IMG/VR virus record: IMGVR_UViG_3300036770_004625
Span: 1 to 59,703 of that record
Strand: one strand, 5' to 3'
Origin: a virus
Length of the DNA: 59,703 nucleotides
Below, one piece after another: positions 1 to 59,703 of this stretch. The stretch's first letter is position 1. Each line of letters begins with the position of its first letter. Position numbers and translations under genes: made by a program. Below the pieces are notes generated by a model. The model made no database searches, was not told the DNA's origin, and saw nothing but the letters and a program-made list of their open reading frames with translations.

Positions 1-179
1 CGAAATCGACTGCAGTCCCGAGCTCCTTGGACCCCTACACGGTGACTCCGAGCACCCAAAAGGTAGACACGCGCGCGCGTGGGAGGCAGATTTCGCTCAA
101 GATTGAAAGCGACGAAACGGATACGTTCTGGCGCTACGGCACGCTACGGGTAGATATTCAGCCTGACGGGTTGCGATGA
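1..179 (+). CDS. 3' end of the large neck/tail protein that begins at 57888
   Basis: This is the C-terminal tail of the protein that starts at 57888 and runs off the right end. Codons in this frame begin at position 3 and end at TGA 177-179. Positions 4-129 repeat the last 126 bases of the window in the same frame, so joining the ends gives one protein of about 621 residues. The next gene starts at ATG 176, overlapping this stop as ATGA. Position 3 differs from its counterpart 59577, changing Gln to Lys, which may be a contig-end error or real variation. Confidence 0.85.
4..129 (+). repeat. Terminal direct repeat, left copy
   Basis: These 126 bases are identical to 59578-59703. Bases 1-2 also match 59575-59576, with one mismatch at base 3. 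The repeat lies inside a coding sequence and keeps its reading frame, so it fits an assembly overlap of a circular or circularly permuted genome better than a true packaging repeat. Confidence 0.95.
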
Positions 180-1132
180 GCAAGATATTCAACGTCCGAC
201 TGCCTAATGCTGCACCTGCACAATACAGCCCGCAGCAGTTTGACCAGCTGGTACGGTCGCTAGAGCAGATTGTTCTGCAGCTCAACAGTAGTTACACGTC
301 AATCCCGGATCAAAATGCTTCTGGGGCAGCGGCATGGTTTGGCTCTGGTGGAGGCGCGGCTGGAGGTGGTTTTGCTGGATCCGTGCGAGGGTTTCAGCCG
401 AGCACAGGCATTTTACTGCCCTATGCCATGCTGATGTCGGATGAAGACCAGGAAAATGTGGGCACTACGTCCGAGAACATTGTCACTTTTGATGCCCCTA
501 TTTTTGAGTATGGGATCAAAGTGGCTAGCCATACGGCGGTGTTTACCGGTGAGATTGACGACGGCGCTGGTTCTGCTGGCACAGTTTTGGACGTCACGGC
601 AGTTACTTCTGGCACGATTCTCACCGGCATGGAGCTCTCAGGAACCGGTATTACCGCTGGAACCCGTGTAATCGCCCAGGTCAGTGGAACGACAGGCGGG
701 GTCGGTGTATACACTGTAGACACGTCTCAGCTTGCTGCAAGCACCACGATCAACGGATCACGGGCCTCGAAGATCGTCTTTGATTACCCAGGTCAGTACC
801 TGATCAATATGCGTTTTCAGGTGTCTAATCAGGACAATGCCACTGGGGAGTTTGAGATTTGGGCCAAGAACGCTGGCACGAATTATGCCCTGAGCAACAC
901 TCGGTTTGATTTAGCAGCAAGGAAAAGCGGCAGCATTTGGTCGCACATTGTCCCCTCCATTACGGGCATTTTTACGGTCAACGACCCCACCACGGAGTAC
1001 CTTGAGATGGCCTGGTGGTCAGACCGAGCGGGGGCCTATTTAGAGCACTATGCTGCTGGGACTAGCCCCACACGGCCTGAAATTCCTTCTGTTATTTTGA
1101 CGGCGGTGTTTGTTTCTGCGGAGATGTACTAA
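176..1132 (+). CDS. Putative virion structural protein, 318 aa
   Basis: I do not recognise a named family. The N-terminal 45 residues look helical ([20 protein letters not shown]), then a Gly/Ala-rich linker leads into a beta-rich, Thr/Gly/Val-rich body. That pattern is common in phage neck or tail appendage proteins that attach through a short helical anchor and end in beta-sandwich domains. ATG 176 overlaps the stop of the preceding tail gene, and its own stop overlaps the next start (TAATG), so it is translationally coupled on both sides. Its place between a gp10-like protein and the internal virion proteins supports a structural role. Confidence 0.6.
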
Positions 1133-1461
1133 TGGCCAATAAATATTTTCGTCAATATCACGAATCTGTGGCTACGGTGGAACACACCCTGTACACGGTG
1201 CCTGCGGCCAACTCGGCCATCGTCAATTCCCTGCGGGTGACCAATGCCAACTCGACGGATGCCACGATTGATGTGACGGTCTACCCCCTGGGCGGGACCG
1301 CACATAAGGTTCTGCGGGATTCGTTCTTGCCTGTCAACGGGACCATGGACGTATTTAGTGGGATTCCGCTGGTTTTGGAGGCTACGGACGAGATTGCCGT
1401 GACGGCCTCTGAGGACGATGTGGTCTTCTACTTATCGTACCTAGAGATAGACAGGAACTAG
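1132..1461 (+). CDS. Small beta-rich structural protein, 109 aa
   Basis: Unknown function. The sequence is beta-rich throughout, with no membrane segment or cysteines. It starts in a TAATG overlap with the 318-aa gene, so the two are probably made together. Short beta proteins of this kind beside tail genes are often decoration or tail-associated proteins, but no specific motif supports that here. After it lie 88 bp without a gene, holding a short GC-rich inverted repeat (CCGAC...GTCGG) and no clear promoter. Confidence 0.55.
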   Translation: MANKYFRQYHESVATVEHTLYTVPAANSAIVNSLRVTNANSTDATIDVTVYPLGGTAHKVLRDSFLPVNGTMDVFSGIPLVLEATDEIAVTASEDDVVFYLSYLEIDRN

Positions 1462-1549
1462 TGATTTACAGCATAATATTGCCCATATTCGCGTCCTTTC
1501 CCGACGCGCGGGCGAAGTCGGCCCACCGGCAAACTTGGAAAGGATAGCA

Positions 1550-3844
1550 ATGGAAGAGCAAGGAATTATGTCTCTGGGGGGCATGGGAGCACCGGCTCCT
1601 GCCCCAGTCAATCAGCCCTCACCTTTTGATCCCGCTGCCTCGGCTGCGTTTGAGTCTGCTCGTCAGCAAATCGACCCCAGGGAATTTGGCAGTGAGCTGC
1701 TGACAGCGGCAGAAGAAACCGATCCTGCTGCGGTGCAAGAATTTAAGAATGCATTGCAAAGCATGCAACTGCCTCCCGAGGTGATTGACGCTCTTGGTCA
1801 GATGGTGGATGCTATTTTGGCCGAGCCGCAGAACTACCAAGAAATCAGGGCTGAATTCATTCAAGAGGGCGTCCCAGAAGAGCTTTTGCCTCTTGAGTTT
1901 GATGCCGCTTATTTTGGTGCTTTGAACATGGCTCTGGATCAGATGTCCGGTTCAACACAGCCCATGCCTGTTCAAGGTTTTGCCAATGGCGGAATCGTTA
2001 CTCTTAATCCCATCGCTCAGATTTTGGCCGATCAAGGCCGAAACGGCGACCGGATGTTGGCTCACATTACTCCCTCTGAGGCACGAATGCTTCGTCGCAG
2101 GGGCGGTTCTGGAACAATCAACCCCGTCACTGGACTGCCTGAGTTTTTCCTTAAGTCTGTTGCAAAGGCCGTGGGCGGAGTGTTTAAAGGAGCTGCCAAG
2201 GCGGTAGGAAGTGTGGTCAAAGGCGTAGCTGGGGCCGTGAAGAAATTCGCAAGCTCCACGGTCGGCAAGGTCGTTACCGCTGTTGCATTGGGCTTTTTCC
2301 TTGGCCCAGCGGCAGCTAGTGCGTTGGGAGTTACTTCTGCCGCAGGTGTGGCTGCGGTGAGCGGCTTTGTTGGTGGCTTTGGCTCAAGTCTCTTGGCTGG
2401 GCAAAGCTTAAGCGCTGCCCTTAAATCGGGCGCTTTTAGCGGTGTGTTTGCTGGCGCAACGGCTGGTGTCACCGGCGGCATGGGAGCATTTGAATCCGGC
2501 TCTTACGCCGGTCCTACAACCATCTCCGGCCAGTGGAATCGGGCTGTTGAGTCTGGTAAGTCCTTGCTCGGAATGCCTTCTGCGCAGCCAGAGGTTACTG
2601 GGACCCTTCAATACACAGGTGATGGACAAGTTCTTCCCGGCTCTGCTGCCCCTTCAGTCCCATCCATTGAAGAGCAAACCGCAGCAATGTTTGACCAGCG
2701 TCTTGCCAGTGGAGCGCCTTTCCCAGGTGAGGGCGCTATTGTGCCGTCTGCTGCTACTGTTTCCCCTCTGGAAACTCAGAGCGCAGCAATGTTCGATCAG
2801 CGTCTTGCCAGTGGAGCGCCTTTCCCAGGGGAAGCGGCCGCTGGAGTTCCTCCGATCGAAGCGCAAAGCGCTCGTCTATTTGATCAGCGTCTTGCCAGTG
2901 GAGCGCCTTTCCCAGGGGAAGCGGCCGCTGGAGTTCCTCCGATCGAAGCGCAAAGCGCAGCAATGTTCGATCAGCGTTTGGCCACGGGCAATGCATTTCC
3001 TGGAGAAGAACTGGGTGGCGGACTTCGCTTGCCGGGAACTCAAACTTCTCCCTCATTGATGGCTCCTCGAGGAGAGGGCATCACATCATTGACGAGCCCT
3101 TCTGCTACAGGCACCGCAGGCTTTCAACAAGCCCCGTCGGCCATGGACCTCTTCAAGCAGGGCGAGTATGTACAAGGGGCCAAGGAGCTTTTCTCTCCGA
3201 CCTCTTATACGGATCAGCAATTAATAAATAGTCCCGTTTTTCAATCCGCTAGGGGAGCTGGTGCAAGTTATTCGGAAGCGATGAAGGCTGCATCAAACGC
3301 ATACAACCCAAGTTTCATACGTTCATATGGCCCGACTGTTGCTGCAGGAACCGCCGTCCTTGGCGGAATAGGCGGCTTTGGTCCGCAAGAGCAGCCTGCT
3401 CCTGGGATCGTGCCACAAGAAACAGGATTTGATCTTTTGGCCAGAAGCCCAGAGATTTATGGCACCACTCCTGGGGGCGCCAATATTCAATATGGCACTC
3501 CCCAATATATGGGATATGGCCTGCCAACAAGGCAGTTTTCTCCGATGCAATATGCGCTTACTCCGGTTCGCTACCCATCTTTCCAATACAGTCAACAAAG
3601 ACCAATGTTTGCTGCAGAAGGCGGCATTGCTTCTTTGAAGAAAGGCGGAACGCCCAAGTTTCCTCGCAAAAATGGGGCAATCAACGGACCGGGAACGGGA
3701 ACTTCGGATGACATCCCGGCGATGCTCTCTGATGGTGAGTTTGTCTTTACCGCCAAAGCTGTTCGAGGGCTTGGAAATGGCTCGAGAAGAGAAGGCGCCA
3801 GAAGGATGTATGCGATGATGAAAGCACTTGAAGGGAAAGCATAA
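1550..3844 (+). CDS. Large probable internal virion protein with tandem repeats, 764 aa
   Basis: The start is ATG 1550, preceded by GAAAGGA; an in-frame TTG at 1535 is less likely. The N-terminal third is acidic and helical. Near residue 143 is a GFANGGIV motif, then HITPSEARMLRRRGGSG, then a long Ala/Gly/Val-rich stretch (about 200-330) that could be membrane-active. Residues about 380-490 hold four copies of an FDQRLASGAPFPGE unit. The C-terminus carries MFAAEGGIASL and DDIPAMLSDGEFVFTAKAV, the latter seen in many phage tail-associated proteins. With the next three genes it looks like part of an ejection-protein block. The function is inferred from composition and position only. Confidence 0.6.
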   Translation: MEEQGIMSLGGMGAPAPAPVNQPSPFDPAASAAFESARQQIDPREFGSELLTAAEETDPAAVQEFKNALQSMQLPPEVIDALGQMVDAILAEPQNYQEIRAEFIQEGVPEELLPLEFDAAYFGALNMALDQMSGSTQPMPVQGFANGGIVTLNPIAQILADQGRNGDRMLAHITPSEARMLRRRGGSGTINPVTGLPEFFLKSVAKAVGGVFKGAAKAVGSVVKGVAGAVKKFASSTVGKVVTAVALGFFLGPAAASALGVTSAAGVAAVSGFVGGFGSSLLAGQSLSAALKSGAFSGVFAGATAGVTGGMGAFESGSYAGPTTISGQWNRAVESGKSLLGMPSAQPEVTGTLQYTGDGQVLPGSAAPSVPSIEEQTAAMFDQRLASGAPFPGEGAIVPSAATVSPLETQSAAMFDQRLASGAPFPGEAAAGVPPIEAQSARLFDQRLASGAPFPGEAAAGVPPIEAQSAAMFDQRLATGNAFPGEELGGGLRLPGTQTSPSLMAPRGEGITSLTSPSATGTAGFQQAPSAMDLFKQGEYVQGAKELFSPTSYTDQQLINSPVFQSARGAGASYSEAMKAASNAYNPSFIRSYGPTVAAGTAVLGGIGGFGPQEQPAPGIVPQETGFDLLARSPEIYGTTPGGANIQYGTPQYMGYGLPTRQFSPMQYALTPVRYPSFQYSQQRPMFAAEGGIASLKKGGTPKFPRKNGAINGPGTGTSDDIPAMLSDGEFVFTAKAVRGLGNGSRREGARRMYAMMKALEGKA
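2693..3000 (+). repeat. Tandem coding repeats, 87-bp unit
   Basis: The core GATCAGCG (GACCAGCG in the first copy) starts at 2693, 2795, 2882 and 2969, giving spacings of 102, 87 and 87 bp. The second and third units are essentially identical at DNA level, so this looks like recent duplication. Each unit encodes FDQRLASGAPFPGE plus a variable linker. Confidence 0.85.
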
Positions 3845-4728
3845 TGGCTGAAGTCACCGAACAGATAGTCCGCGAAGCGCCGCAGATCGAGGCCTATAAG
3901 CTAGGCCTACTTGAAGCCGCTAAAAAGCTCTCCGAGCAACAACTTCCCCTGCCCGCTTATCAGGTAGCAGGGATGACGGACCTGCAAAAGCAGGCCGCTC
4001 AACTAGGCTCACAGGGCATTGGTGCATATCAGCCATTTTTGCAAGCAGGACAAAAAGCAGTAGAGGCAGGGATCACCTCGACTGGGCAGGCTATTGGAGC
4101 GCCGACCACGGCTCAGTTGCAGCAATACCAAAATCCCTACCAAGAACTTGTCACTCAGCAAGCTCTAGCCGAGATGCGTCGTCAGGCAGACATTGCTCGT
4201 CAAGGGCAGGCCGCTCAGGCTGTTCGAGCTGGTGCTTTTGGTGGCACTCGTGAAGGCGTTCAACGGGCAGAAACAGAGCGTGGCCTGCAGGACATCATGA
4301 GCCAACGAATTGCTCAGGATCTTGCGCAAAATTACGCACAAGCGCAGAACCTTTTTGGCCAACAACAAGGCCGAGCCTTGCAGGCCGGACAACTTTTTGG
4401 TCAGCTGGGTGTGCAACAAGCCGCTTTGGGCCAGAGTGCTCAACAGCTTGGCCTTCAAGATGTGCAGACACTAAGCACTCTTGGGCAGCAAGAACAAGCG
4501 CTTGCTCAACAGCAGCTCGAAGCGCAACGTGCGACACAACTGCAACAAGCGCTTACGCCATATCAACAGATATCCTTCTTGTCGGACATATACAAAGGTG
4601 CCCCTGGTACACAGGTTGCACTGACTGCACAAACTGCTCCACAGGCAAGTCCTCTGATGCAAGTAGCGGGGCTGGGGATTGCTGGCTTGAGTGCTGCGGC
4701 CGGAGCGAAAAAAGCAGGGCTATTTTAA
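3844..4728 (+). CDS. Gln/Ala-rich probable internal virion protein, 294 aa
   Basis: The protein is strongly Gln- and Ala-rich and almost entirely helical, with a coiled-coil look from about residue 95 to 235. The segment around 100-150 (QNPYQELVTQQALAEMRR, then GAFGGTREGVQRAE) is a pattern I associate with conserved uncharacterised virion proteins of environmental phages. The C-terminus ends in a Gly/Ala-rich hydrophobic stretch (MQVAGLGIAGLSAAAGA) that could touch a membrane. It starts in a TAATG overlap with the 764-aa gene. An ejection-protein role is inferred. Confidence 0.6.
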   Translation: MAEVTEQIVREAPQIEAYKLGLLEAAKKLSEQQLPLPAYQVAGMTDLQKQAAQLGSQGIGAYQPFLQAGQKAVEAGITSTGQAIGAPTTAQLQQYQNPYQELVTQQALAEMRRQADIARQGQAAQAVRAGAFGGTREGVQRAETERGLQDIMSQRIAQDLAQNYAQAQNLFGQQQGRALQAGQLFGQLGVQQAALGQSAQQLGLQDVQTLSTLGQQEQALAQQQLEAQRATQLQQALTPYQQISFLSDIYKGAPGTQVALTAQTAPQASPLMQVAGLGIAGLSAAAGAKKAGLF

Positions 4729-4740
4729 TAGGGTGGATAA

Positions 4741-7137
4741 ATGAACAATCCTGTCATGCAACGACAGATGTTCATGGCAATCGGTACGCCTTCCAGAAAG
4801 CCAGAAGAAGGAATTGTTTCTGGGATGGAAAGTGTAGAGGGCTATGAAGATCGTACTCCGGACAACTTAGAGATCATCGCCAACAACTTGCGTGGCGATA
4901 TTCGCTCCTTGGATGAGCGGTATCTTGAGCTTGCGGGTATGGTCGGTGAAGCGGCGTTCGAGACACCTGAAGAAGTTTTGGCATTGATGCAGTCTCAGCT
5001 TCAACAGCAAGGTGCTCCTGCAGCTGCGGCTCCTCCCCCGCCTCCTGCTGCTTCTCCAAAAATGGGTGGCATTGAAGCGCTCATGGCAGGGAACGCTCCT
5101 CAGCAAGGTGCTCCTCAGGGGATGCCTATGCCAGAGCAGGGCATGCCCAACCAAGGCATGCCTCCCGGTCCTGGTGGTATCGAGGGCCTTGTTGCACCGC
5201 CCACGGAACAAGCGCCAGTGATGCGGCAAGCCGGATCACCGCCCACGGGTGAGGTTTCTCGGAACATGCGAATTAATTTGCCTCCTTCTGCGTATCCAAG
5301 TTACTTAGAGGCGATGCGTAGCTATGGGCGAGCAGCTCCTACTTCTGTTCCTTCGGGAAACATTTACACACAGAGCATTTTGGACCTGTTAAAGACTGAG
5401 GCGCCAACGTCTCGTTCTGGCAGGCCCATCCCATTTGTAGACAAGAGGGGTCGCATGTACCAGCCTGTTGGTGGCACTGATCCTCGCATGGCGAGCCGTG
5501 GCACTCCGTTCTTGCCTCAATCATCGTATGGCCCACAGATGCTGAGGATGCTTGGTCCTTTAGGGTACACGGCAGGTGTCGGATATCTTGGCACAGAAGC
5601 TTTAATGGCCACAGACAAGAGTGCTGGTGAAACCACTGGTGATTCGTTTGGTCTGGAGTTTGGCAGCAGTGTGGCGGAAACTCCGGGGTATCGGTATTTG
5701 CCTGGAGTTGAGCCAACTCCAGTTCCTGCCCCAATTAGTCAACAACCCAGTGGGCTTGCAGAGAAGATTCCTGTAGCGCCCAGCGCTCCTGTGCCCCTTC
5801 CAAGTCGTGAATCGGACGCAGCGGATGCTGTTGCAATTGCGCCAGGAGTTGTTCCGTCCGCAAAAGACGAGGAGGAAGAAGTTACCGAAGCAGGCGTAAA
5901 AGGTACTCTTCCCGCTCCTCCCAAGCCAACAGAGCGTGGACTCAAAGAGCGTACCGAAGAGCGTTACAGAATTTATCGAGACCTGCTTGGCGATGACAAG
6001 AACATGCGTCAGGCGCAGGCGTTGTTTCTTTTGGCAGAAGCTGCTCTTAATGTGGGCGGTGCCAAGAGCAAACAACGTGGTGTTTCTGGCACCTTAGAGC
6101 GTTTGACCACGGGCCTTAAGGGATTGCCTGCGGGCTTGGCCGCTCTTGGCGCCGAAACTTCTCGTGAAGACAAAGCACTTAAAACTGCTGCCATTAGTGC
6201 AGTTGAGCAAGAGATGGCAGCTGAAGCCAAAGAGCGTGGCCTTCTTCAAAGAGAAAGCCTCAAGCTCTTGGCTAAGTCTGCGCCGATTAACGACTTGGCT
6301 GCATCCTTTAAAGGCCGTTATCCAGGATACGACGATGGGTTTTATGTTCGCATGGCCAAGGACTATAAGTCTGGCTTGATCAAAGAACTGCCGGATACGA
6401 GCGAGCTGTATGACGTCGCCTCTGGCAAGGTCTTGTTAAGCCCGTTAAATCCAAATGACAAAGAACGAGTCGGATACCTTGATCCCACTATGCCGTTTAC
6501 TTCGACAAGCGATAAGAGACTTTCGAGAGCAACGAACAAGCAGCGGCCTGAGCTGATCGATCGGATCTCGAACAACGAATCTCTGGTCCAGGATATTGAG
6601 AACTTCTACAAAGACATCATGGACAAGAACTTCATTGGTGTCGTGCCTTCGATCCAAAGCGGCCTGACCAACATCACATTGCCGTTTTTTGGTGAAAACC
6701 CATTCTCAAACGTTCCGTTGCAGCAACAGAGAAATGCTGGCCTGCAGATGAACCAGCGTTTGCGTGAGATGGCCATGGCGTATCGGGGTCGTCCATCGAA
6801 CTGGTCCGAGGAGCAAGTCAATAAGTACTTGGTCGATCCTCAGGCGATCTTCAAAGACAAGTCACAGTTCTTTGCCGTGCTTGAGAACTTCCGTCAGGGT
6901 GCGATCAACGAAATCAACAGGGACTACCACCGTCTGTTCCCGGAGCAAGTGCCTTTGCGTCAGCTCTCGCAAGTTCCGTTGGGCGACAAGAAGTCTCCGC
7001 TCGAGTCCAAGGATCTCAAATACATGGGAGAGATGTTCCGAGTCAATCCCAACCGTGAGGTTTACGTTAAACTACCTGATGGCACTTCTGAGAGAGTTAC
7101 TGCTGAAAGCTTTCGCACTATGACTGGACAGCAATGA
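4741..7137 (+). CDS. Large probable internal virion protein, 798 aa
   Basis: The function is unknown. The first 85 residues are helical. Residues about 90-180 are a low-complexity Pro/Gln/Gly/Met tract (PAAAAPPPPPAAS). The middle is charged and helical (around 390-510), and the C-terminal third looks globular. It ends in an ATGA overlap with the 1152-aa gene, so the two are translationally coupled. A linked pair of very large, motif-poor helical proteins near the neck genes matches the arrangement of podovirus DNA-ejection proteins. No catalytic motif was found. Confidence 0.6.
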   Translation: MNNPVMQRQMFMAIGTPSRKPEEGIVSGMESVEGYEDRTPDNLEIIANNLRGDIRSLDERYLELAGMVGEAAFETPEEVLALMQSQLQQQGAPAAAAPPPPPAASPKMGGIEALMAGNAPQQGAPQGMPMPEQGMPNQGMPPGPGGIEGLVAPPTEQAPVMRQAGSPPTGEVSRNMRINLPPSAYPSYLEAMRSYGRAAPTSVPSGNIYTQSILDLLKTEAPTSRSGRPIPFVDKRGRMYQPVGGTDPRMASRGTPFLPQSSYGPQMLRMLGPLGYTAGVGYLGTEALMATDKSAGETTGDSFGLEFGSSVAETPGYRYLPGVEPTPVPAPISQQPSGLAEKIPVAPSAPVPLPSRESDAADAVAIAPGVVPSAKDEEEEVTEAGVKGTLPAPPKPTERGLKERTEERYRIYRDLLGDDKNMRQAQALFLLAEAALNVGGAKSKQRGVSGTLERLTTGLKGLPAGLAALGAETSREDKALKTAAISAVEQEMAAEAKERGLLQRESLKLLAKSAPINDLAASFKGRYPGYDDGFYVRMAKDYKSGLIKELPDTSELYDVASGKVLLSPLNPNDKERVGYLDPTMPFTSTSDKRLSRATNKQRPELIDRISNNESLVQDIENFYKDIMDKNFIGVVPSIQSGLTNITLPFFGENPFSNVPLQQQRNAGLQMNQRLREMAMAYRGRPSNWSEEQVNKYLVDPQAIFKDKSQFFAVLENFRQGAINEINRDYHRLFPEQVPLRQLSQVPLGDKKSPLESKDLKYMGEMFRVNPNREVYVKLPDGTSERVTAESFRTMTGQQ

Positions 7138-10100
7138 ACATCATTACTCTTCCCAGTGGAAAACAGGTAAACGTTGACACCGGAGAACTTGTAGGCGCCA
7201 CACAAGCTGCCCCAGTTCCTGCGGGACAATTGACTCAAACTGGGAGAGTAGACATTGAAGGCAAAGGTGCGGCCAGGACTGCCGTCGATGCCTTGCAGCA
7301 ATTCAGTGCGGGCTTCAATACCATGTTGTTTTCGTTGCCCGATGCAACGATCCGTGCCGTGGCCAAGGCTGCAAATGTAAAAGACGACGAGATTCCTCAG
7401 TTCGTTAATTACTTCAACCGTGGGCAGACTGCTCCGACAAATTCTCTTGAGCGTTTTGCCTATGCGATCGGCGCAGGAGCAGGATCTGCTCTACCGTTTA
7501 CTGGCCTTCTTGGTGCGGTAGCCAGGACGAACGTTCTTCGTTCTGCTTTGCCTGCAGATGCTGGCGTAGCCAGACGTGTTGCGAAGGACATGCTCGACTT
7601 CACACGGGCCAATCCTGCCGGTGCAGTTGCCATGGACCTTGGGTTTGGTGGCGCTTATGGTGGTCTTGAGCAATCTGTGGAAGAGTTTGCAGATCCAGGC
7701 GAGGCAAAGGACTTCTTGAAAGCGACTGTCCCGTTTGCTGGAACAGTGGCTATTCCTTTGGCCGCTTCAAAAATAATCAGCCTTGCAAGCAGTCTGCCCT
7801 CCGTGCAGGCAGCAAAAGGCGTCGCAGGTGTTGGCCAGCAGATGTTCGGTGGTCAGACAGCCGAGGGCTTTGCTGCTGAGATTGGGCGTGAGCGGGCCTT
7901 GAACATCCCGTTCTTGCGTAGTGTAACTAATTACGCGGGGCGTAAATACGCTGAAAAAGCAGAGCGTGATGTGGAAAAAGTACTGGCTCCTTTGGTGGAA
8001 TCGCCTGGAAAAGCCATGGCTCCTGGAGTCAGAGAAGCGCTTCAGGTTACAGACGCTATTGAGAACGATCCACGGCTCAAGGAACTGTTCTTATTTGATG
8101 CCGGTGAGCAGAGTCTGTATGCCCCGTTGATCGTCGCACGGAACAAGATGTTCCGAGAGCTTGCTGGTGATCTTCTGGCAGATGCGCAGGTTCGGTATCA
8201 AAAGAACCGGGAAGGGTTCTTAACTGCCTTTGATCGCTTTGCTCCGAATGCAGAGATGAATTTGGACAAGGCCTTGCAGCTTACTTATGCGGATCAGACT
8301 CGCACGGTCAACAATGCGCTCAAGCAATTGACTGATTTGCAAGAGGGCGAAGCAGCTCGGGTGATGGACAACTTTGTCCCTCAGAATTTGGATGAGATTG
8401 GCGAGAGCTTGCGCAGTGGTGTGTTAGCTCAGATGAGCGCCAAGTTCCAGAGTCTTCGCCGTGCTGCTGAAAACATTGGTGCGCGAGAAGGGTTTGATGT
8501 GGAAGGAGTCAAGATTCCTACCATTCAAGAGGGTGCGCCCATTTATCCGCTTGGCATCAGCGCTGCAGACTACGAAAACTTTGGGCGCTCTTTGGTCAAC
8601 CGTTACAGGATGACAAAAGAAGATCGGATGTTCCCGGATGGAACACCGCATCCCGTGCAGTTGATGCAAAACCAATTGCGTCGTCTTGAGGACGCTAGGA
8701 ATAAAGCGGCCGCCGAGTACATTCCTGACATTGTTCGGCAAAAAATTATGGAGGACCCTGACGGTCCAAAAGTTCTTCGGATGATGCAGGAAAGCGAGGT
8801 AAAAAATTATCTCGACAAGGCTACTCAATTCGTATTAACGGGGAAAATGCCTCGTTCTACAACACCTCCCAGGCGCGGGACGGTGCAGCTTCAGGCGATT
8901 ACGGGAGGTGATACGCCTCCGTTTACCAAAGATCAAGTGGAACAAATTAGAGACGAAGCAAGAAAGATGGCGATGAAGGACGTCAGCACATCGATGACCT
9001 TCCCAGATGCTTTGGATCTTTTGGATGCTGCTCAGACCTACCGCAACATTTCCATCCACCAGTACAACCGACTCTTGGGCCTTGGTACTCCTCGCAATCA
9101 AGCCAACCAAACGCTCGATCGTGGGAACGCACTTCTGCGTGATGTGGAGAACTTCATCTTCACAAACTTTAAGGGGGTGCGTGGCGATCAAGGCAAGGCA
9201 CTTCGCAATTGGATGGACGAGTACAAAGCCGTCTACACCGACGGCTACGAAAAGGCCTTCCCACTTCTGATCTCGAAGCGCGATCCACGGGGCAATTTCT
9301 ATACAGGCAACGAAGAGCTGGTCAACAAAGCCTTCTCTTCTGCTCAAAATATTCGCGACTTGAACGCTATCTTTGGCCAGGACCCCGCCTACATGCGGAC
9401 CATGACCAATGTCCTTTTGGATAAGGCTCGCGTTGCGCCAGGAGTGATTAAAGACGGAATTATCGACCCCGAAGCATTCCAAAAGTTCTTGAGCTCAAAG
9501 AACATTAAGTCTGTCTACGATGCAATGCCAGATCAAGTCAAAGCAAATGTCTCTGATGAGATGAAGATCGGCATTGACATGGCACGTCGGGTCAAGGAAA
9601 TGCAAGACCGGGTTGATCTTGCCCGTGACGATGAGCTCATGGCCATCCTTAAGAAATCAGTGCGCCCGGACGCCGATCCAAATGCTCTAGTTCAGCAGGC
9701 CATTACCGATCCGGCTGTCATGCGCAAGCTCGTCAATGCCGTTGGGGCAGAGCCTCCTCCCGGAGTTGGGCCCACGGCCACCGGGACTCAACGCAAAGAA
9801 GCCCTGCAGAGGCAGGTTTGGGACACAGTCCGCAACAAGTTGATGGACCAAAGCGATCCGTTGTTCTTGCAGGATTTCCTGACCCGTCACAGCAAATCAC
9901 TGAACATTCTCTATGACAAACAGCACCTCGACGATCTACAAAAGCTTGCTGAGATACAGCGTCGAGTATTTGCGGGTGAGGCGCCAGTTGGCACGATCAG
10001 CCCGTTCACGACCCTGGATGAGGCGCTAAGAGAGAAGATTGGTGCAGGCATTGGAACGATTGAAGCCACCGCCCGTGCGGCGATGATTCGTCAGATCAGC

Positions 10101-10592
10101 CCAATGCATGCCGGTGTCACTCTTGCCAGCCGCTACCTCAGCCGTCAGCAAAATGCCATTTACGAAACGGTGCTCTACAAGGCGCTGACCGACCCTGAGT
10201 ATGCGCACCAGCTGGTGAACGCCAATAAGCCGATCACGGACAATAAGACGTTCAACACCATGAGCAAGCTCACCTTCCAAGCGGGTGGCTACTTGCCTGC
10301 TCTGATGCAAGGTGGTGCTCGTGTGGCGGGGATCGAAGCAACACAGGCGCTCTCAGATCAAGAGCGCCAAGTGCCTAGCGCGATGCCGGTGATCCCGCCT
10401 CGTGCTGCCCAAACAGCTCCTGCTGTACCGGCTGCGAATCAGCGTCTCTCTCAAAGTACTCCAGCAAGGACGCTTCCTCAGATGCCAAGTCAAGGGGATA
10501 TGCAGAATCTGGCGGCGAACTATGCGGCTCTGTTTCCTCAGGATTTTCTGAGTCCGATGCTTCAGCAGCGCCAGCAAATGCCGCAACCTTAG
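7134..10592 (+). CDS. Very large probable internal virion/ejection protein, 1152 aa
   Basis: This is the second longest plus-strand gene of the left block. The N-terminal 110 residues include VDTGELVG and a short hydrophobic stretch. Around 115-235 there are several Ala/Gly-rich hydrophobic segments, then long charged helices to about residue 1050, and a low-complexity Pro/Gln/Ala tail. The size, helical content and coupling to the 798-aa gene suggest an internal virion protein ejected with DNA, comparable in role to P22 or T7 core proteins. I see no lysozyme motif. The last 218 bp overlap the 3' end of the minus-strand nuclease gene, so the two C-termini are encoded by opposite strands of the same DNA. 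Confidence 0.6.
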   Translation: MNIITLPSGKQVNVDTGELVGATQAAPVPAGQLTQTGRVDIEGKGAARTAVDALQQFSAGFNTMLFSLPDATIRAVAKAANVKDDEIPQFVNYFNRGQTAPTNSLERFAYAIGAGAGSALPFTGLLGAVARTNVLRSALPADAGVARRVAKDMLDFTRANPAGAVAMDLGFGGAYGGLEQSVEEFADPGEAKDFLKATVPFAGTVAIPLAASKIISLASSLPSVQAAKGVAGVGQQMFGGQTAEGFAAEIGRERALNIPFLRSVTNYAGRKYAEKAERDVEKVLAPLVESPGKAMAPGVREALQVTDAIENDPRLKELFLFDAGEQSLYAPLIVARNKMFRELAGDLLADAQVRYQKNREGFLTAFDRFAPNAEMNLDKALQLTYADQTRTVNNALKQLTDLQEGEAARVMDNFVPQNLDEIGESLRSGVLAQMSAKFQSLRRAAENIGAREGFDVEGVKIPTIQEGAPIYPLGISAADYENFGRSLVNRYRMTKEDRMFPDGTPHPVQLMQNQLRRLEDARNKAAAEYIPDIVRQKIMEDPDGPKVLRMMQESEVKNYLDKATQFVLTGKMPRSTTPPRRGTVQLQAITGGDTPPFTKDQVEQIRDEARKMAMKDVSTSMTFPDALDLLDAAQTYRNISIHQYNRLLGLGTPRNQANQTLDRGNALLRDVENFIFTNFKGVRGDQGKALRNWMDEYKAVYTDGYEKAFPLLISKRDPRGNFYTGNEELVNKAFSSAQNIRDLNAIFGQDPAYMRTMTNVLLDKARVAPGVIKDGIIDPEAFQKFLSSKNIKSVYDAMPDQVKANVSDEMKIGIDMARRVKEMQDRVDLARDDELMAILKKSVRPDADPNALVQQAITDPAVMRKLVNAVGAEPPPGVGPTATGTQRKEALQRQVWDTVRNKLMDQSDPLFLQDFLTRHSKSLNILYDKQHLDDLQKLAEIQRRVFAGEAPVGTISPFTTLDEALREKIGAGIGTIEATARAAMIRQISPMHAGVTLASRYLSRQQNAIYETVLYKALTDPEYAHQLVNANKPITDNKTFNTMSKLTFQAGGYLPALMQGGARVAGIEATQALSDQERQVPSAMPVIPPRAAQTAPAVPAANQRLSQSTPARTLPQMPSQGDMQNLAANYAALFPQDFLSPMLQQRQQMPQP

Positions 10593-11247
10593 CATTCCAT
10601 TTATCTAAATAGGAATCAAACTCCCGGCCGCAGAGCAAGAACTCTTCGGTCGGGCCGTCCTGGGCGGCCATAAGAATCACGCCTTGACGGATCTTGGTGC
10701 CGTGTTGCTCATTGTGGGCTTGGGCGTATGCGACCAACTGGATAAAGTAATCATCGATCCACTCCCGGCGTTTCATTTTATTGGTCTGCTTGAAGTCCAC
10801 AATGCTTTCCTGGCCCTTGTACCTTCCCGCTAGGTCAGTGGTTCCGGCATATTTTCCCCGGCAGTAGACCATCACTTCGTTGCCCCAGACCTCGTCGAGG
10901 TTGTCAAAGAAGTCCTCCATCAAAGTTGCCCCCATCCGGTAAGCCCTTAATTGCCACCATTCCTTGGCGGGGCGAATCGGTCGATTCTTGATGTGGCACT
11001 CGATAAAACTATGCATAGCGGTGCCCACGGCCGCCGCTTCTTTGCGAATCCGCTCGGCTTCTTCCTCCCCGACCCGCTTGACCCAGGCATCCAGCCCGCT
11101 TTTGTCCTTCCCGGCAGACAGGATTGTGGTCACACTTGGAAGGGACTCCCCATGTTGGTTCACATACTTTCGACCCTCCGGTAAATCCTGCCGAGTCAGA
11201 GTTTCGTAGCGGTACCTACGGACAGTGTTGATGATCAGATTAGCCAT
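10375..11247 (-). CDS. PD-(D/E)XK nuclease (RecB/Cas4-like exonuclease fold), 290 aa
   Basis: Likely a DNA exonuclease for replication, recombination or host-DNA breakdown. The core motifs are in order: GTAMHSFIE (His79), AGTTDLAG (Asp138), IVDFKQT (Asp151, Lys153) and the helix IQLVAYA (Gln170, Tyr174). This is the RecB-type nuclease signature with the trailing QxxxY. The C-terminal 75 residues are acidic and probably disordered, and this is the part that overlaps the 1152-aa gene. The start ATG at 11247 has an upstream GAGGA and overlaps the SNF2 helicase stop by 13 bp, so the two minus-strand genes form an operon. Confidence 0.85.
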   Translation of the reverse strand: MANLIINTVRRYRYETLTRQDLPEGRKYVNQHGESLPSVTTILSAGKDKSGLDAWVKRVGEEEAERIRKEAAAVGTAMHSFIECHIKNRPIRPAKEWWQLRAYRMGATLMEDFFDNLDEVWGNEVMVYCRGKYAGTTDLAGRYKGQESIVDFKQTNKMKRREWIDDYFIQLVAYAQAHNEQHGTKIRQGVILMAAQDGPTEEFLLCGREFDSYLDKWNAKVAAFAGAAEASDSENPEETEPHSSPPDSAYPLDLASEEASLLEYFERDADSQPVQQELFGQHEAGSPASR

Positions 11248-12680
11248 TTCTTGAGGTCCTCTCCAAGCACTTGGGTGGCAATGTCGATCTTGCTTCGCAG
11301 GGCTTCGACAATCTTCTGATCGACGGTTTTGGGTGACATGAGGTCAACGTAGGTCACAGATTTGGTCTGCCCGATCCGGTGAGCACGGTCCTCGGACTGC
11401 AATCTGACCTCCAGGTCATAACTGTTGGAGTAGTAGATGACCGTCTTGGCCTCGGTCAGCGTCAATCCATAGCCCCCAGTCTTTGGCTGGCCAATAAAAA
11501 AGCGCAATTCTGAGTTTGGATCTTGGAATTTATTGACGATTTCCTGGCGCTCATCCCCTGGGGTGTCCCCGTAGTAGGTCGCCGCACACCCTCCGCCGTA
11601 GGCTTTGGATAGCGCCTCGTGGATTTTGAGGATGTCATGGGTGTAAGTGGCCCAAATAATGGCTTTTCCATCGCTCTCTTCGATTACTTCGAGCAATGCA
11701 TCAAGCCGGTTACTAGGGATTTCCCTAATCTCACCGTCATCCGATCGAATGTGCCCACAGCAGATCTGGTGCATGCGCATGATCTGAGTCAGTGCGGTAG
11801 TGGTTGTGGTGATCGAGCCGTCGCCCAGGATGGAAAGCGCCGTCTTTTTCATCTGCTCGTAGGCCTGCTCTTGCGCCTCGGTCAACGGAACATCCCTGCT
11901 CACGTAAACCTTCTCAGGCAAATCGATGCACTCCTCCTTGGTGACCCGAAAAGCAAAAGGCTGGAGCTTCTCAGTGAGCTCGTCCAGACGCCGGTAGCCC
12001 ACAACTTGGTTGAATGACCTACTACCCATAGTCTTTTTGACCACTACTGCGTAGCGCATTTGGAACGCAAAGTAGCTGGCAAAGCCCAAAAGATCAGGGT
12101 TCAGGAACGCACATTGTGTGTACAAATCCAGCGGGCTTTTGGTGATCGGGGAGCCTGTCAGGATCCTGCGAAACGAGGCAAACCTGCCGACTTTGTAGAT
12201 GTTCTTGGTCCGCTGAGCCGTCGGGCTCTTGATTGTTGTGCTCTCGTCCACGGCCATCAGTGCCGTGTGGGACAACAAAAAACGCTCTGCAAACTTGGTG
12301 CCCTTAGGGCTGGAGAATGCTTCAACGTTCATGACCATGATGTGCAGCTTATCGTCAATGTCAAACATCTTTTCCATTGCCATCTCTTGTTTTTTAGACG
12401 GCTGTGGGCTCCAGAGAGCTACAGAATGCGTGACATGATCCGGCATGTGCTTTGGGATCTCAAGTTCTGCCCAGTTGCGATACACGCCCTTTGGAGCAAT
12501 GATCAAGGCCCCGTTGATGTGGCCGTTGTCGTACAGCATTGCCATGTTGTTGATGAGCATGAACGACTTGCCCGTGCCCATGTCAGCAAACAACGCCGCT
12601 GTCCGGTCATCCCAGAAACGGTGTAGATATGCCGCTTGATGAGCATATGGCTCGTTCTTAAATCGGTAATCGACTAGCAT
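11235..12680 (-). CDS. SNF2-family DEAD/DEAH-type helicase/translocase, 481 aa
   Basis: A superfamily 2 ATPase of the SNF2/Rad54 type that translocates on DNA. Visible motifs are ADMGTGKS (Walker A, Lys38), a DEST box in AVDESTTIKSP, ILTGSP (motif III), FIGQPKTGGYGLTL and QSEDRAHRIGQ (motif VI). The length is typical of phage SNF2 proteins. I chose ATG 12680 because it has AAAGGA at good spacing; a longer version from 12737 would run across the opposing promoter. It is the first gene of the two-gene minus-strand operon and is divergent from the replication operon. Confidence 0.9.
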   Translation of the reverse strand: MLVDYRFKNEPYAHQAAYLHRFWDDRTAALFADMGTGKSFMLINNMAMLYDNGHINGALIIAPKGVYRNWAELEIPKHMPDHVTHSVALWSPQPSKKQEMAMEKMFDIDDKLHIMVMNVEAFSSPKGTKFAERFLLSHTALMAVDESTTIKSPTAQRTKNIYKVGRFASFRRILTGSPITKSPLDLYTQCAFLNPDLLGFASYFAFQMRYAVVVKKTMGSRSFNQVVGYRRLDELTEKLQPFAFRVTKEECIDLPEKVYVSRDVPLTEAQEQAYEQMKKTALSILGDGSITTTTTALTQIMRMHQICCGHIRSDDGEIREIPSNRLDALLEVIEESDGKAIIWATYTHDILKIHEALSKAYGGGCAATYYGDTPGDERQEIVNKFQDPNSELRFFIGQPKTGGYGLTLTEAKTVIYYSNSYDLEVRLQSEDRAHRIGQTKSVTYVDLMSPKTVDQKIVEALRSKIDIATQVLGEDLKKWLI

Positions 12681-12692
12681 CTTTATCCTTTC

Positions 12693-12721
12693 TTGACAGG
12701 CACCTTCGCCTTGGGTATAGT
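12693..12721 (+). promoter_or_regulatory. Sigma-70 promoter of the replication operon
   Basis: TTGACA at 12693-12698 and TATAGT at 12716-12721 are separated by 17 bp, close to the bacterial consensus. Transcription would start near 12728 and read into the gene at 12754, which has GGAGAAAGA as its ribosome-binding site. The promoter lies in the 73-bp gap between divergent genes, so it may also affect expression of the helicase. Confidence 0.8.
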
Positions 12722-12753
12722 CTATCTCAGAAGTCATAAAGGAGAAAGACGGA

Positions 12754-13086
12754 ATGCCAAAAATTTACGTTGTGCAAGAGACTATGCGTCACAATCTTTT
12801 GCCAGCCCAAGCCTTTGGGGACTTGGTTTTCCTGTTGCCACCCGTGGCACAGATCACCTTTTCCCCAGGACCCACGGTCCAGCGCATGAACCGCATCCTA
12901 AGCAACTTTACGGATGAGGACTACCTGCTCTTGATCGGGGACCCTGCTGCGATGTGTCTTGCTGCTGTTTTGGCATCAAACAAAAATCGTGGTAGGTTTA
13001 AGCTTCTGAAGTGGGACAAGCGTGAAATGAAGTACTACCCAATTCAGATTGACGTTTACAAGAAAGGAGAAAGTGATGAGTATTGA
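12754..13086 (+). CDS. Hypothetical protein, first gene of the replication operon, 110 aa
   Basis: Unknown. The sequence is mixed alpha/beta with hydrophobic strands (FGDLVFLLPP, YLLLIGDPAAMCLAAV) and a basic C-terminal third (NRGRFKLLKWDKREMKYY). It has a strong GGAGAAAGA site and is the first gene after the TTGACA/TATAGT promoter. Its last 11 bp overlap the next gene. Short proteins at this position in podoviruses often help replication or host takeover, but nothing in the sequence proves it. Confidence 0.65.
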   Translation: MPKIYVVQETMRHNLLPAQAFGDLVFLLPPVAQITFSPGPTVQRMNRILSNFTDEDYLLLIGDPAAMCLAAVLASNKNRGRFKLLKWDKREMKYYPIQIDVYKKGESDEY

Positions 13087-13633
13087 TGTATCGCAGTTGG
13101 AAAAGGATGCCGACGCATTAGGTCTTGCTGACCAATCGCTCACCGGCATTAGCGATCTTGCCAAGAAGGCTCTCTTGATCGAGAAAGAAATCGAAGATCT
13201 CGAGGCCACCTTGTCAGAGCGCAAAGAAGCACTTCGGGACATAACAGACAACCGTTTGCCCGAAGCAATGCGCGAGCTCAACATGAACTCGTTCCGGATG
13301 GCCGATGGATCATTCATCGAGGTCAAGCCCTTCTACAGCGCAAGCATTCCGTCTGACAGAAGAGGCGAGGCCTATGAATGGCTCCGTGCCAAAGGCTTTG
13401 ATGACATCATCAAGAACACCGTGTCCGTGCAGTTCGGCCGTGGTGAGGATGGGAAGGCAGGAAATCTCATCCAAGAAATCCGTGAGAAAGGGATGATCCC
13501 CGAGCAAGCGGAGAAGATCGAGCCATCAACGCTCAAGGCCTTCATCAAAGATCTGGTCGAGCAAGGTGTTGATTTCGACACGGAGCTTTTCGGCGCCTAC
13601 ATCGGCTGGAAAGCAAAAATCAAGTCCAAGTAA
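13076..13633 (+). CDS. Replication-operon protein with N-terminal coiled coil, 185 aa
   Basis: The start is ATG 13076, with AAAGGAGAAAG directly upstream; an in-frame TTG at 13049 is rejected. Residues about 20-60 form an acidic coiled coil (IEKEIEDLEATLSERKEAL). The C-terminal part is alpha/beta with a conserved look (GDFIEV-like strand, GMIPEQAEKIEPSTLKAF). I do not recognise a named family. Its position between the operon promoter and the putative ssDNA-binding protein suggests a role in DNA metabolism, possibly as an accessory to single-strand binding or recombination. Confidence 0.65.
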   Translation: MSIDVSQLEKDADALGLADQSLTGISDLAKKALLIEKEIEDLEATLSERKEALRDITDNRLPEAMRELNMNSFRMADGSFIEVKPFYSASIPSDRRGEAYEWLRAKGFDDIIKNTVSVQFGRGEDGKAGNLIQEIREKGMIPEQAEKIEPSTLKAFIKDLVEQGVDFDTELFGAYIGWKAKIKSK

Positions 13634-13647
13634 AAAGGAAACTAATC

Positions 13648-14412
13648 ATGAATCAAGTAGCCAAAAAGCAGTCTAGCGATTTAGCCCTCGTCAACGAGAT
13701 GTTTGAGGCCGATGCATCCAATGGCATGGAAAACATGTCCCAGGAAGACCTCGCACTTCCGTTTCTCAAGGTGCTCTCACAACTGTCCCCGGAACTCGAG
13801 TCAGTCGAGGGCGCCAAGGCAGGCATGATCTTCAACACGGTCTCCAACCAGCTCTACGACGGGCAAAAAGGAATTCTTGTTCTGCCCTGCTATTACGAGC
13901 GCAAGTACATTGAATGGGCACCCCGTGGCCAAGGCAGTGGCGCACCAGTCAACGTCTACCCCGCAACAAGCGACGTCATGTCCCGCACGTTCCGCAAGCC
14001 AGGAGATAGCAAAGACTATCTGGAGAGCGGCAACTACATCGAGAACAGCGCACAGCACTACGTCTTGGTGCTCGATGAGAAGGGCGACCATCCTGCTCTG
14101 ATTGTAATGAAGGCCACACAGCTTAAAAAGTCACGCAAGTGGAACAGCATGATGATGACTGTCAAGATGAATGGCAAGAACGGTCCGTTCACGCCTCCGT
14201 CGTACAGTCAGGTTTATCGCTTGACCACGTCCAAGGAGTCCAATGACAAGGGCACTTGGTATGGTTGGGAAGTTGAGCGTGTCGGTCCTGTCGAAAACCA
14301 ATCTCAGTATTTAATGGCCAAGGGCTTTGCCGAATCCGTTAAGTCTGGGGATGTGCAGGTCAAGCACAGCGATGAGGCTGCCGAAGCTCCAAAGGCCCAC
14401 ACCGCATTCTAA
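13648..14412 (+). CDS. Possible ssDNA-binding or annealing protein, 254 aa
   Basis: Conserved-looking phage protein: an N-terminal acidic helix (SQEDLALPFLKVLSQLSPE), a beta-rich core with aromatic and basic residues (YYERKYIEWAPRG, KKSRKWNSMMMTVKM, WYGWEVERVG) and an acidic/Ala C-terminal tail. A beta-barrel core with an acidic tail is the layout of phage ssDNA-binding proteins such as T7 gp2.5. Position before primase, helicase and polymerase supports this. I see no family-specific motif, so the call is tentative. A strong terminator follows. Confidence 0.5.
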   Translation: MNQVAKKQSSDLALVNEMFEADASNGMENMSQEDLALPFLKVLSQLSPELESVEGAKAGMIFNTVSNQLYDGQKGILVLPCYYERKYIEWAPRGQGSGAPVNVYPATSDVMSRTFRKPGDSKDYLESGNYIENSAQHYVLVLDEKGDHPALIVMKATQLKKSRKWNSMMMTVKMNGKNGPFTPPSYSQVYRLTTSKESNDKGTWYGWEVERVGPVENQSQYLMAKGFAESVKSGDVQVKHSDEAAEAPKAHTAF

Positions 14413-14421
14413 ATGAGCTAG

Positions 14422-14448
14422 GGCCCGGTCCTTCGGGGTCGGGCCTTT
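14422..14448 (+). terminator. Rho-independent terminator or attenuator with UUCG loop
   Basis: A 10-bp stem (14422-14431 with 14436-14445, two G-U pairs) closes on a TTCG tetraloop and is followed by TTT. It lies in the 55-bp gap between the 254-aa gene and the primase gene. It may cut transcription so that the upstream small proteins are made in excess over the replication enzymes. Confidence 0.75.
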
Positions 14449-14467
14449 CATACAGAAAGAGAAGCTC

Positions 14468-15997
14468 ATGCTCGATATCTCTCGTTTCAAGTCGATCTTT
14501 GAAGGACTTGATATTGCCTATGGCACGTACCTCATAGAAGGTGAAAGAGAAGATGGAAAGAAGAACGGAAAGGCCACTGTTATCCGTAAGTCCCCAGGGG
14601 ATGATCTTTGGGAAAAGCACCTCATGGGTGTGGAACCTAGTCTTGGGATCATTCCGATCCGTTCGGATAACACCTGTACCTGGGGGTGTATTGATATCGA
14701 CCAATACCCACTCGACCACAAAGCCCTCATCAAGAAGATCCGACGGCTCGAACTTCCATTAATCGTCTTTCGTTCTAAATCCGGAGGCGCTCACGCCTTC
14801 ATGTTCTGCCGCGACCCAATATCAGCGGCTGATATGCAGAAGAACCTCAAGCTGTTCTCGTCCTACCTGGGCTACAGCGGCTGTGAGATCTTCCCAAAAC
14901 AAACTGAAATCCTTGTTGACCGTGGCGACACGGGCAACTTCTTAAATCTGCCCTACTTCGGCGGAGACAGCGGGACACGTTACGCATTCAAAGACGATGG
15001 CACCGCCGCTACGCTCGAGGAGTTCTACGAGCTCTACGAACAATACGCCGCCGCTCCCGGCAATGAAGCGCCAAAGCCTGTCGTTCCAATTGATTCAGAC
15101 CTGCCCGACGGCCCACCATGCTTGCAGTATCTCTGCTCCCAGGGCTTCCCTGAAGGAACACGGAACAATGGCCTGTTCAATATTGGCATCTACCTGAGGA
15201 AAGCTTTCCCTGACACATGGGAAGACGAGATCCTCAAGGCCAATCAGAAGTACATGACCCCGCCCCTGCCGCTCAACGAGATCAATCTCTTGGTGCGTCA
15301 GTTAAAGCGCAAGGACTACCACTACAAGTGCAAAGATGCACCGATCAACAGCCATTGCAACTCGAGTCTCTGTAAGACCCGTAAGCACGGCATTGGGCAG
15401 AGCAATTACGAGGGCCCAACAATCGCGGCGCTATCTAAATACGCCAGCGACCCACCCCTGTGGTTCTTAGACGTAGAGGGCAAGCGCATCGAGCTCACGA
15501 CCGAGGAGCTCCAGCAACAGCACAAGTTTCAAATCGTCTGCATGAACAAGCTCAACGTTGCACCGCCCACGGTTAAGAAAGAGCAGTGGGAACGCCTGCT
15601 TAATTCTCTGCTAAAGGAAATGGTCGAGAGCCAAGCAATCACTGAGGCGCCGGAAGATACCAGCAACGAAGGCCGCTTCTACGATCTGCTCGAGGAGTTT
15701 TGCACACATATGCAGAGCGCCCTGGAGAAGGACGAGCTTCTCATGGGCCGCCCGTGGACGGACGAAGAAGAGGGCATGACTTATTTCCGGCTCAAGGACC
15801 TCGAGTCCTACCTCGTCCGTCAGCGCTTCACGTTCATGACCTCGCCCAAGATTGCTCAGCGCCTGCGTGACATGGAAGGTTCCCCCGTGTCCGTGACGAT
15901 CAAGAGCCGGACCGTCCGCTTGTGGAGAATCCCGTCGTTCAAGCGCCAGGATGCGCCGTTCCACGTGAAGATTGAGAGCAAGGAGTCGCCGTTCTAA
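14468..15997 (+). CDS. Archaeo-eukaryotic-type primase (TOTE-like AEP domain with C-terminal zinc region), 509 aa
   Basis: Probably makes primers for phage DNA replication. Residues 70-165 carry the AEP catalytic pattern: CIDIDQ (Asp76, Asp78), SGGAHAFMF (His109) and GNFLNLPYF, as in primase domains named after TOTE conflict systems. Residues about 225-325 resemble a primase C-terminal region (RNNGLFNIGIYLRKAFP) with Cys/His residues in YKCKDAP, HCNSSLC and KTRKHGIG, probably binding zinc. The last 180 residues are unassigned and may help binding to DNA or helicase. It ends in a TAATG overlap with the UvrD-like helicase. There is no fused helicase domain, so unwinding is probably supplied by the separate neighbouring helicase. 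Confidence 0.8.
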   Translation: MLDISRFKSIFEGLDIAYGTYLIEGEREDGKKNGKATVIRKSPGDDLWEKHLMGVEPSLGIIPIRSDNTCTWGCIDIDQYPLDHKALIKKIRRLELPLIVFRSKSGGAHAFMFCRDPISAADMQKNLKLFSSYLGYSGCEIFPKQTEILVDRGDTGNFLNLPYFGGDSGTRYAFKDDGTAATLEEFYELYEQYAAAPGNEAPKPVVPIDSDLPDGPPCLQYLCSQGFPEGTRNNGLFNIGIYLRKAFPDTWEDEILKANQKYMTPPLPLNEINLLVRQLKRKDYHYKCKDAPINSHCNSSLCKTRKHGIGQSNYEGPTIAALSKYASDPPLWFLDVEGKRIELTTEELQQQHKFQIVCMNKLNVAPPTVKKEQWERLLNSLLKEMVESQAITEAPEDTSNEGRFYDLLEEFCTHMQSALEKDELLMGRPWTDEEEGMTYFRLKDLESYLVRQRFTFMTSPKIAQRLRDMEGSPVSVTIKSRTVRLWRIPSFKRQDAPFHVKIESKESPF

Positions 15998-17505
15998 TGG
16001 AGACCAAGAAGATATTTGGCCCTCCAGGGACAGGAAAGACCACGTTCCTGCTTAATACCGTTGAGCAGCTGCTGAACGAGGGCATTCCTCCAGAAAGAAT
16101 TGGCTACTTTGCTTTTACCAGAAAGGCCGCTCACGAGGCAAAAGAGCGGGCGCTCAAGAAGTTTCCGCACCTAAATGCAAAGAGCTTCACTAACTTTCGC
16201 ACTATCCATAGTCTGTCGTTTGTCTGCTTGGGCATTCGTAGCGAGCAGGTTCTTAAGGACAGCCACATCCGGGAGTTCTCCCAGGAGATCGGCATCCAAC
16301 TGAAGTTCTCCCAGGGCGATGAGAGTTGGGAAGTCTCCGTGGATCACCCCGCCTTTGCCGTCATACATTTGGCACGGCAGAAGATGGTCGATCTCGAGGT
16401 GGCCTACAACGCCTCTGAGCTTCAGATGACTTGGTTTGAGTTCAGGTTCTTGCATGATTCCTACCGCCAGTTCTTGCTCAAGAACCACCTCTACGACTTT
16501 ACCGACATGCTGGAGATGTTCTCCAACGCCTTTGACGATGCCTACCCATCCTTTGATGCAGTGATCATCGACGAGGCCCAGGACTTGACGCCCTTGCAAT
16601 GGAAGATTGCCAAGCGGCTCATCGACAAGACCAACATTTCCTACGTCGCAGGAGACGATGATCAGGCCATCTTTGGCTGGAGCGGAGCAGATGTAACGTC
16701 CTTGCTTACACTGCCAGGAGAGAACGTCGTTCTCGATCAGTCTTACCGGGTGCCCCAGGCCATCCACGACCTGAGCGCCGAGATCATTCAGCGTGTGCGC
16801 TACCGAGTCGATAAAGAGTGGAAGCCCATGGACACTGAGGGTGCCATCCATAAAATCTTCAACGTGCGCTCGATTGACTTTGAGAATATTGAAGGCAGTT
16901 GGATGATCCTGGCCTCCACAAATTACATGCTCAACGAGGTCCACGAGCACTTAAAAAGCATTGGGATCCTCTTTGAGCGCAACCACGTCCGCTCGATCGG
17001 TGAGGGCACCGTTGATTCGGTCTACGCATGGGAGCGCTTACGCAAGGGCGATTCCATCAACGCCAAGGAAGTCAAGAACATCTACAACCTCTTGGGCCCC
17101 GGCATGGTCCGGCGAGGGTTCAAGAAGTTTGACGGCGCCGATACTCAGCTTTATTCCTTTGAAGAACTGACCACGAACCACGGGCTTGACATTGCAAAAG
17201 AAACCCCATGGTACGAGGCATTGATTCGCATCCCCCAGCCACAAGAGGTTTACATTCGTGCCGCTCTTCGCAGGGGCCAGTCTCTACGCGGCGAGCCACG
17301 CATTCGCCTGTCCACGATCCACGGAGCCAAGGGCGGTGAGGCTGACAACGTCGCCTTACACATGGACCTGTCTTCCAAATTCATGGACCTCTACCACCAA
17401 AAGCCAGATGACATTCACCGCCTGTTTTACGTTGCCGTAACACGGGCAAAGAAGAATCTCTACTTGGTTCTTCCCAAAGACTACTCGAAAGCTTTCCACA
17501 TATGA
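15997..17505 (+). CDS. UvrD/Rep-like superfamily 1 DNA helicase, 502 aa
   Basis: An ATP-driven 3'-to-5' type helicase by family. The motifs run in order: GPPGTGKTT (Walker A), FAFTRKAAHEAK (Ia), IIDEAQDLTPLQW (II), AGDDDQAIFGWSGAD (III), LDQSYRVP (IV), RLSTIHGAKGGEADNV (V) and FYVAVTRAKKNLYLVLP (VI). The size is shorter than cellular UvrD, with reduced 1B/2B insertions, as usual in phages. It is coupled at both ends by stop/start overlaps with primase and polymerase genes, which suggests matched amounts of the three enzymes. Confidence 0.93.
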   Translation: METKKIFGPPGTGKTTFLLNTVEQLLNEGIPPERIGYFAFTRKAAHEAKERALKKFPHLNAKSFTNFRTIHSLSFVCLGIRSEQVLKDSHIREFSQEIGIQLKFSQGDESWEVSVDHPAFAVIHLARQKMVDLEVAYNASELQMTWFEFRFLHDSYRQFLLKNHLYDFTDMLEMFSNAFDDAYPSFDAVIIDEAQDLTPLQWKIAKRLIDKTNISYVAGDDDQAIFGWSGADVTSLLTLPGENVVLDQSYRVPQAIHDLSAEIIQRVRYRVDKEWKPMDTEGAIHKIFNVRSIDFENIEGSWMILASTNYMLNEVHEHLKSIGILFERNHVRSIGEGTVDSVYAWERLRKGDSINAKEVKNIYNLLGPGMVRRGFKKFDGADTQLYSFEELTTNHGLDIAKETPWYEALIRIPQPQEVYIRAALRRGQSLRGEPRIRLSTIHGAKGGEADNVALHMDLSSKFMDLYHQKPDDIHRLFYVAVTRAKKNLYLVLPKDYSKAFHI

Positions 17506-19373
17506 GCCTGACATTCATCAAACCTTCCAAGACAGAGTGGCTCCCGCCGGACACGCTCCCCGACCTATCGTCGGCGACAGAAATAGCCATCGACCTCGAA
17601 ACACGGGACCCAAACATGAACACCGAGGGCCCAGGCTGGCCGACCAAGCAGGGCGACATCGTCGGTTTTGCCATTGCCGTGGAGGGCTGGAAGGGTTACT
17701 TGCCCATCAAGCACGAGGGCGGGGGTAACTTGGACGAGGGTATCGTGCGCCGATACGTTCAAAGCGTTCTCGATCTGCCCGCAGACAAGATTTTCTTCAA
17801 CGCCGCCTACGACGTGGGCTGGCTGTTGGCCGAAGGATTTAAGATCAACGGACGCATCCTCGATGCCATGGTTGCCGCCGCGCTGGTCGATGAGAACCGC
17901 ATGAGCTACAGCTTGAACGCCTTGTCCTTCGACTACCTCAAGGAGCTCAAGTCCGAGGAGGGCCTGCGCAAGGCCGCCGCAGAGTTTGGCATCGACCCAA
18001 AGAAAGAGCTCTGGAAGTTGCCTGCCATGTTCGTTGGAGAGTACGCCGAGCAGGATGCGGCACTGACCTTGAAGCTCTGGCAGATCATGAAGATTGAGTT
18101 GATCAAGGAAGAGTGTTCCAACATCTTCGAGCTTGAAACAGCGCTCACGCCTTTGCTAATTAAGATGACCCAGCGCGGCATTCGGCTCAATACCAACAAG
18201 GCCGAGTCTGTCAGCAACTACCTACAGGCTAAGGAGCAGGCCCTGCTTAAACAGATTAAGGATCTCTGCGGGGTTTCGGTGGACATTTGGGCGGCGGCCA
18301 GCATTGCTCGGGCCTTTGACAAGCTCAACCTTTCTTACAACAAAACCGAAAGAGGCGCGCCCAGCTTTACCAAGGGGTTTCTCTCCGCCCATCCCCATCC
18401 GATTGCACAGATGATCGTCGGCGCTCGGGAGTACAACAAAGCCTCTGGAACCTTTGTCCAAAAGCTTTTGGGCTACGCTCGTCATGACGGCAGAGTTCAC
18501 TCTCACATCAACCAAATCCGATCCGATGATGGCGGCACGGTGACCGGGCGATTCTCCATGAACAACCCCAATCTTCAGCAGATCCCCGCTCGGAACGAGG
18601 AAATCGGCCCGATGATCCGGGGCCTGTTCTTACCGGAAGAGGGAGAAGAGTGGGCGAGCCTGGACTACTCCCAGCAAGAACCACGGCTCACGGTCCACTA
18701 CGCTGTATCCATCAAACTTGCCAGCGCCATGGAGGCGGCTCAAAAGTATCGCGAAAACCCCGATGCCGACTTCCATCAAATGGTGGCCGACATGGCAAAG
18801 ATCCCCCGAAAGCAGGCCAAGACCATTGGCCTTGGGCTGACCTACGGCATGGGACGGGCCAAGATGGCCAACGAACTGGACCTAAGTGATGCAGAAGCGG
18901 CAAGTCTGATTGCCAAGTTTCACGACGGCGTCCCGTTCCTGCGCTCCCTGATTACCAGCGTCCAAGCCCGTATCGATGACCCCGAATCGGGAGGAGCCGT
19001 CCGTACTTTGTTGGGCAGGCGGTGCCGGTTTCCACTTTGGGAGCCCGCGACCTACGGCCCACTGCACAAGGCCCTGCCTCGAGATCAGGCGCTTGCCGAG
19101 TACGGGCACCCGATTCGCCGCGCCATGACCTACAAGGGGCTCAACCGATTGATCCAAGGCTCGGCCGCCGACCAAACAAAAAAGGCCCTGCTTGACTGCT
19201 TCAACGAAGTTGGATGCCTTGCCTCGCTTCAGGTGCATGACGAGCTGTGCTTCTCGGTCAAAGACCGGGCGCAGGCAGAAGAATTAAAGAGGGTGATGGA
19301 GGACTGTGTTAAGCTGGAAGTTCCTTGCAAGGTGGACCTAGAGATGGGCCCGTCTTGGGGGGAATCGGCTTAG
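17502..19373 (+). CDS. polA: Family A DNA polymerase with 3'-5' exonuclease, 623 aa
   Basis: The replicative polymerase. The N-terminal DEDDy exonuclease shows IDLET (Asp31, Glu33), NAAYD (Asp104) and YAEQD (Tyr181, Asp185). The polymerase part shows motif A SLDYSQQEPRL (Asp388), motif B RKQAKTIGLGLTYG (Arg436, Lys440, Tyr448) and motif C VHDE (His579, Asp580, Glu581). Position 444 is Leu where E. coli Pol I has Phe762; viral-ecology work has linked Leu here to slower, more accurate synthesis or temperate style. There is no 5' nuclease domain. ATG 17502 overlaps the helicase stop, and a strong terminator follows the gene. Confidence 0.96.
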   Translation: MSLTFIKPSKTEWLPPDTLPDLSSATEIAIDLETRDPNMNTEGPGWPTKQGDIVGFAIAVEGWKGYLPIKHEGGGNLDEGIVRRYVQSVLDLPADKIFFNAAYDVGWLLAEGFKINGRILDAMVAAALVDENRMSYSLNALSFDYLKELKSEEGLRKAAAEFGIDPKKELWKLPAMFVGEYAEQDAALTLKLWQIMKIELIKEECSNIFELETALTPLLIKMTQRGIRLNTNKAESVSNYLQAKEQALLKQIKDLCGVSVDIWAAASIARAFDKLNLSYNKTERGAPSFTKGFLSAHPHPIAQMIVGAREYNKASGTFVQKLLGYARHDGRVHSHINQIRSDDGGTVTGRFSMNNPNLQQIPARNEEIGPMIRGLFLPEEGEEWASLDYSQQEPRLTVHYAVSIKLASAMEAAQKYRENPDADFHQMVADMAKIPRKQAKTIGLGLTYGMGRAKMANELDLSDAEAASLIAKFHDGVPFLRSLITSVQARIDDPESGGAVRTLLGRRCRFPLWEPATYGPLHKALPRDQALAEYGHPIRRAMTYKGLNRLIQGSAADQTKKALLDCFNEVGCLASLQVHDELCFSVKDRAQAEELKRVMEDCVKLEVPCKVDLEMGPSWGESA

Positions 19374-19403
19374 TGAGTCTCCTTCTCCTTACATGGGGGA
19401 TTG

Positions 19404-19436
19404 GTCACCGGGGGGATCCCCCCGGTGACATTTTTT
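19404..19436 (+). terminator. Strong Rho-independent terminator after DNA polymerase
   Basis: A perfect 12-bp GC-rich stem (19404-19415 with 19418-19429, GTCACCGGGGGG on the left arm) is followed by A and TTTTTT at 19431-19436. It closes the replication operon just before the accessory gene at 19448. Confidence 0.93.
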
Positions 19437-19447
19437 AGGAGAAAGCC

Positions 19448-19696
19448 ATGCTAAAGATCGACGGACACGACAACGCCATCCTCGGACCAGCCTTGGTCTG
19501 GGGCACCGACGGCAAGAGGACAGAAGTCCTCGTTTATGACGCCGAACTCATCCGAGCCAACCTCATGAGCGAGGGCATGAGCTCGGAAGAAGCCCGAGAA
19601 TTCATCGAATACAACATCGAAGGCGCCTTTGTAGGAGCCGACACGCCAATCCTGGTATGGACTCAGGACGAATGGTCGGACTGGGTTGACAGCTGA
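19448..19696 (+). CDS. Small acidic hypothetical protein, 82 aa
   Basis: Unknown. The protein is acidic with a beta-rich start (ILGPALVWGTDGKRTEVLVYDAE), a helical middle (SSEEAREFIEYN) and a Trp-rich C-terminus (WTQDEWSDWVDS). It follows the polymerase terminator and has a TTTAGGAGAAAG ribosome site. The -35 element of the next promoter (TTGACA, 19686) lies inside its last codons. Confidence 0.65.
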   Translation: MLKIDGHDNAILGPALVWGTDGKRTEVLVYDAELIRANLMSEGMSSEEAREFIEYNIEGAFVGADTPILVWTQDEWSDWVDS

Positions 19697-19715
19697 GTAA
19701 CCGGTATCCTATAAT
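19686..19715 (+). promoter_or_regulatory. Consensus sigma-70 promoter for a leaderless transcript
   Basis: TTGACA at 19686-19691 and TATAAT at 19710-19715 are exact consensus boxes with an 18-bp spacer. The expected start of RNA is about 19722, one base from the ATG at 19723. No Shine-Dalgarno site can fit, so the mRNA would be leaderless. ACCGGTATCCTATAA around the -10 is shared with the promoter near 25975. Confidence 0.85.
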
Positions 19716-19722
19716 CCTATAC

Positions 19723-19929
19723 ATGGACAAAACCAAATGGAAATCGGTCATCATTCAAGTAGCCACTCATGAAAAGATCAAGGATTTGGCGCACTTTCAG
19801 AAGTTGCCGATCAATCATGTCCTCGAGAGGTTGGTTGAGGAGGCGTGGAACAAGATCTACGGACCACGGACCGCTCCAAGTCCGTACTTGGACCCAGCGC
19901 CTAAGGGAGTTTTTCGCAGTAAGGCTTAG
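19723..19929 (+). CDS. Probable ribbon-helix-helix-type small DNA-binding protein, 68 aa
   Basis: The pattern KWKSVIIQVATHEKIKDLAHF then PINHVLERLVEEAW gives one beta strand and two helices, the size and order of a ribbon-helix-helix fold; this is inferred from pattern only. The C-terminus is Pro-rich. It is expressed from a perfect sigma-70 promoter placed so close that the mRNA should be leaderless. Such a gene could act as an early regulator, perhaps of the palindromic operator promoters downstream. The alternative is an unrelated small helical protein. Confidence 0.6.
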   Translation: MDKTKWKSVIIQVATHEKIKDLAHFQKLPINHVLERLVEEAWNKIYGPRTAPSPYLDPAPKGVFRSKA

Positions 19930-19963
19930 CAGTAGATTTTTCAACAATCAGAAAGGAGAAAGT

Positions 19964-20011
19964 ATGTGGCCCTACGTTATTGCAGCAATTATCCTGGGAG
20001 CAATCCTATGA
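19964..20011 (+). CDS. 15-residue hydrophobic micro-protein
   Basis: ATG 19964 follows an excellent GAAAGGAGAAAGT site and encodes MWPYVIAAIILGAIL, which is almost entirely hydrophobic and long enough to lie in a membrane. Its TGA overlaps the next start as ATGA (20008-20011). It may be a real membrane peptide or a leader that couples translation of the next gene. Confidence 0.55.
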   Translation: MWPYVIAAIILGAIL

Positions 20012-20301
20012 AGCTGCTAACAGAAGAGCAAACGGAGAACGTCCAAGGCATGAAGTTTGCCAGTGCCATGGACGTTGCCAATTTGCAGTACTGGAAGAGT
20101 GTTGCTCGTCGGTATCGTCGTCAGCGCGATGAAGCTTTAGAGAGGGTTCATTTTCTGCGTAATAAGCTTTTGCAGGAGACGGGCCGTGCTTACGATGGGC
20201 ATGACTATCTGCGCCTTGTCATCAAGACCGCCTCCAAGCCGTCTTGGCGATACAGGCTTCTTTTTGCCATTGAGCGCCTGCTCAAAGTGAGGGGCAAATG
20301 A
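20008..20301 (+). CDS. Basic hypothetical protein, 97 aa
   Basis: Unknown. The start chosen is ATG 20008, in ATGA overlap with the 15-aa micro-protein. The central part is a charged, Arg-rich helix (YWKSVARRYRRQRDEALERVHFLRNKL), possibly a coiled coil or nucleic-acid binding helix, followed by a basic amphipathic C-terminus (SWRYRLLFAIERLLKVRGK). It ends in ATGA overlap with the 55-aa gene that follows. Confidence 0.6.
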   Translation: MKLLTEEQTENVQGMKFASAMDVANLQYWKSVARRYRRQRDEALERVHFLRNKLLQETGRAYDGHDYLRLVIKTASKPSWRYRLLFAIERLLKVRGK

Positions 20302-20465
20302 AAGAGCCTATGCACCCATCTGGCCTGCCAATGTCGCGTTGGAATTGGCCGTTCAAAACTGCGGAAGAACGAAAGCTTGTTGCCGCATGGTTCAAAAAAG
20401 CCGCCGTCCAAGAACGAGATTTAAACAAACCAGATCCCGCTAAATACGGGACAGCACCCTTTTAA
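20298..20465 (+). CDS. Small hypothetical protein, 55 aa
   Basis: This frame starts in ATGA overlap with the 97-aa gene and ends at TAA 20463-20465. It encodes a basic, Trp- and Pro-containing protein (SRWNWPFKTAEERKLVAAWF) that ends in PAKYGTAPF. No family is recognised. The overlaps on its left side and the lack of a gap make it likely to be translated. Confidence 0.6.
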   Translation: MKEPMHPSGLPMSRWNWPFKTAEERKLVAAWFKKAAVQERDLNKPDPAKYGTAPF

Positions 20466-20476
20466 GGAGATTACCT

Positions 20477-20848
20477 ATGAAAACTAAAGTACAACCCAAA
20501 CGCCGTGGCCGTCCCCCTGGATCAAAGAATAAGACCACCGCTCGCCGTGGCCGCCCGCCAAAGTCGGCTACCCCGACCACCATCGATACGACCTTGGACC
20601 AACGCGCCGGACGTTACGGACTGTTCCTCGGTCAGGCCGAGATCTCTCAGAACTTCAAGCAGTTGGTCTACCACTACTTGGTTCACCGGGAAAAGACCCT
20701 GGACGTGGACCAAGCCGAGGCCCTCGAGATGATCGTCCACAAGATCGCCCGCATCATCAACGGCGATGCGGACTACTCCGACAGTTGGAGAGACATTGCA
20801 GGCTACGCCATGCTGATTAGCGATCGGCTCGAAGGCCGACCACGATGA
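20477..20848 (+). CDS. AT-hook protein with DUF6378-like domain, 123 aa
   Basis: The N-terminal 35 residues hold two AT-hook motifs (RRGRPPGSKNK and RRGRPPKSA), which bind the minor groove of AT-rich DNA. The C-terminal 60 residues (EALEMIVHKIARIINGDADY, then SWRDIAGYAMLI) match the DUF6378 pattern, an all-helical domain I believe is related to MazG-type nucleotide hydrolases. It has an AAGGAGA site and overlaps the next gene by 4 bp. The AT-hooks could target the AT-rich region near 23250. Confidence 0.75.
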   Translation: MKTKVQPKRRGRPPGSKNKTTARRGRPPKSATPTTIDTTLDQRAGRYGLFLGQAEISQNFKQLVYHYLVHREKTLDVDQAEALEMIVHKIARIINGDADYSDSWRDIAGYAMLISDRLEGRPR

Positions 20849-21117
20849 ACCCTAAAGAGCAAAAGAAGATCATGGATGTTCTCATCAGCATGAACGCTGA
20901 GAGCAGGAAGCTACACACCATGAAACAGCTTTCACTAAACTCGGTGAACTTCGCCATTGAGGCAGGCTTAGATCCTGCTGAGTCGCTGGTGGCCCTGGCC
21001 ACCACTGTCGCAGTCATCGGGAAGGTCTCTGAAATTCCCCTGCGCGAACTCGTCTCCGCAACCGTTAAATGCTATGAGGACATGTATGCAAACCCCAACC
21101 AACCAACAATGCAGTGA
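20845..21117 (+). CDS. Small helical hypothetical protein, 90 aa
   Basis: Unknown, entirely helical, with no cysteine cluster or membrane span. The repeated use of ATGA overlaps here (start 20845) places it in the same translational chain as the AT-hook protein. The middle (EAGLDPAESLVALATTVAVIGKV) could be a helix-turn-helix-like hairpin, but this is weak. Confidence 0.6.
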   Translation: MNPKEQKKIMDVLISMNAESRKLHTMKQLSLNSVNFAIEAGLDPAESLVALATTVAVIGKVSEIPLRELVSATVKCYEDMYANPNQPTMQ

Positions 21118-21301
21118 TATTGGAGGTGACGTGGTCACCATCAACCAATCGGCCCGCCTCCTGCAAGAGGTCCTGGCCGAAGCCCACCCGAGCCAGGAAC
21201 AACTCAACGCGGCCGAAGAGCTGTGCCTAAAGATCCACCGCTCCACCTGCGCCATCCTCGTCTGGGCAGAACAAAAGAAAAAGGCTGTTGACAACGTGTA
21301 A
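21086..21301 (+). CDS. Small helical hypothetical protein, 71 aa
   Basis: Unknown helical protein. The start is uncertain: ATG 21086 has AGGA upstream but overlaps the previous gene by 32 bp, while GTG 21131 sits just after GGAGGT with very short spacing. Its last codons contain the -35 of the next promoter (TTGACA at 21288). Confidence 0.5.
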   Translation: MQTPTNQQCSDIGGDVVTINQSARLLQEVLAEAHPSQEQLNAAEELCLKIHRSTCAILVWAEQKKKAVDNV

Positions 21302-21316
21302 AACTACCCGTAGTAT
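21288..21316 (+). promoter_or_regulatory. Sigma-70 promoter with overlapping palindromic operator
   Basis: TTGACA (21288-21293), a 17-bp spacer and TAGTAT (21311-21316) form a good promoter for the gene at 21348. The 12-bp near-palindrome ACTACCCGTAGT lies at 21303-21314, covering the end of the spacer and most of the -10. Closely related palindromes sit in the promoters at 24583 and 25166, so it is probably an operator for one shared repressor. Confidence 0.75.
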
Positions 21317-21347
21317 GAAGCTGTAGTACTTAATAAAGGAGAAAGAA

Positions 21348-21590
21348 ATGACGTTCCTCAGAGAGAAGTACCTCTTGCCTTGCGCCTTTGCCGCTGTGTT
21401 TCTTTGCGGCATGTTGGCCTCGGCATTCATTGGTGGGCTCATCGTCCACGATCCAACGCCCAAGGTCCTCGAAGCGTACAAGCGGGGCAAGCAGGACGCC
21501 CTGACGATCAAGCGCGGCAATACGGAGCTTGAGATGACGTGCGCCGCTTTGTGGCAGAGCAACCAGCCGTTCTTAGGAGAGCACAAATGA
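21348..21590 (+). CDS. Small membrane-anchored protein, 80 aa
   Basis: The N-terminus has a basic stretch (LREKY) followed by a hydrophobic segment of about 24 residues ending in GGLIV, either one membrane span or an uncleaved signal. The rest is charged and probably cytoplasmic or periplasmic. It has a strong AAGGAGAAAG site and is the first gene after an operator-controlled promoter. An early host-membrane role such as superinfection exclusion is possible but not shown. Confidence 0.65.
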   Translation: MTFLREKYLLPCAFAAVFLCGMLASAFIGGLIVHDPTPKVLEAYKRGKQDALTIKRGNTELEMTCAALWQSNQPFLGEHK

Positions 21591-21823
21591 GCCTAGACAC
21601 ACTAAAGCTCTCGCTCGACGGGAGAGAAGTGGTGGATGCGGAGTTGGCCGGATTAGATAGCGCCGACTACCCCGACTTTTGCGATGCGTACTTCGACAAA
21701 GCATTCTTTGCCGATACAGGCGAGGCCTTGGACGACGAACAACTCGACCGTCTTGCCGAACAAAACCCCGACGAACTACACGTCTTGGCCCATCGGACCA
21801 TTCGCTACGGAGGAAGAGGATGA
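21587..21823 (+). CDS. Acidic hypothetical protein, 78 aa
   Basis: Very acidic (about one residue in four is Asp or Glu), and Tyr/Phe-rich in the middle (SADYPDFCDAYFDKAFF). Start ATG 21587 overlaps the previous stop as ATGA. High acidity recalls DNA-mimic or small inhibitor proteins, but no family is recognised. Confidence 0.6.
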   Translation: MSLDTLKLSLDGREVVDAELAGLDSADYPDFCDAYFDKAFFADTGEALDDEQLDRLAEQNPDELHVLAHRTIRYGGRG

Positions 21824-22128
21824 CAAACGACGAAATTCTCATGCTGGTTGCCCAGGTCATGACCAGCGGCATCAAGCAAGAAGGAGCAAAGTTCACGCTC
21901 CCCGAATCAATGATCATCGAGCTCGTCCGACGGGCGCAGAAGGCAGAGCGTGAGGCGTGTGCGAAGGTGTGTGAGGAACTTGTGCTGGCTTACGCTGGAA
22001 ATGCCTCTGCTACCGCCAACCAATGTGCTGACGCAATCCGAGCAAGGGGGGATGAGGAAAGATTTTCGAAGGATTGGCAAGAAACCGTAGCCAGAGTAGA
22101 AGCCAAACTAAAGGAGAAGAACACATGA
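21820..22128 (+). CDS. Hypothetical protein, 102 aa
   Basis: Start ATG 21820 is in ATGA overlap and has AGGAAGAGG upstream. The segment REACAKVCEELV...ADAIRAR is a helical pattern common in small uncharacterised phage proteins. The last residues (EAKLKEKNT) are nearly identical to the end of the following protein, also at DNA level, suggesting a duplicated 3' end or a gene-junction cassette. Confidence 0.6.
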   Translation: MTNDEILMLVAQVMTSGIKQEGAKFTLPESMIIELVRRAQKAEREACAKVCEELVLAYAGNASATANQCADAIRARGDEERFSKDWQETVARVEAKLKEKNT

Positions 22129-22502
22129 CCAAAGAAGAGATCGCAGAGATTGTCCACGGGATGCCACAGGGCATGACCGCAGATGATTATTTGGTCGAGC
22201 TTGTGAGCCGAGCCGTCACCCCACTTGAACAACGGATCAAGCTCCTACGAGACGAAGTCGCATGGGCCGAAAACGGCTACACAAAACATAAATGGGTCGG
22301 GCTCACGGACCAAGAAATCACCGATCTCTACCTCCTGGCAGGAATCATCCCCTGGACAAAACATACCATCGGCCCCAATCCGTCTTTAGTTGGAGGCGTG
22401 TTCCTCACCCCTTTCGTAGAAGACGGAATGGACGGGGACGGCACTTGCCTGAGACAGTTTGCCCAATTGATCGAGGCCAAGCTGAAAGAGAAGAACACAT
22501 GA
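22125..22502 (+). CDS. Hypothetical protein, 125 aa
   Basis: Start ATG 22125 is in ATGA overlap. The N-terminal half is helical, and the middle contains WVGLTDQEITDLYLLAG, a pattern I have seen in small uncharacterised phage proteins. It ends in IEAKLKEKNT, like its neighbour. The function is unknown. Confidence 0.6.
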   Translation: MTKEEIAEIVHGMPQGMTADDYLVELVSRAVTPLEQRIKLLRDEVAWAENGYTKHKWVGLTDQEITDLYLLAGIIPWTKHTIGPNPSLVGGVFLTPFVEDGMDGDGTCLRQFAQLIEAKLKEKNT

Positions 22503-22519
22503 GGGGGACTACCAAATGA
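22499..22519 (+). CDS. Six-codon relay ORF between two genes
   Basis: ATG 22499 overlaps the previous stop and encodes MRGTTK before TGA 22517-22519, which itself overlaps the next ATG at 22516. It contains a GGGGG tract that may serve as ribosome-binding site for the next gene. It may only pass terminating ribosomes along. Confidence 0.3.
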   Translation: MRGTTK

Positions 22520-22719
22520 GGTGCATCTACTGCGACGGGGAGGAAACAAAAGTGCTCGACACCCGCAAATTCCCGGACCGCGAACCTTGGATCACCCGAA
22601 CCCGCCGGTGCTACACCTGCCTTGAGCGCTTCAAAACCGTCGAAATCCCCGTCGGAGAACTCAAAACCAACTTCTTTGAGGACGAAAGCAATGAGATCGA
22701 AATCGATGACGATCAATAA
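22516..22719 (+). CDS. NrdR-like zinc-ribbon protein without ATP-cone, 67 aa
   Basis: The N-terminal 40 residues match the NrdR zinc ribbon: CIYC (Cys3, Cys6), KVLDTR, RTRRCYTCLERFKT (Cys32, Cys35). NrdR represses ribonucleotide reductase genes by binding NrdR boxes. Here the ATP-cone domain that senses nucleotides is missing and is replaced by a short acidic tail. No ribonucleotide reductase gene is in the genome, so a target would be a host promoter, or the protein has another zinc-binding role. Confidence 0.75.
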   Translation: MRCIYCDGEETKVLDTRKFPDREPWITRTRRCYTCLERFKTVEIPVGELKTNFFEDESNEIEIDDDQ

Positions 22720-23065
22720 AGCATTTGCCGCAATGTTTCTTGCCCTTGCACTAACCCCCACCGTATCCCAGGCCACGGTCTACGAAACAGGAAACCAACT
22801 GCTCAGAGACCTCGAAGATATAAACAAGACCGGCTTTGGCCCCTCCTACGCCCTGGGATACATCGTAGGGGCCGCAGACGCTTACGGCGGAGCATCCCTG
22901 TGCATCCCCGCCTCGGTTACGAAAGGACAGCTCAACGACGTCGTACACGCGTTCCTGAAACAAGAACCAGGGATCAGGCACCTACCGGCAGACGTGCTCG
23001 TGCTTGTAGCGCTCGGGAACCACTGGGCATGCCCGAAGGAAGCCAAGAAAAAAGGCAAGGTATGA
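22691..23065 (+). CDS. Secreted Rap1a/Tai-like protein, 124 aa
   Basis: The start chosen is ATG 22691 (ATG 22706 is also possible). The N-terminus is a signal peptide: basic MRSKSMTINK, hydrophobic AAMFLALALTP, then VSQA before a likely cleavage. The mature part has the Rap1a/Tai pattern: GYIVGAADAYGG, CIPASVTKGQLNDVV, FLKQEPGIRHLPADVLVLVAL and a last Cys (WACPK), so one disulfide is likely. The family includes periplasmic immunity proteins against type VI secretion amidases and many phage proteins of unknown use. The gene ends where the repeat region starts. Confidence 0.75.
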   Translation: MRSKSMTINKAFAAMFLALALTPTVSQATVYETGNQLLRDLEDINKTGFGPSYALGYIVGAADAYGGASLCIPASVTKGQLNDVVHAFLKQEPGIRHLPADVLVLVALGNHWACPKEAKKKGKV

Positions 23066-23067
23066 GA

Positions 23068-23130
23068 GGTGTAGAAGGCGCAAAGAGGTGTAGAGAAAGG
23101 GGTGTAGAAGAGGTGTAGAGAAGGTGTAGA
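23068..23130 (+). repeat. Five GGTGTAGA direct repeats
   Basis: Copies start at 23068, 23087, 23101, 23112 and 23123, spaced 19, 14, 11 and 11 bp. The last spacings equal about one DNA turn, so a protein could bind the same face of the helix. The strand is almost pure purine apart from the T residues. Confidence 0.85.
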
Positions 23131-23231
23131 AACGTAATGCCCAGGCAGGATAAGGGCTGCAAGCGAAGTGAGCGGTTATTTATGGATCAAGGAACACGGA
23201 CCAGGGGCCAGAGGAGAGAGGAAAATTGCCT

Positions 23232-23476
23232 TATACGCTGAAAATTCAAAAAAAGTTTTTTATGATCACCAAAAATCAAAATTTGACGTAATTGGTGTAA
23301 TAGACGTAATTTCTATTTGTTTTCAATGAGTTATAAATTACAGCGAATTACAGTAGTGTTTTGACGTAATTACTGATGTTACAATTAACCATGCTTTTTA
23401 ACCTTTCGTACTACAAACGTCCAGGAATTCATAAAAAAAGAAAAGTTTTTTTTTTTTTTTGAATTTTCAGCGTATA
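23232..23476 (+). repeat. Long-range 23-bp perfect inverted repeat
   Basis: The left arm 23232-23254 begins TATACGCTGAAAATTC and ends in seven A residues. The right arm 23454-23476 is its exact reverse complement. The arms are separated by 199 bp of AT-rich DNA, so a giant hairpin or a protein-bridged loop is possible. Confidence 0.9.
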
Positions 23477-23586
23477 TGGTGAGGGCGGAGGGGCGAAAAG
23501 TTACACCTGTGAAGGAGAGCCGTAATGTTATTTGTCGTAATTTTGGGAGTGTTCTTTGTGATGCTTTTTCTGGAGGATCGATTGAA

Positions 23587-24267
23587 ATGAGCTCGACAGT
23601 CCGAAAGAAGCAGGCGCAAGCTTTGTCCAGGGTGGCGCAGTATGACCCTGCGATACATAAACGGGGGCCGAAGCAAAGGAAGGTCCTGACCGAGCGGGAA
23701 GTTAAATTTGTAGAAATATGGTTGTCTTCTGCTGGACAACTCAGCATGCGGGAGGCGGCGATCGAGGCAGGCTATCCGGCGGCATCTGCCCATAGCAGGG
23801 CCACAGAACTGACCAATCCGGTACGCAAGCCCCACGTAGTGGCCTACATCCAAAAGAGGCAGAGGGAGCTCGGGGAGAAGTACGGGACGAACTTTGAGCG
23901 CCACATGAAGGATCTGCTGATGATTCGGGATAAGGCGATCGAGGCCGGGGCTTGGGCGGCGGCAGTCCAGGCGGAGTACCGGAGGGGGCAAGCCTTGGGC
24001 AATATCTATGTGGATCGCAAAGAAATCCGTCATGGGACGATTGACTCGATGAGCAAAGAGGAGGTGCAGAAGAAGCTGGAGGAGTTGCGGCGCCTATACT
24101 CCCCTCGGAAAGAGGTCATCGACGTGGAGGACACGTCTTTGGATGATGCGATAGAGATGGAAAGAGAAGCTGATCACACTACAGGGGAGGAATTTGATGA
24201 AGCCGGAGACAGCGTTTTATCGGAGGATGAAGGCGGGGATGAAGAAGACGAGGATTACCCGCGTTGA
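23587..24267 (+). CDS. terS: Terminase small subunit, 226 aa
   Basis: It recognises phage DNA and recruits the large subunit for packaging. I chose ATG 23587, which has GGAGG upstream, over the upstream in-frame ATG 23476, because the latter would put poorly conserved residues and part of the inverted repeat in the gene. Residues about 35-110 hold the DNA-binding helical part (LTEREVKFVEIW, then MREAAIEAGYPAAS, a helix-turn-helix pattern). The middle is helical, and the last 45 residues are very acidic. The large subunit is far downstream (30687). Confidence 0.8.
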   Translation: MSSTVRKKQAQALSRVAQYDPAIHKRGPKQRKVLTEREVKFVEIWLSSAGQLSMREAAIEAGYPAASAHSRATELTNPVRKPHVVAYIQKRQRELGEKYGTNFERHMKDLLMIRDKAIEAGAWAAAVQAEYRRGQALGNIYVDRKEIRHGTIDSMSKEEVQKKLEELRRLYSPRKEVIDVEDTSLDDAIEMEREADHTTGEEFDEAGDSVLSEDEGGDEEDEDYPR

Positions 24268-24586
24268 GTCCTGGGTGAACCTGGGAATTCCGGACTGCAT
24301 CCTGTCCCTGGAGAAGCGCTTTTTGTTGGTCGAACTGAAGGTGGCGGCGCCGAGCGGTCGAATAAAGTTGAGCGCCCATCAGGTTGCTTTTCATGAGGCG
24401 CATCGGGACTATCCCTGCTTTATCTTGGCAAGCTTTGGTGAGGCAAGGAAAAGGGAGATCTGGCTTTATCCGTCGCACAGGGCGAAGGATTTAGCGGTGG
24501 GCGTATGCCAGCCGGACATAAGGATTCCGGAGAACGCCGAGGGGTGGCAGAAGCTGGAGGAAGCATTCGGGTTTTCCCTAGATTGA
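24197..24586 (+). CDS. VRR-NUC/Holliday-junction-resolvase-like nuclease, 129 aa
   Basis: A small PD-(D/E)XK endonuclease. The motifs are in ESWVNLGIPDCIL (Asp), FLLVELKVA (Glu-x-Lys) and LSAHQVAFHEAH (Gln), the pattern of VRR-NUC and junction-resolvase domains. It may resolve branched replication DNA before packaging. ATG 24197 has GGGGAGG six bases upstream and is preferred over TTG 24194. It overlaps the end of the terminase small subunit gene by about 70 bp in another frame. Confidence 0.8.
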   Translation: MKPETAFYRRMKAGMKKTRITRVESWVNLGIPDCILSLEKRFLLVELKVAAPSGRIKLSAHQVAFHEAHRDYPCFILASFGEARKREIWLYPSHRAKDLAVGVCQPDIRIPENAEGWQKLEEAFGFSLD

Positions 24587-24611
24587 CTACCGGTAGTAAT
24601 GATGCTATAGT
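24583..24611 (+). promoter_or_regulatory. Sigma-70 promoter with palindromic operator at -35
   Basis: TTGACT (24583-24588), a 17-bp spacer and TATAGT (24606-24611) point to the gene at 24645. The perfect palindrome ACTACCGGTAGT lies at 24586-24597, overlapping the -35, and matches the operator-like sites at 21303 and 25178. Its position at -35 rather than -10 suggests the regulator blocks polymerase binding in more than one way. Confidence 0.75.
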
Positions 24612-24644
24612 GTGGGTGTAGTCAACTCATACAGGAGAATTACC

Positions 24645-24851
24645 ATGGCAAGAAAATGGCTTGTTGGCACCAACACCGCAAAGGTCGATGGTCCCTCATT
24701 CAAAACGAAGCGCGAGGCGATCGAGTATGGTCGCCGATATATCAACGGCATTTTTATGGTTTGGAAGGCCGATCTGCACGAAGGGCAGAAGGCAGAGAAC
24801 GGCGCTCGTCTTCGGGCATGGCTCCGGGATACGGCGGAGGCCTCAGCATGA
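24645..24851 (+). CDS. Small basic hypothetical protein, 68 aa
   Basis: ATG 24645 follows the ATACAGGAGAA leader. The protein is basic in its first half (ARKWLVGTNTAKVDG, KTKREAIEYGRRYINGIF) with mixed strand and helix content. The family is unknown. It ends in ATGA overlap with the next gene and is driven by the operator promoter at 24583. Confidence 0.65.
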   Translation: MARKWLVGTNTAKVDGPSFKTKREAIEYGRRYINGIFMVWKADLHEGQKAENGARLRAWLRDTAEASA

Positions 24852-25162
24852 GCGCCAAAGAGCTTTATCGCTTGCTGGACAATTACGCCGGAGCATATGA
24901 GACGGTCGAATCGTTCGATGGGGTTCGCATCATTCGCTTTGAAGTGGAGGAAGACGCGGGGTTTGGCCTTTTGCCCCTCGAGAGGGCCTCAGATGAGCAG
25001 GTCATCGCTTATGCGGATTCGCAGGGATATCAGCTTACGCTGGAAGACGTGCAGGAAATCCGGAGCGGTTGTTTAGCCTCGCCTTTGTGGGGAATGTTAA
25101 ATAATAAGGATGAGACCGTATCGCGAGCGGTGAATGATTTTCTCGATGCGTTCGAGAGGTAA
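24848..25162 (+). CDS. Acidic hypothetical protein, 104 aa
   Basis: Acidic, mixed alpha/beta, with no recognised family. ATG 24848 overlaps the stop of the 68-aa gene, so the basic and acidic proteins form a coupled pair under one promoter; they could interact. That layout resembles small two-gene systems such as toxin-antitoxin pairs, but no such family is recognised. Confidence 0.6.
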   Translation: MSAKELYRLLDNYAGAYETVESFDGVRIIRFEVEEDAGFGLLPLERASDEQVIAYADSQGYQLTLEDVQEIRSGCLASPLWGMLNNKDETVSRAVNDFLDAFER

Positions 25163-25165
25163 GGC

Positions 25166-25194
25166 TTGCAAGAATAAACTACCCGTAGTAATCT
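25166..25194 (+). promoter_or_regulatory. Sigma-70 promoter with palindromic operator at -10
   Basis: TTGCAA (25166-25171), 17 bp and TAATCT (25189-25194) precede the gene at 25225. ACTACCCGTAGT lies at 25178-25189, the same sequence as at 21303. The promoter is weaker than the other two by consensus. Confidence 0.65.
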
Positions 25195-25224
25195 AGTGGC
25201 TCAACTCATACAGGAGAAATTAGC

Positions 25225-25911
25225 ATGCTAAAAACGGTCGCAATATCAAGCAATAAAAAGACGGGCCCAATCGCTGTCACCTATCGATCGGGAGCGGCGG
25301 ACGTGTTCGGCACGTGCCCCAAAACCTGCGGGCTCTTGCCATGCGGTAAAGCTGGGGCGGCGGAGATTGACTCGGAATATATCCGGGCTGTGGTCGATGC
25401 GGTCCCCCGCCAGGGTAAGGCGTGGACGTACTCTCATTTCCCGGCCGATCAATTGCCTCTGCCCGAAGAGGGCAAGACGGTTATCAATGCATCATGCGAT
25501 TCGATGGACGAGGCCGTTCGTGCGTTTTCTTTGTCCCGTCCGGCGGTGGTGGCCCTGCCGCGCCAGGACTGGAAGAGCACTGAATACAAGGGTGTTCAGT
25601 TTGTTCGCTGTCCGGCAGAATTGTCCGATTCGTTCGCATGTTCCGATTGCGGCGGCGGTAACCCGATATGCGCGCAACCCCATCGGGATTACGTAGTGGC
25701 CTTTTTTGCCCATGGTCCGAGCGCGAAGAGGGTAGGGACTGGCACGGGGGGCTGTTATGGTTCGAGCGGGCCGGTGGCGATTCAGTGGCGCAACACTAAA
25801 GACAAGGGGGCCGCCAATGATGCCGAGGCCGTCCGCCAATTTGCGTGTTCGCTCCCGCCGGGTTCGTTGCTCCGCCATCATGTCGTGGGAGACGTCGGGG
25901 CCGCACTGTGA
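25225..25911 (+). CDS. Cysteine-rich conserved phage protein, 228 aa
   Basis: Unknown function. Cysteines come in groups: CPKTCGLLPCG near residue 31, FACSDCGGGNPICAQP near 138 and GGCYG near 171. Such a spread suggests bound zinc or an iron-sulphur cluster. The whole resembles the phage 'gene product 88'/DUF7227 type proteins in my memory, but I am not certain. It has the ATACAGGAGAA leader and its own promoter. Confidence 0.6.
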   Translation: MLKTVAISSNKKTGPIAVTYRSGAADVFGTCPKTCGLLPCGKAGAAEIDSEYIRAVVDAVPRQGKAWTYSHFPADQLPLPEEGKTVINASCDSMDEAVRAFSLSRPAVVALPRQDWKSTEYKGVQFVRCPAELSDSFACSDCGGGNPICAQPHRDYVVAFFAHGPSAKRVGTGTGGCYGSSGPVAIQWRNTKDKGAANDAEAVRQFACSLPPGSLLRHHVVGDVGAAL

Positions 25912-25913
25912 TA

Positions 25914-25967
25914 ATGCTCTTATTGGTGTTTATCCTAATGTGGGTTTTGCATGATTGGCTTGACTAG
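25914..25967 (+). CDS. 17-residue hydrophobic micro-protein
   Basis: Two bases after the previous stop, ATG 25914 opens MLLLVFILMWVLHDWLD and ends at TAG 25965-25967. It has no good Shine-Dalgarno site, so it would depend on ribosomes finishing the upstream gene. Composition is that of a membrane peptide, like the one at 19964. Confidence 0.4.
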   Translation: MLLLVFILMWVLHDWLD

Positions 25968-25988
25968 CGTCCCGGTATCCTATAAATT
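25960..25988 (+). promoter_or_regulatory. Probable promoter of the DUF932 gene
   Basis: TTGACT is at 25960-25965; TATAAA (25981-25986) or TAAATT (25983-25988) can be the -10 with 15- or 17-bp spacing. CCGGTATCCTATAA around it is identical to the promoter at 19702, so the match is probably functional even though the spacing differs. Confidence 0.6.
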
Positions 25989-26042
25989 ATCGACATGGCT
26001 CGAATGGTTCGGGCCTGCAACCTCAATACAGGAGATTTAAAA

Positions 26043-26876
26043 ATGACCGCTCACCGCTCAATCTACAACCAGCACGGCATCCCCGTCGATCAACTTGCCG
26101 CCACGGTTCCCTCTGTTTTCGCTCAACAGCCCTTTTCTGGCGTGTCCGCCCGGTACGGGTTCGTCCCGACAATTGACGTTGTGGAAGACCTCCGCGCTTC
26201 CGGGTTTAAGGTTGTGCAGGCTGGCCAGACCCTCACCCGCGTCGCGGATAAAAGGGACTTTACCCGGCACGTGCTCCGCTTCCGTCCCGATTACGCGCCC
26301 ACCGTTGCGGGCTCGCTCCCGGAGGTTGTGCTCATGAATTCTCATGATGGCTCATCCGGGTTTAAATTGTGGGCGGGGCTCTTCCGCATGGTTTGCGCGA
26401 ATGGGCTCATTGTTTGCACGTCCACCATGGGGGCCGTGTCCGTCCCTCACCGCTCGAATGCTGTCGAGGCCGTCCGCTCCCGTTCATTCGATTTTCTCTC
26501 CCGTGTCGATAACCTCTCCGAGACTGTCGCCCGGTATGAGTCCCGGCATATGACCGACGAAGAGGCCTTTTCTTTTGCCGAGATTGGCGCGCAAATCCGG
26601 TGGGGCTCCGAGCGGCCTGCCGGTTTGAATGCCCGAGACCTGCTCATGGCTCGCCGGTTCGAGGATGCAAGGCAAAACCTGTGGACAGTTCTCAACACCA
26701 TTCAAGAAAACCTCACTCGCGGCGGAGTTAACCTCACCCGCGCCAATCGCCGCTCGAGCACTCGGGGCATGCGATCGGTGCAGGACGATACCCGCATGAA
26801 CGTCCGGCTGTGGGCGGCTGCCGATGAATTTTTATCGGGGGATGTTGTGGACGTCGAGGCTGTCGAGGTAGCATAG
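26043..26876 (+). CDS. DUF932-like protein, 277 aa
   Basis: ATG 26043 is chosen because it follows AATACAGGAGATTT; an in-frame ATG at 25995 would need a leaderless message. The sequence has the DUF932 outline: N-terminal VSARYGFVPTIDVVEDLRASGF, central VVLMNSHDGSSGFKLWAGLFRMVCANGL in parts, a helical C-terminal half (ENLTRGGVNL) and an Arg-rich segment. DUF932 proteins are widespread in phages and plasmids; their role is not established. The gene stands alone with its own promoter and terminator. Confidence 0.8.
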   Translation: MTAHRSIYNQHGIPVDQLAATVPSVFAQQPFSGVSARYGFVPTIDVVEDLRASGFKVVQAGQTLTRVADKRDFTRHVLRFRPDYAPTVAGSLPEVVLMNSHDGSSGFKLWAGLFRMVCANGLIVCTSTMGAVSVPHRSNAVEAVRSRSFDFLSRVDNLSETVARYESRHMTDEEAFSFAEIGAQIRWGSERPAGLNARDLLMARRFEDARQNLWTVLNTIQENLTRGGVNLTRANRRSSTRGMRSVQDDTRMNVRLWAAADEFLSGDVVDVEAVEVA

Positions 26877-26916
26877 TCTCAGGCTATCGGATAGTCCTAT
26901 GGGATAGTTATAAACT

Positions 26917-26946
26917 AAGCCCCATGGTCCGAGGGCCGTGGGGCTT
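26917..26946 (+). terminator. Hairpin terminator after the DUF932 gene
   Basis: An 11-bp stem (26917-26927 with 26936-26946, AAGCCCCATGG on the left) with one G-U pair and an 8-base loop. There is no T-run after it, so it is a weaker terminator or a processing site. Confidence 0.55.
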
Positions 26947-26956
26947 GAAACTTGAG

Positions 26957-27008
26957 GCAAGGGCCGTGGGGCCCTTGCATTGATTGCCGATAATTGATAA
27001 ATTATCGG
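26957..27008 (+). promoter_or_regulatory. Two inverted repeats before the 92-aa gene
   Basis: A 9-bp perfect stem GCAAGGGCC (26957-26965 with 26970-26978) is followed by a 9-bp AT-rich palindrome CCGATAATT (26987-26995 with 27000-27008). A weak promoter (TTGCAT 26975, TAAATT 26998, spacer 17) lies across them. The second element would act as an operator or leader hairpin. Confidence 0.5.
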
Positions 27009-27037
27009 TTCGTTCAATCAATACAGGAGAATGCACC

Positions 27038-27316
27038 ATGCAACATGATCAAAGACACGGCGGCCCGTATGATCGGGGCCGCGCGGACTCTTACTATCGG
27101 CGGCCATTCGCGCCGCATTATTTCGTCGGCGATACCTATTCGAGCCCAAGAGTCGCCGCCGCCAATATGTCGGCGGCGGAGGTTGCGGCCTATGCTCGAG
27201 GGTTCGCGGACAATGAGCAGTTCGGGGATTTTAAGGACTGGGATTCACCCTATGCCCATGTCTCTCGAGACATGGGGGAGGATGGGGAGGGCTCTATCGA
27301 GACGGCGTCTCGATAG
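27038..27316 (+). CDS. Small hypothetical protein, 92 aa
   Basis: ATG 27038 follows AATACAGGAGAATGCACC. The N-terminus is His/Arg/Tyr-rich (HDQRHGGPYDRGRADSYYRR), the middle has MSAAEVAAYARGFADNEQFGD, a short helical pattern of many small phage proteins, and the C-terminus is acidic. The function is unknown. Its last codons form the left arm of the hairpin at 27294. Confidence 0.6.
   Translation: MQHDQRHGGPYDRGRADSYYRRPFAPHYFVGDTYSSPRVAAANMSAAEVAAYARGFADNEQFGDFKDWDSPYAHVSRDMGEDGEGSIETASR
27294..27316 (+). terminator. Hairpin overlapping the stop of the 92-aa gene
   Basis: CTATCGAGAC (27294-27303), loop GGC, and its complement (27307-27316) form a perfect 10-bp stem followed by TTAAAAAG. The CTATCG...CGATAG ends match the hairpins at 27842 and 28322. 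Confidence 0.6.
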
Positions 27317-27341
27317 TTAAAAAGTAATGGACGGGCCTAGG

Positions 27342-27373
27342 CCCTGCCGGTAATGTGAACATTACCGGCAGGG
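27342..27373 (+). promoter_or_regulatory. 15-bp perfect palindrome in the leader of the 144-aa gene
   Basis: CCCTGCCGGTAATGT (27342-27356), GA, and the exact reverse complement (27359-27373). It sits just before CTTAATACAGGAGAA. It could be an operator in DNA or a strong leader hairpin in RNA; the stem holds GCCGGTAA, also in the hairpins at 27891 and 28371. Confidence 0.65.
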
Positions 27374-27403
27374 TGCCGGTAACCCTTAATACAGGAGAAA
27401 ATC

Positions 27404-27838
27404 ATGGGCAATAGAGCCGTTATTACGTGGGGCACCGAAGGGTCTGAATCGGTGGGTGTTTATTTGCACTGGAACGGTGGCCGCGCGTCAGTGCGGGCTT
27501 TCCTGGACACGTGTAAGGCCCGAGGCTACCGGTCTCCGGTAGCCGATCCGTCGTATGCCATGGCTGGACTGGTGGCCGTGGTCCAAGAGTTTTTTGGCGC
27601 CACTGGGTTATCCGTTGGCGTCGACGTGATAAACCGCATGGACTGCGACAACATGGACAACGGGGTTTATCAGGTGGGCGAGGGTTGGCAAATTGTTGAC
27701 CGGTGGGGCGAGGGCTCGCAGTCGGTCGAGCTGACCATGGCCGCCATGCATGGCCGCGAGCTCGAGCAGTATGAGAGCATCATGGCCCAACTGGCGCGAG
27801 CCAGGGAACCGGCAGCCATCGTGTTTGAGACGGTCTAA
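27404..27838 (+). CDS. Conserved-looking phage protein, 144 aa
   Basis: The start GNRAVITWGTEGSESVGVYLHWNGG is a pattern I recognise from uncharacterised proteins in many phages of diverse hosts (described here by its parts NRAVI and YLHWNGG). The protein is alpha/beta and ends in a helical acidic stretch. The function is unknown. It is a single-gene unit flanked by hairpins on both sides. Confidence 0.65.
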   Translation: MGNRAVITWGTEGSESVGVYLHWNGGRASVRAFLDTCKARGYRSPVADPSYAMAGLVAVVQEFFGATGLSVGVDVINRMDCDNMDNGVYQVGEGWQIVDRWGEGSQSVELTMAAMHGRELEQYESIMAQLARAREPAAIVFETV

Positions 27839-27841
27839 GGG

Positions 27842-27867
27842 ACTATCGGGGCGCGAGCCCCGATAGT
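27842..27867 (+). terminator. Hairpin with GNRA tetraloop after the 144-aa gene
   Basis: ACTATCGGGGC (27842-27852) pairs with 27857-27867 around a GCGA loop, giving an 11-bp stem followed by TATAAAG. The same stem ends, followed by the same TATAAAGTAATGGAC, recur at 28322. Confidence 0.7.
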
Positions 27868-27890
27868 TATAAAGTAATGGACCGGGGCAG

Positions 27891-27927
27891 ACCGCGCCGG
27901 TAATGTGTCACTTAACCCCGGCGCGGT
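27891..27927 (+). promoter_or_regulatory. GC-rich leader hairpin before the 121-aa gene
   Basis: ACCGCGCCGG (27891-27900) pairs with 27918-27927 around a 17-base AT-rich loop. It lies 10-20 bases before the ATACAGGAGAA leader. Nearly the same element is at 28371. Confidence 0.65.
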
Positions 27928-27955
27928 GCTGGGGCCAATACAGGAGAATGACCAA

Positions 27956-28321
27956 ATGAAAGCTTATTTAATCGACCCTCAGGCCCAGCAAATCACCCAG
28001 GTGGAATACTCTGGCAATTACGAAGAGATTTATACGCATATCAACGCGCCGCTGTTCACCACGGCCACATTCAATAACGCGGGCGACACCTGCTTCGTCG
28101 ATGACGAGGGGCTCTTCAATGGTGACAATTGCTTCTTCGTCATCGCCGGTTATCCCCAGCCCCTGGCTGGGCGGGGCTTGGTCCTTGGCTGTAATGACGA
28201 AGGCGAGAGCACGGAGCCCAGCATTACATTGAACCAGCTGCGGGCCCTGGTGGACTGGGTCCCACGGTTTATGGTGGCGGCCGTGGCCGAGGCGCTCGAG
28301 GAGGAATACCGGCGGGGCTAG
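27956..28321 (+). CDS. Hypothetical protein, 121 aa
   Basis: ATG 27956 follows AATACAGGAGAATGACCAA. The start KAYLIDPQAQQITQVEYSG and the short acidic middle (NAGDTCFVDDEGLF, GDNCFFVIAGYPQPL) recall the DUF3846-type small proteins found in phages, which often pair a beta strand start with a late FF-V strand. The C-terminus is a helix. The function is unknown and the family call is tentative. Confidence 0.6.
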   Translation: MKAYLIDPQAQQITQVEYSGNYEEIYTHINAPLFTTATFNNAGDTCFVDDEGLFNGDNCFFVIAGYPQPLAGRGLVLGCNDEGESTEPSITLNQLRALVDWVPRFMVAAVAEALEEEYRRG

Positions 28322-28347
28322 ACTATCGGGGCCTTGGCCCCGATAGT
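28322..28347 (+). terminator. Hairpin after the 121-aa gene
   Basis: ACTATCGGGGCC (28322-28333), TT, and its complement (28336-28347) give a 12-bp stem followed by TATAAAGTAATGGAC. It is a near copy of the element at 27842. Confidence 0.7.
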
Positions 28348-28370
28348 TATAAAGTAATGGACGGCAGTTG

Positions 28371-28407
28371 ACCGCGCCGGTAAAGTCTTACTTATCCCCG
28401 GCGCGGT
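28371..28407 (+). promoter_or_regulatory. GC-rich leader hairpin before the 149-aa gene
   Basis: ACCGCGCCGG (28371-28380) pairs with 28398-28407 around a 17-base loop. It is a near copy of the hairpin at 27891, with identical stems and a similar loop. Confidence 0.65.
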
Positions 28408-28433
28408 GCTGGGGGCATACAGGAGAAAAGACC

Positions 28434-28883
28434 ATGTTGCAAGATCTAGTGAATGAAGACACCCGTGGCCCTGGCTTTCCCGCCAGCTACAAGTACGACG
28501 GCCTGTTGAGAGAACTAGCGGCACTGCTCGTGCCCCATATCCTCGAGCATGTTGATGTGCAGAGGCTGTTCGCCGGTGCGTCCCAGCTGGTCACTCGTGA
28601 GACGGTCGAAGAGATCGTCCAGGCGAAGATGGACGAACTGGGCCCGATCGACAAGGACATGATCCGCGAGGTCTGCGAAGAGGTCGTCGATGCGTCAGAC
28701 ATCGACGATAAGATCAACGACTGGTACGTGAACAACTTCGACATCTCCGACTATGAATCGGAGATCAAGGACATGGTCGATGTGGACGATGCGGTCGAGA
28801 CCCACCTCAACACTTACCTGCACGACGAAGTGGTGTCGTGCATCCAGGGCCTCAAGTTTAATGTCGAGGTTTCGTCCAGGTAG
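28434..28883 (+). CDS. Very acidic hypothetical protein, 149 aa
   Basis: ATG 28434 follows CATACAGGAGAAAAGACC. Strongly acidic, with a helical first half and repeated DIDD, DISDY and DVDD segments in the second half (about residues 90-125). The acidic, Tyr-poor pattern could mimic DNA or bind metal ions, but no family is recognised. It is a single-gene unit under the shared leader. Confidence 0.6.
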   Translation: MLQDLVNEDTRGPGFPASYKYDGLLRELAALLVPHILEHVDVQRLFAGASQLVTRETVEEIVQAKMDELGPIDKDMIREVCEEVVDASDIDDKINDWYVNNFDISDYESEIKDMVDVDDAVETHLNTYLHDEVVSCIQGLKFNVEVSSR

Positions 28884-28920
28884 TTGACAGCCACACCGAT
28901 ATCTGCCAAGATATCGGTGT
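28884..28920 (+). promoter_or_regulatory. Putative promoter with 12-bp perfect palindrome
   Basis: TTGACA lies at 28884-28889, immediately after a stop codon. A perfect inverted repeat ACACCGATATCT (28893-28904) with GCCA loop and complement (28909-28920) starts 3 bp later. A -10 such as AAGATA (28908, spacer 18) would lie inside the right arm. This suggests an operator; a terminator is less likely because no T-run follows. Confidence 0.55.
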
Positions 28921-28957
28921 AGTACATCTCAACCGCAGTCATACAGGAGAAATCAAC

Positions 28958-29230
28958 ATGCAGATCTACTCACTCAACATCGAGCGTCAATCCAGCTACT
29001 CTGACTTCAAACCCAACCAGCTGGTGTGCAAGGTTCAGCTGCGCGACATCGAGGGCAACTCTCAGATCGTAACCCTGGACGATGCGACCCTGGTCGCGAT
29101 CCTCGAGGTGATCCGCGAGGCCACCGTCGCCAAGTGCAAGGCCAACGCCGCCGTCGCCAAAGCCGCGATCGAATCCGCGATCGCGGCCCCAGCCCTGGAG
29201 GACGCCACCACGCTCAAGCTGGAGGACTGA
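28958..29230 (+). CDS. Hypothetical protein, 90 aa
   Basis: ATG 28958 follows the CATACAGGAGAAATCAAC leader. The first half is beta-rich (QLVCKVQLRDIEGN, IVTLDDATLVAILEVI) and the second half is an Ala-rich helix (AAVAKAAIESAIAAPALED). The function is unknown. It is the last gene before the non-coding stretch that separates accessory genes from the structural block. Confidence 0.6.
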   Translation: MQIYSLNIERQSSYSDFKPNQLVCKVQLRDIEGNSQIVTLDDATLVAILEVIREATVAKCKANAAVAKAAIESAIAAPALEDATTLKLED

Positions 29231-29239
29231 CTCTCCTGT

Positions 29240-29322
29240 CTGGCGCGTACCACGCGCCAGTCTTCCCGTCCAATTGCATTTTGCAATTGGACGGGGGGAA
29301 GTGATAGGCAATGCCTATCACT
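29240..29322 (+). terminator. Three consecutive hairpins
   Basis: Hairpin one: CTGGCGCGT (29240-29248) with 29252-29260. Hairpin two: a 13-bp perfect stem CCCGTCCAATTGC (29265-29277) with 29283-29295 and a five-base loop. Hairpin three: AGTGATAGGC (29300-29309) with 29313-29322. None has a T-run, so they may block read-through together, or bind a protein. Confidence 0.6.
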
Positions 29323-29495
29323 CCCAAACATCTCCCACAAAGGGTGGAGGCGGGGGTGGGCGGGCCCGCCTGGAGTCCCTTGAGAGTTGGTTGTGTTCCT
29401 TCTGTTCTGTCTGACTGCTTCCCACCTTTTGGCCCCGTCTCTCCTGCTTTGCCCCTTTAAACTCAGTTTTAGCCAGCCAGCCAACGAACGAAAAC

Positions 29496-29525
29496 TTGGC
29501 AATTTCAAAACACCCCCGGTATCAT
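29496..29525 (+). promoter_or_regulatory. Putative late promoter for the structural block
   Basis: TTGGCA (29496-29501) and TATCAT (29520-29525) are separated by 18 bp. CCGGTATCATA around the -10 resembles CCGGTATCCTA in the promoters at 19702 and 25974. RNA would start near 29532, 47 bp before the first structural gene. Confidence 0.55.
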
Positions 29526-29578
29526 ACAAACACTTTTCCCACAAAAATTTTTGCAAAAAATTTAAACCTGAGGCTGCT

Positions 29579-30247
29579 ATGGACTACGAACCATTTAAGA
29601 ATGCGCCAAACGTTTCTTCTATGTTCATGACGGACCGTGGTTCGACGTACGCGCTTTTTGATGACCAGACCTCGCAACGTAATCGGAGTGGTGCGAATCA
29701 TGAGGACAAGAGCACGGGGTTGCAGCAGCGTTCTGGAAAGACAATATTTTTGGACCGGGATTCAATGAACAAGGTTGGTATGACGTTTCAGCGAGAAGAT
29801 GTAGCGACAAGATTCCTGCCCATTTTAGATAGTGAAAATAAGCCTACTGGCAGGGCGAAGTTAGAGCTAACGCAGGACCATACTTATCGGCCCTCGAAAC
29901 TTGTGCAGGGAAAGTTTGTGATGGGAGAGCCGCAGACGTTAAGGGCGGGGACGGTATTGACAGAAGTGCCGTACTCAACGAGGCCTGCGGTGGGGATGCA
30001 TCCGGTGGAGATTATGCGGTCGGAAAGTCCGATTGGGGATAGGGGTCGGGGAATTCATTTTGGCTCGAAGATTACGGAAATAGTAGATCGTGCTCGGGAG
30101 AAAGCGGCTGCAAACAGGGCAGTTGGAATTGGCGGTGGTGGGATGAATCCGATGGATATTGAGAGGGTTCCTGGAAAGCGTCCGTTGAAGATGGCCAAGG
30201 GTGGTATGGTGGACAAGGCGATTGCTGGTAATTGGAAGATTATTTAG
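29579..30247 (+). CDS. Virion or packaging-associated protein with MAKGG tail, 222 aa
   Basis: ATG 29579 follows AGGCTGCT, a weak site. The middle region looks beta-rich and charged. The last 35 residues contain GGGMNP, DIE, VPGKRPLKMAKGG and then MVDKAIAG. Nearly the same tail ends the next protein. First gene after the late promoter and before the terminase; a packaging or capsid-related role is inferred from position only. Confidence 0.6.
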   Translation: MDYEPFKNAPNVSSMFMTDRGSTYALFDDQTSQRNRSGANHEDKSTGLQQRSGKTIFLDRDSMNKVGMTFQREDVATRFLPILDSENKPTGRAKLELTQDHTYRPSKLVQGKFVMGEPQTLRAGTVLTEVPYSTRPAVGMHPVEIMRSESPIGDRGRGIHFGSKITEIVDRAREKAAANRAVGIGGGGMNPMDIERVPGKRPLKMAKGGMVDKAIAGNWKII

Positions 30248-30256
30248 GGGTCATGC

Positions 30257-30676
30257 ATGCCTAAGAAAAAGAAACCTGAACCGTCGTACGCGGGCCGTGA
30301 GATGTATTCCGGCTCCGAACAAAATGAGCGGGACTTGCAGGAGTGGTGGGACTCGATGAACAAGGAAGAAAAGCGCATGGCGGAGGAGGCCAAGAAGCCA
30401 AAGACGCCGCCGTACAAACCGCTTGATCCAAAAGATCCGTTGGACAAGGCGATTATGGGTTTGGAGAGGCATGTACGAAAGTGGGAAAAATTCCAAGGAA
30501 TGTATGGCAATAAGTCTGCGCCTGCGGGTGGTGGGATGAATCCTGCTGATATAGAGAAGGTCCCTGGTAAGCGGCCCTTGAAGATGGCGAAGGGTGGCCT
30601 TGCTACTCGTGGGTATGGAATTGCAAGAAGGCCAGCGAAAAAGATGGTGAAGTTAGCGGTCACTAAGAAACGATGA
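30257..30676 (+). CDS. Basic virion-associated protein with MAKGG tail, 139 aa
   Basis: The N-terminus is highly charged (PKKKKPEPSYAG), the middle helical and Lys/Glu-rich, and residues about 88-112 repeat the tail of its neighbour (GGGMNP, DIE, VPGKRPLKMAKGG). After this motif come basic residues (RRPAKKMVKL). It is directly upstream of the terminase gene and coupled to it through a five-codon ORF. The function is unknown. Confidence 0.6.
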   Translation: MPKKKKPEPSYAGREMYSGSEQNERDLQEWWDSMNKEEKRMAEEAKKPKTPPYKPLDPKDPLDKAIMGLERHVRKWEKFQGMYGNKSAPAGGGMNPADIEKVPGKRPLKMAKGGLATRGYGIARRPAKKMVKLAVTKKR

Positions 30677-30690
30677 CTGCAGCCAAATGA
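30673..30690 (+). CDS. Five-codon relay ORF before the terminase gene
   Basis: ATG 30673 overlaps the previous stop, encodes MTAAK and ends in TGA 30688-30690, which overlaps the terminase ATG at 30687. There is no separate ribosome site for terminase, so ribosomes may reach it by this relay. Confidence 0.3.
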   Translation: MTAAK

Positions 30691-32147
30691 CCACGATCCA
30701 AGATCCGTCGGCCGAGATTGCTCGTCTGGAGTACAGGCTTGAGCAGTTGCAGGTTCGTGAGCGGGCGAGGGAGAACTTTTTGGACTTTGTGCGGTATGTG
30801 TGGCCGGAGTTCATATGTGGCCCGCATCACAGAATCATGGCGGAGAAATTTGAGGCCCTGGTCCGTGGAGATTTGACCAGGGTCATTATTAATATTGCGC
30901 CTCGACATGGTAAGTCAGAGCTTACTTCGTATTTGTTTTTAGCGTGGCTCATGGGCCGTGATCCGACGTCGAAGATTATTCAGGCCACGCACACGGGGGA
31001 GTTGGCGATGCGGTTTGGTCGCAAGGTCAGGAACCTGATGGATTCGGAGTTGTACAAGGAGGTGTTTCCGGAGGTGGCGTTGGCGGCGGACAGTAAAGCG
31101 GCGGGCCGGTGGGAAACGAACAAGGGTGGGGAGTATTTTGCCACTGGTGTGGGTGGTGCGATGACGGGTCGTGGTGCGAATTATTTGGTCATTGATGATC
31201 CGCACTCGGAGCAGGATGCGTTGTCGGAGACGGCGATGGAAGCGGCGCATGAGTGGTACACGTCGGGACCTCGGCAGCGGCTGCAGCCTGGGGGCAAGAT
31301 TTTGTTGGTCATGACGAGGTGGTCGAAGAAGGATTTGACCGAGATGGTGTTGAAGGATCAGGCCAGAGATTCGAGGTCGGACAAGTGGGATGTGATTGAG
31401 TTTCCGGCGATCATGCCCAGTGGCAAGCCGTGTTGGCCGGAGTTTTGGAAGTTAGATGATTTGTTGGCGGTCAAGGCTGCGTTGCCTCTTAATAAGTGGA
31501 GTGCGCAGTGGCAGCAGAACCCGACCTCGGAAGAAGGAGCCATATTCAAGCGGGAGTGGTGGAAGGTTTGGCCGCATGAAAACATTCCACGCCTGAAGTA
31601 CATCATTCAGAGCTATGACACGGCGTATTCCAAGAAGGAGACGGCCGACTTTTCTGCGATTACGACGTGGGGAGTATTTCAGCCCAGTGTGGATGATCCG
31701 GACAGTTTGATTTTGTTGGATGCCAAGAAGGGGCGGTGGGACTTTCCGGAGTTAAAGAGAAAGGCGCTGGAGTTTTACAAGTTCTGGAACCCGGACTGTG
31801 TGTTAATCGAAGCGAAGGCTTCGGGGCTGCCGCTCACGCAAGAATTGCGCAGAACGGGCATTCCGGTAGTAAACTACTCACCTGGAGGGCGCAACAAATC
31901 GACGGACAAGGTCAGTCGAGCGAACTCGGTGTCTCCGGTTTTTGAGGCGGGGATGGTATGGGCCCCTGACCAGCCGTGGGCGGAGGAAGTTGTTGAGGAG
32001 ATGGCGGAGTTTCCGTTTGGAGAAAATGATGACCTCACGGACAGTGCTGTGCAAGCGGTGATCCGATTCCGCCAGGGCAATTTTATTGGGCTGCCGGATG
32101 ACTTTGAGGACGAGCCTTCTGAAGAACAACAGTACGTCTATTACTAA
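30687..32147 (+). CDS. terL: Terminase large subunit, 486 aa
   Basis: The DNA-packaging motor and headful or site nuclease. The ATPase motifs are APRHGKSE (Walker A, Lys76), YLVIDDPHSE (Walker B, Asp170/Asp171) and ILLVMTRWSKKDLTE (coupling, about 205-219). The nuclease motifs are IQSYDTAYSKKETADFSA (Asp311), CVLIEAKASG (Glu375) and FGENDDLTDSAVQA (Asp449/452). The length is normal. All catalytic residues are present, so it should be active. Small subunit is 7 kb upstream, separated by the accessory cassettes. Confidence 0.95.
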   Translation: MTTIQDPSAEIARLEYRLEQLQVRERARENFLDFVRYVWPEFICGPHHRIMAEKFEALVRGDLTRVIINIAPRHGKSELTSYLFLAWLMGRDPTSKIIQATHTGELAMRFGRKVRNLMDSELYKEVFPEVALAADSKAAGRWETNKGGEYFATGVGGAMTGRGANYLVIDDPHSEQDALSETAMEAAHEWYTSGPRQRLQPGGKILLVMTRWSKKDLTEMVLKDQARDSRSDKWDVIEFPAIMPSGKPCWPEFWKLDDLLAVKAALPLNKWSAQWQQNPTSEEGAIFKREWWKVWPHENIPRLKYIIQSYDTAYSKKETADFSAITTWGVFQPSVDDPDSLILLDAKKGRWDFPELKRKALEFYKFWNPDCVLIEAKASGLPLTQELRRTGIPVVNYSPGGRNKSTDKVSRANSVSPVFEAGMVWAPDQPWAEEVVEEMAEFPFGENDDLTDSAVQAVIRFRQGNFIGLPDDFEDEPSEEQQYVYY

Positions 32148-32158
32148 GGACTGGGGCA

Positions 32159-35100
32159 ATGCAGACACCTGTGCCTAACCCAAATGCGAAACCGGTGATG
32201 CCGAGCACGGACAGTGATACACGGCCCACGGACCAGAACTTGCAGAAGTTTTTGGACTTCTTGGGCAAGGCTGAGGGGGCGGATTACAACGTCATTGTCG
32301 GTGGGAAGAAGTTCCAAGACTTCTCAAAGCATCCTAGTGTGGTCGGATTGCGCACCAAAGAGGGCCCGAGTACGGCGGCTGGTAAATACCAGATCACGAA
32401 GACGACTTACGATGACTATGCGCCTAAATTAGGCATCACTGACTTCTCTCCGCAAAGCCAAGATCGCATTGCGATCGAACTAATCCGCAGGAAAGGGGCC
32501 TTGGAGGATGTCCAGAAGGGTGATTTTCGCTCGGCGATAGACAAATTGGGCTCGACTTGGGCGTCTTTGCCCTCGAGTCCGTACACTCAGCCCAAGCGTG
32601 GGTGGGATTTTGCTGAAACTACGTTGGGTGTGCCCCTTGGTGAGCGTACTCAAATAGCCAAAGCGGCGACTCAGACGCAAAAAGCGACCAAGGGAGTGTC
32701 TCCATCGGCTAAAAAACCGATGAAACTGGCTTCTTTAGACACTTTACCGACCAGTTATCGCACGGCGCTGGCGTTGAACTTCTTGGCAGACAGTGATCCG
32801 GAGGACGAAGTCATGTCCAAAGCGATCGAAGTGCTCAGAACAACGCAAGAGGACAGTGAAAGGGGGGCGCCAGCGGGTGCAGCGACGCTTCAGAAATATA
32901 TAAAGTCGCAAAAACCGGTCGATCCTTTTCAATTTGTCGCTCGCGAAGAGGAGCCTCAGCAAAGAATGCGTCCTCCAGCAATTCGGAGGATGGCGCAAGG
33001 TGGTCTTGTGTACCGTCAAGCGGGCAGTCCGCATCAGGGGGAGCGTTCGCTCAATGAAGTACCACAGATTGGGCCCGATGGGAGGGTACTTTTACCGACA
33101 CCGAAACCTGAACCAGAGTTAAGTCTCGCAGAAAAAGCAAGAGGCCTGCTAGAAACCGGTGCGACGATCGCAACAGGGGCTGTTGCGGCGCCAATTGCGG
33201 CGGTAACAGGCTTGGCTCGTGGCAAAAACATCAATGAAGCCAATGTAGAGGCCGGGAAAGTGATGGAAGCGCTGACCTACATGCCTCGAACAGCGGCTGG
33301 GCGGGAGTATTTGCAGCAATTTGGCAAGGCAATGCAGGAGAGCAAGCTCGATGCGTTGCTTCCGCAGGCGCAGCTGCTCAATGTGCGTGTTGCGCCGGGT
33401 GCTGCAAGGTACTTGGGCGAGCAGGCCAAGGGAAAAGTTGAAGAAGCAGTCATGCCAGGACTGCGTGAGAAGGCCGGGGACCCTAATTTGACCCCGGAGC
33501 AGGTTTACGACGCCATGTTAGGCAAGCCCTCCGAAGTCCTTGCTGGGGCAAGTGCAAGCTACGCCACCCGTCCTCTGGGAACTCGAGCGGATGTAACAGG
33601 CGATGTTTACCAAGCCGCTAAGGTTTCGCAAAGATATGCGGAAGAAGCCTCATTAGAGGCGGATGACTACGTCCGGATACTGCAACGTGAGCTTGGGAAT
33701 ACGAACAACAGCTTGACGGAGATGAATACCGCGCTTGCTGAGATGCAAAACATGCCCATAGGCCAGCTCAGGGAAGATCCGGAGAAGTTTGCTCGCGTCA
33801 CTCGCCGTGTTGAAGAGCTTCAAGGTCAAAAGAGCATGTTGGAAGGTCGGATTGCCAAAGAAGCCGACCGTGCTCAGGTCTTTGGCAACTTTGCGCCTGC
33901 AATCCAGACTATTTCTGACAAGGCAGCAGACTACTTCTCGACGACTTTCGGCACGGTCAAAGATCCTTTGTACAAAGCCTTTATTGATGGGCGTTGGACA
34001 CCAAAGTGGATGAATGAAGTTGAAGGTGGCGGCATTTCCGGAGACATGCAGCTTAACTACGAGAGATTTATTCCACTGGAGCTAAAAGATTTAAATCCTT
34101 GGACAGAGCCCACTGCCGGAATGCCCAATCGGCCCGCAGTTCCTGCATTTGGTCTGACCTTAGACGATCTTCGAGCCATGGCCCGTGGCGAGACGGGCAC
34201 TCCGCTGCAGCAAGAACAATCACAAATCGCTCTTTCAAAAATGTACGACGCTTTGAGCGACCAAACGGGAGAAATCATCAGCCCGTACACGGACGTTGGC
34301 TTCTTTATGAACCCAGAGGCCAAAAAGTTGGTAGTCCCCGTTATGCAGGATGCAGCGGAAATAACCCTGCGAAACATGAAGAGGGCATTTACCGACCAGA
34401 ATCTTTTTGATTACGCCAAAAAAGACGGTGGGAGAGCGGCCGACGAAGCGCTAGAATCGATGGTTAGTCGTATGAGGAGAGCATCAAGCGAAGCATCGGA
34501 AGAGGCTAAGCAAAGAAACGAAGCAATGGTCCAAAACTTCATCGGTCAAGTAAAAGACGCTTTAAATGACTTTGAGGTTTTTGATGCAAGAACAAATGCC
34601 AACGTAGATGCATTTAGGTCAGAGTTGAGAAGAAAGCTTAACGAAGAAAATGCAGGCAGAAGATTTGATGACGATGAGTACGGGTGGGGAGAAAGGCCCG
34701 GACTCGAAACAGAAAATGTTTTAGACGCATTTGAAAACCACTACTTAAAAACGCTTAAGTATTACTACGACAATCATGCAGACCCTGCCGCTGGAAAGGT
34801 AACTACAACCTCTGATCCCAAGACCGTTGCCATGACCAAGATGCTGTACGAGTTGGTTGGGACGCCAGAGATGAAGAAAAAGAGCATCAAAGACATTGAG
34901 ACTGATCTCAGGCAGGCATTTGGCGGGAAATTTAAATGGAGGACCAGCAGCATAGACATGCGGACTCCAGAAGAAGTCGTGATGGCAGAAGCAATGGAAG
35001 CTGCTCATGGATCCATGGCGGATGTGTATGAAACGTTTTACAACCAAGTGCTAGAACAACAAGGGGCTCCAACGTCTGCCCTGTCTTTCCGTCGAGGCAA

Positions 35101-35944
35101 AACGTATGCAAGTACGTTGATGCCAGATACAACAGATCCGTTTAGCAGATCAGGGCAAGTTCTTGAGACGGGGGCATCAAGGCTTGACATATTGAACGCC
35201 TTGGTCCGTGACACGCCTGCCTTTGACGAAGCGATCAGGAAAGGCCAGCCGGTCTACTCATTGGATTCCAATGTTTTGTGGGACCAAGAGTTCAGTCCCT
35301 TTGACATGAGGGACATCACAGAATACGCGGCAACCCTGACGCCTGCGCAGTTGCAAAAAGCTACATTTGCGGACTTAGTCGTTGGGGCTGAGGGTAATTG
35401 GACAAATATCTCTAATCCAAAAACAATTTTGAATCGAATGGAAAAGGGGCGTCCAGTTACTCCAGATCAAGCGCTTTTGGGGGTTACCAAAACTCAGTAC
35501 AACGTTCCGTTGAAGAATTCAGCCCTGGGTAAAAACAAAGAGGTAGCAGGTTGGTATGAGATTACGAGCGCAGACGGCATGAAGGCGGAAGGTTTGATGG
35601 CGCAACATTGCATCAAGCAGCCTAGCTATTACAATCAATACCTTGATGGGCAGTCAAAGTTCTTTACTCTGCGGGATTCTCAGGGATATCCTAAGCTGAC
35701 CATTCAAATGTTGAACACAAGTCAAGGGCGTCCTGGGATTCCAAGCAGTAGTCTCCCCGGATCTGATTTCAGGACGGTTGCCCAGATAAAAGGAAACTTT
35801 AACAGCGCAGATGCGGAAATGTTTGCAGACGAAGTGGACAGTTTCTTCCGCAATTACATGCGAGAGAATAATGTAGACAAATTGGACATCACCGAGGATT
35901 ACGAGTACCTCACTCCCGCCCTACGTGGCGAAGAGCCACTATAA
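32159..35944 (+). CDS. Multidomain virion protein with lambda-R-type lysozyme and PcfJ-like C-terminus, 1261 aa
   Basis: Residues about 25-160 match the lambda endolysin (gpR) transglycosylase: LDFLGKAEGADYNVIVGG (Glu39 as the catalytic acid), AAGKYQ, DFSPQSQDRIA and WASLP. Around residues 275-290 is RRMAQGGLVYRQAG, then a Pro-rich linker and an Ala-rich hydrophobic stretch. Residues about 470-1130 are long helical regions. The last 130 residues (EGLMAQHCIKQPSYY, FTLRDSQGYPKLTIQ, VAQIKGNFN) resemble the C-terminal part of PcfJ-like proteins. Placed between terminase and portal, it is probably carried in the virion, cutting peptidoglycan during DNA entry. Confidence 0.75.
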   Translation: MQTPVPNPNAKPVMPSTDSDTRPTDQNLQKFLDFLGKAEGADYNVIVGGKKFQDFSKHPSVVGLRTKEGPSTAAGKYQITKTTYDDYAPKLGITDFSPQSQDRIAIELIRRKGALEDVQKGDFRSAIDKLGSTWASLPSSPYTQPKRGWDFAETTLGVPLGERTQIAKAATQTQKATKGVSPSAKKPMKLASLDTLPTSYRTALALNFLADSDPEDEVMSKAIEVLRTTQEDSERGAPAGAATLQKYIKSQKPVDPFQFVAREEEPQQRMRPPAIRRMAQGGLVYRQAGSPHQGERSLNEVPQIGPDGRVLLPTPKPEPELSLAEKARGLLETGATIATGAVAAPIAAVTGLARGKNINEANVEAGKVMEALTYMPRTAAGREYLQQFGKAMQESKLDALLPQAQLLNVRVAPGAARYLGEQAKGKVEEAVMPGLREKAGDPNLTPEQVYDAMLGKPSEVLAGASASYATRPLGTRADVTGDVYQAAKVSQRYAEEASLEADDYVRILQRELGNTNNSLTEMNTALAEMQNMPIGQLREDPEKFARVTRRVEELQGQKSMLEGRIAKEADRAQVFGNFAPAIQTISDKAADYFSTTFGTVKDPLYKAFIDGRWTPKWMNEVEGGGISGDMQLNYERFIPLELKDLNPWTEPTAGMPNRPAVPAFGLTLDDLRAMARGETGTPLQQEQSQIALSKMYDALSDQTGEIISPYTDVGFFMNPEAKKLVVPVMQDAAEITLRNMKRAFTDQNLFDYAKKDGGRAADEALESMVSRMRRASSEASEEAKQRNEAMVQNFIGQVKDALNDFEVFDARTNANVDAFRSELRRKLNEENAGRRFDDDEYGWGERPGLETENVLDAFENHYLKTLKYYYDNHADPAAGKVTTTSDPKTVAMTKMLYELVGTPEMKKKSIKDIETDLRQAFGGKFKWRTSSIDMRTPEEVVMAEAMEAAHGSMADVYETFYNQVLEQQGAPTSALSFRRGKTYASTLMPDTTDPFSRSGQVLETGASRLDILNALVRDTPAFDEAIRKGQPVYSLDSNVLWDQEFSPFDMRDITEYAATLTPAQLQKATFADLVVGAEGNWTNISNPKTILNRMEKGRPVTPDQALLGVTKTQYNVPLKNSALGKNKEVAGWYEITSADGMKAEGLMAQHCIKQPSYYNQYLDGQSKFFTLRDSQGYPKLTIQMLNTSQGRPGIPSSSLPGSDFRTVAQIKGNFNSADAEMFADEVDSFFRNYMRENNVDKLDITEDYEYLTPALRGEEPL

Positions 35945-35953
35945 GGAAAGACA

Positions 35954-38326
35954 ATGCCAAAGCCATCAAATATTGAAAAAGCAATCTACGGGTCACCGGA
36001 GGAGGTGGACGTGATTGTGGAAGAGGAAGAAGAGGTCGAGGTTCCTGAGGAAATCGAGATCGTCCTCGACGCCGATGGTGGGGCGACGATCAATATGGGT
36101 GAGCCAGAGAAAGAGCTGGGCGACACCAAGCATTACGAGAATCTTGCAGCCAAACTGGAAGATGACGAGTTAGCTCAAATTTCTGAGCACATTTTGGCTA
36201 TGTTGGATGCGGATACCAGCAGCCGCCAGGAGTGGGAGCAGACGTATTCCCAGGGCATGAAGCTTTTGGGCTTCCAATTGGAAGAGAAGACCAAGCCTTT
36301 CCGTGGTGCGTCCAGTGCGATGGTTCCGTTGATCACGGAAGCCATTCTTCAGTTTACGGCTCAGGCTATGAAAGAGCTCATGCCCTCGAGCGGGCCCGTG
36401 CGCACACAGGTGGTTGGCAAGAAGACCCGTGCGCGCGAGATGCAGGCGGAGCGTGTCAAGGAGTTCATGAACTACCAGATCACGACGGTCATGAAGGAGT
36501 ACACCCCTGATTTTGACCAGATGCTCTGGTACGTGGGCTATGGTGGGTCGGCCTTTAAGAAGGTGTATTTCGACGAGAACAAGCGGCGGTGTGTGTCGCC
36601 CTTTATCACGCCGGACAACTTTGTCATGCCTTATCACGGCTCAAGCAATCCGTGGGAGAACGAGCGCTGTATTCAAATCGTTCCGATGTCCTCGAATGAG
36701 TTGCGCAAGCGTCAGGTCAATGGCACGTATTTGGATGTCGATGTTGCAATTCCAGCGTATCCCAATACCACGCAGATCCAGGAGTCCGAGAACCGTGTTT
36801 CGGGGTTCTCGCCCAATAGTGAGGATGTCGAGTACACCTTGCTTGAAGCTTACATTGAGTTGGAAATCCCTGGTGACTCGAAGGATGGGGTCAAGAAGCC
36901 TTACATCGTCACGGTGGACAAGGACACTGGCACGGTGTTATCGATCTATCGCAACTGGGGCGAGGACGATGAGACGTGTTGCCCGGAGCAGTATTTCGTG
37001 CATTACATGTTCCTGCCCGGTCCTGGCTGTATGGGTTATGGCCTTGTCCACATCATTGGTGGACTAAACAAGGCGGCGACAGCTGCATTGCAACAACTTT
37101 TGGATGCGGGGACGTTGTCGAATTTGCCTGCCGGATTCAAGGCCAGGGGCTTACGGATTGCGGACGATGACAAGCCATTGCAACCGGGTGAATTTAGGGA
37201 CATTGATGCGGGTGGTGCGGAGCTATCGAGTGCTTTATTGCCGCTGCCGTACAAGGAGCCCAGCCAGACGTTGTTTGTGTTGCTGGGATTCTGTATTGAT
37301 GCAGGGCGCAGGGTTGCCAGCATTGCCGACATGCAGGTTGGGGATGGCAATCAGCAGGCAGCGGTGGGAACGACGATTGCGCTTTTAGAGCGTGGGTCGA
37401 TGATCATGTCTGGCATTCACAAGCGGCTGCATTATGCGCAGAAGCTTGAGTTTGAGTTGATGGCCAAGTGCTTTCACAAGTATTTGCCTGACGAGTACCC
37501 GTATGACGTCATTGGTGGGGACCGGACGATTAAGCGGGAAGACTTTGATGATCGGGTGGACATTGTTCCGGTGGCCGACCCCAATATTTTCTCGGCGGCG
37601 CAGCGTATTGCTATGGCGCAGGCTCAGTTGGAGTTAGCCAAGAGTGCGCCTCAGATCCACAACATGTATGAAGCGTATCGGAGGATGTATGAGGCTTTGG
37701 GAACAAAGGATGTGGACTCGATTCTCAAACCGGATGATACGCAGAACCCCAAACCTAAGGATCCTGCTTCCGAAAATGCGGACGCGATTGATGGAAAAGA
37801 GCTTAAAGCTTTTGCTGGTCAGCAGCATGATGCGCATATTGTTTCCCATTTGATTCAGGGCATGTCTCCGGTTCTTCAGGCCAATCCATTTGGCGCGTCA
37901 AATATGACGAAGCATATTTTGGAGCACATTCGGATTAAGGCAGAGGAGCAAGTGGAGGCTCAGAACTTTAAAACCTATGGGGTGGAAGCCAGCAGCATGG
38001 TGTCGGACATTCAAAAAGAGGCTCAGGTTGCAATGCTCGTAGCGCAAGGCATGGCGGAGTTGCGTCAGCTCTCGTCACAACTTGCAGGAGAAGGTCCTGA
38101 TCCGTTGGTGCAGTTGAAAGAGAAGGAATTGGCTCTGCGTCAGGCTGACTCTCAGGCCAAGGCGCAGGAAACGCAGGCAAGAATGGGCCTTGAGCAGGCA
38201 AGACTGCAACAAGATGCTCAAGAATCGCAGGCAAAACTGGCGCAAAACCAGCAGATTGCGAGTGAGAAGGCTGCAATTGCTCGGGAGCGTCTTGACATCA
38301 TGGAAAGGGGCCAAAATGCCGCTTAA
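35954..38326 (+). CDS. Portal protein, P22-like, 790 aa
   Basis: It forms the ring through which DNA enters and leaves. After an acidic 65-residue N-terminus come portal features: WEQTYSQGMKLLGF, a strong RGASSAMVPLITEAILQF, YVGYGGSAFKKVYFD, and NPWENERC. The long C-terminal helical and Gln/Ala-rich region (about 680-790) is like the barrel part of P22 gp1. Directly downstream of the lysozyme-containing protein and followed by small head genes. P22-like portals go with podovirus tails. Confidence 0.85.
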   Translation: MPKPSNIEKAIYGSPEEVDVIVEEEEEVEVPEEIEIVLDADGGATINMGEPEKELGDTKHYENLAAKLEDDELAQISEHILAMLDADTSSRQEWEQTYSQGMKLLGFQLEEKTKPFRGASSAMVPLITEAILQFTAQAMKELMPSSGPVRTQVVGKKTRAREMQAERVKEFMNYQITTVMKEYTPDFDQMLWYVGYGGSAFKKVYFDENKRRCVSPFITPDNFVMPYHGSSNPWENERCIQIVPMSSNELRKRQVNGTYLDVDVAIPAYPNTTQIQESENRVSGFSPNSEDVEYTLLEAYIELEIPGDSKDGVKKPYIVTVDKDTGTVLSIYRNWGEDDETCCPEQYFVHYMFLPGPGCMGYGLVHIIGGLNKAATAALQQLLDAGTLSNLPAGFKARGLRIADDDKPLQPGEFRDIDAGGAELSSALLPLPYKEPSQTLFVLLGFCIDAGRRVASIADMQVGDGNQQAAVGTTIALLERGSMIMSGIHKRLHYAQKLEFELMAKCFHKYLPDEYPYDVIGGDRTIKREDFDDRVDIVPVADPNIFSAAQRIAMAQAQLELAKSAPQIHNMYEAYRRMYEALGTKDVDSILKPDDTQNPKPKDPASENADAIDGKELKAFAGQQHDAHIVSHLIQGMSPVLQANPFGASNMTKHILEHIRIKAEEQVEAQNFKTYGVEASSMVSDIQKEAQVAMLVAQGMAELRQLSSQLAGEGPDPLVQLKEKELALRQADSQAKAQETQARMGLEQARLQQDAQESQAKLAQNQQIASEKAAIARERLDIMERGQNAA

Positions 38327-38555
38327 ATCTGGTAGCAGCAAGAAAACCGTGTCCTCCAACATCTCTGAGATGATGGGGTCGTACAAAAAAACTGGCAAGT
38401 TGGGCACCTCAAAGCCCAAATCCAAGAAAAAGGCTCAAAAGCAGGCTGTGGCTATTGCTTTGAGCAAAGCTCGGGAGGTTAAAACACCTTCAACAAAGTC
38501 TGGTGTGAGTTACGTTCTGCGTAAAGACGCCAAGAATAAGACTATGATTGCCTGA
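38316..38555 (+). CDS. Small basic DUF6496-like protein, 79 aa
   Basis: ATG 38316 overlaps the end of the portal gene in another frame and follows GAAAGGGGCC. Its layout (SKKTVSSNISEMMGS, Lys/Ser-rich middle, KKAQKQAVAIALSKARE) fits the DUF6496 pattern common in phages. Very basic, so it may bind DNA inside the capsid. The function is not established. Confidence 0.65.
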   Translation: MPLKSGSSKKTVSSNISEMMGSYKKTGKLGTSKPKSKKKAQKQAVAIALSKAREVKTPSTKSGVSYVLRKDAKNKTMIA

Positions 38556-38556
38556 T

Positions 38557-38739
38557 ATGAATCCATTTGAAAAAATACTAAAGTTTATTCGCCAGCGGAG
38601 GGCTGAGTTGACTCAGGCCGTGGCCTCTGGGGGCGCTAAAAACATGGAGCATTACCGCCATTTGATTGGAAGTATCGAGGCGCTTGCCCTGGTAGAGGAC
38701 GAATTAAAGCAGATTTTGTCCGAAGTAGAAGAGCAGTAA
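38557..38739 (+). CDS. Small helical hypothetical protein, 60 aa
   Basis: ATG 38557 is used; an in-frame TTG lies at 38548. The protein is entirely helical (FEKILKFIRQRRAELTQAV, ALVEDELKQILSEVEE), a likely short coiled coil. It sits between two small head genes. The function is unknown. Confidence 0.6.
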   Translation: MNPFEKILKFIRQRRAELTQAVASGGAKNMEHYRHLIGSIEALALVEDELKQILSEVEEQ

Positions 38740-38779
38740 ACGGGTTCGCGGACTCTTTCCGCGCAATAAAGGAGATGTG

Positions 38780-39220
38780 ATGGAAGAAATGACCGAACTT
38801 CAGAAGAAGTGGGCGAAAGAAATACAGGAGGAAGAGGAGCAAAAGAAAGATTCCATTGACCCGAACAAGATGGACGAGGGTGTTTTGGAGCGTATTCCGG
38901 TGCCAACAGGCTGGAGGATCGTGGTTCTTCCTTACAGGCCTCCTAATACCACTAAAAGTGGAATTGTTTTGGCTGAAAAGGCCGTCGAGAAACAGCAAGT
39001 TGCCACTGTTTGTGGGTATGTGGTGGAGGTTGGGCCACTGGCGTACAAAGACTCGGACAAATTTCCTGATGGTCCCTGGTGTCAGAAGGGGGACTGGGTG
39101 ATTTTTGCTCGATATGCGGGAGCTCGTATCAACATCGAAGGTGGTGAGATACGCATTCTTAATGACGACGAGATTCTGGCCCGAGTAAAGGATCCAGAAG
39201 ACGTCCTTCACATGGTTTAA
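38780..39220 (+). CDS. GroES-like co-chaperonin, 146 aa
   Basis: It probably works with host GroEL to fold capsid proteins. ATG 38780 has AAAGGAGA upstream. After a charged N-terminus (about 40 residues) comes the Cpn10 fold: ERIPVPTGWRIVVLPYRPP, TTKSGIVLAEKAVEK (the position of the mobile loop), CGYVVEVGPLAY, GDWVIFARYAGARI and ILNDDEILARV. T4 Gp31 and other phage co-chaperonins do this job. It lies among portal, scaffold and capsid genes, which supports a head-assembly role. Confidence 0.85.
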   Translation: MEEMTELQKKWAKEIQEEEEQKKDSIDPNKMDEGVLERIPVPTGWRIVVLPYRPPNTTKSGIVLAEKAVEKQQVATVCGYVVEVGPLAYKDSDKFPDGPWCQKGDWVIFARYAGARINIEGGEIRILNDDEILARVKDPEDVLHMV

Positions 39221-39230
39221 GGAGGTTGCC

Positions 39231-40166
39231 ATGCCTAAAAATGCTCAGATGGAATTAGACATAGATGTACCAAACCCTGATGCTGAAGTGCCGGATAACG
39301 TCACGGAGCAGGATCAGGAAACAGAGGTCGTTTTAGAGGAAAAGGATGGGGAAACCGTAGCTGTGGTTGCGGAGGCCTCGGAAACTCCTGATCAAGGCGA
39401 CGAGAAAGAGCACGAAGAATACAGCGACAGAGTCAAAAAACGCATCGATAAGATGACGGCCAAGCTTCGCGAGGCAGAACGGCGCGAAAAGGCGGCTCTG
39501 GAGTATGCCCAGGGAGTGCAGGCTCAGCTGGCGCAAGCTCAGCAAAGAGCGCAAACCATGGACGAGAATTATGTGACGGAGGCCTCCGGGCGTATTAAGT
39601 CACAACTGGCGATCGTGGAAGCAAATCTGCAAGACGCTGTGGAACGTGGGGATGGAAAAGCGGCAGTTGAGGCCCAAAAAATGCTGGCTCAGCTGGTATT
39701 ACAGCAAGAGCGCATGAATGAGGCGGCTTCTAGGACTGCAGCGCAGCAAAAGATGCCTCAAATGCCCCAGCAGCCCGCACAGATCTATGCTCCGCCCCCT
39801 GCTCAGCCAAAACCAAGCCCTAAAGCTGAAGAATGGGCAGAGAAAAACGAGTGGTTTGGTGCGGATCAGGCCATGACTTATGCGGCTTTTGGCATCCATA
39901 ACCAGCTAAAAGACGAAGGGTTTGACTTATCGTCAGATGAGTATTACGATGAATTGAATCGGAGAATCCGAAAGGAATTCCCGCACAAATTCAAAAAACA
40001 GGACAACGTGCAAGTGAACGCCCCTACCGTTGCTCCTGCCACCCGTGGACAGAGTTCCGTTGGGACAAGTGGGCGCAGGACCGTCAAACTCACACCTAGT
40101 GAGGTGAGTATGGCAAGACGGCTAGGAGTTCCTTTGGAAGAGTACGCAAAGTACGTTAGGAGATAA
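39231..40166 (+). CDS. Probable scaffolding protein, 311 aa
   Basis: Acidic N-terminal 70 residues, then a long coiled coil (about 70-180), a Pro/Gln-rich stretch, and a globular helical C-terminus (about 205-311) ending in LTPSEVSMARRLGVPLEEYAKY. Acidic-plus-coiled-coil layout between GroES and the decoration and capsid genes is typical of phage scaffolding proteins. No protease gene is nearby, so scaffold would leave without being cut. Confidence 0.75.
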   Translation: MPKNAQMELDIDVPNPDAEVPDNVTEQDQETEVVLEEKDGETVAVVAEASETPDQGDEKEHEEYSDRVKKRIDKMTAKLREAERREKAALEYAQGVQAQLAQAQQRAQTMDENYVTEASGRIKSQLAIVEANLQDAVERGDGKAAVEAQKMLAQLVLQQERMNEAASRTAAQQKMPQMPQQPAQIYAPPPAQPKPSPKAEEWAEKNEWFGADQAMTYAAFGIHNQLKDEGFDLSSDEYYDELNRRIRKEFPHKFKKQDNVQVNAPTVAPATRGQSSVGTSGRRTVKLTPSEVSMARRLGVPLEEYAKYVRR

Positions 40167-40168
40167 TC

Positions 40169-40645
40169 ATGGAAGATCAAGTTAAAGTTGACCGCAGTGC
40201 TCGTTCGGCTTCTGGCCGCAAGTCAGAGGATCGTCGGCGCCCATGGGCACCTCCTTCGCGCTTGGATGCTCCCGCAGCTCCCCCTGGATTTAAACATCGT
40301 TGGATTCGCGCAGAAGCGGGTGGTCAGGAAGATCGCAGCAATGTTGCTGGGAAACTTCGTGAAGGCTACGAACTTGTTCGTGGCGAAGAGCACCCTGAGT
40401 ATGTGGTTCCGACGGCCGAAGATGGTCGCCATGCCGGAGTAATCAAGGTTGGCGGACTGCTTTTGGCACGTATTCCAGAAGAGACTGTGGCGGAGCGCAA
40501 TGCCTACTACCAAGGGCGCACCCAAGATCAGCTTGAGGCTCTGGATAATGATTTGATGAAGGCCAATGCCCATTCAACAATGGTCATTAACCGTCCAGAT
40601 CGTTCTTCGAGAACCACTTTTGGCGGCCCTAAAGCCGACACTTAA
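40169..40645 (+). CDS. Small head protein of unknown function, 158 aa
   Basis: The N-terminal 35 residues are basic and probably disordered (RSARSASGRKSEDRRRPWAPP). The middle has GFKHRWIRAEAGGQ, EDRSNVAGKLREGYELVRGEE, a strand-rich core, and LLLARIPEETVAERNAYYQGR. The pattern resembles conserved proteins next to capsid genes in environmental podoviruses. The function is unknown. Confidence 0.6.
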   Translation: MEDQVKVDRSARSASGRKSEDRRRPWAPPSRLDAPAAPPGFKHRWIRAEAGGQEDRSNVAGKLREGYELVRGEEHPEYVVPTAEDGRHAGVIKVGGLLLARIPEETVAERNAYYQGRTQDQLEALDNDLMKANAHSTMVINRPDRSSRTTFGGPKADT

Positions 40646-40664
40646 CCTTTAAAGGACTTAAAAA

Positions 40665-41237
40665 ATGGCAAATTCCAACAATCCTTTTGGAATGCGCCCT
40701 CTAGGCAACCTCTCTGCCACGGGAGCGCAAAAGCAGTATGGGTATCTGATTAAAGAGGACTACGGCACGAATCTTTTCCAAGGCGACTTGGTACGTATCG
40801 TAGGTGGATACATTCAACTGGCTGTCGCTGACGCGGCTGCCGTGGGCGTATTCAATGGTGTCTTTTATGATGACCCTGTTACCGGCAAGCCCACTTGGTC
40901 AAACAAGTTTATTGCCAACGCAGCCTACACTGTAGACCTGCAAGCAGACATCCTTGACGATCCTAGCCAACTGTTCCTGATCCAGGCTGACAGTCAGGCA
41001 ATCGTTCAAGCTGACATCGGCGAAAACGTCAACATTACTCAGGGAACTGGCAGCACTACTACTGGACAATCAGGCATGACTACTACTGGCGCTCCTGATA
41101 CCACTGCTGGTAGAAACCTGAAAATTGTCGGTCTGTACGACGCACCGGGCAACGAACTTGGCGCTTATGCTCAACTCGTTGTGAAAATCAACAATCACAG
41201 CTACAGCAGTGGTGGTGTGGCTGGCGTGGCATCGTAA
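40665..41237 (+). CDS. Probable capsid decoration or stabilising protein, 190 aa
   Basis: Starts NNPFGMRPLGNLSATG, a start I recognise from proteins placed directly before major capsid genes in environmental phages. Rich in beta strands, with Thr/Gly runs (TGSTTTGQSGMTTTGAP). It has an AAAGGACTT site. Because the major capsid follows without terminator, it should be made in high amounts, which fits a decoration role. Confidence 0.65.
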   Translation: MANSNNPFGMRPLGNLSATGAQKQYGYLIKEDYGTNLFQGDLVRIVGGYIQLAVADAAAVGVFNGVFYDDPVTGKPTWSNKFIANAAYTVDLQADILDDPSQLFLIQADSQAIVQADIGENVNITQGTGSTTTGQSGMTTTGAPDTTAGRNLKIVGLYDAPGNELGAYAQLVVKINNHSYSSGGVAGVAS

Positions 41238-41249
41238 GGAGTCTGACAA

Positions 41250-42158
41250 ATGGCTATTTCCCGCGCACAACTAGTAAAAGAGCTTGAGCCCGGTCTCAAT
41301 GCCCTTTTCGGTTTGGAGTATCAAAACTACGAAAACGAGCATGCAGAGATTTATGACACCGAGTCTTCGGATCGTGCATTTGAAGAGGAAGTGATGCTCT
41401 CTGGCTTCGGCAACGCCCCAGTGAAAACTGAAGGCGCTGGCGTGGCTTACGACAACGCTCAGGAAGTCTATACCGCTCGCTATACCCACGAGACGATTGC
41501 TCTTGCATTCTCTCTGACGGAAGAGGCGGTGGAAGACAACCTGTATGACAAGCTTTCGGCTCGTTATACCAAGGCGCTTGCTCGTTCCATGGCTCAAACC
41601 AAGCAAATCAAGGCTGCTGCTGTTCTGAACGGCGCTTTCACCACCTCTCTCGGCGGTGACGGCAAGCCCTTGTGTGCTGACGATCACCCGACCCTGTCGG
41701 GCCCGGTCCTCAAGAACGAGTTGGCAGTCCCTGCTGACCTGTCTGAGACCTCTCTTGAGCAGATGCTGATCGACATCGCTGCGTTCACTGACGAGCGTGG
41801 CTTGAAGATCGCTGTTCAAGGTCTGAAGCTCATTATTCCTAAGGAACTCCAGTTCACGGCGGATCGCATCCTGAAGTCCACTCTGCGTGTTGGTACTGCA
41901 GACAACGACATCAACGCCATCCGTAACATGGGCATGGTTCCTCAGGGCTACGCTGTTAACCACTTCCTGACCGACCCGGATGCGTATTTCATTAAGACTG
42001 ACGCTCCCAACGGCATGAAGATGTTCCAGCGTGTGGGCATCAAGACGGCGTTTGAAGGCGACTTCGACACCGGCAACGTCCGTTACAAGGCTCGTGAGCG
42101 CTACAGCTTCGGCTTCAGCGATCCCCGTGGCATCTTCGGATCTCCCGGCGCAGCTTAA
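41250..42158 (+). CDS. Major capsid protein, 302 aa
   Basis: Probably HK97-fold, of a Mu gpT-like type by its features: N-terminal QLVKELEPGLNALFGLEY, EVMLSGFGNAPVKTEGAG, YTARYTHETIALAFSLTEEAVEDNLYDK in pieces, DGKPLCADDHPTLSG, KLIIPKEL and the C-terminal RERYSFGFSDPRGIFGSPGA. It has an AAGGAGTCTG site, is followed by a strong terminator, and has high-expression codon use. Length is normal for an uncut capsid subunit. Confidence 0.88.
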   Translation: MAISRAQLVKELEPGLNALFGLEYQNYENEHAEIYDTESSDRAFEEEVMLSGFGNAPVKTEGAGVAYDNAQEVYTARYTHETIALAFSLTEEAVEDNLYDKLSARYTKALARSMAQTKQIKAAAVLNGAFTTSLGGDGKPLCADDHPTLSGPVLKNELAVPADLSETSLEQMLIDIAAFTDERGLKIAVQGLKLIIPKELQFTADRILKSTLRVGTADNDINAIRNMGMVPQGYAVNHFLTDPDAYFIKTDAPNGMKMFQRVGIKTAFEGDFDTGNVRYKARERYSFGFSDPRGIFGSPGAA

Positions 42159-42170
42159 AAAGCAGCAAGA

Positions 42171-42197
42171 AAAAGGGGGCGACAAGCCCCCTTTTTT
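42171..42197 (+). terminator. Rho-independent terminator after the major capsid gene
   Basis: A 10-bp stem AAAAGGGGGC (42171-42180) with 42186-42195, loop GACAA, and T-run 42192-42197. It would cut the message so that capsid is made in excess. The next 101 bp (to 42298) have no gene and no clear sigma-70 promoter. Confidence 0.93.
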
Positions 42198-42298
42198 GTC
42201 TTATTATTAAGGGACTAGGATTTTTACCTGTACCGACTGACCTAGCAGACTTAGTAGAGACGGTACGGGGATGTGCTACTACACGAAAGGAGCCTTAA

Positions 42299-43009
42299 AT
42301 GGCCGTTCACTTTACAGGCCCAGTGCTATTCACGGGCAAAAACTCTCCTGGTCCTTGGTGGACCGATCAACCAGTTAGCAACAACGTTGACTATGTCAGC
42401 TACATGGACGACTTTACTGGAGTCGCCCTTGACTCGACCAATGATTGGACCGTGGTCAAAGACTCTGGAGCCACTGTTGCAATCGTTGCCGATACGGTCA
42501 ATGGTGAGGTCGCGATTACTTCTACTGCCACGACTGATGACGATGGTGGTTCGCTTCAAGGCAATGAGGTTTTCGCAGTTCAGACGGACAAGAGCATTTG
42601 GTTCGAGACCCGCATCAAATGTAATGATGCTGACCAGACCGATCTGTGCTTTGGACTGACGGTTAACTTTGCGACCAACCCTGAGGCCATGCTGACTGCA
42701 GCCGATCGTATCGTCTTCCAAGTCAATGATGGCAATGCCTCCATTCTGTGCAAGACCGAAAAGAATGGCACGGAGACCTCCACCGATTCCGGTATTGATC
42801 TTGCCGATGACACCTATGTTCGTCTTGGCTTTTGGGCCAACAGCACGGGTTCGGTTCAGTTCTTTATCGATCGTCAGCTTGTTGCAACGCACACAACCAA
42901 CATTCCTGACGATGAGAACCTTACCATCGGTGCAATGTCTGTAAGCGGGAGCGCCACCGGTACTCGGGTAACCACTATCGATTATCTGTTCTGCGCTGCT
43001 GACCGTTAA
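42299..43009 (+). CDS. LamG/concanavalin-like structural protein, 236 aa
   Basis: Beta-rich protein with the jelly-roll look of LamG domains: SIWFETRIKCNDADQTDLCFGL in parts, ADRIVFQVNDG, YVRLGFWANSTGSVQFFIDRQLVATHT and LTIGAMSVSGSATG. Such domains bind sugars and are used in virion surface proteins. Its place after the capsid gene suggests head decoration or a surface fibre. Preceded by AAAGGAGCC. Confidence 0.65.
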   Translation: MAVHFTGPVLFTGKNSPGPWWTDQPVSNNVDYVSYMDDFTGVALDSTNDWTVVKDSGATVAIVADTVNGEVAITSTATTDDDGGSLQGNEVFAVQTDKSIWFETRIKCNDADQTDLCFGLTVNFATNPEAMLTAADRIVFQVNDGNASILCKTEKNGTETSTDSGIDLADDTYVRLGFWANSTGSVQFFIDRQLVATHTTNIPDDENLTIGAMSVSGSATGTRVTTIDYLFCAADR

Positions 43010-43021
43010 TAGGAGGTCATC

Positions 43022-43396
43022 ATGAGCTTTGCTAGTGATCTCCAGTCGGTAACCCGCGCGGGTGATGCACAGATGATCAATGGACGCACTCGCGTCCAGG
43101 CGATCTATTTTGTGAGCACCGGTGGCGCGGGTTATATCCGGCTTTATGACGGAGTGGACGATTCCACCGATCCGGTGACAACCATTGCTTCTCCGGCTTC
43201 AGTGGGGGCTACGGACTTGATCCTGCCGGACGCCGGTCTGTTGTTCAAGACCGGGGTTTATATGGATCTGAGCAACGTCACCAGCGTGACCTTGTACTTC
43301 TACGGTGGTGCAAGGGTCGATGTGGATGTTCCTGTGTCTGTCTCTGGTGTTTCAGGTTCTGGAACAGTAGCGCCTGTGACAGTGAGCACTCCGTAA
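43022..43396 (+). CDS. Small beta-rich structural protein with one 22-aa-type repeat, 124 aa
   Basis: Beta-rich. The last 22 residues (VPVSVSGVSGSGTVAPVTV) match the repeat units of the 250-aa and 384-aa proteins downstream, so a single unit was added to this protein. It has an AGGAGGTCATC site. A head-decoration or neck role is inferred from neighbours. Confidence 0.6.
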   Translation: MSFASDLQSVTRAGDAQMINGRTRVQAIYFVSTGGAGYIRLYDGVDDSTDPVTTIASPASVGATDLILPDAGLLFKTGVYMDLSNVTSVTLYFYGGARVDVDVPVSVSGVSGSGTVAPVTVSTP

Positions 43397-43677
43397 TGGC
43401 CAAGGGCATGGGCATCAAGACATCGGTAAAGTCGGGCAATTTTCGCCCGACTAAAGCCGGTGCTGGCATGACCAAAAAGGGCGTGGAGGCTTATCGCCGC
43501 GCCAATCCTGGCTCTAAACTTCAAACGGCTGTGACTGAGGACAAGCCCACGGGAAAACGTGCGGCTCGTCGGAAGTCGTTTTGTGCTCGTTCAGCTGGGC
43601 AGATGAAGAAATTTCCAGAGGCCGCAAAAGATCCCAACAGCCGCATTCGACAGGCTAGAAAACGGTGGAAGTGCTAA
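43396..43677 (+). CDS. Basic DUF6321-like protein, 93 aa
   Basis: Starts MAKGMGIKTSVKSG and contains GAGMTKKGVEAYRRANPGSKL, KRAARRKSFCARSAGQMK, and DPNSRIRQARKRWKC. These are hallmarks I associate with DUF6321, a family of small basic phage proteins. Probable nucleic-acid contact because of high Lys/Arg content, and two conserved cysteines. Overlaps the previous stop (TAATG). Confidence 0.7.
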   Translation: MAKGMGIKTSVKSGNFRPTKAGAGMTKKGVEAYRRANPGSKLQTAVTEDKPTGKRAARRKSFCARSAGQMKKFPEAAKDPNSRIRQARKRWKC

Positions 43678-43929
43678 ATGGAAATGATGTTATGGAACAT
43701 CGTCCTTTCGGCGATAGTAGGCGTCATGGTGTTCATGCTTAAGGGCAAGTTCGATGAACTCCAGCGCATCAGCATCCTGCTGAATAAAACCAGGGAGGAA
43801 GTGGCTCGTGATCACATCACTCGTGCAGAAGTCAGGGCTGATTTGGAAAAAATTCGTGATCACTTTGACAACGGTTTCAAGCGTCTTGAAGACAAGATTG
43901 ATGACCTTGCTAGGGCGCAAAGAAGATAA
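43678..43929 (+). CDS. Small membrane protein with coiled coil, 83 aa
   Basis: The first 20 residues are a single membrane span (MLWNIVLSAIVGVMVFML), followed by a charged coiled coil (TREEVARDHITRAEVRADLEKI, DNGFKRLEDKIDDLARAQ). This is the layout of small tail- or lysis-associated phage proteins, such as pinholin-like or spanin-like ones, but the family is not clear. It sits among basic head proteins. Confidence 0.55.
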   Translation: MEMMLWNIVLSAIVGVMVFMLKGKFDELQRISILLNKTREEVARDHITRAEVRADLEKIRDHFDNGFKRLEDKIDDLARAQRR

Positions 43930-43931
43930 CA

Positions 43932-44117
43932 ATGGCCAAGGCAACACCAACAAACCCAGCTAAATGGGCGGCCGCTAAGGCGAAAGCCAAGTCGAAATTT
44001 AAGGTGTACCCCTCTGCTTATGCCAATGCGTATGCGGCGAAGGAGTACAAAGCCGCTGGAGGTGGCTGGCGTGGTGGCAACAATAAAGTAGCTACGAAGA
44101 GGAAGAGTCGTGGCTAA
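43932..44117 (+). CDS. Small basic protein with YPSAYANA motif, 61 aa
   Basis: Basic (about one third Lys/Arg/Ala), with the widespread motif VYPSAYANAYAAKEYKAAGG. Similar short proteins occur in many phages and giant viruses, with no established role. The next gene overlaps it and is of a related type. Confidence 0.65.
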   Translation: MAKATPTNPAKWAAAKAKAKSKFKVYPSAYANAYAAKEYKAAGGGWRGGNNKVATKRKSRG

Positions 44118-44373
44118 AGGTGGGTTAGGTAAGTGGTTTGGTGAGAAATGGGTCAATATTGGGGCGCCTAAAAAAGGTGGCAAGCGTCCCGAGTGTGGTA
44201 GAAAATCAGCGTCTGAAGGGGGTGGATATCCCAAGTGTCTGCCCGCTAAGAAAGCAGCTAAGCTGACCGAGGCACAGCGCAAGTCCGCAGTGCAACGCAA
44301 GAGAGCTGCTGGAAACACTGGGCCAAAGCCCACTTTTGTATCAACCCTGTCAAAAAGGAGTAAGAAGTCATGA
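44110..44373 (+). CDS. Basic DUF5872-like protein, 87 aa
   Basis: GTG start at 44110. Contains GGLGKWFGEKWVNIGAPKKGGKRPECGRK and YPKCLPAKKAAKLTEAQRKSAVQRKRAA, in pieces the DUF5872 pattern. Two cysteines. Probably binds nucleic acid or acts in the virion interior; the function is unknown. Overlaps its neighbour by 8 bp. Confidence 0.68.
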   Translation: MAKGGLGKWFGEKWVNIGAPKKGGKRPECGRKSASEGGGYPKCLPAKKAAKLTEAQRKSAVQRKRAAGNTGPKPTFVSTLSKRSKKS

Positions 44374-44546
44374 TGAAGAAGAAATCTTCCGCTGCTGGCG
44401 GCAAAATGAAAAAAGGTGGTCCGGTAGGCATGCATAAAATGCCCGATGGCACAATGATGAAGAACTCGGACATGGCCGATAAGATGGGTCGTGCGGTTAA
44501 ACGTAAAACGGCAGATGTCAAGGGCCGTGCAATGAGGGGGAAATAA
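44370..44546 (+). CDS. Small basic Met/Lys/Gly-rich protein, 58 aa
   Basis: ATG 44370 (a second ATG follows) has AAAAAGGAGTAAGAAGTC upstream and ends at TAA 44544-44546. It encodes a peptide rich in Met, Lys and Gly (SAAGGKMKKGGPVGMHKMPDG). It overlaps the previous stop, so it is coupled to it. It resembles the next protein in composition. Confidence 0.6.
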   Translation: MMKKKSSAAGGKMKKGGPVGMHKMPDGTMMKNSDMADKMGRAVKRKTADVKGRAMRGK

Positions 44547-44548
44547 TC

Positions 44549-44830
44549 ATGGCTGGACGTGGAATGGGATGCGCCACTCGTGGTGGCGGGGCTGTTGAAA
44601 GTGGCCCAAAAAACAAGATGCTGTCAAAGACCAGCGACAAAACTGGTCCGGTGATGATGGCAAAAGGTGGAGAGGCTATCAATGAGCACAAGCGCATGGC
44701 AATGGGCATGGCTGGCGGCGGCATGATGAAAAAAGGCATGGCTGCGGGTGGAATGATGACCAAGGGCTATGCGGCCGGTGGTGCTGCAATGAAGAAAAAA
44801 GGCTACGCAGGCGGCGGGAAGAAGAGCTAA
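44549..44830 (+). CDS. Met/Gly/Lys-rich low-complexity protein, 93 aa
   Basis: The last 55 residues are repeats of short Met-x-Gly-Gly units (VMMAKGGEAI, MGMAGGGMMKKGMAAGGMMTK, GYAAGGAAMKKKGYAGGGKK in pieces). Very basic with no fold predicted. It may lie in the capsid with DNA. It carries the MAKGG motif shared with other proteins of this phage. Confidence 0.6.
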   Translation: MAGRGMGCATRGGGAVESGPKNKMLSKTSDKTGPVMMAKGGEAINEHKRMAMGMAGGGMMKKGMAAGGMMTKGYAAGGAAMKKKGYAGGGKKS

Positions 44831-45498
44831 TGTCGTATCTCATCAGCAACATCCCGTACTTTAAGTGCTGGGTGAGGCGTGAGTTTACGCATATGCATCA
44901 GAAGTATCATGGAGAGTACCTTCACGCTATGGCGATTGCGGTCAACTCCATGCCCGACCGTTGTCTGAGCTTTCAGCTGGTATTTACCGGGTGTGAGAGC
45001 GATGCGGATGGTTCAGAAAATGTACATGGGGGTGCAATGTGGGCCAGGATGCCGATTACGGCATTGGTGGGGGATATCCCGCTGGATGACTGGCCTGAGC
45101 GCATGCCTACGCATTTGGTTCAACCTTGGGATTGCCCTTCGCATGAGCACACTGTCATCAAGTTTGCTCGTACCAGTCCTAGCCCTTGGCTATGCAAAAT
45201 AGCTGGGGAGTTTTATACTGGGCGGTACTTGTTCACGGTGGATTATGCCGAGAGCGAAGTAGCCGACTGTCCGGCGCAACACAAACAAAGCCATGTGTTG
45301 ATCTTGACGGATGCGGGAAAGTGGACCGGAAATATTGTGGCTTTGCCGAATAATCGAGTGAGAGTGACGAGCCCTGCTTTTTGGGAGACCGGAAAAGGAG
45401 CTCCTGATTTCAGGCCCAGCCAGTGGATTCATTGTGCAGAACAAGATGATACGTACATGGATCCGACCGTAACCTTTGATAATTTGTACAAAGAATAA
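44830..45498 (+). CDS. Virion-associated protein of unknown function, 222 aa
   Basis: Alpha/beta protein with His- and Trp-rich segments: FTHMHQKYHGEYLHAMAIAVN, FQLVFTGCES, GGAMWARMPITALV, DCPSHEHTVIKFAR, and a YESEVADCPAQHKQSHVL-like stretch. Cysteines are spread. I recognise similar conserved proteins in the neck gene clusters of environmental phages, but no function. It overlaps both neighbours at stop/start codons. Confidence 0.6.
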   Translation: MSYLISNIPYFKCWVRREFTHMHQKYHGEYLHAMAIAVNSMPDRCLSFQLVFTGCESDADGSENVHGGAMWARMPITALVGDIPLDDWPERMPTHLVQPWDCPSHEHTVIKFARTSPSPWLCKIAGEFYTGRYLFTVDYAESEVADCPAQHKQSHVLILTDAGKWTGNIVALPNNRVRVTSPAFWETGKGAPDFRPSQWIHCAEQDDTYMDPTVTFDNLYKE

Positions 45499-46160
45499 TG
45501 GCAACTTCAGGGACGACTACTTTTGATCTAGCCATCGACGACATCGTTGAGGAGGCCTTTGAGCGTTGCGGAATGCGTATGCAATCCGGCTATCAACTGT
45601 CGTCAGCCCGCCGGTCTTTAAATCTAATGTTCTTGGATTGGGCCAATAGAGGGTTAAATCTTTGGACAATTGAAGAGCAGATTTATCCTTTGGTTGGAAC
45701 GGCAGAAATTACTTTGGATGCAGACACGGTGAACGTGTTGTCTGCGGTTATTCGGGACTACTCTCAGTCTCCTTCAGTTGACATTACAATTGATCGAATT
45801 AGCCGGGAAGAATATCTAAATATCCCAGACAAACAGACTGGTGCTCGCCCCGCTCAGTACTATGTTCAGCGGGCTAATCCGACAAAGGTATTCTTATACC
45901 CTCGCCCGAATGGCCCATACAGTCTTGTGTACTATCGCATTCGTCGTATTGAGGATGCAGGGGCGTATACCAATACAGCCGACGTCAACTTCAGGTTTTT
46001 GCCCTGTTTAGTTTCCGGGTTGGCATACTATTTGTCTCTTAAGTTTGCTCCTGATCGTACAGTCGGGCTTAAGCAAATTTACGAAGAAGACTTTACAAGG
46101 GCAGCGTTGGAAGATCGGGACACAGCGAGTGTTTCCTTTGTTCCAGAACTAGGGGTATGA
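45498..46160 (+). CDS. Head-tail adaptor, P22 gp4-like, 220 aa
   Basis: A tail accessory factor that sits below the portal. The N-terminal 60 residues (DLAIDDIVEEAFERCGMR, LSSARRSLNLMFLDWANRGLNLWTIEE in parts) match the helical gp4 fold, and the rest (YLNIPDKQTGARPAQYYVQR, VYYRIRRIEDAG, LVSGLAYYLSLKFAP) matches the same family. Length is near 220. A second gp4-like gene follows at 46911. Confidence 0.8.
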   Translation: MATSGTTTFDLAIDDIVEEAFERCGMRMQSGYQLSSARRSLNLMFLDWANRGLNLWTIEEQIYPLVGTAEITLDADTVNVLSAVIRDYSQSPSVDITIDRISREEYLNIPDKQTGARPAQYYVQRANPTKVFLYPRPNGPYSLVYYRIRRIEDAGAYTNTADVNFRFLPCLVSGLAYYLSLKFAPDRTVGLKQIYEEDFTRAALEDRDTASVSFVPELGV

Positions 46161-46161
46161 A

Positions 46162-46914
46162 ATGGCTTACGCAACGGGTAAATACTCGTATGGCCTGTGC
46201 GACTACTGTGGTCAACGTTACCCTTATAAAACTTTAAGGAAAAACTGGCGTGGATTTAAAGTCTGCCCCAGTGATTACGAGCCCAAAGAACCTCAATTAG
46301 AGCCCCTTAAGTACAGGGGAGACGCTATTGCACTGCTCGAGCCTCGACCAGATCGGGTCGAGCCGGTGGATGTTTATGTTGGGCAGCCTGGGTATACGTA
46401 TTTCCAAAGCGTTGGAAGCGCCAACAATGTCATCAACATGCGGCCTTTCCCGCCTCAAGATCTTCCCATGGGCCATGGTGCGGTGGGCACTGTTCTTGTG
46501 CGAGGCGATGCTCGAGCTGTGTTGGTTTCTGGGGTTAGTGCGAGCGGCCAAATTGGGACGGTCACGTTACCGAACACTGCGGTCAATCTCACAGACGGAG
46601 TAGAAGGCACGGGAGAGATTGGTTCCGTTTCTGCTGAAGGCAACTCCGTCATCATTCCTTTTGCGGGAAGCGCCTCAAGTAATGGCCAGATTGGCAATGT
46701 TTCCATAGCCGGAGCTGCTCCTGTTGGGCCTAGTGGGCTGTCCGCCACTGGCACTGTAAACCCTGTTTCGGTAAGTTTGATCTTAAATGTACCCTTATCA
46801 AGTGTGAGCGGCTCTGGTAGTATAGGCACAGTGGTTGTGCCTGATGCCTCGTTCTCTGTGACTGGTGTTGCAGGCACTGGTGATGTGGGCGATCCTTCGG
46901 TGACTACAACATGA
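46162..46914 (+). CDS. Zinc-ribbon protein with glycine-rich beta repeats, 250 aa
   Basis: The N-terminal 40 residues have CDYCGQRYPYKT and GFKVCPSDYEPK, a four-cysteine-like knuckle (three Cys and possibly another ligand). From about residue 105 the sequence is repeats of the type GVSASGQIGTVTL, each about 22 residues, six units in all. These match the 384-aa protein at 49008. Likely a neck or fibre component. Confidence 0.6.
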   Translation: MAYATGKYSYGLCDYCGQRYPYKTLRKNWRGFKVCPSDYEPKEPQLEPLKYRGDAIALLEPRPDRVEPVDVYVGQPGYTYFQSVGSANNVINMRPFPPQDLPMGHGAVGTVLVRGDARAVLVSGVSASGQIGTVTLPNTAVNLTDGVEGTGEIGSVSAEGNSVIIPFAGSASSNGQIGNVSIAGAAPVGPSGLSATGTVNPVSVSLILNVPLSSVSGSGSIGTVVVPDASFSVTGVAGTGDVGDPSVTTT

Positions 46915-47570
46915 ACTACAACGAACTTGTAACCAACATCCGTAATTACACCGAGGTAGACGCCAATGTCTTTTCCAACTCGGTGATCAACACCTTCATC
47001 ACGATGGCCGAAAATCGTATTCTTCGGGACATCGATTTGGATGTTTTTAAGCTTGAGGTGGCAGGGAGTTTGACAGCCAATAATAAGTTTTTGACTGCCC
47101 CAAGTGATATTCTGACCCATCGCTACATGATGCTAACCTCGGCAGGTGGAGATCAGATCTTTTTGGACTTTCGAGATACTTCTTTTATGAAGGAGTATTG
47201 GTCCGATGGCACGGATACTGGGATTCCTAAGTACTATTCTGTTTGGGATCAAAACACCTTTTATGTGGCGCCGACTCCGGCGGCCTCTTATGCTGTAGAG
47301 CTTGGGTATATCTATAGACCGGCCCAGCTTTCTTCAACCAACACGACCACCTGGGTAAGTATTAATGCCCCGGAGGCGCTGCTGTATGCTTGTTTAATAC
47401 AGGCGTACAGTTACACGAAAGGGCCACCAGATATGTTGGCCTATTTCAACAATGCCTACAAAGAGGCAATCCAAGGTCTTGGAATCGAGCAACAAGGCCG
47501 TCGTCGTCGTGACGAATACCGTGATGGTATGGCTCGCATATACGTGAAATCAGAAAGTCCAGGTCCATGA
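46911..47570 (+). CDS. Second gp4-like adaptor/neck protein, 219 aa
   Basis: Start overlaps the previous stop (ATGA). N-terminal YNELVTNIRNYTEVDANVFSN and FITMAENRILRDIDLDVFK are the helical part of phage adaptor proteins; FLTAPSDILTHRYMML, YIYRPAQLS and PEALLYACLIQAYSY follow. Similar in size to the first adaptor but divergent, so it may form a second ring in the neck. Confidence 0.7.
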   Translation: MNYNELVTNIRNYTEVDANVFSNSVINTFITMAENRILRDIDLDVFKLEVAGSLTANNKFLTAPSDILTHRYMMLTSAGGDQIFLDFRDTSFMKEYWSDGTDTGIPKYYSVWDQNTFYVAPTPAASYAVELGYIYRPAQLSSTNTTTWVSINAPEALLYACLIQAYSYTKGPPDMLAYFNNAYKEAIQGLGIEQQGRRRRDEYRDGMARIYVKSESPGP

Positions 47571-48271
47571 ATGGTGTTCCAAATTTAGAAGGCAAGAAAG
47601 TAGCAATAGTCGCAATGGGAAAGAGTCACGGTCAGTACATACTGGCCAGGACTCATTCGTTTGATTTTGATGAGGTATGGGCGATTAACTGCATGGCAGG
47701 GGTCATTTACCACGACCGGGTTTTTATGATGGACCCGGCCAGTCGGTTCTTGGACTCTGAGGATGCAGGCAGCCAGACGGGGATCATGTCCAAGGTGCTC
47801 AAGGAGCACAAAGGGCCGATTTACACGTGTGAGCTGGATTCTCGCTGTCCTGGGCTGGTGGAGTATCCCTTGGAAGAGGTGATGAACTCCTGCCGAACGG
47901 GGTACTTCAACAACACCGTGGCCTATGCGATTGGTTTTGCGATTGCAGCAAAAGTGGCGGAAATTCACCTCTACGGCATCGATTTTTCGTACAAGGGTTA
48001 TGTTCATTTTGCAGAGGCTGGGCGGGCAAACTGTGAGTTTTTGCTGTCCACGGCAATCTCGCGGGGTATCAAAATTGGAATCGCTCAGGAATCGTCCTTG
48101 TTGGACACCAATGAGCCGGTCCAGAGCAAGCTTTATGGTTACCACCGGCTGGCCGAGCCCCTTGTGGTTGGGCTGGAAAATGACCAGTTTGTGGCCAAAA
48201 AGTACTCTGAGGTTAAGGATTCTATCGAGCAAGCCCCTAACCTTCTCCCACCCGAAGCCCTGAGGACATAA
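47567..48271 (+). CDS. Rossmann-fold protein, DUF115/MptE-like, 234 aa
   Basis: Starts with KKVAIVAMGKSHGQYI, a nucleotide-binding-like strand-loop-helix, followed by VWAINCMAGVIYHDRVFMMDP, and later FNNTVAYAIGFAIAAKVAEIHLYGIDFSYKG in parts. The LYGIDF element is typical of DUF115 proteins, a family with methyl- or sugar-transfer roles in surface polymer synthesis. It may modify sugars or act as a virion enzyme. It lies between neck and tail genes and overlaps the previous stop. Confidence 0.6.
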   Translation: MNGVPNLEGKKVAIVAMGKSHGQYILARTHSFDFDEVWAINCMAGVIYHDRVFMMDPASRFLDSEDAGSQTGIMSKVLKEHKGPIYTCELDSRCPGLVEYPLEEVMNSCRTGYFNNTVAYAIGFAIAAKVAEIHLYGIDFSYKGYVHFAEAGRANCEFLLSTAISRGIKIGIAQESSLLDTNEPVQSKLYGYHRLAEPLVVGLENDQFVAKKYSEVKDSIEQAPNLLPPEALRT

Positions 48272-48273
48272 CT

Positions 48274-48561
48274 ATGCTTGATTTAAAATTTGGACAAATG
48301 CCCAATCCAATCGTCAAAACGAGTGACTTTGGGGGCCTTTCGTGCGAAGATCTATCGGAACTTTGTACTGATAAAATTATTGGTGTGGCCGAGAACGCTC
48401 CCCCGGCCATACGTGAGCAGGCGAAGTTTTTCCGGGAGCGCGTTCAAAGAACCGTCTTTGAATATCTGAAACAGGCAAAGCGGTCTGAAAGGGCCACTTG
48501 CATCCAAATTTGCGCTCAAGGCGGGGAGCAAGACGCCGCCAACCTCTTAAGGAGAGTCTAA
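48274..48561 (+). CDS. Small helical hypothetical protein, 95 aa
   Basis: Mostly helical. The segment APPAIREQAKFFRERVQRTVFEYL and a C-terminal CIQICAQGGEQDAANLL are its main features. Three cysteines. It has no own strong ribosome site apart from the coupling with the 234-aa gene. A tail assembly or chaperone role is possible from position. Confidence 0.55.
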   Translation: MLDLKFGQMPNPIVKTSDFGGLSCEDLSELCTDKIIGVAENAPPAIREQAKFFRERVQRTVFEYLKQAKRSERATCIQICAQGGEQDAANLLRRV

Positions 48562-48996
48562 ATGGCTTTTACCACAACTGTAATGCCCACGTCCTTTAAG
48601 CAACAAATCCTTCAGGGCGTCCACAACTTTGCAACCGGCGGTAATACTTTTAAGCTGGCCCTGTATGACAACAGTGCCTCGTTCACCGCTGCAACGACTG
48701 CCTACACCACGACCAACGAGGTGAGTGCTTCGGGTTCTTACACAGCTGGCGGCGGTACGCTGACCAAGCAGGGTGTGAGCACCAGCGGCACGACTGCCTT
48801 GACTGATTTCAGTGACCTGTCGTTTACGACTGCCACAATCACTGCTTATGGCGCGTTGATTTACAACGACACCGCCACTGGTGATCCTGCTGTTGCCGTG
48901 TTGAACTTCGGTGGTGCAAAGACCTCTACTGCTGGTACTTTTACCATCGTCTTCCCCGCTGCTACGGCTACTGGGGCGATTATCCGTATCGCTTAA
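48562..48996 (+). CDS. Beta-rich structural protein, 144 aa
   Basis: Rich in Thr, Ala and Gly, beta throughout. The pattern FKQQILQGVHNFATGGNTFKLALYDNSASF in parts, then TTNEVSASGSYTAGG and VLNFGG, is one I recognise from conserved phage structural proteins next to fibre genes. The exact location in the virion is unknown. AAGGAGAGTC site. Confidence 0.65.
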   Translation: MAFTTTVMPTSFKQQILQGVHNFATGGNTFKLALYDNSASFTAATTAYTTTNEVSASGSYTAGGGTLTKQGVSTSGTTALTDFSDLSFTTATITAYGALIYNDTATGDPAVAVLNFGGAKTSTAGTFTIVFPAATATGAIIRIA

Positions 48997-49007
48997 GGAA
49001 TGATTAA

Positions 49008-50162
49008 GTGGCGACCTACTCCGGTTGGGGAAGTGGCCCATGGGGCGAGGTCCCTTGGGGTCAGGACGTCACCATTGTTCCGCTGGGTGGATGGGGCTAT
49101 GACGCCTGGGGGTCGAATGGTTGGGGCCAAGGAAGCGCTGGTGTTCAAGGCACCGGCGCTATTGGCACCGTCACGGTTCAAACCCAGCAAAATGCCCTTG
49201 TCAATGTTGATGGAGTACAGGGAACCGGCCAGGTTGGAGCAGTTCAGGTCTTCGCCGGTGCAGACGTACTTGTTACCGGAGTATCGGGAACAGGCTTTAT
49301 TGGGCAGGCCCAAGTCACAGGCACAGCTGTTGTATCGGTTGACGGGGTGGCAGGCACCGGCGCCATTGGCACCGTTGCCGTATCGGCTTCGGTGGATGTC
49401 CTTGTCATTGGAGTCTCGGCGACAGGATTCATTGGTCAAGCTGCCGCCATTGCCAGCATTGCTGTGCCCGTCACCGGGGTCCAGGGTGCTGGATTCGTCG
49501 GAGACGTCGCAGTCACAGGAAGTGCAGTCGTCCCCGTCGTCGGAGTCGCAGGTAGCGGTGCTATTGGGGCCGTTGCCGTCTCTGGTGGGGCAAGTGTCCT
49601 CGTTACCGGAGTCTCAGCCACAGGATTCATCGGACAAACCGCCCAAACCGGATCAGCCGTTGTCCCAGTCACCGGGGTGGAAGGTAGTGGTGCCGTCGGT
49701 GATGTGGCAGTCCAGGCCGCAGCTATTGTTGCGGTCACGGGTGTCCAGGGAACTGGGGCAATTGGCCAAACGGTTCAGACTGGAACAGCCGTTGTCCCTG
49801 TTACCGGGGTTCAGGGTAATGGGCAGGTTGGCGATGTCGTCGTCATACAAAGTGCGGTTGTTAATGTCACGGGAGTGCAGGGCACTGGCTTTATTGGTCA
49901 GGCGGTTGCCAGCATCCCTGTCACGGTCAATGTCACTGGAGTCGGGGCTACTGGAGCAGTCAGCCCGGTCACGGTGCAGGGTGGCTCGATCATCCCAGTC
50001 ACTGGGGTCAGCGCCACTGGAGCGGTTGGCTCGGTCACAATTTGGACAACTATTAATGACAATCAGGTGCCTAACTGGCAAAATGTTAATGATTCACAGG
50101 CCGGTGGCTGGGTGGTTGTCAACGATTCACAGACCGGAACTTGGGTTCCGATAGCGGCATAA
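49008..50162 (+). CDS. Repetitive tail or fibre protein with 14 solenoid repeats, 384 aa
   Basis: GTG 49008 has AAGGAA upstream. The first 42 residues are Trp/Gly-rich (GWGSGPWGEVPWGQ). Residues about 45-345 are 14 tandem units of 22 residues with consensus GVxGTGxIGxVxV plus a variable strand, probably stacking as a beta solenoid. The C-terminus has three NDSQxGxWVxV-like units. Another frame (49000-50154) is also open over the whole length because the DNA repeat has no stops. Repeats of the same type occur in the 250-aa and 124-aa proteins. Likely a fibre shaft. Confidence 0.7.
   Translation: MATYSGWGSGPWGEVPWGQDVTIVPLGGWGYDAWGSNGWGQGSAGVQGTGAIGTVTVQTQQNALVNVDGVQGTGQVGAVQVFAGADVLVTGVSGTGFIGQAQVTGTAVVSVDGVAGTGAIGTVAVSASVDVLVIGVSATGFIGQAAAIASIAVPVTGVQGAGFVGDVAVTGSAVVPVVGVAGSGAIGAVAVSGGASVLVTGVSATGFIGQTAQTGSAVVPVTGVEGSGAVGDVAVQAAAIVAVTGVQGTGAIGQTVQTGTAVVPVTGVQGNGQVGDVVVIQSAVVNVTGVQGTGFIGQAVASIPVTVNVTGVGATGAVSPVTVQGGSIIPVTGVSATGAVGSVTIWTTINDNQVPNWQNVNDSQAGGWVVVNDSQTGTWVPIAA
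49137..50045 (+). repeat. 66-bp tandem coding repeats
   Basis: Fourteen units of 66 bp in frame with the 384-aa protein; cores such as GTCACCGGGGT and GGCACTGG recur. The units differ by third-position changes more than by amino acids, so the protein repeat is under selection. Confidence 0.8.
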
Positions 50163-50172
50163 AGGAAAAGTC

Positions 50173-51081
50173 ATGGCAAGCACTTACTCTGATCTTAAAA
50201 TTGAGCTCATAGCGACCGGTGAGCAATCCGGTACTTGGGGCACCACCACCAACAACAATCTAGGCGTTGCCATCGAGCAGGCCATCGTTGGAAAAGCAGA
50301 CGTCACGGTCTCAAGCACCTCGGTTACGCTGACCCTGACAGACTCAAACGCTCTGCAAGATGCACGAGCCCTCTACCTAAACCTTAGTGGAACCCCCGGT
50401 GGTGCAGCGACACTCAACGTGCCTGCCATCGAGAAGAACTACATCGTTAAAAACGGCACCAACCAAGTCGTTACGATCAAGGTTGCAGCCCAGACTGGCG
50501 TTGTGGTCCCGGTTGGCAAGACGGTTCTGGTCTACAACAACGGTACGGACGTCGTAACAGCGGTTGACCACATTCCCTCTCTGACGCTTGGTGCAGCCCT
50601 TCCTGTGGCTTCTGGTGGTACGGGGGCTACGACTTCAACGGGTAGCGGAGCGGTGGTTCTTGCTGTTTCTCCCAGTCTTACGACTCCTGCCCTTGGCACC
50701 CCGACAGCGGGTGTGTTGAGTTCTTGTACGGTTGACGGCACGGATGCGGTTGGCTTTAGAAACACCCCGGTCAACTCCCAATCGACGGCTTACACGGCTG
50801 TTCTGGCGGATGCTGGCAAGACAATTTACCACCCTGCTTCGGACGCAAACGACCGGACGTTCACGATCCCGGCTAACTCAAGTGTGGCTTACGCAGTGGG
50901 CACAGTTCTGACCTTTGTAAACCTTTCAGCAAACGATCTGACGATTGCAATCACAGACGACACCATGTACTTGGCGGGTGATGGGGCTACAGGCTCTCGA
51001 ACACTTGCAGAATATGGCATCGCCTCTGCGGTTAAACTTGCAAGCACGACGTGGCTGATCTCGGGAAATAACTTGACATGA
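50173..51081 (+). CDS. Tail fibre-like protein, 302 aa
   Basis: Starts YSDLKIELIATGEQSGTWG, then TTTNNNLGVAIEQAI, a start common in phage fibre proteins that anchor on the tail. The middle has LPVASGGTGATTSTG and TPALGTPTAGVLSS, a linker seen in collar or fibre proteins of many environmental phages. The C-terminus is beta-rich. It overlaps the poly-glycine adhesin as ATGA, so both probably belong to one fibre. Confidence 0.75.
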   Translation: MASTYSDLKIELIATGEQSGTWGTTTNNNLGVAIEQAIVGKADVTVSSTSVTLTLTDSNALQDARALYLNLSGTPGGAATLNVPAIEKNYIVKNGTNQVVTIKVAAQTGVVVPVGKTVLVYNNGTDVVTAVDHIPSLTLGAALPVASGGTGATTSTGSGAVVLAVSPSLTTPALGTPTAGVLSSCTVDGTDAVGFRNTPVNSQSTAYTAVLADAGKTIYHPASDANDRTFTIPANSSVAYAVGTVLTFVNLSANDLTIAITDDTMYLAGDGATGSRTLAEYGIASAVKLASTTWLISGNNLT

Positions 51082-54000
51082 CCGGAATCCTTCAGATTCT
51101 TTTTGCGGCTTACGCTGGCAAAGAAACTATTCGTGCTGACTTCCTTGTTATCGCTGGTGGCGGGGGTGGTGGTATAGATGCTGGCGGTGGCGGCGGTGCT
51201 GGAGGATATAGAGAATTTACTGCTCAAACTTTAGATGTTGGGACGGCCTACACCGTCACAGTTGGCGCTGGCGGTGGTGGGTCTACTAACGGGGCCGCAA
51301 AAGGTGTGAATGGTAGCAACTCTGTTTTTTCAACAATTACTTCTACTGGTGGCGGCGGTGGCGGTTCTGTTTCTAGTAGAGCAGGTGCCGTTGGTGGTTC
51401 AGGTGGTGGTGGTTCTGTTGATACCGCTGGAGGGGCTGGCACAGGCTCAGAAGGATCTGCCGGTGGAATAGGTGGCACCGATGGGGTAACTAATTCAGTC
51501 GGTGGTGGTGGTGGTGGGGCAAGCGCCGTTGGTGCGGCTGGTGTATTTAATGTTGAAGGTGGTGATGGCGGTGCTGGTACTACTTCAAATATTACTGGAA
51601 CTTCTGTACCAAGGGCTGGCGGTGGTGGTGGCAGTTCTCAAGATGGTGCTATAGCGGGTGCAGGCGAAGGTGGTGCGGGCGGTGGCGGTGATGGTAGTGT
51701 TAGTACAGCGAATGGAAGTCCTGGTTCCGCAAACACAGGTGGTGGTGGCGGTGGCGGCGGTGCTAATGTTAGTACAGGTGGCAACGGCGGCTCTGGTGTT
51801 GTCATCATCAAAATCCCATCTTCGCATTTCGCTTCGTTCTCATCGGGCGTAACTTCTACGCTTTCCACATCTGTCCCCGGATACAACGTATACACAGTCA
51901 CTGCGACTTCAACTACATCTGAGACCGTTACTTTCCTTGCTGGCGCACCGATTACTGAGGTGCTTGTGGTGGCTGGTGGTGGTGGCGGTGGTACAAATCT
52001 TGGAGGCGGTGGCGGTGCTGGTGGCTATCGGTCAAGCACAGCACAAACTGTTGAATTTGGAACCGCTTACACAGTTACGGTTGGTGCCGGTGGCGCAGCG
52101 GGAACTGGAACAACTGGTACTGCTGTTCAAGGAACAAATGGTGGCAACTCTGTTTTTTCTACCATTACTTCTAACGGAGGTGGTGGAGGTGGTGGTGGCA
52201 GTTCGACCGGTCAAGTAGGTAAAGATGGTGGGTCAGGGGGTGGGGCTGGATATTCTGCTCCAAACGCAACCGCTAATGGCGGGTCTGGAAACACACCAAA
52301 CACAAGTCCATCTCAAGGAAATAATGGCGGTATAGGAAGATGGACTGTCGGAGGTGTTGCCGCTGGTGGAGGTGGTGGTGGCGCTGGTGCAGTAGGGGCT
52401 GACTCAACTGCTGGCTCAACTGGAAATGGTGGCGCAGGTGGCGCAGGAACGGCATCATCAATTACAGGGTCATCTGTCACTAGAGCGGGTGGCGGGGGTG
52501 GCGCTGGGCTTCAATCAAATGGTTCTGGCGGTTCTGGTGGCGGTGGGAATGGTGGTGGTGTAAACGCTGGAACAGTAAATACTGGTGGTGGTGGAGGTGG
52601 TGGAGCCGCCTCACCAAGTGAAAATGGCGGCGCAGGCGGTTCAGGCATCGTCATCATCAAAGTGCCTGACAACGTAACTGCGACATTCTCTGGTGGCGTA
52701 ACTTCCAGCCTCTCGACTTCTGTCAGCGGGTTCAATATTTACTCGGTGACTGCAACATCCACGACCAGTGAGACTGTGACATTTGCCCGTGTGGTGCCGA
52801 TTACCGACTTGCTTGTTGTAGCAGGCGGAGGCGGAGGTGGTGGATACTCTGGTGGCGGTGGCGGTGCAGGAGGCTATCGAACATCTACAACCACTACTTT
52901 AAATATAGGAACTGCGTATACCGTAACCGTCGGAGGCGGCGGTGTAGGCGGTAAATTTGCAACAACAACGGTAGCCACGAACGGAAACAACTCTGTATTT
53001 AGTGCGATTACTTCTGCTGGCGGTGGCGCTGGTGGAACAATTAGCCTTGCAAATGACGGTTCAAACGGTGGTTCTGGTGGTGGCGCAAGAGGTTCTACCG
53101 TTACTGGATATTCAGGCGGTACAGGTAATACGCCTTCTACAAGCCCTTCACAAGGTAATAACGGCGCTGGAAATAATACTTCATCCCCATATAACGGTGG
53201 AGGTGGAGGTGGCTCAGGTGGTGCGGCATCTTCTGGAAACCCATCAAACGGTGGCGCTGGAACTGCAAACTCAATTACTGGCTCATCAGTAACTTACGCT
53301 GGCGGTGGTGGTTCAGGTGTTCGTGCTGGCGGTACTGCTGGCACGGGTGCTGGCGGTGGTGGAAATGGCGGTGTTGGTGCAGATGTGCAAAATGGTGGCA
53401 ATGGAACTGCCAACACTGGCGGCGGTGGTGGTGGCGGTGATGACGGAAATAACACAAGTGGCGGCACCGGCGGCTCAGGCATCGTTATTTTCAAAGTCCC
53501 CGCTATCTTCACAGCGACATTCTCTGGCGGGGTAACGTACACACAGACCAACGATGCGGCTGGTAACTCGGTTTATCAAGTCACTGCAACATCCACAACT
53601 TCTGAAACGGTCACGTTCTCCGAGACCCCGACAACTTTCGCCCTTGACTACTTGGTGATTGCGGGTGGTGGTGGAGGTGGTTCTAACTTTGGCAATCAAT
53701 CTGGCGGTGGAGGCGCTGGTGGGTACCGTGAATTAACATCCCAGTCGCTTTTGGTCGGATCTTCACACACGATTACTGTTGGCGGTGGCGGTGCGGCTGG
53801 ATCATCTTCAATAGGTGCTCAAGGTAGTTCTTCAGTATTTAGCATTGTCACTTCCACTGGCGGTGGTTATGGTGGAATCAGAGCAGTTTCTGGTGGTTCT
53901 GGTGGCTCAGGTGGCGGTGGTGGGGATAATGGAGGTGCTGGCGCATCTGGCGCATCAGGACAAGGAAACAATGGTGGTACTGGAGCATCTCCAGCAGGTA

Positions 54001-55232
54001 ACGGTGCTGGAGGTGGTGGTGGCGCTAATGCTGTTGGTAATAATGGCTCTGGTATAAATGGTGGTGCTGGTGGTGCTGGCACTGCTTCATCCATAACAGG
54101 TTCATCTGTTACAAGAGCAGGGGGCGGTGGAGGAGCGGCATCAACTTCTGGCACGGCTGGCGCAGGGGGCAATGGTGGTGGTGGTACTGGTGGTGTAAAT
54201 GCCGCATCTTCAGGAACAGCGGCTTCAGTTAACACAGGTGGGGGTGGAGGTGGCGGTGCTTATAACGGATCTACTACAGCAGGTGGCAACGGCGGATCAG
54301 GCATCGTTATCCTGAAAGTCCCAAGCACCATCGGTGCGGTGTTCTCATCTGGAGTCACTTCGTCTCTGTCTACTGCTGTCTCGGGCTTTAACGTCTACTC
54401 TGTTACTGCGACATCGACAACGAGCGAGACCGTGGCGTTCTACCCAGCCTTTTCTGCCGACTACCTTGTGATTGCAGGGGGTGCGGGGGGTGGAGGTGCA
54501 TCAAGCACCACAAATGGAGGAGGTGGTGGTGGAGGTGCTGGTGGATACAGAGAGTTTTCTGCTCAGACCCTTATTAAAGGAACTGCTTATACCGTAACGG
54601 TTGGTGGCGGTGGAACGGGTAGTAGTCCTACTGGGACTGCGGGAAGCAACTCCGTATTTAATACGATAACTTCTGCGGGTGGTGGTGGCGGTGGCGCTGC
54701 GTCCGCTAGTGGCGTAAACGGAGGTTCTGGTGGTGGAGGCGGCGCTCAAGGCGTTTTTTCTCCAACATCTGGCGGAACAGGAAATACCCCAACCCAATCT
54801 CCGTCACAAGGAAACAACGGCGGCGGGTCAACTGCTACAACCAATGGTGGTGGAGGTGGCGGCGGCGGCGCTGGTGGGGCGGGTAGTGCTACTAGCACGG
54901 GAACAGGAGGTGCTGGAGGTGCGGGAACTCCCTCATCTATTACTGGTTCAAGCGTCACAAGAGCCGCTGGTGGAAATGGTGGTAATGGTTCTGGAGGAAC
55001 TAACGGTGCGACTGGAAGCGCAAACACAGGCGATGGCGGCGGCGGCGGAAACCAAGCAAGCGGTCAGGGTGGTAACGGAGGTTCAGGCGTGGTCATCATT
55101 AAAGTCCCGTCATCCGTGACTGCTTCCTTCTCAGGCGGGGTTACTTCGTCACTTTCAACTGCTGTTTCTGGGTTTAATATCTACACTGTAACGGCAACTT
55201 CAACCACGTCGGAAACCGTGGTCTTTTCATAA
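51078..55232 (+). CDS. Poly-glycine adhesin with five tandem modules, 1384 aa
   Basis: Almost all is glycine-rich, in five modules of about 250-285 residues. Each has LVIAGGGGGG at the start, GGYR, TAYTVTVGAGG, NSVFSTITS, many GGG runs, SSITGSSVTRAGGGGG, GNGGSGVVIIKVP and VTATSTTSETVTF at the end. Short GGG runs with spaced hydrophobic residues suggest packed polyglycine II helices, as in the Gp38 adhesin at the T-even S16 fibre tip. So this is probably the receptor-binding part. There is no signal peptide or membrane span. Confidence 0.8.
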   Translation: MTGILQILFAAYAGKETIRADFLVIAGGGGGGIDAGGGGGAGGYREFTAQTLDVGTAYTVTVGAGGGGSTNGAAKGVNGSNSVFSTITSTGGGGGGSVSSRAGAVGGSGGGGSVDTAGGAGTGSEGSAGGIGGTDGVTNSVGGGGGGASAVGAAGVFNVEGGDGGAGTTSNITGTSVPRAGGGGGSSQDGAIAGAGEGGAGGGGDGSVSTANGSPGSANTGGGGGGGGANVSTGGNGGSGVVIIKIPSSHFASFSSGVTSTLSTSVPGYNVYTVTATSTTSETVTFLAGAPITEVLVVAGGGGGGTNLGGGGGAGGYRSSTAQTVEFGTAYTVTVGAGGAAGTGTTGTAVQGTNGGNSVFSTITSNGGGGGGGGSSTGQVGKDGGSGGGAGYSAPNATANGGSGNTPNTSPSQGNNGGIGRWTVGGVAAGGGGGGAGAVGADSTAGSTGNGGAGGAGTASSITGSSVTRAGGGGGAGLQSNGSGGSGGGGNGGGVNAGTVNTGGGGGGGAASPSENGGAGGSGIVIIKVPDNVTATFSGGVTSSLSTSVSGFNIYSVTATSTTSETVTFARVVPITDLLVVAGGGGGGGYSGGGGGAGGYRTSTTTTLNIGTAYTVTVGGGGVGGKFATTTVATNGNNSVFSAITSAGGGAGGTISLANDGSNGGSGGGARGSTVTGYSGGTGNTPSTSPSQGNNGAGNNTSSPYNGGGGGGSGGAASSGNPSNGGAGTANSITGSSVTYAGGGGSGVRAGGTAGTGAGGGGNGGVGADVQNGGNGTANTGGGGGGGDDGNNTSGGTGGSGIVIFKVPAIFTATFSGGVTYTQTNDAAGNSVYQVTATSTTSETVTFSETPTTFALDYLVIAGGGGGGSNFGNQSGGGGAGGYRELTSQSLLVGSSHTITVGGGGAAGSSSIGAQGSSSVFSIVTSTGGGYGGIRAVSGGSGGSGGGGGDNGGAGASGASGQGNNGGTGASPAGNGAGGGGGANAVGNNGSGINGGAGGAGTASSITGSSVTRAGGGGGAASTSGTAGAGGNGGGGTGGVNAASSGTAASVNTGGGGGGGAYNGSTTAGGNGGSGIVILKVPSTIGAVFSSGVTSSLSTAVSGFNVYSVTATSTTSETVAFYPAFSADYLVIAGGAGGGGASSTTNGGGGGGGAGGYREFSAQTLIKGTAYTVTVGGGGTGSSPTGTAGSNSVFNTITSAGGGGGGAASASGVNGGSGGGGGAQGVFSPTSGGTGNTPTQSPSQGNNGGGSTATTNGGGGGGGGAGGAGSATSTGTGGAGGAGTPSSITGSSVTRAAGGNGGNGSGGTNGATGSANTGDGGGGGNQASGQGGNGGSGVVIIKVPSSVTASFSGGVTSSLSTAVSGFNIYTVTATSTTSETVVFS
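51138..55232 (+). repeat. Five tandem adhesin modules
   Basis: Module starts are near 51138, 51950, 52800, 53645 and 54460, with lengths of about 770-850 bp. The framework parts (VVIIK, TATSTTSETV) are well kept and the glycine loops vary. Confidence 0.8.
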
Positions 55233-55242
55233 GGAGATTTAG

Positions 55243-55623
55243 ATGGCGCACTTTGCGAAGTTAGATGCAAACAACGTCGTGACCTTTGTCACGGTAGGAC
55301 GGCAGGAAGATGACGGTCAAGAAGCCGCTCTGACTGCTCGGACGGGGGATGTTTACAAGCAGACCTCATACAACACCCGTGGCGGTGTCCATGTTTTGGG
55401 AGGCACACCTCTGCGTAAGAACTACGCCGGTCTGGGCTACACCTACGACGCTGCTCGGGACGCCTTCATTCCCCCCAAGCCATACAACTCTTGGGTGCTC
55501 AACGAAACAACCTGCCTGTGGGATGCTCCTGTTGCAATGCCTGCTGATGCTGGTACGGGTGAGCCCCCGAAGCGTTACACATGGGATGAAGAGGCCGTTA
55601 ACTGGGTAGAGGTGACTGAGTGA
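55243..55623 (+). CDS. Tail fibre-associated protein, 126 aa
   Basis: Starts AHFAKLDANNVVTFVTVG and contains TGDVYKQTSYNTRGGVHVLGG, RKNYAGLGYTYDAARDAFIPP, and PYNSWVLNETTCLWDAP in pieces. These elements recur in proteins beside the fibre genes of many marine and freshwater phages. The exact role is unknown. An AAGGAGATTTAG site, overlapping the next start (GTGA). Confidence 0.7.
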   Translation: MAHFAKLDANNVVTFVTVGRQEDDGQEAALTARTGDVYKQTSYNTRGGVHVLGGTPLRKNYAGLGYTYDAARDAFIPPKPYNSWVLNETTCLWDAPVAMPADAGTGEPPKRYTWDEEAVNWVEVTE

Positions 55624-55817
55624 AACTTATTCGACTGACGAACGCATTTAAAGGCCGTATCGGCGAGGGCTTGATCCTGAACACCGATCTCATTGCATCA
55701 TTCTTTGAGCATACCCAAGAAGACGGAACCAAGGTCACTGTGGCCTTTGGCATGAACGGCAACTCTTGGGAGGTCTCCGAGTCAGTCGACGAGATCATGC
55801 AGCAAATCAAAGAGTAA
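55620..55817 (+). CDS. Small hypothetical protein, 65 aa
   Basis: GTG start at 55620 overlaps the previous stop. The protein is alpha/beta (LIRLTNAFKGRIGEGLILN, VTVAFGMNGNSWEVSESVDEIMQQI in parts). The pattern looks like a small fold in which a strand hairpin packs against one helix. The function is unknown. Confidence 0.6.
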   Translation: MKLIRLTNAFKGRIGEGLILNTDLIASFFEHTQEDGTKVTVAFGMNGNSWEVSESVDEIMQQIKE

Positions 55818-55829
55818 AAGTGAGGAGTA

Positions 55830-56351
55830 ATGGATCCAATTACCCTGCTTGCTACGGCAAGTGCGATATGGAGCGGGCTAAAGAAGGCCAGTGAGTTTGC
55901 ACAAGAAGCCGAGGGCATCTGGGGTCAGTTGTCCAAGTACTGCGGAGTTGCCGATCAGTTAGAGCAGGTCATCCAGAAGGAAAAGAACAAGCCCAAAAAG
56001 GCCAAGATTTTCCAGAAACTGGACTTCTCCAACGACACCCAAGAGGCGTTTAACGTCTTTGAGGCAGAGCATAAGTTGATGCAGATGGAGAAGGACATTC
56101 GCCACGAGTTTTTGTATGGTGCCTTTGCCAATCTAGAGGGCGGTTATGGGTCGATGGATGGCTACCGCAAGTTCTGTGAGATGCGCCGCAAGATCAGGGC
56201 CGACCGGATCAAGGCCAAGCAGGATCAAGAAGCCGCTGAGAAAGCCTTCTGGGACAACCTGATTCTGTGGATTGGCGGAGCAACCATCGTGGGTATCGGC
56301 GGAATGGTCGTCTGGGCTGCTGTCATGGCAATCATTAACAGGGGGGTGTGA
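55830..56351 (+). CDS. Helical protein with C-terminal membrane span, 173 aa
   Basis: Helical soluble part (residues 1-140) with Lys-rich segments, then one membrane span near the end (LILWIGGATIVGIGGMVVWAAVMAII in pieces). It lies just before the lysis genes and overlaps the next start. It could be a lysis accessory protein or a conserved tail component; I recognise similar proteins beside fibre genes in marine phages. Orientation of the span cannot be fixed. Confidence 0.6.
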   Translation: MDPITLLATASAIWSGLKKASEFAQEAEGIWGQLSKYCGVADQLEQVIQKEKNKPKKAKIFQKLDFSNDTQEAFNVFEAEHKLMQMEKDIRHEFLYGAFANLEGGYGSMDGYRKFCEMRRKIRADRIKAKQDQEAAEKAFWDNLILWIGGATIVGIGGMVVWAAVMAIINRGV

Positions 56352-56506
56352 TGGCCTACGCCCTTTTGGTCTTCATGATTGGCTCGGAGATACGGATCGA
56401 GACCTTCTCCACGATGTACGACTGTGAGGTTCGGAAGGCTGAGATTTACAAAGAGACCGGCGACCGTGCCCGGTGCTTATGGATACAGGAGCCGCAACGT
56501 GTTTAA
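56351..56506 (+). CDS. Small Cys-containing lysis-cassette protein, 51 aa
   Basis: ATG 56351 overlaps the previous stop. The peptide starts hydrophobic (AYALLVFMIGSEIRI) and has two cysteines (YDCEVRKAEIYKE, RARCLWIQ). It could be a short exported peptide with one disulfide. It overlaps the GTG start of the next membrane protein. Confidence 0.55.
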   Translation: MAYALLVFMIGSEIRIETFSTMYDCEVRKAEIYKETGDRARCLWIQEPQRV

Positions 56507-56771
56507 AGAACTTACAACCGAAGAAATCGAAGTCCGGGTCTGGGCGCTAATTGTTTTAATTCTCTCCGGCATTCTGTTGTTTTCTGTGATTACCATCCTG
56601 CTGGCTGTGACCTTTGTGGAGCAGAACCCCGGCGAGATTGCAGAGATTGACAAGGAGTACCTCTCGATCCTCAAGGACATAATGCTCTTGTGTATTGGAG
56701 CCATCGGTGGGATTGTGGGCCGCAAGGGCGCTTACTCAGCCATTAACGCTATGAAGGAGGAGAAAGAATGA
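56499..56771 (+). CDS. Small two-span membrane protein, holin candidate, 90 aa
   Basis: GTG 56499 has CAGGAG seven bases upstream. Span one is about residues 13-36 (VWALIVLILSGILLFSVITILLA in pieces) and span two about 60-78 (IMLLCIGAIGGIVG). The C-terminus is charged. Small two-span proteins just before a GTA-type holin and an endolysin are often antiholins or second holins. Confidence 0.6.
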   Translation: MFKELTTEEIEVRVWALIVLILSGILLFSVITILLAVTFVEQNPGEIAEIDKEYLSILKDIMLLCIGAIGGIVGRKGAYSAINAMKEEKE

Positions 56772-57208
56772 TTCCGCTCGGAGCAATCCTGTCCATCGGG
56801 GAGAAAGTCCTCGATAAAGTACTACCCGATCCTGAAGCCAAGGCAAAGGCCCAAGCCAGTCTCATGGAGATGGCCCAGAAAGGTCAGTTGGCTGAACTAG
56901 AAGCAATGGGTAAAGAGATGGAGTCTGCCCGTAACAGGGAGGTTCAGATTGCCACGAGCGAGTTTGCCCCCATGCTCAATAAGATCGTCACGCCAATTCT
57001 GGCTTTGGGCACGGTTGCGCTGACCTTCATTCTCTACGGCATCATCATCTTTACCGACGTGGACGAGCAGTCCAAAGACATCCTGATCTACGTGCTCGGT
57101 GCGTTGACTTCAGCAGTCACCATGGTGCTGGGTTATTACTTCGGATCTTCTGCCGGTTCCAAGGAGAAGAGTGCCCAACTTGACGAGATTTTGGACAAGA
57201 AGAAATGA
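56768..57208 (+). CDS. GTA-type three-span holin-like protein, 146 aa
   Basis: It resembles the 3TM holin family used for gene-transfer-agent release (GTA_holin_3TM). The N-terminal 60 residues are charged and helical (EKVLDKVLPDPEAKAKAQASL); spans are about residues 73-94 (IVTPILALGTVALTFILYG) and 104-125 (ILIYVLGALTSAVTMVLGYYFG), with a charged C-terminus. The gene is directly before the endolysin and overlaps it. Confidence 0.8.
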   Translation: MIPLGAILSIGEKVLDKVLPDPEAKAKAQASLMEMAQKGQLAELEAMGKEMESARNREVQIATSEFAPMLNKIVTPILALGTVALTFILYGIIIFTDVDEQSKDILIYVLGALTSAVTMVLGYYFGSSAGSKEKSAQLDEILDKKK

Positions 57209-57669
57209 ACCTGACCAAGAACTTCACCCTTGCTGAGATGACCAAAAGCGAGACCGCACTGCGTCATGGTCTTGAGAACACCCCCGGTGAGGCAGAGATT
57301 GCTGCGATGCAACTGCTGGCTGAGAAAGTCCTCCAGCCTGTCCGTGACTACTACGGCATGGGCGTTAAAGTGAATAGTGCCTACCGGCATCCAGACGTTA
57401 ATTCTAAGGTTGGGGGAAGTCGTAACTCGGATCACACCCGAGGGCAGGCAGCAGATATTGAGATCCCCGGCGTGGCAAACGCTGACCTTGCCGCTTGGAT
57501 CAGGGACAACCTTGAATTCCGTCAATTGATTCTGGAGTTCTACACCCCCGGCGTCCCTGATTCTGGCTGGGTGCACGTCTCTTATGTGGCTGAGGACAAC
57601 AAAAAAGAGGTGCTGACGGCAACCAAGAAAGATGGTAAAACAGTGTATTTACAGGGGTTGGTGGCCTAA
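57205..57669 (+). CDS. M15-family peptidase endolysin, 154 aa
   Basis: Cuts peptide cross-links of peptidoglycan at lysis. The zinc site is visible: SDHTRGQAADIE gives His77 and Asp84 (SxHxxGxAxD motif), and GWVHVSY gives His124; Glu111 may be catalytic. No signal peptide, so it needs the holin to reach its target. Start overlaps the holin stop, stop overlaps the next start. Confidence 0.88.
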   Translation: MNLTKNFTLAEMTKSETALRHGLENTPGEAEIAAMQLLAEKVLQPVRDYYGMGVKVNSAYRHPDVNSKVGGSRNSDHTRGQAADIEIPGVANADLAAWIRDNLEFRQLILEFYTPGVPDSGWVHVSYVAEDNKKEVLTATKKDGKTVYLQGLVA

Positions 57670-57887
57670 TGAAGACCGTCATTGAAGCCAGAAAAGCCGA
57701 GTTTGGCGTTGAGCCCAAACACGAGATCGAAGTCCTTTGCGCAAATTGCAAGGACCCCGTCAGCGCCTTGGAAGAGGCCTCTGGTACATGCACGAACTGT
57801 GGTCAGCCTTGGGCCCCGCTTCAGAACGTGTCTATTTGGGTGACCACGCTCCCCGCAGCAGGAGCCAAGACCTGGGGCTCACAGTAA
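57669..57887 (+). CDS. Small zinc-ribbon protein, 72 aa
   Basis: ATG 57669 overlaps the endolysin stop. The central part has LCANCKDP and GTCTNCGQPW, two CxxC pairs about 14 residues apart, a zinc ribbon. The C-terminal 25 residues are neutral. Function unknown; similar small zinc ribbons stand beside late genes in several phages. Confidence 0.65.
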   Translation: MKTVIEARKAEFGVEPKHEIEVLCANCKDPVSALEEASGTCTNCGQPWAPLQNVSIWVTTLPAAGAKTWGSQ

Positions 57888-59703
57888 ATGGCCTATCTCC
57901 GCCTTGCCCTCAAGCCTGGAATAGACAAGCAAAATACTGAGTATGGTGCGGAAGGCGGCTGGATTGACGGCGACTACATTCGTTTTCGCTACGGGCTGCC
58001 AGAAAAACTAGGCGGCTGGACAAACTTTGGCGATGTTGAGACGTACCTCGTCGGGCAGGCTTCCAACGTCTTTACTTGGAACTCTTTGAGCGGGGCGCCC
58101 CACATGATGGTGGGGACCAACAAAAAGCTCTACGTCTATCGCGGCGGCACCTGGGGTGACGTCACCCCGATTCGCAGCACCACGGGCGCAGGCGATGTGA
58201 CCTTTGCGGCAACAGACGGCAGCACACTAATTACTGTCGCCGATACGGGCCACGGTGCAATTGCCGGGGACTTTGTCACCTTCAGCGGGGCCGCTTCTCT
58301 TGGTGGAACAATCACTGCGACGGTGCTTAACCAGGAATATGAAATTGAGTCGGTCCTGACCACCAACAGCTACACAATCCGCTCCCCGGTGGCAGCAAAC
58401 GCCTCAGACGTAGGCAACGGGGGCGCCTCTACGGTAGGCGCCTATCAAATTAGTATCGGGGCGAACGTCAGCTACTTTGACTTTGGCTGGGGAACAGGAA
58501 CCTGGGGGCTGTCCACCTGGGGCACTCCTCGTCCTAGCGGCGCTGGCGTCGAGCTCCTCCCAGGAATCTGGCAACTGGACTCTTTTGGCGAGGACGTAGT
58601 TTGCCAAGTGGTGGGGGGTGGAATTTATCTTTGGGACACCAGCGCGGGTCTTGGCGTTCGAGCAACGGCCATCGCAGGAGCGCCAACAAGGAGCAATTTT
58701 GCGCTCGTATCCACGCCGGACAGGCACCTTGTGTGCTTTGGCACGGAATCGACCATCGGTACGACAAGTTCTCAGGACCCAATGTTTGTTCGGTTCTCCA
58801 ATCAGGAGGACATCAACACGTTCACTGAGTCTGCAACGAACACGGCCGGTGGACAACGGCTCACGGACGGCAGCACGATTGTTTCGGCAATCAGGTCACG
58901 TGGTCAGATTTTGATCTTCACGGACACTTCTCTTCACGGCATGCAGTATGTCGGGCCCCCATATACCTTTGGCTTCCAGCAGCTGGGCGCCAACTGCGGG
59001 ATCATCGGGCCTCACGCGGCTGTGGACGTCAACGGACTGGCGTTTTGGATGGGCCCTGAGGCGTTCTACGTGTTTGATGGCACGGTCAAAAAGCTGCCTT
59101 GTACGGTGCAGGATTATGTCTTTAAAGACATAAATCTGGTGCAGGGTTTTAAGGCCAACGCCGGGGTCAACTCTCAGTTCAACGAGGTGACGTGGTGGTA
59201 TTGCTCGGCTGCCTCTGACTTCATTGACCGCTTTGTCACCTACAACTATCTTGAGAACACTTGGCACGTAGGCAGTATGCCTCGAACCGCTTGGTCGGAC
59301 ATTGGCACGTATGAAAGGCCAATCGGGACGGAGTTCTTGCCGAACGATACCAGCGCGACCATTGACACGATTCAGGGCCTGACAGCAGGAAGAAGCAGGG
59401 TCTACCTTCAGGAAACGGGCAGAAATGCCAACGGATCACCGATCACGGCCTACATTCAGTCCGGTTACTTTGACATTGGCGACGGCGACAGCATGGTGTT
59501 CATGAAGCGCTTCATTCCTGACTTTAAGGATCAACAGGGCAATTTGGAAGTGCAGTTGAGGTTGCGGCCATACCCGCAATCGACTGCAGTCCCGAGCTCC
59601 TTGGACCCCTACACGGTGACTCCGAGCACCCAAAAGGTAGACACGCGCGCGCGTGGGAGGCAGATTTCGCTCAAGATTGAAAGCGACGAAACGGATACGT
59701 TCT
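57888..59703 (+). CDS. Large neck/tail protein (P22 gp10-like stabilisation protein candidate), 5' part
   Basis: The ORF starts at ATG 57888 and is open to the last base; it continues at position 129 of the window and ends at TGA 177-179, giving about 621 residues. The N-terminus is RLALKPGIDKQNTEYGAEGG, WIDGDYIRFRYGLPEKLGGW, then beta-rich propeller-like repeats (LYVYRGGTWGDVT, FDFGWGTGTWG, GQILIFTDTSLHGMQYVGPP). This pattern is known from podovirus DNA stabilisation proteins such as P22 gp10. It stands after lysis genes and before the structural genes at the left end, completing the neck set. Confidence 0.75.
   Translation, partial: MAYLRLALKPGIDKQNTEYGAEGGWIDGDYIRFRYGLPEKLGGWTNFGDVETYLVGQASNVFTWNSLSGAPHMMVGTNKKLYVYRGGTWGDVTPIRSTTGAGDVTFAATDGSTLITVADTGHGAIAGDFVTFSGAASLGGTITATVLNQEYEIESVLTTNSYTIRSPVAANASDVGNGGASTVGAYQISIGANVSYFDFGWGTGTWGLSTWGTPRPSGAGVELLPGIWQLDSFGEDVVCQVVGGGIYLWDTSAGLGVRATAIAGAPTRSNFALVSTPDRHLVCFGTESTIGTTSSQDPMFVRFSNQEDINTFTESATNTAGGQRLTDGSTIVSAIRSRGQILIFTDTSLHGMQYVGPPYTFGFQQLGANCGIIGPHAAVDVNGLAFWMGPEAFYVFDGTVKKLPCTVQDYVFKDINLVQGFKANAGVNSQFNEVTWWYCSAASDFIDRFVTYNYLENTWHVGSMPRTAWSDIGTYERPIGTEFLPNDTSATIDTIQGLTAGRSRVYLQETGRNANGSPITAYIQSGYFDIGDGDSMVFMKRFIPDFKDQQGNLEVQLRLRPYPQSTAVPSSLDPYTVTPSTQKVDTRARGRQISLKIESDETDTF
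59578..59703 (+). repeat. Terminal direct repeat, right copy
   Basis: Identical to 4-129. The reading frame of the large neck/tail gene is kept across the join, which confirms the join. Unit length of the circle is 59,574 bp. Confidence 0.95.

Follow-up and report, generated by a model that had tools for sequence, protein, structure and literature searches.

A tract of small genes in a 59.7-kb virus record, which was analyzed over its whole length and is called the window below, carries paired inverted repeats in its leaders. The question is whether these repeats act as RNA or as DNA, and what they do for the genes behind them. A sequence-only reading of positions 26877–28957 had described one order recurring between single genes, namely a hairpin ending in CGATAG and adjoining sequence, a second inverted repeat with GCCGG in its stem, and a ribosome site before the start codon, and it had proposed a modular control unit whose second repeat could be an RNA switch or an operator. 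The five leaders of this interval are designated units A to E after the genes that follow them, and their upstream and downstream repeats are designated hairpin 1 and hairpin 2; all features listed lie on the plus strand.

Gene block and start motif

The TerL protein of the window is nearest to that of Phage DSL-LC04 (65%) and next to those of phage 023Pt_psg01 and the Pelagibacter phages HTVC027P and HTVC023P (54–60%). Judged from its sequence, the window phage seems to belong among aquatic podoviruses and their uncultured relatives; a megablast search with the window gave no match to named phages. Replication, portal, and capsid genes were recognized via PHROGs, and the block of units lies between the small (23476–24267) and the large (30687–32147) terminase genes. 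The 6.4 kb separating these two genes hold 14 of the window's 17 perfect inverted repeats with arms of at least 9 bp. Three block genes were assigned domains, DUF7227 (25225), DUF932 (26043), and DUF3846 (27956, gene C), and the remaining ones were without any match in the domain and PHROG searches. Promoters of a phage-encoded RNA polymerase were rejected, since no RNA polymerase was found in the PHROG matches of the larger proteins scanned. Beyond the block, three strong hairpins in series follow its last gene (29240–29322), a place occupied in the related contig L004 by a classic T-run terminator, and a 71-nt repeat (85%) occurs where each of two consecutive small genes ends, ahead of the large terminase gene (30134–30204 and 30527–30597).

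The sequence ATACAGGAGA precedes the start codon of eight block genes, including three (24645, 25225, and 26043) upstream of the interval originally described. The sequence TACAGGAGA has 8 copies in the window vs. 0.21 expected, all before gene starts in the block at 24.6–29.2 kb and none elsewhere. Motif searches placed the start motif at 27021–27030 for gene A (ATG at 27039), 27389–27398 for gene B (ATG at 27404), 27938–27947 for gene C (ATG at 27956), 28417–28426 for gene D (ATG at 28434), and 28941–28950 for gene E (ATG at 28958). The motif ATACAGGAGA contains the Shine-Dalgarno sequence and is specific to its phage lineage; relatives carry their own lineage-specific motifs AGAGAGGATAG or AGAAAGGATAG, and more distant ones AACACGGAG.

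Each of the three upstream genes has a candidate promoter ahead of the motif, namely a sigma-70-like TTGACT-17-TATAGT before the gene at 24645 (24583–24638, motif included), TTGCAA-17-TAATCT before the DUF7227 gene (25166–25217, motif included), and TTGACT-17-TAAATT before the DUF932 gene (25960–26035, leader hairpin and motif included). A strong hairpin is absent from two of the three. The leader of the DUF932 gene contains an 8-bp hairpin, GGCTCGAA-TGG-TTCGGGCC, whose stem changes among relatives are all compatible with G-U pairing.

Units A to E in the window and in close relatives

The described order was recovered in units B, C, and D, each of which carries CGATAGTTAWAAAGTAATGGAC, a GCCGG-containing second inverted repeat, and, ahead of its start codon, ATACAGGAGA. 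The element CGATAGTTATAAAGTAATGGAC occurs exactly at 27861 and 28341 and with one mismatch at 27311, where none would be expected by chance. Leaders C and D are 86% identical over 97 nt and precede genes for unrelated proteins (BLASTP E 2.4), which bears out the suggestion of near copies serving unrelated genes; in unit B, the cassette recurs with lower identity.

Hairpin 1 of unit C, ACTATCGGGGC-GCGA-GCCCCGATAGT (27842–27867), and that of unit D, ACTATCGGGGC-CTTG-GCCCCGATAGT (28322–28347), were found by the inverted-repeat search, and their promoter-like elements (27861–27882 and 28341–28362) by the match to CGATAGTTATAAAGTAATGGAC. Hairpin 2, placed by alignment and fold prediction, occupies 27891–27927 in unit C, with a 10-bp outer stem predicted to be 50% formed, and 28371–28407 in unit D, where it is predicted to be 95–98% formed. 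The C leader (27879–27955) has two near-equal predicted folds (−29.7 and −28.8 kcal/mol), and its near copy D is not bistable. In unit B, hairpin 1 with its 10-bp arms (27294–27316) lies within the 3′ end of gene A. The TAG of CGATAG doubles as the stop codon of that gene, and the promoter-like element CGATAGTTAAAAAGTAATGGAC (27311–27332) therefore begins within the upstream coding end. In this respect, unit B departs from the description of hairpins between genes. Hairpin 2 of unit B (27342–27373) has arms of 15 bp, and its leader folds with a z of −5.65. On sequence grounds, promoter assignment is weaker in units A to D, which have TATAAA or TAAAAA and no clear −35 box.

Units A and E match the cassette plan only loosely. 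Unit A contains GATAGTTATAAACTAAG, retains only GATAGTTATAAACTAA of the shared element, and has two extra hairpins ahead of hairpin 2 (26919–26944 and 26957–26978), which are present in L004 and not in L021 and L022. Its promoter-like element (26884–26914) combines a CTATC-N-GATAGT dyad with TATAAA; the CTAT...ATAG span is constant at 23–24 nt in the window, L004, L021, and L022, and its middle varies. The whole leader folds with a z of −6.7. Hairpin 2 of unit A, CCGATAATT-GATA-AATTATCGG (26987–27008), corresponds in L021 to CCGATATCC-GATA-GGATATCGG, which differs from the window by three double compensatory changes, and an unrelated hairpin occupies its position in L022 (these leaders were compared by eye, MAFFT having misaligned them). 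Unit E, before the gene at 28958, is without TTATAAAGTAATGG and has a single palindrome, ACACCGATATCTGCCAAGATATCGGTGT, within a TTGACA promoter, where it spans the spacer and the −10 region (28884–28920); the same layout is found in L004 units D and E.

The related contigs L004 to L006 share the block, but gene C is missing from them, genes A and B are separated by an additional gene, and gene D has a leader of a different kind. In L004 (4696–4911), the stop codon of an extra gene is likewise the TAG of CGATAG. In unit B of these contigs, hairpin 1 is missing, whereas the promoter-like element is retained together with a hairpin 2 that shows compensation: in the alignment of window B, C, and D with L004 B, 13 of 13 pairs are kept, two of them changed on both sides and one a G-U. 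A covariance model built from this alignment, the search recommended in the sequence-only reading, finds the unit before a different gene, gene A, in L022 (E 0.001) and L021 (E 0.02). The exact cassette element had no match in the other viral contigs searched.

Hairpin 2 across the wider relatives

Relatives of the DUF7227 and DUF932 genes led to well over 100 further loci. The DUF7227 relatives in contigs L113 and L114 come from genome bins labelled Rhodoferax and Verrucomicrobiota, and these are probably phage contigs binned with bacteria. Leader statistics were collected for a non-redundant set of 128 motif-bearing leaders, the last 48 nt being taken as the zone of hairpin 2. Strong inverted repeats stand directly before the motif in 57 of the 128 leaders (3.7 expected), and very strong ones in 33 (0.3 expected); 24 leaders have strong repeats farther upstream, within the promoter region (2.9 expected). 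Among motif-less genes of the same contigs, strong repeats were found in only 6 of 86 (p 5e-10). A strong hairpin is thus a feature of under half of the motif-bearing leaders, and two-thirds of the strong hairpins (38/57) have loops of 4 nt.

The motif-bearing genes mostly have their own sigma-70-like promoter. Where a strong hairpin accompanies a well-matching promoter, hairpin 2 begins 4–8 nt past the best −10 box in 38 of 53 leaders. Transcription normally starts at this distance, which would place the hairpin at the message's predicted 5′ end. Its end is mostly separated from the start motif by a spacer of 5–9 nt. Departures from this plan were also observed. In unit E, L004 D and E, and L054/L058, the repeat extends into the −10 box, and part of it would therefore not be transcribed. 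In five leaders (L076 8123, 8710, and 9195; L078 7212; L084 4186), a long inverted repeat has its left arm in the −35/−10 spacer and its right arm just before the start motif, and these repeats show compensatory changes, though the left arm would fall outside the gene's own message. In the cultured pelagiphage relative HTVC027P (L117 7640–7697), a leader of 58 nt holds a hairpin of 15 pairs that overlaps a TTGACA promoter, and both of its departures from perfect pairing are G-U compatible.

Hairpin 2 seems, from the stem comparisons, to be conserved as a structure and not as a sequence, its shape being the apparent target of selection. Between different genes of one contig, 42 of 61 stem pairs are at most 3/7 identical. 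In 14 orthologous leaders, 81% of the stem cells are paired vs. 61% in shuffled alignments, with 27 double changes vs. 8.6, a result reached in 0 of 500 shuffles; the compensatory changes in the second stem that had been called for are thus present here as well as in the B/C/D/L004 B alignment. Slid controls gave 27–40% paired, a comparison partly biased by the derivation of the consensus from the same alignment. The balance of G-U over A-C mismatches in hairpin 2 (16:8, p 0.07) leans to RNA and is not significant. Predicted folds leave the start motif mostly unpaired (0.62–0.92), and its accessibility is slightly higher in native than in shuffled leaders (0.63 vs. 0.58, p 5e-4). Near-identical leaders before unrelated adjacent genes, as in C and D, recur elsewhere (L058 8444 and 9041; L057 3472 and 4074), in agreement with the earlier proposal of a modular control unit that is duplicated beside unrelated genes.

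Possible functions and known systems

The best explanation of these leaders, and on balance a probable one from the sequence evidence, is that they are insulated single-gene units in which a 5′-terminal hairpin shields the end of the mRNA and leaves the ribosome site accessible. Each gene of the block would form its own transcription unit, with RNA polymerase presumably starting just past the −10-like box. The first 20–30 nt of the message would then form a hairpin at the 5′ end or close to it, followed by a short unpaired spacer, the start motif, and the start codon. The shape of the hairpin would probably shield the 5′ end from decay of the RppH/RNase E type and probably also prevent the start motif from pairing elsewhere; any gene behind the unit would thereby be expressed alike, and the unit would be duplicated or recombined between unrelated genes. 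The sequences show how the units are laid out, their enrichment, the covariation of their stems, their placement with respect to promoter-like boxes, and their duplication; the transcription start, action of the pairing in RNA, and the protective role are inferred. Given a structurally conserved hairpin 2 at the predicted 5′ end that leaves the start motif free, 5′-end protection with ribosome-site insulation would be the simplest function, by analogy with known 5′-terminal stem-loops. Such hairpins can stabilize mRNA by hindering 5′-end conversion, as established for ompA and papA (review PMC3997798). Like these stabilizers, the hairpins described here are predicted to lie at the 5′ end or within a few nucleotides of it, with an unpaired ribosome site downstream; unlike the single host-gene leaders of ompA and papA, they differ from gene to gene across many genes of one phage block.

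Alternatively, the inverted repeats could be promoter-associated DNA operators to which a regulator of the phage or the host binds. Such a role was proposed for ESAS of cluster K mycobacteriophages, whose start-associated sequences and extended SAS (SAS/ESAS) are the closest known system. SAS is a short AGGAG-containing start motif repeated 3–9 nt before the start codons of many genes of one region (Pope 2011, PMC3203893; Adephagia 2024, PMC11373665), and about half of the SAS genes have an upstream inverted repeat, ESAS, overlapping a sigma-70-like promoter with 17–18 bp spacing (PMC3203893; PMC11373665). The ESAS repeat is a conserved, imperfect 17-bp sequence for which pairing was unsupported and DNA binding was favored by its authors (PMC3203893). 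The layout is similar, but by sequence the window units are not a member of this system. The 13-bp SAS motif GGGATAGGAGCCC differs from ATACAGGAGA, with its 8 copies, and from the AGAGAGGATAG or AGAAAGGATAG of relatives. The repeats described here are promoter-linked but have stems that differ from gene to gene instead of a conserved 17-bp sequence, hairpin 2 lies downstream of the −10 box and covaries, and the phages are also different.

Several observations would suit an operator, namely that the repeats span promoters, that the E-type palindrome overlaps the −10 region, that hairpin 1 reuses ACTAT...ATAGT in several phages, and that many stems are perfect palindromes. Perfect palindromes are also favored by DNA-binding proteins. 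For hairpin 2, a single shared operator is argued against because the stems covary and are unlike between genes of the same phage, a variety of sequences that one operator cannot take, and an unrelated hairpin substitutes at the same place in L022 A. The idea of one operator in the CCGATA...TATCGG family (A, E, and L004) was dropped, since the stems are unrelated in L022 A and other phages. We therefore regard the operator reading as unlikely, though to be taken seriously; it is improbable for hairpin 2 and could still apply to hairpin 1.

Distinctly improbable is a single long message over the block in which the hairpins serve as processing or 3′-end sites (RNase III sites or exonuclease barriers) yielding single-gene pieces. 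Hairpin 1 does stand immediately after the stop codons at 27842 and 28322, it persists after L004 gene B although the promoter-like box is gone, and U-tract terminators are absent at these hairpins. In most leaders, however, a good promoter is present and the spacing from its −10 box to hairpin 2 is constant, hairpin 1 decays in orthologues while TTGAC stays, and L099 4028 already has a U-tract terminator ahead of hairpin 1. Two other roles considered for hairpin 1 were rejected: it is not an intrinsic terminator, a GC-rich stem then a T run, as no T run follows at 27842–27867 or 28322–28347, nor a conserved paired element, since its arms no longer pair in L004 B, in L022 A, or in many orthologues. 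Hairpin 1 is upstream of the predicted start, and its role may lie with a regulator or with the 3′ end of the preceding message.

It is very improbable that hairpin 2 is an RNA switch that senses a ligand or temperature and thereby governs ribosome access. It is immediately ahead of the ribosome site and the C leader is predicted to be bistable, but bistability is not common to D, the start motif is mostly unpaired and slightly more accessible in native leaders, the stems share no sequence, neither a conserved loop nor a sequence resembling an aptamer is present, and the window gave no Rfam match at the gathering threshold. That the whole cassette is a self-spreading, MITE-like repeat is scarcely credible, for although near-identical copies precede unrelated genes of one genome and relatives carry the unit before a different gene, copies occur only at gene starts, in one orientation and one block with no stray copies, the exact element was not found in other viral contigs, and recombination between leaders accounts for the copies.

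The units can also be compared with the morons of lambdoid phages, single genes with their own promoter that lie between phage operons and vary among relatives. Unlike morons, the units have no U-tract terminators and stand many in tandem with a common start motif. As a tentative and broader proposal, aquatic podoviruses may possess widespread interchangeable single-gene units that run an accessory block, each gene having a unique but structurally equivalent 5′-terminal hairpin together with a phage-specific start motif that is perhaps read preferentially during infection, a description not found in the literature searched. A genome study of HTVC023P-type phages does not mention promoters, hairpins, or Shine-Dalgarno motifs. 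The same layout is present in many uncultured relatives with a terminase close to those of the very abundant HTVC023P-type pelagiphages, and it offers an easy way to recognize single-gene units where genomes are otherwise unannotated. The units would represent a naturally occurring collection of insulated leaders that can be exchanged for one another, and phage signals of the SAS/ESAS type, so far unexplained, become testable in a second, unrelated group of phages.
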